17,139 nt of DNA from a bacterium (GTDB lineage Bacteria; UBA9089; CG2-30-40-21; SBAY01): assembly GCA_040757115.1 (NCBI GenBank), contig JBFLYA010000074.1, forward strand, positions 1 through 17,139, read 5' to 3'. The notes under the pieces were generated by a model. It did not search any database, had not been told where the DNA came from, and was given only the letters and a program-made list of their open reading frames with translations. Positions 1 through 17,139 of the stretch are shown here, one piece after another. A program made the translations under genes and the position numbers. The stretch's first letter is position 1; every line of letters begins with the position of its first letter.

Positions 1-105
1 GAAATTTGTTGTTTTCCACAATCAATTTCTACCTATTTCTATAAATTTCAATCTATTTCTATTATCTTATCTCCATATCACCCTTATCTCCTTATCCCCT
101 TTCTT
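1..105. repeat. Degenerate short-period intergenic repeat
   Basis: This stretch, just downstream of the SprA-like gene, is built from loosely repeated syllables. On the minus strand they read as variants of GGAGATAAGG followed by variants of AGAAATAG. There is no open frame of note. It resembles the other repeat patches in the window in style but not in sequence. No terminator hairpin for the upstream gene is visible here. Confidence 0.5.
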
Positions 106-122
106 ACACTTTTGATATATAG

Positions 123-169
123 CCTGAACGGTTACTAATCCGTGTCCATCAGTGGCTGAATAATTACCT
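123..169 (-). repeat. Dispersed repeat with two head motifs
   Basis: Read on the minus strand, this holds GTAATTATTCA (157-167), then a GCCACTGATGGACACGG unit, then GTAACCGTTCAGG (123-135). It is an inverted, diverged copy of the repeat at 6300-6330, where GTAATTATTCA is followed by GCCACAGATTAACACGG. The 13-bp GTAACCGTTCAGG recurs exactly on the plus strand at 16654-16666. Confidence 0.75.
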
Positions 170-173
170 ATAA

Positions 174-3100
174 CTAAAACTTAAAGTCCACCCTGAATCG
201 TCCCTCGTAACCGTAGAAATTTTTATCCTTTTCTAATTTATTTTGAGTATAACCTATCTTCCCACCTAATGTGCCAGTAACATTCTTTTGTAATTCATAA
301 GTTCCACTCATATCAACTGAATATTCATTTGTATGGACGGTGAGTCTATTGTTTTCTTTTTTCTTTTCTAACTTAATTTTTAGAGTGGTATCGGTTGTAA
401 GTCTTTTCTTCAGACTAAGTTTACGGCCAAATGGGAGTTTAACTGGTTGTGGTCTTGTAATATCATGCTTTATTAGAAAACTGGGTGTAATATTAAATAG
501 CGAGTCGTTAAGCCCCCCTTGTTTTTTGGTTTTAGAGTTTTGATGGTCTAATTTAAACTCTGTATCTAATCCTTGTTTCCATTTTCGTTTCCAGATTAGA
601 GATGGTTGAAGTTGAGTTTTAATCGTTGTTTCATTGGATTGTGTTTTACTCCAGGTATATTTATTGGTAAAATATGTTCTATCTGAGGAAGATGTGCCTA
701 ACAATTTGTTATATTTTGGGAATGCCGTCAATAAATTAATTCCCATATCTAACTCATAGGAATCGGTTAATGACCAGGTTAAGGAACTCTGGTTTTGACC
801 TTTTTCATCCGTTTTAGTATAATTCAAAGATGTTTTTTCCAGAGGTTTCCATGGCGTATACCAATTACTTCTTAACTCATATCCCCGTTTATTGCTGGCT
901 GACCTTCGCTCACCGCCAAATGACGGATATTGACCTGTTTTTGGCCCCTCTCCTTTTAATAACTGACCTTTATAATAATCATTATAAATATTTTTTATGC
1001 AGTCCAACAAACCTAATTCGGCTAAAAGATTATTATAATTAGCCGAGACATCAAGGGTAAATTTAGGGGTAAAGGTAAAAATCTTATATCTTGGCCAACC
1101 TTTTAATTTCGGAAACCACTCAAAAGGATTCAGTTCTTTTTCCGAAGTCAGTCCAAAATGAGCGCTGGTATTAATATCCTTTCTCCGATTGGTAGATGTT
1201 CCTGCATAAGATTCCTGGTATATCATCCCGCTGTCAACTCGAGGATTGATAAAGGGAATACCACTATAAACTATTCGGTCAAACTTTTGTTCAAGTTTCC
1301 TTGAACTAAGGTAATATTTTGTATCATCCTGAGCCAAATTTTGTGTTTTTTTCAAGGTTTGAGTAAAATTAGACATAGATTTACCTGTTAATGTTTTTAT
1401 TGGCGTCCATTCTAAATCCACTCGTTCATCCTGGGCTCTAGTTAGTATCCGTTCATTTTTTGTTGTTTCTACCTGATATTCCTTTTTTGACCAATCTTCG
1501 TTATGTTTATAAGTTGAGGTAAGACCAAGTTTTTCACCCGTTGGTATCCACCTGAATATCTTCTTTGGAAATGTGTAATTATAGACATAAGTCGTATCGC
1601 CGTGTAGATTTTCATAAGTTTCATCCTCTTTTTTACTTCGGCGGTCGGTATTGATTATCTTACGGTCGCCCCAGGCGTTAAGAGTAATATCCGGAAACTT
1701 TGGTATTTTTTTAGCGAGTTCCTTAATCTTAAAATTTGTTGATAATTTTTGGTATTTTGCCGTAGTTTGCCCACAATTGTTATTAAGCATATTTTGACCA
1801 ACAAGTGGGTCAAGTTTGCTGATGTCATGAAACCATTCATATTTAAGCGGTAAAAATTTTATTCTGGTGAAATTTAAAGTTAAATCTTGTCTTGTCGTAT
1901 CATCATTTTGAGGTGCTCGACCAATACATTCAAATTCACCATCTATGACCTTTTCACTCCAATCAAGGCTAAGATAATCTTTAAATTTAGTATTAATTGC
2001 AACTTTTCTTGCCATACCATTTGATTCTTTCGCCTCAGATAAATGAATTTCATTAACATAAATTTCGCCGCTAATTGATTGGGTGGTGGATGTATTTTCA
2101 ACCCCCACGCTGAGCCATTTGACATCATCAAAGGTAGGGTTATTTTTAGCCTCATAGCCATAGGGTAGTTCGGTATAATTATAAGGTGGTGTGTTTGAAC
2201 CTTTTCTTTTTTCTTCCTCAATCACACTAATTAGTTTATTTTTAAAATCATCCAGATTAATACTTATCAATCGCCACCCTGTGAAGTCAACCGGAAGTGT
2301 GTATCCAAAGTAATTATTTTCATTTAACCCAAATCTTATGAAGAATTTTTCAGATTGACTATCGCCATAGAGCCAGAATTTAAGATATTTATAATCATTA
2401 TAACCTTGTTGAGTCTGAAATGTGCAGTAGGAATAACCTTTTGTTATAGTAGTAGGAGTTTGAGACCCAGCGGTTGTTGGTTCTAAGTCATATTTTAATA
2501 CCAGCGCCTCTTCTCTTTTCATATCTTCATCCGGGTATAGTTCTTTATACTCAGCGAAAGTTCTAATGGAGCTATAAACATCATCTTCTGCATTCTTTGA
2601 GCTAACCGTAAATGTGCCTTTTCCATAAGGAGTAACCGTGCCCATACTCCATCTGCCGCTACCAATAAGTCCAAGACCACCAACACAGATTTCACCTTCC
2701 GTAGCAGTCTCTGTGCCTTTAAATCGTAATCGGATATGTTTAATAGCACTCAAGCGTGGTGTTCCGGTGCCTATTTGTGCCTTTGATAATGGAATAGACC
2801 ATAACTGCCAATCTCCTATTTGATATTTAATACTAACCGTTCCCCCAAACTCTTTAAAATTCAAGACAAAATAGTTCTCGTTGACACTTAAGATACCATC
2901 TCCGTTTAAATCTTCTGTATCAAGTTGATTATTATCGGCGCCTATTTGAGTAGTTATACCATCAAGATATTGAAATTGCCAGCCCGTATCTTCATTCTGA
3001 TTAAGCACATAATCATTATTTACATCTTCTTTTTTCGGCAACCTTCCTTCTCCTCCTATACCATCGGCGTTTTCTGAAACCTCACCTAAATCAATATACA

Positions 3101-6100
3101 ATTCATCTATCTTATTCAGGTCACTGTTTCTAAGCCAGATTTCTAAATGTGTATAATCAGTAAAATCAATGGGCGTATTAGATAGCGGGGAAACAATAGA
3201 AATCCAGGAATCTGTTCCAAAATCCGTATAATGAAGTCGCAGGACATTTTCTTCTACCGTATCATCATCTTCCCATTTGACATTCTCTTCATAATCATAA
3301 GGACCTGATATTTCGCTTATTGGTCGATAAGCAGGTGCGGTCATAAGATTTCCATAGCTATCTTTGCAATATAATAATTTAGCCCTTTTATTTGTTTGCG
3401 GCAGACTACCGAGTTGCCAGGCGTTTTCATCCATAGAAATTGTCCTTGCATCCTCCACGCCTTCCATAGAATCTATAATTGCCGAGCCAAAGGTATTTTT
3501 ATCCTTGAAGGATTTAGCCACTTCCCCACCAATGGTTATATCAAGGGGTAATTTATTATCCATCTTAAACAGATTTTTCAACAGAGGGAGAACTTTAATC
3601 GAGGCATTGACATCTACTACCTGTAAATTTCCAAGTGTTGGGTCAGAAACCTTAGGTATTTTTTTCAACTTTTGTGCACCTTCATAAAGATAAGTAGAAC
3701 CTATGGAAAAGTTGTCATTTAGTTTAAACTCACCACGCAAACCGGCTATTGTTTTCTGGTATTTTGTCCCGATAAAAGGTGTGTATTCATAATCTATTTT
3801 AATCGTTGTATTTTCAGTGATATTTATATGCGGCATAAATGTTAAAAAACCGGTATCATAGTCAATAAAATAATCTGTATTAGGCGTTAATAATTTCCCA
3901 TCAACATAAATCTGTTCACTGCCTTCAACAATGTTCAAATAACCTAACATATAAGTCTTTATTTTAGTAGTATAACTTCCTATAATCGTATATTTATGCT
4001 GTTTGGAATAATCATCATTTGGATTATATGAAACAGATAGGAGTTCAAGATAATCTTTCAACTCGTTAATATGGGCATTTAAGAAAGGATTCGTTTCTGT
4101 GCCTCTCAGGTCAAAACAGGTCATATCTGGAAATTCTATAATTCCGGTCTCATGGTCGATATAATCCTGATTAATTGTCGGGTTATCATCAATCTTACCA
4201 TCACCATTATTATCCAATCCAAAGATTTGTAAATAATAGTATTCGCCTGTATCTTTGGTATTATTATTATTTTTATCAAAAAAATTCTTACTGGCGTTAT
4301 CTATAATCTCTAATTTAAGGTCTGTATCTGTTGGGATACCTTTTTCACCTATGGTGTAGCGGTTTTTCATTTCAAAAATATCATCTTCTACATAAGCTAC
4401 GCCTGGTTCAATCATAAGTATAGTGCCCGGGTTATTTATATCTCCAGAGTATTGTTGTGGAAAATATTTACCGGTGTTATCTCTAAAAACTACACCCACG
4501 ATGTAATCTCGACCAACATTTTGTTTAAAGGTAATGATGCTATCCCCATTATTATAGGTATAATCCTCCCCGTTGTATTGGATATCAAAACGGCCGGTAT
4601 AAGTTTTACTTCCAATTATCGCCGTTGCCTGACCAATATGTTTAGGTGGGTTATTATTATTACCATTTTTATCATCAATATATACTGCCTCTAAAGTAAT
4701 GGGAGTAGCAATCGTCCCCAGTTCCTGCGAGAATAAATAGTAATATTTTTGGGCAAGATAACTTGTATCCGCTCGATTGATATTTACTATTCTTCTATCT
4801 CCTTTGAATTCTTTGGTTACTCTAATTCCTTTAGTTCTACTGGCAATACCCCAGAGGTTAGTTTTCTTACCTAATTTTGCCTCAGCACTCACACCAAATA
4901 CCTGCTGATTATAGTTTACAAATTCAGTGTTAGGGGCACTGAATTTAACATCACCAAATTCTACCTTTTGAACAACCTCTTTATTATCACCTTGATAATT
5001 TATATAGAATTTTTGTTTTTTATTCTGGTCAATATCACTATAGTCAACTTTAATATTGATTTTATTTTTTATAGTGCCTTGAAGTAAGACCGTTAGCTCC
5101 TGGTGGATATTAATTCCCGAGGTAAATCCACCGCCAGGCTTTTCCTTATTTTTACGCCGTTTAGAATCAAGAAATTCAGAATTTCCTGCTTTTATATCAA
5201 TTACCTTTGTCCCGTCAATCTGTAATTTTGAATCTATGGGTAATTCGCGGTCAAGGAAAGCATTCAAATCAAACTCTTTCTGTCCTGCTAATTCTTCTTC
5301 TCTCTTTTTTCTTCTTTCCTCTTTTCTTTTTTCCTTTTCAGATTTTTTAGCCAGTTTTTCTGGCTTTTTTTCTTTTTCAGCCGGTTCTTTAGTCACTTTT
5401 TCTGGTTCTTTTTTCTCTAATTCAGATTTTTTCTTTTCTTCAATCGCCTTTCTTTGAGCCTCTTCCTTTTCCCCCTTTTCTCTTTCAGCCTTTTCTTTAG
5501 CCAATTTTTCTGCTTCTTTTTGTGCTAATTCGAGTTTTTCCTTTTCTTCAATAATTTCCCTTTTTAGTTTTGCTTCCTCTTCTACTTTTTTAGCGGCTAA
5601 TTCTTTAATCCTTTTTTCTTCTTGTTGTTTTGCCTTTTTCCGAGCAAGTTCCTGTTCAATATCTTCTTCTATTAATTGTAATTTTTCTTCAAATTTTTGT
5701 TTTTCTTCCCGGGCTATTTTTATCTCTAATTCTTTCATTTTTTGTTCTTCTTCTTCAATAAGTTTTTGTTTCTCCTCGAGGATTTTTTCCCTTCTTTGTG
5801 CCAACTCCTTTCTTTCTATTCGGGCTATTTTTTCTGCGGCTCTTTTAATCTTGTTGTAGTGATCTCTATCAAATTTTAGTTTAATTTGATATGGTATAAT
5901 TACCTCAAACTCTACCTCAGGTTCAAGTTCTCCTATCTTTTCTTCTATTTTAGAGATAGGTTTAAGTAAGCTAATCTCTCCCTGGGCTAATGATTGATAT
6001 GGGGAGGTAAATGCTTGTTTTCTGGTGGTAGTTTCAACTTTTGAGGCAGTGGATTTTTTAGCAGAAGGGGTAAGCAATTCTTTGTCTATCACTAATTTTT

Positions 6101-6170
6101 CAGTTAATAAGGTTTGAGCCCAGACATTAAGCGGTATAAATAATATTAGAAAAACACACCTTTTAATCAT
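174..6170 (-). CDS. sprA: SprA/Sov-like T9SS outer-membrane translocon with N-terminal coiled coil
   Basis: The family forms the very large outer-membrane beta-barrel channel of the type IX secretion system. Residue numbers assume the ATG at 6170 (1998 aa), because upstream ATGs overlap the promoter and this one begins a clear signal peptide (MIKRCVFLILFIPLNVWA, then QT). Residues about 108-298 are an almost unbroken Lys/Glu/Arg/Ala coiled coil. The SprA core starts near 300, with SGINIHQELTVLLQGTI at 351-367 and the QKVEFGDVKF region just after. A second signature, KIPKVSDPTLGN followed by MEGVEDARTISMDENAW, lies at roughly 830-925 and matches the family's KVGDEP...DDFEG...AW pattern. Several Asp/Asn-rich loops resemble calcium-binding sites. 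The C-terminus alternates hydrophobic and polar residues and ends in Phe, as outer-membrane barrels do. Bacteroidota SprA is about 2400 aa. No ruvA neighbour is present, unlike in Bacteroidota. Family assignment is strong; activity in this organism is inferred. Confidence 0.85.
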   Translation of the reverse strand: MIKRCVFLILFIPLNVWAQTLLTEKLVIDKELLTPSAKKSTASKVETTTRKQAFTSPYQSLAQGEISLLKPISKIEEKIGELEPEVEFEVIIPYQIKLKFDRDHYNKIKRAAEKIARIERKELAQRREKILEEKQKLIEEEEQKMKELEIKIAREEKQKFEEKLQLIEEDIEQELARKKAKQQEEKRIKELAAKKVEEEAKLKREIIEEKEKLELAQKEAEKLAKEKAEREKGEKEEAQRKAIEEKKKSELEKKEPEKVTKEPAEKEKKPEKLAKKSEKEKRKEERRKKREEELAGQKEFDLNAFLDRELPIDSKLQIDGTKVIDIKAGNSEFLDSKRRKNKEKPGGGFTSGINIHQELTVLLQGTIKNKINIKVDYSDIDQNKKQKFYINYQGDNKEVVQKVEFGDVKFSAPNTEFVNYNQQVFGVSAEAKLGKKTNLWGIASRTKGIRVTKEFKGDRRIVNINRADTSYLAQKYYYLFSQELGTIATPITLEAVYIDDKNGNNNNPPKHIGQATAIIGSKTYTGRFDIQYNGEDYTYNNGDSIITFKQNVGRDYIVGVVFRDNTGKYFPQQYSGDINNPGTILMIEPGVAYVEDDIFEMKNRYTIGEKGIPTDTDLKLEIIDNASKNFFDKNNNNTKDTGEYYYLQIFGLDNNGDGKIDDNPTINQDYIDHETGIIEFPDMTCFDLRGTETNPFLNAHINELKDYLELLSVSYNPNDDYSKQHKYTIIGSYTTKIKTYMLGYLNIVEGSEQIYVDGKLLTPNTDYFIDYDTGFLTFMPHINITENTTIKIDYEYTPFIGTKYQKTIAGLRGEFKLNDNFSIGSTYLYEGAQKLKKIPKVSDPTLGNLQVVDVNASIKVLPLLKNLFKMDNKLPLDITIGGEVAKSFKDKNTFGSAIIDSMEGVEDARTISMDENAWQLGSLPQTNKRAKLLYCKDSYGNLMTAPAYRPISEISGPYDYEENVKWEDDDTVEENVLRLHYTDFGTDSWISIVSPLSNTPIDFTDYTHLEIWLRNSDLNKIDELYIDLGEVSENADGIGGEGRLPKKEDVNNDYVLNQNEDTGWQFQYLDGITTQIGADNNQLDTEDLNGDGILSVNENYFVLNFKEFGGTVSIKYQIGDWQLWSIPLSKAQIGTGTPRLSAIKHIRLRFKGTETATEGEICVGGLGLIGSGRWSMGTVTPYGKGTFTVSSKNAEDDVYSSIRTFAEYKELYPDEDMKREEALVLKYDLEPTTAGSQTPTTITKGYSYCTFQTQQGYNDYKYLKFWLYGDSQSEKFFIRFGLNENNYFGYTLPVDFTGWRLISINLDDFKNKLISVIEEEKRKGSNTPPYNYTELPYGYEAKNNPTFDDVKWLSVGVENTSTTQSISGEIYVNEIHLSEAKESNGMARKVAINTKFKDYLSLDWSEKVIDGEFECIGRAPQNDDTTRQDLTLNFTRIKFLPLKYEWFHDISKLDPLVGQNMLNNNCGQTTAKYQKLSTNFKIKELAKKIPKFPDITLNAWGDRKIINTDRRSKKEDETYENLHGDTTYVYNYTFPKKIFRWIPTGEKLGLTSTYKHNEDWSKKEYQVETTKNERILTRAQDERVDLEWTPIKTLTGKSMSNFTQTLKKTQNLAQDDTKYYLSSRKLEQKFDRIVYSGIPFINPRVDSGMIYQESYAGTSTNRRKDINTSAHFGLTSEKELNPFEWFPKLKGWPRYKIFTFTPKFTLDVSANYNNLLAELGLLDCIKNIYNDYYKGQLLKGEGPKTGQYPSFGGERRSASNKRGYELRSNWYTPWKPLEKTSLNYTKTDEKGQNQSSLTWSLTDSYELDMGINLLTAFPKYNKLLGTSSSDRTYFTNKYTWSKTQSNETTIKTQLQPSLIWKRKWKQGLDTEFKLDHQNSKTKKQGGLNDSLFNITPSFLIKHDITRPQPVKLPFGRKLSLKKRLTTDTTLKIKLEKKKENNRLTVHTNEYSVDMSGTYELQKNVTGTLGGKIGYTQNKLEKDKNFYGYEGRFRVDFKF

Positions 6171-6190
6171 CACTATTTCCCTATTGTATA

Positions 6191-6219
6191 ATGATACCAT
6201 ATAATTCAATTAAATGCAA
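6191..6219 (-). promoter_or_regulatory. Sigma70-like promoter of the sprA-like gene
   Basis: On the minus strand, TTGCAT (6214-6219), a 17-bp spacer and TATCAT (6191-6196) precede the ATG at 6170. The expected transcription start near 6184 leaves a leader of about 14 nt containing AGGGA. This supports the 6170 start over the in-frame ATG at 6209, which would lie upstream of the transcription start. Confidence 0.6.
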
Positions 6220-6250
6220 GTAAAATTTTGCGACCTGTGCGATTAAGATA

Positions 6251-6280
6251 AACCACGAAGGGCACGAAGACCACGAAGAA
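6251..6280 (+). repeat. CACGAAG short-period repeat
   Basis: Three imperfect units of (A/G/C)CCACGAAG / GGCACGAAG in tandem. The same unit recurs at 16750-16775. When translated, such repeats give spurious His/Glu-rich peptides; there is no sign this one is expressed. Confidence 0.7.
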
Positions 6281-6288
6281 AAAATATT

Positions 6289-6330
6289 GTAACTATTCAG
6301 TAATTATTCAGCCACAGATTAACACGGATA
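6289..6330 (+). repeat. Head-motif doublet plus ACAGATTAACACGG repeat
   Basis: GTAACTATTCA (6289-6299) is directly followed by GTAATTATTCA (6300-6310) and then GCCACAGATTAACACGGAT. The second half is present inverted and diverged at 137-167. The first motif recurs at 16740-16750 and, inverted, at 16958-16968, each time attached to a different repeat. Confidence 0.75.
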
Positions 6331-6403
6331 AATAGCAGATATAGCGGTTATTAACTGGAAGTTTACATAGGATAATACCCATAAATAAGGCATGAGAATA
6401 ATC

Positions 6404-6523
6404 GTTCCGTTAGGAACATAATATCGGTAGGAATAGATAGACAAATCAATCAGTTCCGTAGGAACGATATATTGGTAGAAAATTTATGGAAAGCCATTTA
6501 CCGATATATTGTCCCTATGGGAC
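6404..6523. repeat. Cluster of three GTTCCGTAGGAAC-type palindromes
   Basis: Near-palindromes lie at 6404-6417 (GTTCCGTTAGGAAC), 6453-6465 (GTTCCGTAGGAAC) and 6511-6523 (GTCCCTATGGGAC). The first two are each followed by a variant of ATATCGGTAG; the third is preceded by its reverse complement (TTTACCGATATATTG). The outer units thus face each other. The layout resembles REP-type extragenic palindromes. No RAYT-type transposase gene is in the window. Confidence 0.7.
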
Positions 6524-6746
6524 ATTAAATGAAGGATGAGGTAGAATTTTCATATTCTATTTTTCCCATTTTATCATAAGAAATGGGGGAAAGCAAGCCA
6601 AATGGACATAATTGTCTAAAAATATAGAGAGTTATAGCACTAATTTGACATAGTGTAGCAATGGTTTGCGCATAACTTGTTAATTCACTACGAGTAGTTA
6701 CGAGTATTTAATTCTAAGTAAAGTTTTGAATAATAACTGCTATATA

Positions 6747-6770
6747 GTTGATAGTCCTTCAACTATCAAC
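6747..6770. repeat. 8-bp stem hairpin, GTTGATAG/CTATCAAC
   Basis: GTTGATAG (6747-6754) and CTATCAAC (6763-6770) form a perfect 8-bp stem with an 8-nt loop. The right arm is followed by a second partial ACTATCAAC unit. It could be a weak terminator but lacks a solid T tract on either strand. Confidence 0.5.
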
Positions 6771-6898
6771 TATCAACGATTTTTAGTTTTACGCTTTTAG
6801 TTTTAAGTTTTTCAGAGAATTTTGCAAATTTGCCAAAGTTCAGTAAAATTATCTCTTTCCTTTCAGCGTTATTCTTTGGCAACTTATCAATTTTGAAA

Positions 6899-6945
6899 TT
6901 TGATTTGTAATTTTGCATTTTGATATTTGATATTTAATATTTATT
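6899..6945 (+). repeat. AT-rich dispersed repeat, inverted copy at 17069-17118
   Basis: This segment contains GATTTGTAATTTTGCATTTT followed by variants of GATATTTGATATTTAAT. The reverse complement of 17069-17118 matches it over about 45 bp with only a few mismatches. It is intergenic in both places. Confidence 0.6.
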
Positions 6946-6998
6946 TGTTGTCTCCCCCAAATCCTATTTTGCAGAACCCTAAATTCAATATAATAATC

Positions 6999-8219
6999 TC
7001 ACCCCTTCTGGGTTAATGAATTATAGACTTTAATTGTTCCCTCTGCCATACTTTCTAAACTAAACTGCCTTATTATTTTTTCCCGTGCTTTTTTGGCTAT
7101 CTTTTCAGCCAATGCTTTCTCTTGCAATATCCTGATAATTTCTTGCGTTAAAATCTGGATATTACCAGGCGGGACTAAAATCCCATCTTCATTATGGGTA
7201 ATAACTGTAGGCACACTGCCAAGATTAGAAACTATCACCGGTTTCTCACAAGCCATTGCCTGAATTATGGTTAAATCATAACCATTGATACGGATAGTTG
7301 CATTGACAAAGACATCGGCTAAATTATAAAACAGGGGTAACTCCTCATAAGGCACAAGTCCTGTGGTAATAATATTTTCCCTTAGTCCTGCTCTATCAAT
7401 CAGTGTCTCTAAATCCTCTCGATAATCTCCATCACCTACGATGATTAATTTAGTCCCTGGAATACTCTTAAGGATAGCAGGCATAGTTAGGATAATGTTT
7501 TGGATTCCTTTTTCTTTAGTCAATCTGGCCACACCTAAAATAACTTTACCTGCTTGATTTATTTTGTATTTTTCTCTTAATTCGGTGCTATTTTTAGGAG
7601 CAAATAAATGCGTATCAACTCCATTATAAACCACAAATATATCGCTATCCCTGGTTTGATAAAGGAACTTTATGCGTTTTATTTGTTCATTACTTGTAGC
7701 AATGATAGCATCGGCTCTCATAAGAGCTTTACGAGATACAAAGAAATAATTATAAATATGATATAAAATCCTGCGTATAGATAAAAAGGCATTTCGTATA
7801 TCTTTGTAAGAGGAAAGTAATACACCCCACGCAGACTTTAGCTCATCAAGGTTTGTGCCATGTAAAGAAATTACCGTCGGGATATTGTATTTTTTATTTA
7901 ATCCCTCTAAAAGAAAAGGTATTCCTCCACCACTTTGACCATGAACAACATCAAATTTTTCCAGGGTATGTAACCTGATAAATTCCTGGACACTTTTTCT
8001 ACACCATGCCCACGAATATTTACCAGGTCTTGTTCCCTTTGTATAATATATTTCTATGCCATCGATAACCTCGTATTCTTTACCTTGTGGATGTTGGGTG
8101 GTAATCAAAATTACCTTATGACCTTTCTGGGCAATCCCTTTACAAATCATCATCGTATGGTCTTCCAATCCACCTTTGGCATGTACCGGTATAGAGCGGG
8201 CTAACATACAAATTCTCAT
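6999..8219 (-). CDS. GT4-type glycosyltransferase (GT-B fold)
   Basis: It probably transfers a sugar from a nucleotide-sugar donor during synthesis of a surface glycan or lipopolysaccharide at the inner face of the cytoplasmic membrane; the exact substrate cannot be read. The ATG at 8219 (406 aa) is chosen because AGGAG sits 8 nt upstream and the protein then starts with the usual beta-strand MRICMLARSIP. The in-frame upstream TTG overlaps that ribosome site. The acceptor-side loop HAKGGLEDHT is at 13-22. The donor domain has ILGVARLTKEKG (228-238), LIIVGDGD (258-265) and AMACEKPVIVSNLGS (321-335). The usual E-x7-E motif reads Asn312-x7-Gln320, so both Glu positions carry amides. It has its own promoter and stands alone between two repeat-rich gaps. 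Family is secure; specificity is unknown. Confidence 0.93.
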   Translation of the reverse strand: MRICMLARSIPVHAKGGLEDHTMMICKGIAQKGHKVILITTQHPQGKEYEVIDGIEIYYTKGTRPGKYSWAWCRKSVQEFIRLHTLEKFDVVHGQSGGGIPFLLEGLNKKYNIPTVISLHGTNLDELKSAWGVLLSSYKDIRNAFLSIRRILYHIYNYFFVSRKALMRADAIIATSNEQIKRIKFLYQTRDSDIFVVYNGVDTHLFAPKNSTELREKYKINQAGKVILGVARLTKEKGIQNIILTMPAILKSIPGTKLIIVGDGDYREDLETLIDRAGLRENIITTGLVPYEELPLFYNLADVFVNATIRINGYDLTIIQAMACEKPVIVSNLGSVPTVITHNEDGILVPPGNIQILTQEIIRILQEKALAEKIAKKAREKIIRQFSLESMAEGTIKVYNSLTQKG

Positions 8220-8270
8220 TCTTGATGCTCCTTTCAAGTAACTCTTTCACTTTTGCTCATTTTTGGGAGA

Positions 8271-8299
8271 ATTTTAGCACAAATTTTATCCTCTGTCAA
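8271..8299 (-). promoter_or_regulatory. Sigma70 promoter of the glycosyltransferase gene
   Basis: On the minus strand, a perfect TTGACA (8294-8299), a 17-bp spacer and TAAAAT (8271-8276). Transcription should start near 8264, giving a leader of about 45 nt that ends with AGGAG and the ATG at 8219. Confidence 0.75.
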
Positions 8300-8411
8300 T
8301 AAAAATTTACACCCCCGCGTAATGGGTCACTGAAATGGGAAATTACCTGCAAGAAGGCACGTGGTGAGTAGTTTCTCCTCTTCATCCTTTTTTGTATCAA
8401 CAAGGGGCTAC

Positions 8412-8451
8412 AAAGAAAATGGGGAAAGAAAAGTTATTTTCTCTTTCCCCA
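8412..8451 (-). terminator. Rho-independent terminator of the small secreted-protein gene
   Basis: TGGGGAAAG (8420-8428) pairs perfectly with CTTTCCCCA (8443-8451), and the stem can extend by further A-T pairs. Read on the minus strand it is followed by TTTTCTTTG. It lies about 50 nt past the stop at 8500 and is the best candidate end for that transcript. Confidence 0.65.
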
Positions 8452-8499
8452 CTCTCTTTCCTTAAGAGACAAACCTTTATACTTATCAACATCCATTCG

Positions 8500-8955
8500 T
8501 TACTTAACACCAGGTGGAGTAATAGTCTCTTTTATCTCTGGTGCCTCTCCAAAACTGAGACTAGCCGACATATCGCCCACATAGTCGTTCCAATGTGGAC
8601 AGGCGTAATCTGCTAGTCCTTGCCAGGTTACAGGATCAAGTCTTGCCCTTATGGTATAATCAGCTCTTGTAATGTTTCCCTGTGCGTTAATGTCATAAGC
8701 GTTGCCAAAGATCCCTATTTCTAATACATTGTCTCCCTCTACAGATACAAACGCTGCTGCTCCATGAACAGTGTTCTCTGCCCCGACACCAGCGTAGATA
8801 CCTGCTATGTCAAAATAAGGAGCAGGATCTCCATCATATCCCAATTCAAATTCCCAATTCCCAACTGTTAAAGTTACTACGGCGGCGGAACTTGCCGTTA
8901 TCAGAGAGAACACTAAACTCATCGCTAATATGGTTACCCTCATTACCTTCTTCAT
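8500..8955 (-). CDS. Small secreted protein of unknown function
   Basis: I do not recognise this 151-aa protein. It has a clear signal peptide (MKKVMRV, then a hydrophobic run) with likely cleavage after ASSA near residue 24. The mature part is about 127 residues, acidic, rich in Gly, Ala and aromatic residues, and looks beta-rich (WEFELGY, AYFV-like strands). It has a single Cys at 119 within YACPHWNDY and a proline-containing tail (ITPPGVK). No lipobox, sorting domain or PEP-CTERM motif is seen. An excellent AGGAGG (8965-8970) sits 9 nt upstream of the ATG. It is monocistronic: promoter at 9495-9523, a roughly 530-nt structured leader and a terminator at 8412-8451. That arrangement suggests a well-expressed but conditionally controlled exported protein; this is inference. 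Confidence 0.85.
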   Translation of the reverse strand: MKKVMRVTILAMSLVFSLITASSAAVVTLTVGNWEFELGYDGDPAPYFDIAGIYAGVGAENTVHGAAAFVSVEGDNVLEIGIFGNAYDINAQGNITRADYTIRARLDPVTWQGLADYACPHWNDYVGDMSASLSFGEAPEIKETITPPGVK

Positions 8956-9488
8956 CTTTTTTCACCTCCTTTCTTTTTAAAGATTGCGGAAATACAAAAT
9001 GCGAGCTAAAAAACAGAGGTTAAATCTCCATCAGCCAGAGAGATTCACCTGTGAAAAAGCTTATTTGTTGCATCAGTCATAGAAATCTCACAAACGCATA
9101 GTTACATCCTTTTTGCTTTTAGCCACAGATGTTACCACACCTTCCGGCTGATAATTTTAGCTCACTTTAGCCTTACCTGAGTTTTTTTTCAGGCTTTCCG
9201 CGGCTATCTTATCCTTCCCACTTGATTTATAAATCGCACCCTTGTCTTTCAGTGCTCAAAATATATCTCAAGTGAAAGGTTGACCCTCTTATTGTGCAGA
9301 ATGCAGTTACCCTCCTACTATCCTTGAAATAGTCGAGTTTTTTATCATCGACTTTCAACGGAACTTCCCCTCTATTTAAAGACAAAAATTTAGCACAACC
9401 ATTTGATTTTCAATAAGATATAGTGATATCTCTTTTTTTCTAATTCCTATCTACAATTGAAAGAAGGATTTAATTCCTCATCCCTTAG
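8956..9488 (-). promoter_or_regulatory. Long structured 5' leader, candidate riboswitch or attenuator
   Basis: From the expected transcription start near 9488 to the ATG at 8955 there is no credible ORF but a chain of complementary segments. They are: 9324-9358 (TTGAAA and GTCGA arms, 11 pairs with a 2-nt bulge); 9213-9279 (CCTT plus CACTTGA arms); 9168-9206 (outer TAGCC/GGCTA, inner CCTGA/TCAGG, separated by an internal loop containing GCGGAAAG); 9121-9149 (outer AGCC/GGCT, inner AGGTGT/ACATCT with GGTA loop); 9055-9120 (AAAAGC/GCTTTT); and the terminator-like stem at 9008-9053. A possible 11-codon ORF (ATG at 9080, no good ribosome site) ends in the 5' arm of that last stem. I cannot match the leader to a known riboswitch class. 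Confidence 0.6.
9008..9053 (-). terminator. Terminator-like hairpin in the leader
   Basis: On the minus strand AATCTC (9040-9045) pairs with GAGATT (9023-9028), and AGGT pairs with ACCT outside it; CA and TG extend it after a one-base mismatch. The stem is directly followed by TTTTTT (9013-9008). It lies about 50 nt before the start codon, upstream of the AGGAGG, where a transcription attenuator would be. Its loop is 11 nt. Confidence 0.6.
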
Positions 9489-9494
9489 GATTGT

Positions 9495-9523
9495 ATAATA
9501 GCATATTAATTAAATTTTGTCAA
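9495..9523 (-). promoter_or_regulatory. Strong sigma70 promoter of the small secreted-protein gene
   Basis: On the minus strand, TTGACA (9518-9523), a 17-bp AT-rich spacer and TATTAT (9495-9500). It lies just outside the inverted-repeat element (9545-10198) and points away from it. The expected start near 9488 defines the long leader. Confidence 0.75.
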
Positions 9524-9544
9524 GCATTTTTTAAAAAAAATAAT

Positions 9545-10198
9545 AAAAAATTTCGACCTGTATGGTTAGAAATTATAAACAATGATAAGACTATGGAGTT
9601 AGATAATTTGAAAGCAATTTTTGTATGTGTATAGCGTGCTACAGTATGAGGGTATAAATAATTCCGTAAGATTTAATGTATCCCGCAGATTTCGCAGATG
9701 AAACGCAGAAATAAAGGGATTCGAGATTCGGGAATAAAAGAATCCCCTAACCACGAAATCCGAACCCCGAACCCAGTTTTCAGAGGAAACGGACATGAGC
9801 CAAGGCTCACAAAGGGCAATGAAAATGGGAGAAGGACAACCCCCTAACCCCCTTTATTAAGGGGGAATATGTGTTCTAAACCAGAGGATACGAGTCTGTG
9901 GATACTATACTAATTCGCTAATCTCTAATTCACTAATTCGCTATTTTCAGGGGAAACACTCATGAACCTGCGGCTCACAAAGGGGGATGAAAATAATGGA
10001 AGAACAACCCCCTAACCCCCTTTATTAAGGGGGAATATCTGTTCTACACCATAGGATACGAGTCTGTGGATACTATACTAATTCGCTAATCTCTAATTCA
10101 CTAATTCGCTATTTTCAGGGGAAACATCAACGATAATCTGCGAAATCTGCGGGAGATAGTCCATATTCAAAACCTAACCATACAGGTCGAAATTTTTT
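9545..10198. repeat. Non-coding element bounded by nested inverted repeats
   Basis: The outer arms, 9545-9569 and 10174-10198, are a perfect 25-bp inverted repeat containing CGACCTGTATGGTTAG. A second perfect inverted pair, TCCCGCAGATTTCGCAGAT, lies inside at 9681-9699 and 10136-10154. A 168-bp tandem duplication fills much of the core. No transposase or other credible ORF is present, and I see no clear target-site duplication. It fits between the lpxB stop (10213) and the next promoter (9523). It resembles a MITE or composite repeat; mobility is inferred. A diverged relative of the outer arm is at 6223-6252. Confidence 0.7.
9777..10125. repeat. 168-bp tandem duplication
   Basis: Two copies (about 9777-9943 and 9944-10111) plus the first 14 bases of a third (TTTTCAGGGGAAAC, 10112-10125). 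Bases 9886-9958 and 10054-10126 are identical (73 bp); the first parts of the copies have diverged. Each copy holds CCCCCTTTATTAAGGGGG (9848-9865 and 10016-10033), a 7-bp stem with a 4-nt loop, and a CTAATTCGCTAATCTC-type short-period tract. Confidence 0.85.
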
Positions 10199-10212
10199 TG
10201 TCCTATCTGTAA

Positions 10213-11379
10213 CTATTGATATTTATTAATGTTATAGAACTTTCGATTTATCAGTACCCCCACGCAATCAAGCATAGTTTTTGCTGCCCGAATCGTTGCT
10301 CCAGAACCACCCAGTTTTTCCTTTACTTGTTTCAACTCGGTTATCATTTTTCCCCTTTTGTCTTCATTTTCCAATAACTCTATGGCATATTGGGAAATAA
10401 GTTCAGGCTCAGCCTTATTTTGGAGTAATTCTGGAACAATCTCTTTTCCGGCAACGATATTTGGCAAGCCAATAAAACCACCCGTAGAAACTAATATCTT
10501 ACCCAATTGCCAGGTGAGCCAGTTGAGTTTATAAACGATAATCATCGGCACGCCTATTAAGGCGGCTTCTAATGTCGCTGTTCCGGAGGCAACGATGAGT
10601 AAATCACTTATGTTCATTACCTCATAGGTATTGTTTGATACTATTTTCGTATTTTGAAGTTTGAATTTCAAAATATCCTCTTTTGATAAAGTCGGGGCTA
10701 AAGGCAGGATAAATTGGGCATCCGGAAAATGTCTCTGAATTTTTTCAACCCCGGATAACATAATTGGCAATAAAACCTTAATCTCACTTTTTCTACTGCC
10801 AGGCAACACGCCAATAATTTTCTTTTTCTGGTCCAGATTAAACTCTTTGCAAGCCTCTTCTTTACTCATTTGAGGGCTGACGATGTCTAATAAGGGATGA
10901 CCGATAAATTCTACCTTATTGCCTGCCTCTTGATAAATCCTTGCCTCAAAATCAAATATACAAATAACCTTATCAACTAATTTCGTCATTGTTTTTGCCC
11001 GGCCTTTTCGCCATGCCCAGGCAGTTGGAGGAATATAATATACGGTTGGGATGTTTAATCTTCTGGCTGTTTTTGCCAATCGCATATTAAACTCAGGGAA
11101 GTCAATTAAGACTAACAGATGAGGTTTTTCTTTCTCTAAATAATTGCCAACCTCTTTCAGTCGGTAGATAAATTCAGGGATTTTAGTGATAATCTCTACA
11201 GCACCAATTGCACAGAGGTCAGATATATCAAAATCTATCTTTACCCCTGCAAGTGCCATATTAGAACCACCCATTCCTTGAAGATGGACATCTGGCGATA
11301 ATTCTTTTATGGCTTGAGCTAATTTGCCACCATACAAATCTCCGGATGCCTCGCCGGTGATAATGACTATTTTTTTCAT
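10213..11379 (-). CDS. lpxB: Lipid-A-disaccharide synthase
   Basis: It condenses UDP-2,3-diacylglucosamine with lipid X (2,3-diacylglucosamine 1-phosphate) to form the lipid A disaccharide, at the cytoplasmic face of the inner membrane. The ATG at 11379 (388 aa; E. coli LpxB has 382) has AGAGG 9 nt upstream and gives the usual start MKKIVIITGEASGD. An in-frame ATG at 11412 would add 11 residues. Motifs in order: GEASGD (9-14), IDFPEFN (92-98), YYIPPTAWAWRKGR (114-127), GHPLLD (160-165), LPGSRKSEI (192-200), ASGTATLE (264-271) and GLPNIVAG (304-311). All expected blocks are present, so the enzyme looks intact. It begins 60 bp after the stop of the large secreted protein, same strand, with no obvious promoter between, so the two are probably co-transcribed. 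It implies an outer membrane with lipopolysaccharide. Confidence 0.97.
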   Translation of the reverse strand: MKKIVIITGEASGDLYGGKLAQAIKELSPDVHLQGMGGSNMALAGVKIDFDISDLCAIGAVEIITKIPEFIYRLKEVGNYLEKEKPHLLVLIDFPEFNMRLAKTARRLNIPTVYYIPPTAWAWRKGRAKTMTKLVDKVICIFDFEARIYQEAGNKVEFIGHPLLDIVSPQMSKEEACKEFNLDQKKKIIGVLPGSRKSEIKVLLPIMLSGVEKIQRHFPDAQFILPLAPTLSKEDILKFKLQNTKIVSNNTYEVMNISDLLIVASGTATLEAALIGVPMIIVYKLNWLTWQLGKILVSTGGFIGLPNIVAGKEIVPELLQNKAEPELISQYAIELLENEDKRGKMITELKQVKEKLGGSGATIRAAKTMLDCVGVLINRKFYNINKYQ

Positions 11380-11400
11380 TTCTTTTAACCTCTTACCAAT

Positions 11401-11439
11401 TACTTTCCCCATTTCTCCGTTTCTCCCTTTCTCCGTCTC
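11401..11439 (-). repeat. Purine-rich GGAGAAA repeat between two genes
   Basis: On the minus strand the gap between the large secreted-protein gene and lpxB reads as three to four imperfect units of (C/G)GGAGAAA, ending in the alternative lpxB ATG at 11412. The units resemble ribosome sites and could help translation of either lpxB start, or be one more short-period intergenic repeat. Confidence 0.5.
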
Positions 11440-14400
11440 TTATCTGATAATCACTAATTTCCCTGATTTTTTCTCAACACCATAGGTAACGATATAAATA
11501 TATACTCCACTGGCAACATCCTTTGAATGACTGTCTTTGACATCCCATTCGTATATCGAACTGACATCCTCAATCATTCTTATCAAATCTCCTGATATAT
11601 CATAAATTCTAATCGTGGAATTAGCAGGTAACCCCTCAAATATGATTTTATCATCCCCTCTGCTGGGTTTAAAAGGAACAGGATAGACGATGAATTTAGA
11701 GAGGTCTTGAGCCTCAAGATAAACAATTAAGGTGTAAATCCCAAGTCGGGAAATAGGGGCAGTGACTTTATTTTCAAATGTATTCACCACGCCATCCTCA
11801 ATTTTCACCCATCTATTGTTTTTTAATTCATAAATCGCTAAATTTAACTCTTTACCGCCAACCATAGATACATCCGCTTCACTATAGGTAATCGTAATAA
11901 AGGCTGATGTTGTGCCAAATCCCTCAGTTAAAATCTCTCTTTGTTCATTTCGTCCCTCGATTTTATAAACTGTATCTGGAATCCTTTTTACCAGAGTGTC
12001 TTTGTCGGTATAGTAATTAGCCGTAGTAACCTCTGGGTCGGGTGGGTCTTTGATAAAAACCGGGTAATAGTCTTCTGGTAGAAAATATCGCGCCACATCT
12101 ATCGCTATATTTCCTTCTTGTATCTTTTCATCTTTACTATCGTCTATTAAAACAAAGAATGGATTACTCTTTATGGTTCTGACTCCATCTGTGGCTGTTA
12201 TTTCTACATCGGGCGTTGCTTTATTTATACTCACCGTGCCTGTCCATATCCCTGCGGTAAAATTACGGGTGATATTGATGGAATTGGTCGTGTCAGTTAA
12301 ATTAAAAGCACCATTATAATCTGCGATATTCTCATAAATATCATAAGCGGTTACGGTTGCGGGGAAAGATGTCCGCCAGATTTGAGTTGAAATGTGGTCA
12401 ATCTTAAAATGGTTCACAATTGCGGGCAAAACCGTAAATGGTGGGGAAATACCAGTTTTGCCTTGTGAAAATATATTAATGGTTACATTATCCATTGCCG
12501 TAGTAATAACAACCTCTTGTGAGCAAGTGCCTGATTTAAAATTAGAGGTAGTTTTGGGTAAAATAGTTGTGGTTGTATCCTTCAATTCGCCAGAATTATT
12601 AAAACTTTCCACGATATTGCCATATTTATCGTAGGCAGTTATTTGAATCTCGAATTTTTGACCTGCAATTTGAACTTCAATAGGTTTAAACCCAAAATGG
12701 TCTAAGACATCCGAAATTAATGTAATTGTAGCAATTCCCGTTATCTCCTCGACTTTATATGTTAATATCTCAAGACCGGTTTTTGTTCCGGCAACAAAGG
12801 TCGTAGAGGTTGCCTCAAGATGAGTTAGAGTTCCAAGTCCATTTTCCATTTGCCATTGACCATTTATCACCCTTTCATTCGCATACTTATCAAATCCTTT
12901 GGCTTTAAAAGGTTGTGAATTTGTAACCACAGTAATCGTTGCCTGTGGCAGGATAATAATATAAGATAAGGAGCCAGGGAGAATGGTAATTCCCGCGGTA
13001 GCAAAGATATTGCCGACAAAAGCCTTTATTATTCCTTTTCTAACTAATATCCCGGCGGTAAAGATGGTTTGTGAGCCAACATTTGCATTAAAATATCCGA
13101 TATTTTCAGTGACCTCCCAATTACATTCAAAATTCGCTAACTCATTATCATGGTCATCATATCCTTTAGCAATTAGTGGTGCGGCGGCATCTACAATTAA
13201 CTCTAATGTGTTTGGTGAGATAGAGATGTAAGATAAATCAGAGGGGAAGACAGAAAATACATTGCTCATTCCTGTTTTAGTGCCAGACCAGACCGTGATT
13301 ACCGTAGTTCCTACCTGATTAATTGAAACTGTGCCTGTCCAGATGCCAGAGGTAAATTTTGTGGTAGTTTGTGGGGCAATCGTATGAGATGTATCCTGAA
13401 GATAGGCAGTATTATTATAATCCGCAATGTTATCATAGGCATCATAAGCGGTGATGGTAATTGGAAAACCTACCCCAGCAATTTGTGTGGTGATTGTTGC
13501 AAAGATAAAGAACTCAAAGTTATTGGGTTTAACTAAGAAGGTATTGCTTGTGCCAGATTTATCATTATCCATAGCGGTAATATTTGTTGTGCCCGCTTTT
13601 TTAATAACTACCATCCCGGACCATTGTCCATCTTTAAAATTACCACTTTGATAAGGCTGGACACTTAAATTAACACTATTAGAAAATGTTGTTGCGGTAT
13701 TTCCCCAATTATCATAAGCCGTAATTTTGATTAAGAAATCAATTCCCGCAATCTGTGTTCCAATTTCATCAAACAAAAAGTATGAGACTTCACCTGGTTG
13801 AACAAGGAATGGGGGACTCACCCCTTTTTTACCTTTGCAATCAGCGATGAGTAGTGCCGTTCCTGCCTTAAAAACACTCACCGTGCCAATGTATTTACCA
13901 TCTTTAAAATCAGTAATGGTCTTTGGAGTAATTTCACCATTAAGGTTAGTTAAGGTTACGGTATCTTTAAAGTCAAGGACAGGATTATTCCAGAAATCTA
14001 CTGCGGTAAGGGTGATAGTAAAAGGTGTTCCTGCGGTTTGAGTGCCAATATGGTCAAAATTAAAGTGATGATGCAGTCCAGAGGTTACCGTGACCATAAT
14101 AGAGTCAGATGGATTTTTTCCCCCAATGACTTTTGCGGTGATGGTGCCTGTGCCGACTTTGGTGGGTGCAGAGTAAGTTGCTATGGCTATGCCATTAATA
14201 GTCGGTGAAGATAAAGTTATAGAACCAATGATTGTGGACCAATCGACGATAGTTCCATCATCAGCGAGGTTACCAAATTCATCCTTAACCAGTGCAGTAA
14301 TGGTCATAGTTTTTGTCACCGGGATAGTTACTGAGCCTGGTGAGATAGTTATGGTTGCGGGCGCGACTAATGCCCGAATTTGAATTATATCTTCACCAGT

Positions 14401-16068
14401 TAAAGGTGTAGAATTATCATCAGTCACTTTTAAGAGTATGGAATATACGCCTGGTTGGAAGAATGTATGAGTAGTAATCGAGCCTGGTGCATTAAAGCCA
14501 TCTCCAAAATCCCATTCAAATTTGACAATGTGTCGTTTTGGGTCAAGGTGGTAGGAGTTAGTGCCAATAAACTGGATTGATTTTCCTACCTGGATTATTT
14601 GTGGGTTAATCCGGGCTATGGCAACAGGTGGAGCACTGAATAAGGATTTCATTAAAATAAGTATTCCCCAGGCAGTAGAAAGTGAAGGGGTTAGATATAT
14701 TGCCCAGTCTTTTTTATCCTCCCAATGACCATCAGGAAACTGATTTTTTAAAAGGTAATCTACATACTCATTATACCACTCAATATCACCCAGCATATCT
14801 GGCGAGGGTAATTTTATAAGCCTTAGCCCTTTCATAATGGCATACATACCATAAAAATTACCAAAATTGGCACCGCCATTTTTCCAATTGTTATACAAGT
14901 AATTAATTGCCTTGTTGGGTTTTTCTTCAGTAGCGGTATATCCGAGATAGGCAAAATCAGCTATTCCCGCACCAGTCCTCACCGCAGAAGGGTCAGATGG
15001 AGATGTATATCCAAAACCCCCATTATTGGTATTTTGACTATACTCTAACCAATATTTTAACTCATCTTTAAGAAATTGAGGTGCGGATATATTCCAGGGG
15101 TCAGTTGCTGAGGCGGTTAATCCTATTACTGGCCATTGAGTTGCAGAATTATCACTGGACCCATTCTGATTATTATAAGGAGAATATTGCCAACCACCCC
15201 TTCCATGGGGGGTGTGAGTACCTTCATCACTTTGTGACCAGGCACAATAATCAACCATATCTTGAAGAATCTCTCGATATGTTCGATTTATAACCGGCCC
15301 GGTCCTGGCTACTCGCTCTGGTTGACGACTGCCGACTATCGCCATCATCATTGGCCCTATTTCATATATAGGTTGACCTTGGTATATTCCTATTCCTATA
15401 CCATTGTCATTTGTATCCGGGTCTCCAGCGGTTTGTGTGCCAATTGTAACTATTTCACATCGGGTAAAAAGATAATTAAATCCTCTTTCTATTGTTTCTA
15501 CATACGGGTCTTCATCTCTATCCCCACCTGGTAACCGTCCTTGATTTTCAAATGCCTCAATTGCCGCCGCAGTAGGCGAAACATAAAAACCAGACGCCTT
15601 CCAATATCCGCATTCTGTCCCACTTTGTATTGTTCGTGTTTGGGTGCTATGTAGAAACCAGAGGGCATTATCAATAGCAATATCCATCGCCACAGTAGTG
15701 GTCGCTTCTCTTATCCTGACTCGATAACTATCTGTGCCTGTATTATTCATTCCATCAGTTACTTTCAAGGTGGCAATGAATAGAGTATTTTCACTTCCTT
15801 TATAAGTATGTGTAGCAGATATGCTGTAAGGATTAGTCACTATCTTAGTTATAGTCGAATTACCATCCCCAAAATCCCACTGGTATTTTAAAGTTCCAGT
15901 GCCCCGTTTAACGGTACCTTTAAGGATAATTTCTTTTCCACTCCAGGTTTGATGTGCGTTATATGAGTTATACCAGGGAACACAGATTACCTTTAGAGAT
16001 TCCTCTGCCGATACATAAGCAGGTAAAAATAAAATTAGAAGGATTAAAGACTTTTTAAAATCCATCAT
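11440..16068 (-). CDS. Large secreted modular protein with T9SS type-A sorting domain
   Basis: 1542 aa. Signal peptide 1-21 (cleavage after AYVSA). A PKD domain follows (about 25-120, WDFGDG at 64-69). Residues 125-476 look like an alpha/alpha-toroid of the prenyltransferase/squalene-cyclase type: repeated helix pairs and QW-like turns GGWQYS (291-296), GGFGYT (350-355), DGHWED (446-451). A second PKD is at 480-567 (WDFGDG 519-524). Then come Ig-like modules: invasin-like at about 570-663, 944-1030 and 1032-1118, and five related IGTQxAGxxFxITxTAYD modules starting near 668, 762, 852, 1122 and 1218. After a linker domain (1308-1450), the end (1456-1542) is a sorting domain: YPVPFKPS, IRIYDISGDLIR, GVYIYIVTY, and terminal GKLVIIR. 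It is probably exported by the Sec system then the T9SS and held at the surface. Ligand and any enzymatic activity are unknown; no cyclase DxDD motif is evident. It has its own promoter with almost no leader and heads a likely operon with lpxB. Confidence 0.88.
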   Translation of the reverse strand: MMDFKKSLILLILFLPAYVSAEESLKVICVPWYNSYNAHQTWSGKEIILKGTVKRGTGTLKYQWDFGDGNSTITKIVTNPYSISATHTYKGSENTLFIATLKVTDGMNNTGTDSYRVRIREATTTVAMDIAIDNALWFLHSTQTRTIQSGTECGYWKASGFYVSPTAAAIEAFENQGRLPGGDRDEDPYVETIERGFNYLFTRCEIVTIGTQTAGDPDTNDNGIGIGIYQGQPIYEIGPMMMAIVGSRQPERVARTGPVINRTYREILQDMVDYCAWSQSDEGTHTPHGRGGWQYSPYNNQNGSSDNSATQWPVIGLTASATDPWNISAPQFLKDELKYWLEYSQNTNNGGFGYTSPSDPSAVRTGAGIADFAYLGYTATEEKPNKAINYLYNNWKNGGANFGNFYGMYAIMKGLRLIKLPSPDMLGDIEWYNEYVDYLLKNQFPDGHWEDKKDWAIYLTPSLSTAWGILILMKSLFSAPPVAIARINPQIIQVGKSIQFIGTNSYHLDPKRHIVKFEWDFGDGFNAPGSITTHTFFQPGVYSILLKVTDDNSTPLTGEDIIQIRALVAPATITISPGSVTIPVTKTMTITALVKDEFGNLADDGTIVDWSTIIGSITLSSPTINGIAIATYSAPTKVGTGTITAKVIGGKNPSDSIMVTVTSGLHHHFNFDHIGTQTAGTPFTITLTAVDFWNNPVLDFKDTVTLTNLNGEITPKTITDFKDGKYIGTVSVFKAGTALLIADCKGKKGVSPPFLVQPGEVSYFLFDEIGTQIAGIDFLIKITAYDNWGNTATTFSNSVNLSVQPYQSGNFKDGQWSGMVVIKKAGTTNITAMDNDKSGTSNTFLVKPNNFEFFIFATITTQIAGVGFPITITAYDAYDNIADYNNTAYLQDTSHTIAPQTTTKFTSGIWTGTVSINQVGTTVITVWSGTKTGMSNVFSVFPSDLSYISISPNTLELIVDAAAPLIAKGYDDHDNELANFECNWEVTENIGYFNANVGSQTIFTAGILVRKGIIKAFVGNIFATAGITILPGSLSYIIILPQATITVVTNSQPFKAKGFDKYANERVINGQWQMENGLGTLTHLEATSTTFVAGTKTGLEILTYKVEEITGIATITLISDVLDHFGFKPIEVQIAGQKFEIQITAYDKYGNIVESFNNSGELKDTTTTILPKTTSNFKSGTCSQEVVITTAMDNVTINIFSQGKTGISPPFTVLPAIVNHFKIDHISTQIWRTSFPATVTAYDIYENIADYNGAFNLTDTTNSINITRNFTAGIWTGTVSINKATPDVEITATDGVRTIKSNPFFVLIDDSKDEKIQEGNIAIDVARYFLPEDYYPVFIKDPPDPEVTTANYYTDKDTLVKRIPDTVYKIEGRNEQREILTEGFGTTSAFITITYSEADVSMVGGKELNLAIYELKNNRWVKIEDGVVNTFENKVTAPISRLGIYTLIVYLEAQDLSKFIVYPVPFKPSRGDDKIIFEGLPANSTIRIYDISGDLIRMIEDVSSIYEWDVKDSHSKDVASGVYIYIVTYGVEKKSGKLVIIR

Positions 16069-16073
16069 TTATA

Positions 16074-16102
16074 TTTATACCATACAAACTAAAATTTGGC
16101 AA
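16074..16102 (-). promoter_or_regulatory. Sigma70 promoter giving a near-leaderless transcript
   Basis: On the minus strand, TTGCCA (16097-16102), a 17-bp spacer and TATAAA (16074-16079). Only 5 bases separate the -10 box from the ATG at 16068 (ATGATG), so transcription should begin at or beside the first base of the start codon. No ribosome site is present. Confidence 0.65.
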
Positions 16103-16113
16103 GAAAAAATAGA

Positions 16114-16147
16114 TTGACAAAGATGATATTTTATGATACCTTATAAT
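16114..16147 (+). promoter_or_regulatory. Promoter region of ogt, near-leaderless
   Basis: TTGACA (16114-16119) is followed by TACCTT at 17-bp spacing (16137-16142) and by a perfect TATAAT (16142-16147) at 22 bp. Either -10 places the start within a few bases of the ATG at 16154. There is no purine-rich ribosome site. It is divergent from the promoter at 16074-16102, with the -35 boxes 11 bp apart. Confidence 0.5.
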
Positions 16148-16153
16148 CTGTGA

Positions 16154-16645
16154 ATGGGAAAAAGGTTTTATTCAATTTTTAAAACTAAATTCGGTTGGAT
16201 GGGGTTAATGGCGAGTAATATTGGTTTAACTCGTGTTATTTTACCTCAACCTGATAAGAAAAATATCCTTAAAATGGTGCAGGGTTTAGTTCGAGATGAT
16301 AAATGTTTTGAGAAGACAAAAAACTCACTAATGAACTACTTTGAAGGTAAAAAAGTAGAGTTTGACTATCCGATAGATGTCCGGTCAGCGACTGAGTTTG
16401 AAAATAAAGTTTGGGAGGTTACCTGTTCAATTCCTTATGGTGAGGTAAGGAGTTATCAATTTATCGCAGAAAAGATAGGTAGGCCAAAGGCATTTCGGGC
16501 GGTAGGACAGGCATTAAAGAAAAATCCTCTTCCGATTATTATTCCCTGCCACCGCGTTATCCGAAGTGATGGGAAATCAGGTGGTTTTTTAGGGGGAATA
16601 GAGATGAAGAAAAACTTGCTCAGATTAGAACATAATCGGTCTTAA
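16154..16645 (+). CDS. ogt: Methylated-DNA--protein-cysteine methyltransferase
   Basis: It repairs O6-alkylguanine and O4-alkylthymine by moving the alkyl group to its own cysteine in a one-time reaction, in the cytoplasm. 163 aa, the usual size of a stand-alone Ogt. The N-terminal subdomain starts with FYSIFKTKFGWMGLMAS, matching the family's opening strand and supporting this ATG. The DNA-binding helix region is EFENKVWEVTCSIPYGEVRSY (82-101) with RAVGQALKKNP (115-125). The active site is PCHRV (131-135, nucleophile Cys132), followed by SGGFLGG (142-148). All key residues are present. It is transcribed away from the large secreted-protein gene from a shared 85-bp gap and appears monocistronic. 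No clear terminator follows. Confidence 0.96.
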   Translation: MGKRFYSIFKTKFGWMGLMASNIGLTRVILPQPDKKNILKMVQGLVRDDKCFEKTKNSLMNYFEGKKVEFDYPIDVRSATEFENKVWEVTCSIPYGEVRSYQFIAEKIGRPKAFRAVGQALKKNPLPIIIPCHRVIRSDGKSGGFLGGIEMKKNLLRLEHNRS

Positions 16646-16653
16646 AAATGGTG

Positions 16654-16700
16654 GTAACCGTTCAGGATATAGCCACAGAGTCACAGAGAACACAGAGGGA
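16654..16700 (+). repeat. GTAACCGTTCAGG head motif plus CACAGAG repeat
   Basis: GTAACCGTTCAGG (16654-16666) is identical to the reverse complement of 123-135. It is followed by ATATA and then imperfect CACAGAG units (16673-16700). It starts 8 bases after the ogt stop codon. Confidence 0.7.
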
Positions 16701-16739
16701 ATATATAACTACGAATGAACACAAATACAAAAAAATTTG

Positions 16740-16775
16740 GTAACTATTCACCACGAAGGGTACGGAGAGCACGAA
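16740..16775 (+). repeat. GTAACTATTCA head motif plus CACGAAG repeat
   Basis: GTAACTATTCA (16740-16750) leads directly into three imperfect CACGAAG units that run straight into the GxxExxY-like coding remnant. The same head motif is at 6289-6299 and, inverted, 16958-16968. Confidence 0.7.
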
Positions 16776-16862
16776 GTGAAATTTGATGAATTATCGAATA
16801 GAGTCATTGGATGCGCTATAGCGGTGCATCGAACTCTTGGGCCAGGTTTGCTTGACACCGTG
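16776..16862 (+). pseudogene. Truncated GxxExxY-family remnant
   Basis: About 29 codons reading VKFDELSNRVIGCAIAVHR followed by TLGPGLLDTV match the N-terminus of GxxExxY-family proteins (normally about 120-130 aa, function unknown). The similarity stops abruptly at 16862, where an ATTCACAATT-type repeat begins, so the conserved E-x-x-Y part is missing. The frame upstream is the CACGAAG repeat read as His/Glu-rich codons and is not considered part of the gene. I find no continuation downstream of the repeat. It is most likely dead. Confidence 0.7.
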
Positions 16863-16871
16863 AAGAGTGAT

Positions 16872-16968
16872 AATTCACAATTCACAATTGACAATTCACC
16901 ATTCACCATTATTAAGGAAATTTAGGGAAGAAATTGTGAATGGTGAATTGTGAATGGTGAATAGTTAC
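16872..16968. repeat. Inverted ATTCACCATTCACAATT repeats forming a hairpin
   Basis: The left arm (16872-16911) is a run of ATTCAC(C/A)ATT-type units and the right arm (16933-16968) holds the complementary units. ACAATTCACCATTCA (16891-16905) pairs perfectly with 16937-16951 (15 bp). The right edge is TGAATAGTTAC (16958-16968), the reverse complement of the GTAACTATTCA head motif. It interrupts the GxxExxY remnant. Confidence 0.8.
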
Positions 16969-16982
16969 AAAATTTGTAGTAT

Positions 16983-16996
16983 GAGGCTTTAGCCTC
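16983..16996. repeat. GAGGCTTTAGCCTC palindrome
   Basis: A 6-bp stem (GAGGCT/AGCCTC) with a 2-nt loop inside a non-coding stretch. Nearby AAGCC and GGCGAA segments may belong to the same repeat. No T tract follows, so it is not a convincing terminator. The rest of 16997-17068 shows nothing recognisable. Confidence 0.5.
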
Positions 16997-17068
16997 GCTT
17001 CTGGCAAGCCAAAAGGCGAACCTAATGGTTTTTGCAAAATTAACTTCCACTTTTCTGGAATACCATAA

Positions 17069-17118
17069 AATAAATTAAAAATCAAACATCAAAATGTAAA
17101 ATTACAAATCAAAAATCA
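17069..17118 (-). repeat. AT-rich dispersed repeat, inverted copy of 6899-6945
   Basis: Its reverse complement contains GATTTGTAATTTTACATTTT and then TTTGATTTTTAAT, differing at only a few positions from 6899-6945. It is non-coding. Confidence 0.6.
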
Positions 17119-17139
17119 AAATATTCTCCAGCTACTTTG

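Follow-up and report, generated by a model that had tools for sequence, protein, structure and literature searches.

A probable composite leader upstream of an orphan secreted-type protein gene: a promoter-bearing dispersed repeat and an adjoining structured 5′ UTR

IS elements are well known to carry outward-facing promoters that drive neighbouring genes (PMC9330008), while riboswitch candidates from comparative analysis of intergenic regions are usually supported by several representatives and by covariation (PMC11109978). The leader of a 151-aa protein gene, located in a 17,139-nt stretch of bacterial DNA (the window), can be compared with both. Like IS elements and MITEs with outward promoters (PMC9330008), the repeat at its 5′ end is multicopy and has a complete predicted promoter that reads via the right end into neighbouring genes; one copy shows both inverted termini, and what appears to be a related element carries a transposase-like ORF. 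It differs from them in that the window copy is without its left terminus, no IS family is assigned and the promoter is predicted from the sequence. As for the riboswitch candidates (PMC11109978), the likeness lies in a structured intergenic leader before a single gene, competing predicted folds and a U tract; unlike these, the window offers a single core sequence, with no homologs from which to draw covariation and no consensus terminator, before a gene that gives no hint of a ligand. The locus illustrates how a plausible 'new riboswitch' can be a mobile promoter repeat with an adjoining structured orphan sequence; a check for multiple copies should come before riboswitch claims.

A dispersed repeat carrying the promoter

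The initial annotation described a TTGACA-17-TATTAT promoter, a gene-free stretch of about 530 nt and an AGGAGG followed by a small protein gene, and these elements are all present. The promoter scores 11 of 12 matches and has an extended -10, there is no annotated gene in the ~530 nt between it and the 151-aa gene (nor any ORF of at least 60 aa inside the leader), and the AGGAGG precedes the ATG of the 151-aa ORF (Table 1).

The same annotation treated the leader as a single unit, and here we come to a different view: the promoter, together with the initial 167 nt of the supposed leader, belongs to a probably IS-derived repeat that is found before unrelated genes. A search of the window's own genome located these 167 nt at 7 further places (89-93% identity), and full or truncated copies of the promoter-bearing segment 9541-9357 (86-97% identical) occur in both this genome and the sister species (G001). 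A search of 20 relatives yielded 25 repeat matches in this pair of genomes (11 in the window's own, 14 in G001), some of them partial and many at contig ends; G003 and G010 had fragments of the promoter part only. A promoter-bearing mobile repeat should exist in multiple dispersed copies, and this one does. When aligned, the copies agree in promoter and hairpins as far as the right end GAGGGGAAGTTCCGTT, which they also share, and diverge immediately afterwards. A CRISPR-like reading of CTTTCAATTGTAGATAGGAAT was rejected, as every copy seen was the dispersed repeat and none an array.

A 244-nt copy at G000:C47 is bounded by both inverted termini; no clear target-site duplication was seen in the flanks of this sole complete copy. 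Only the right terminus is visible in most of the others, the window's included. Three left ends (G000:C121, G000:C82 and G001:C237) start with the same terminus, followed by the same promoter. In G001:C237, terminus and promoter are followed by a 121-aa ORF of a truncated element that appears transposase-like, judged by eye from its sequence and setting; it had no match in the family libraries. The dispersed copies, the 244-nt copy with both termini and the presence of the same terminus and promoter on a transposase-like element lead us to regard the promoter and the first ~130 transcribed nt as IS/MITE-derived. The repeat is a new example of an already known kind, namely the IS-derived, promoter-bearing repeat. 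The genes downstream of its copies are unrelated to one another. The ORF nearest to complete copies is often on the same strand, and several truncated copies face opposite-strand ORFs. In the sister contig G001:C41 (L010 1150-1592), two copies of the promoter repeat stand in tandem, the first lacking the right terminus and the second being a complete right half, after which the leader follows.

Table 1. Coordinates of the features discussed, in window positions
Feature	Positions	Strand	Remarks
Sigma-70-type promoter TTGACA-17-TATTAT, extended -10	9495-9523	-	common to repeat copies and to the left end of the transposase-like element
IS/MITE-derived dispersed repeat with promoter; right inverted terminus present, left absent	9357-9541	-	copies in own genome and sister; divergence directly past GTTCCGTT
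Right terminus GAGGGGAAGTTCCGTT, matching in inverted orientation the left end AACGGAACTTCCCCTC of the element	9357-9372	-	
53-nt block, predicted 5′ hairpin	9306-9358	-	also directly behind a promoter at G001:C395; overlaps 43-codon TTG ORF
Long hairpin CCUUUCACUUGA/UCAAGUGGGAAGG	9213-9279	-	in both predicted folds
Four-way junction (fold A), closed by UAGCCGCGGA/UCUGUGGCUA	9120-9206	-	predicted
Fold B long-range helices, 5′ arms	9143-9165	-	9165-9155 with 9001-9011; 9152-9143 with 9030-9039
Fold B helices, 3′ arms, including T6 tract 9013-9008	9001-9039	-	predicted
Weak terminator-like stem, then T6	9008-9054	-	below terminator consensus
Ribosome binding site AGGAGG	8965-8970	-	mostly paired in full-length ensemble (energy prediction)
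151-aa orphan protein, signal-peptide-like start	8500-8955	-	

Folding and distribution of the 3′ part

Several self-complementary segments had been noted in the leader. They are present, and its predicted stability exceeds that of shuffled sequences (z -4.2 for the 533-nt span). The signal resides in the 3′ part (z -4.0 for 9356-8956), the value for 9488-9357 being ordinary (z -0.7). In 280-nt windows across the whole 17 kb, the leader reached z -4.6 to -4.7 and ranked second, behind a simple inverted repeat at 16801-17080; coding genes also showed local z values near -5. A 161-nt core (9279-9119) gave z -7.8 (computed on 9280-9120), a value inflated by the choice of its boundaries by eye. 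Once boundary choice is allowed for, 2 of 150 shuffles do as well as the best 161-nt window in the real 3′ part when windows are placed on an 8-nt grid, and none of 150 does when that window is taken at its exact boundaries. The structure of the 3′ part is beyond chance, yet not extreme.

Two mutually exclusive folds are predicted. While the RNA 3′ end lies between about 9100 and 9040, the long hairpin (9279-9213) is accompanied by a four-way junction (9206-9120; fold A). Upon transcription of 9039-9001, the long-range helices of fold B and a GAGAUU:AAUCUC helix would take over, breaking the junction and pairing both the T6 tract and the terminator loop. Fold B is predicted to dominate once the RNA passes ~9030, with the probability of the junction falling to about 0, and is the better by 8.6 kcal/mol (-103.9 vs. 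-112.5 kcal/mol, respectively, for folds A and B). A switch would require just such a succession of folds, but the succession given here is an energy prediction from one sequence. The internal loop previously proposed around GCGGAAAG finds partial agreement: a local hairpin with the loop is seen in the full-length fold, but the best local fold differs, placing most GCGGAAAG bases in a 10-bp helix that closes the four-way junction.

Neither the intrinsic terminator nor the built-in attenuator of the initial annotation was recovered. The T6 tract, said to lie immediately upstream of the ribosome site, is in fact 37 nt upstream of it and is preceded by an imperfect stem of roughly -11 to -12 kcal/mol. 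A scan for the terminator consensus found 0 (shuffles give 1.2), and the probability of the terminator stem is ~0 in the equilibrium ensemble of the full leader.

No Rfam family matched the leader at the gathering score, and what appeared up to E 10 was at chance level; no tRNA or tmRNA was found either. The 3′ part (9356-8956) occurs once in its own genome, and a search of 60 relatives gave a meaningful match in G001 only, where its counterpart lies at the end of contig C41. In both species it directly adjoins the repeat. The sister contig ends at 9269, before the junction, which leaves a single sequence of the core; the 92 nt visible are 96% identical. A covariance model of 9279-9119, built from this single sequence, retrieved only itself from 290 genomes and, with laxer filters in 19 genomes of the phylum, itself and one weak match (E 0.4). 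No homolog of the core was detected in phages or plasmids. Absence of the leader from close relatives, named in the initial annotation as counting against a riboswitch, is nearly complete for the core, except that the one sister with the 5′ part breaks off at the end of its contig. Three sets of motif matches were discarded: CGACTATTTCAAGGATAG in G002 and G003 falls within a coding frame (primase-like by eye) and is not an RNA element, the pattern GCGGAAAGCC..GGTAAGGC gave 19 matches in viral contigs and GCCGCGGAAAGCC..GGTAAGGC 5 in genome contigs (near the estimated chance level), none of which rebuilds the fold.

Homologous leaders could not be collected via the 151-aa protein, which has no homolog in the relatives, the genome contigs or the viral contigs and is an orphan in all searches. 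A fish-egg lectin match (E 0.002) and an AMIN-like match (E 0.18) are too weak to use, and the AlphaFold model of the 151-aa protein is unusable (mean pLDDT 39).

A proposed composite leader and alternative readings

We propose that the leader is probably composite, joining an IS-derived promoter repeat to a structured 5′ UTR that is itself an orphan. The first component would be a miniature IS-derived element, present as a partial copy next to the gene unit, whose outward sigma-70 promoter presumably starts transcription and which supplies the first ~130 nt of the transcript. The remaining ~400 nt would then be a lineage-specific structured 5′ UTR of the orphan gene, acting, if at all, via its fold alone: it would hold the ribosome site in a helix and alter mRNA stability and basal translation. 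We infer both this effect on translation and that no ligand is involved. On the simplest account, the structured UTR influences translation or mRNA stability unspecifically, if it does so at all. The repeat copies before unrelated genes, one of them with both termini, the element that combines the same terminus and promoter with a transposase-like ORF, the direct junction of 3′ part and repeat in both species, the confinement of the structure signal to the 3′ part, the mostly paired ribosome site in the predicted full-length ensemble, and the lack of both an RNA family and a consensus terminator are consistent with a composite. Against it, the competing predicted folds and two copies of GAGATT would suit a switch, and on the side of the repeat there are the window copy's absent left terminus, the lack of a clear target-site duplication even in the complete copy and the transposase call made by eye.

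A riboswitch is a possible but unsupported reading. What stands of the sensing attenuator originally suggested is a structured 5′ region outside known RNA families with competing predicted folds. The idea of a new sensing RNA class is not supported: no homologous core was found, the downstream gene is an orphan, and the only hairpin that can be seen in the sister is weakened rather than compensated. In a riboswitch-like attenuator, the four-way junction of fold A would be the sensor: its stabilization would leave 9030-9039 and 9001-9011 free, allowing the terminator stem to form, and fold B would otherwise antiterminate. The predicted passage from fold A (RNA ends at 9100-9040) to fold B (after ~9030), the pairing of the T6 tract and terminator loop in the latter and the stability above shuffles all fit this scheme, but it is improbable in view of the 8.6 kcal/mol advantage of fold B, the near-zero probability of a stem that is no consensus terminator, the lack of homologs, covariation and an Rfam match, and an orphan gene that hints at no ligand. 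It is equally improbable that 9279-8956 represents a switch RNA of a new kind with a very narrow distribution, in which a four-way-junction domain competes with long-range helices to control a terminator or the ribosome site of the orphan secreted protein, under a mobile promoter. Should the 3′ core prove to be a switch, a poorly sampled phylum would have gained a regulatory RNA restricted to one lineage. A non-functional 3′ part, i.e. decayed intergenic sequence with many imperfect inverted repeats in a repeat-rich genome, is unlikely, though less so than a switch. The window has many inverted repeats and mobile pieces, its strongest fold is a plain inverted repeat, coding genes reach comparable local z values, and the 5′ hairpin is weakened in the sister. 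Decay is harder to reconcile with the lack of a second genome copy, the 96% identity over the part visible in the sister and the concentration of the fold signal in the 3′ part.

The 53-nt block (9358-9306) recurs at G001:C395, 91% identical and directly behind another promoter, upstream of two tandem small secreted-type proteins (L025 216-1142, minus; 86% alike). These have no homolog in other relatives and no significant similarity to the window's 151-aa protein; a G000:C290 match to the sister's small protein was rejected as a larger, unrelated protein. The block may correspond either to a conserved 5′ hairpin or to the first codons of a short ORF. The predicted hairpin is weaker in the sister ortholog (-4.5 against -10.4 kcal/mol in the window), an argument against its being under selection there. 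A 43-codon TTG ORF (9358-9227, minus) overlies the hairpin. The block would be the start of this ORF, rather than an RNA hairpin, in a leader-peptide or short-ORF system. No stop interrupts its frame in the window, in what can be seen of the sister, or over 20 codons at G001:C395, the TTG is preceded by GGGGAAG, and the sister's changes break the hairpin while keeping the frame. On the other hand, 3 of the 4 sister changes alter the residue, the G001:C395 frame diverges past KDS, no family match was found and the sequences are too few for a coding test. We consider such a system very unlikely, and favour the composite leader.

Surroundings of the leader

Just past the 151-aa gene, a strong hairpin whose 3′ arm is rich in T (8461-8409, minus; local z -9.5) is a better terminator candidate than the leader's own stem. 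Further downstream, a glycosyltransferase gene (6999-8237, minus) is absent from the sister G001 and 86% identical in G002, which belongs to another genus. A 2011-aa protein (174-6209, minus) with a long charged coiled region had no Pfam family above the cut-off; we take it to be reminiscent of SprA/Sov-type outer-membrane proteins. On the other side of the leader, a perfect 25-nt inverted repeat CTAACCATACAGGTCGAAATTTTTT (9545-9569 and 10174-10198) encloses 654 bp between the promoter repeat and lpxB. Also between the leader and lpxB is a 155-nt direct repeat (9804-9958 vs. 9972-10126, 94% identical), which occurs on the sister contig G001:C395 as well.
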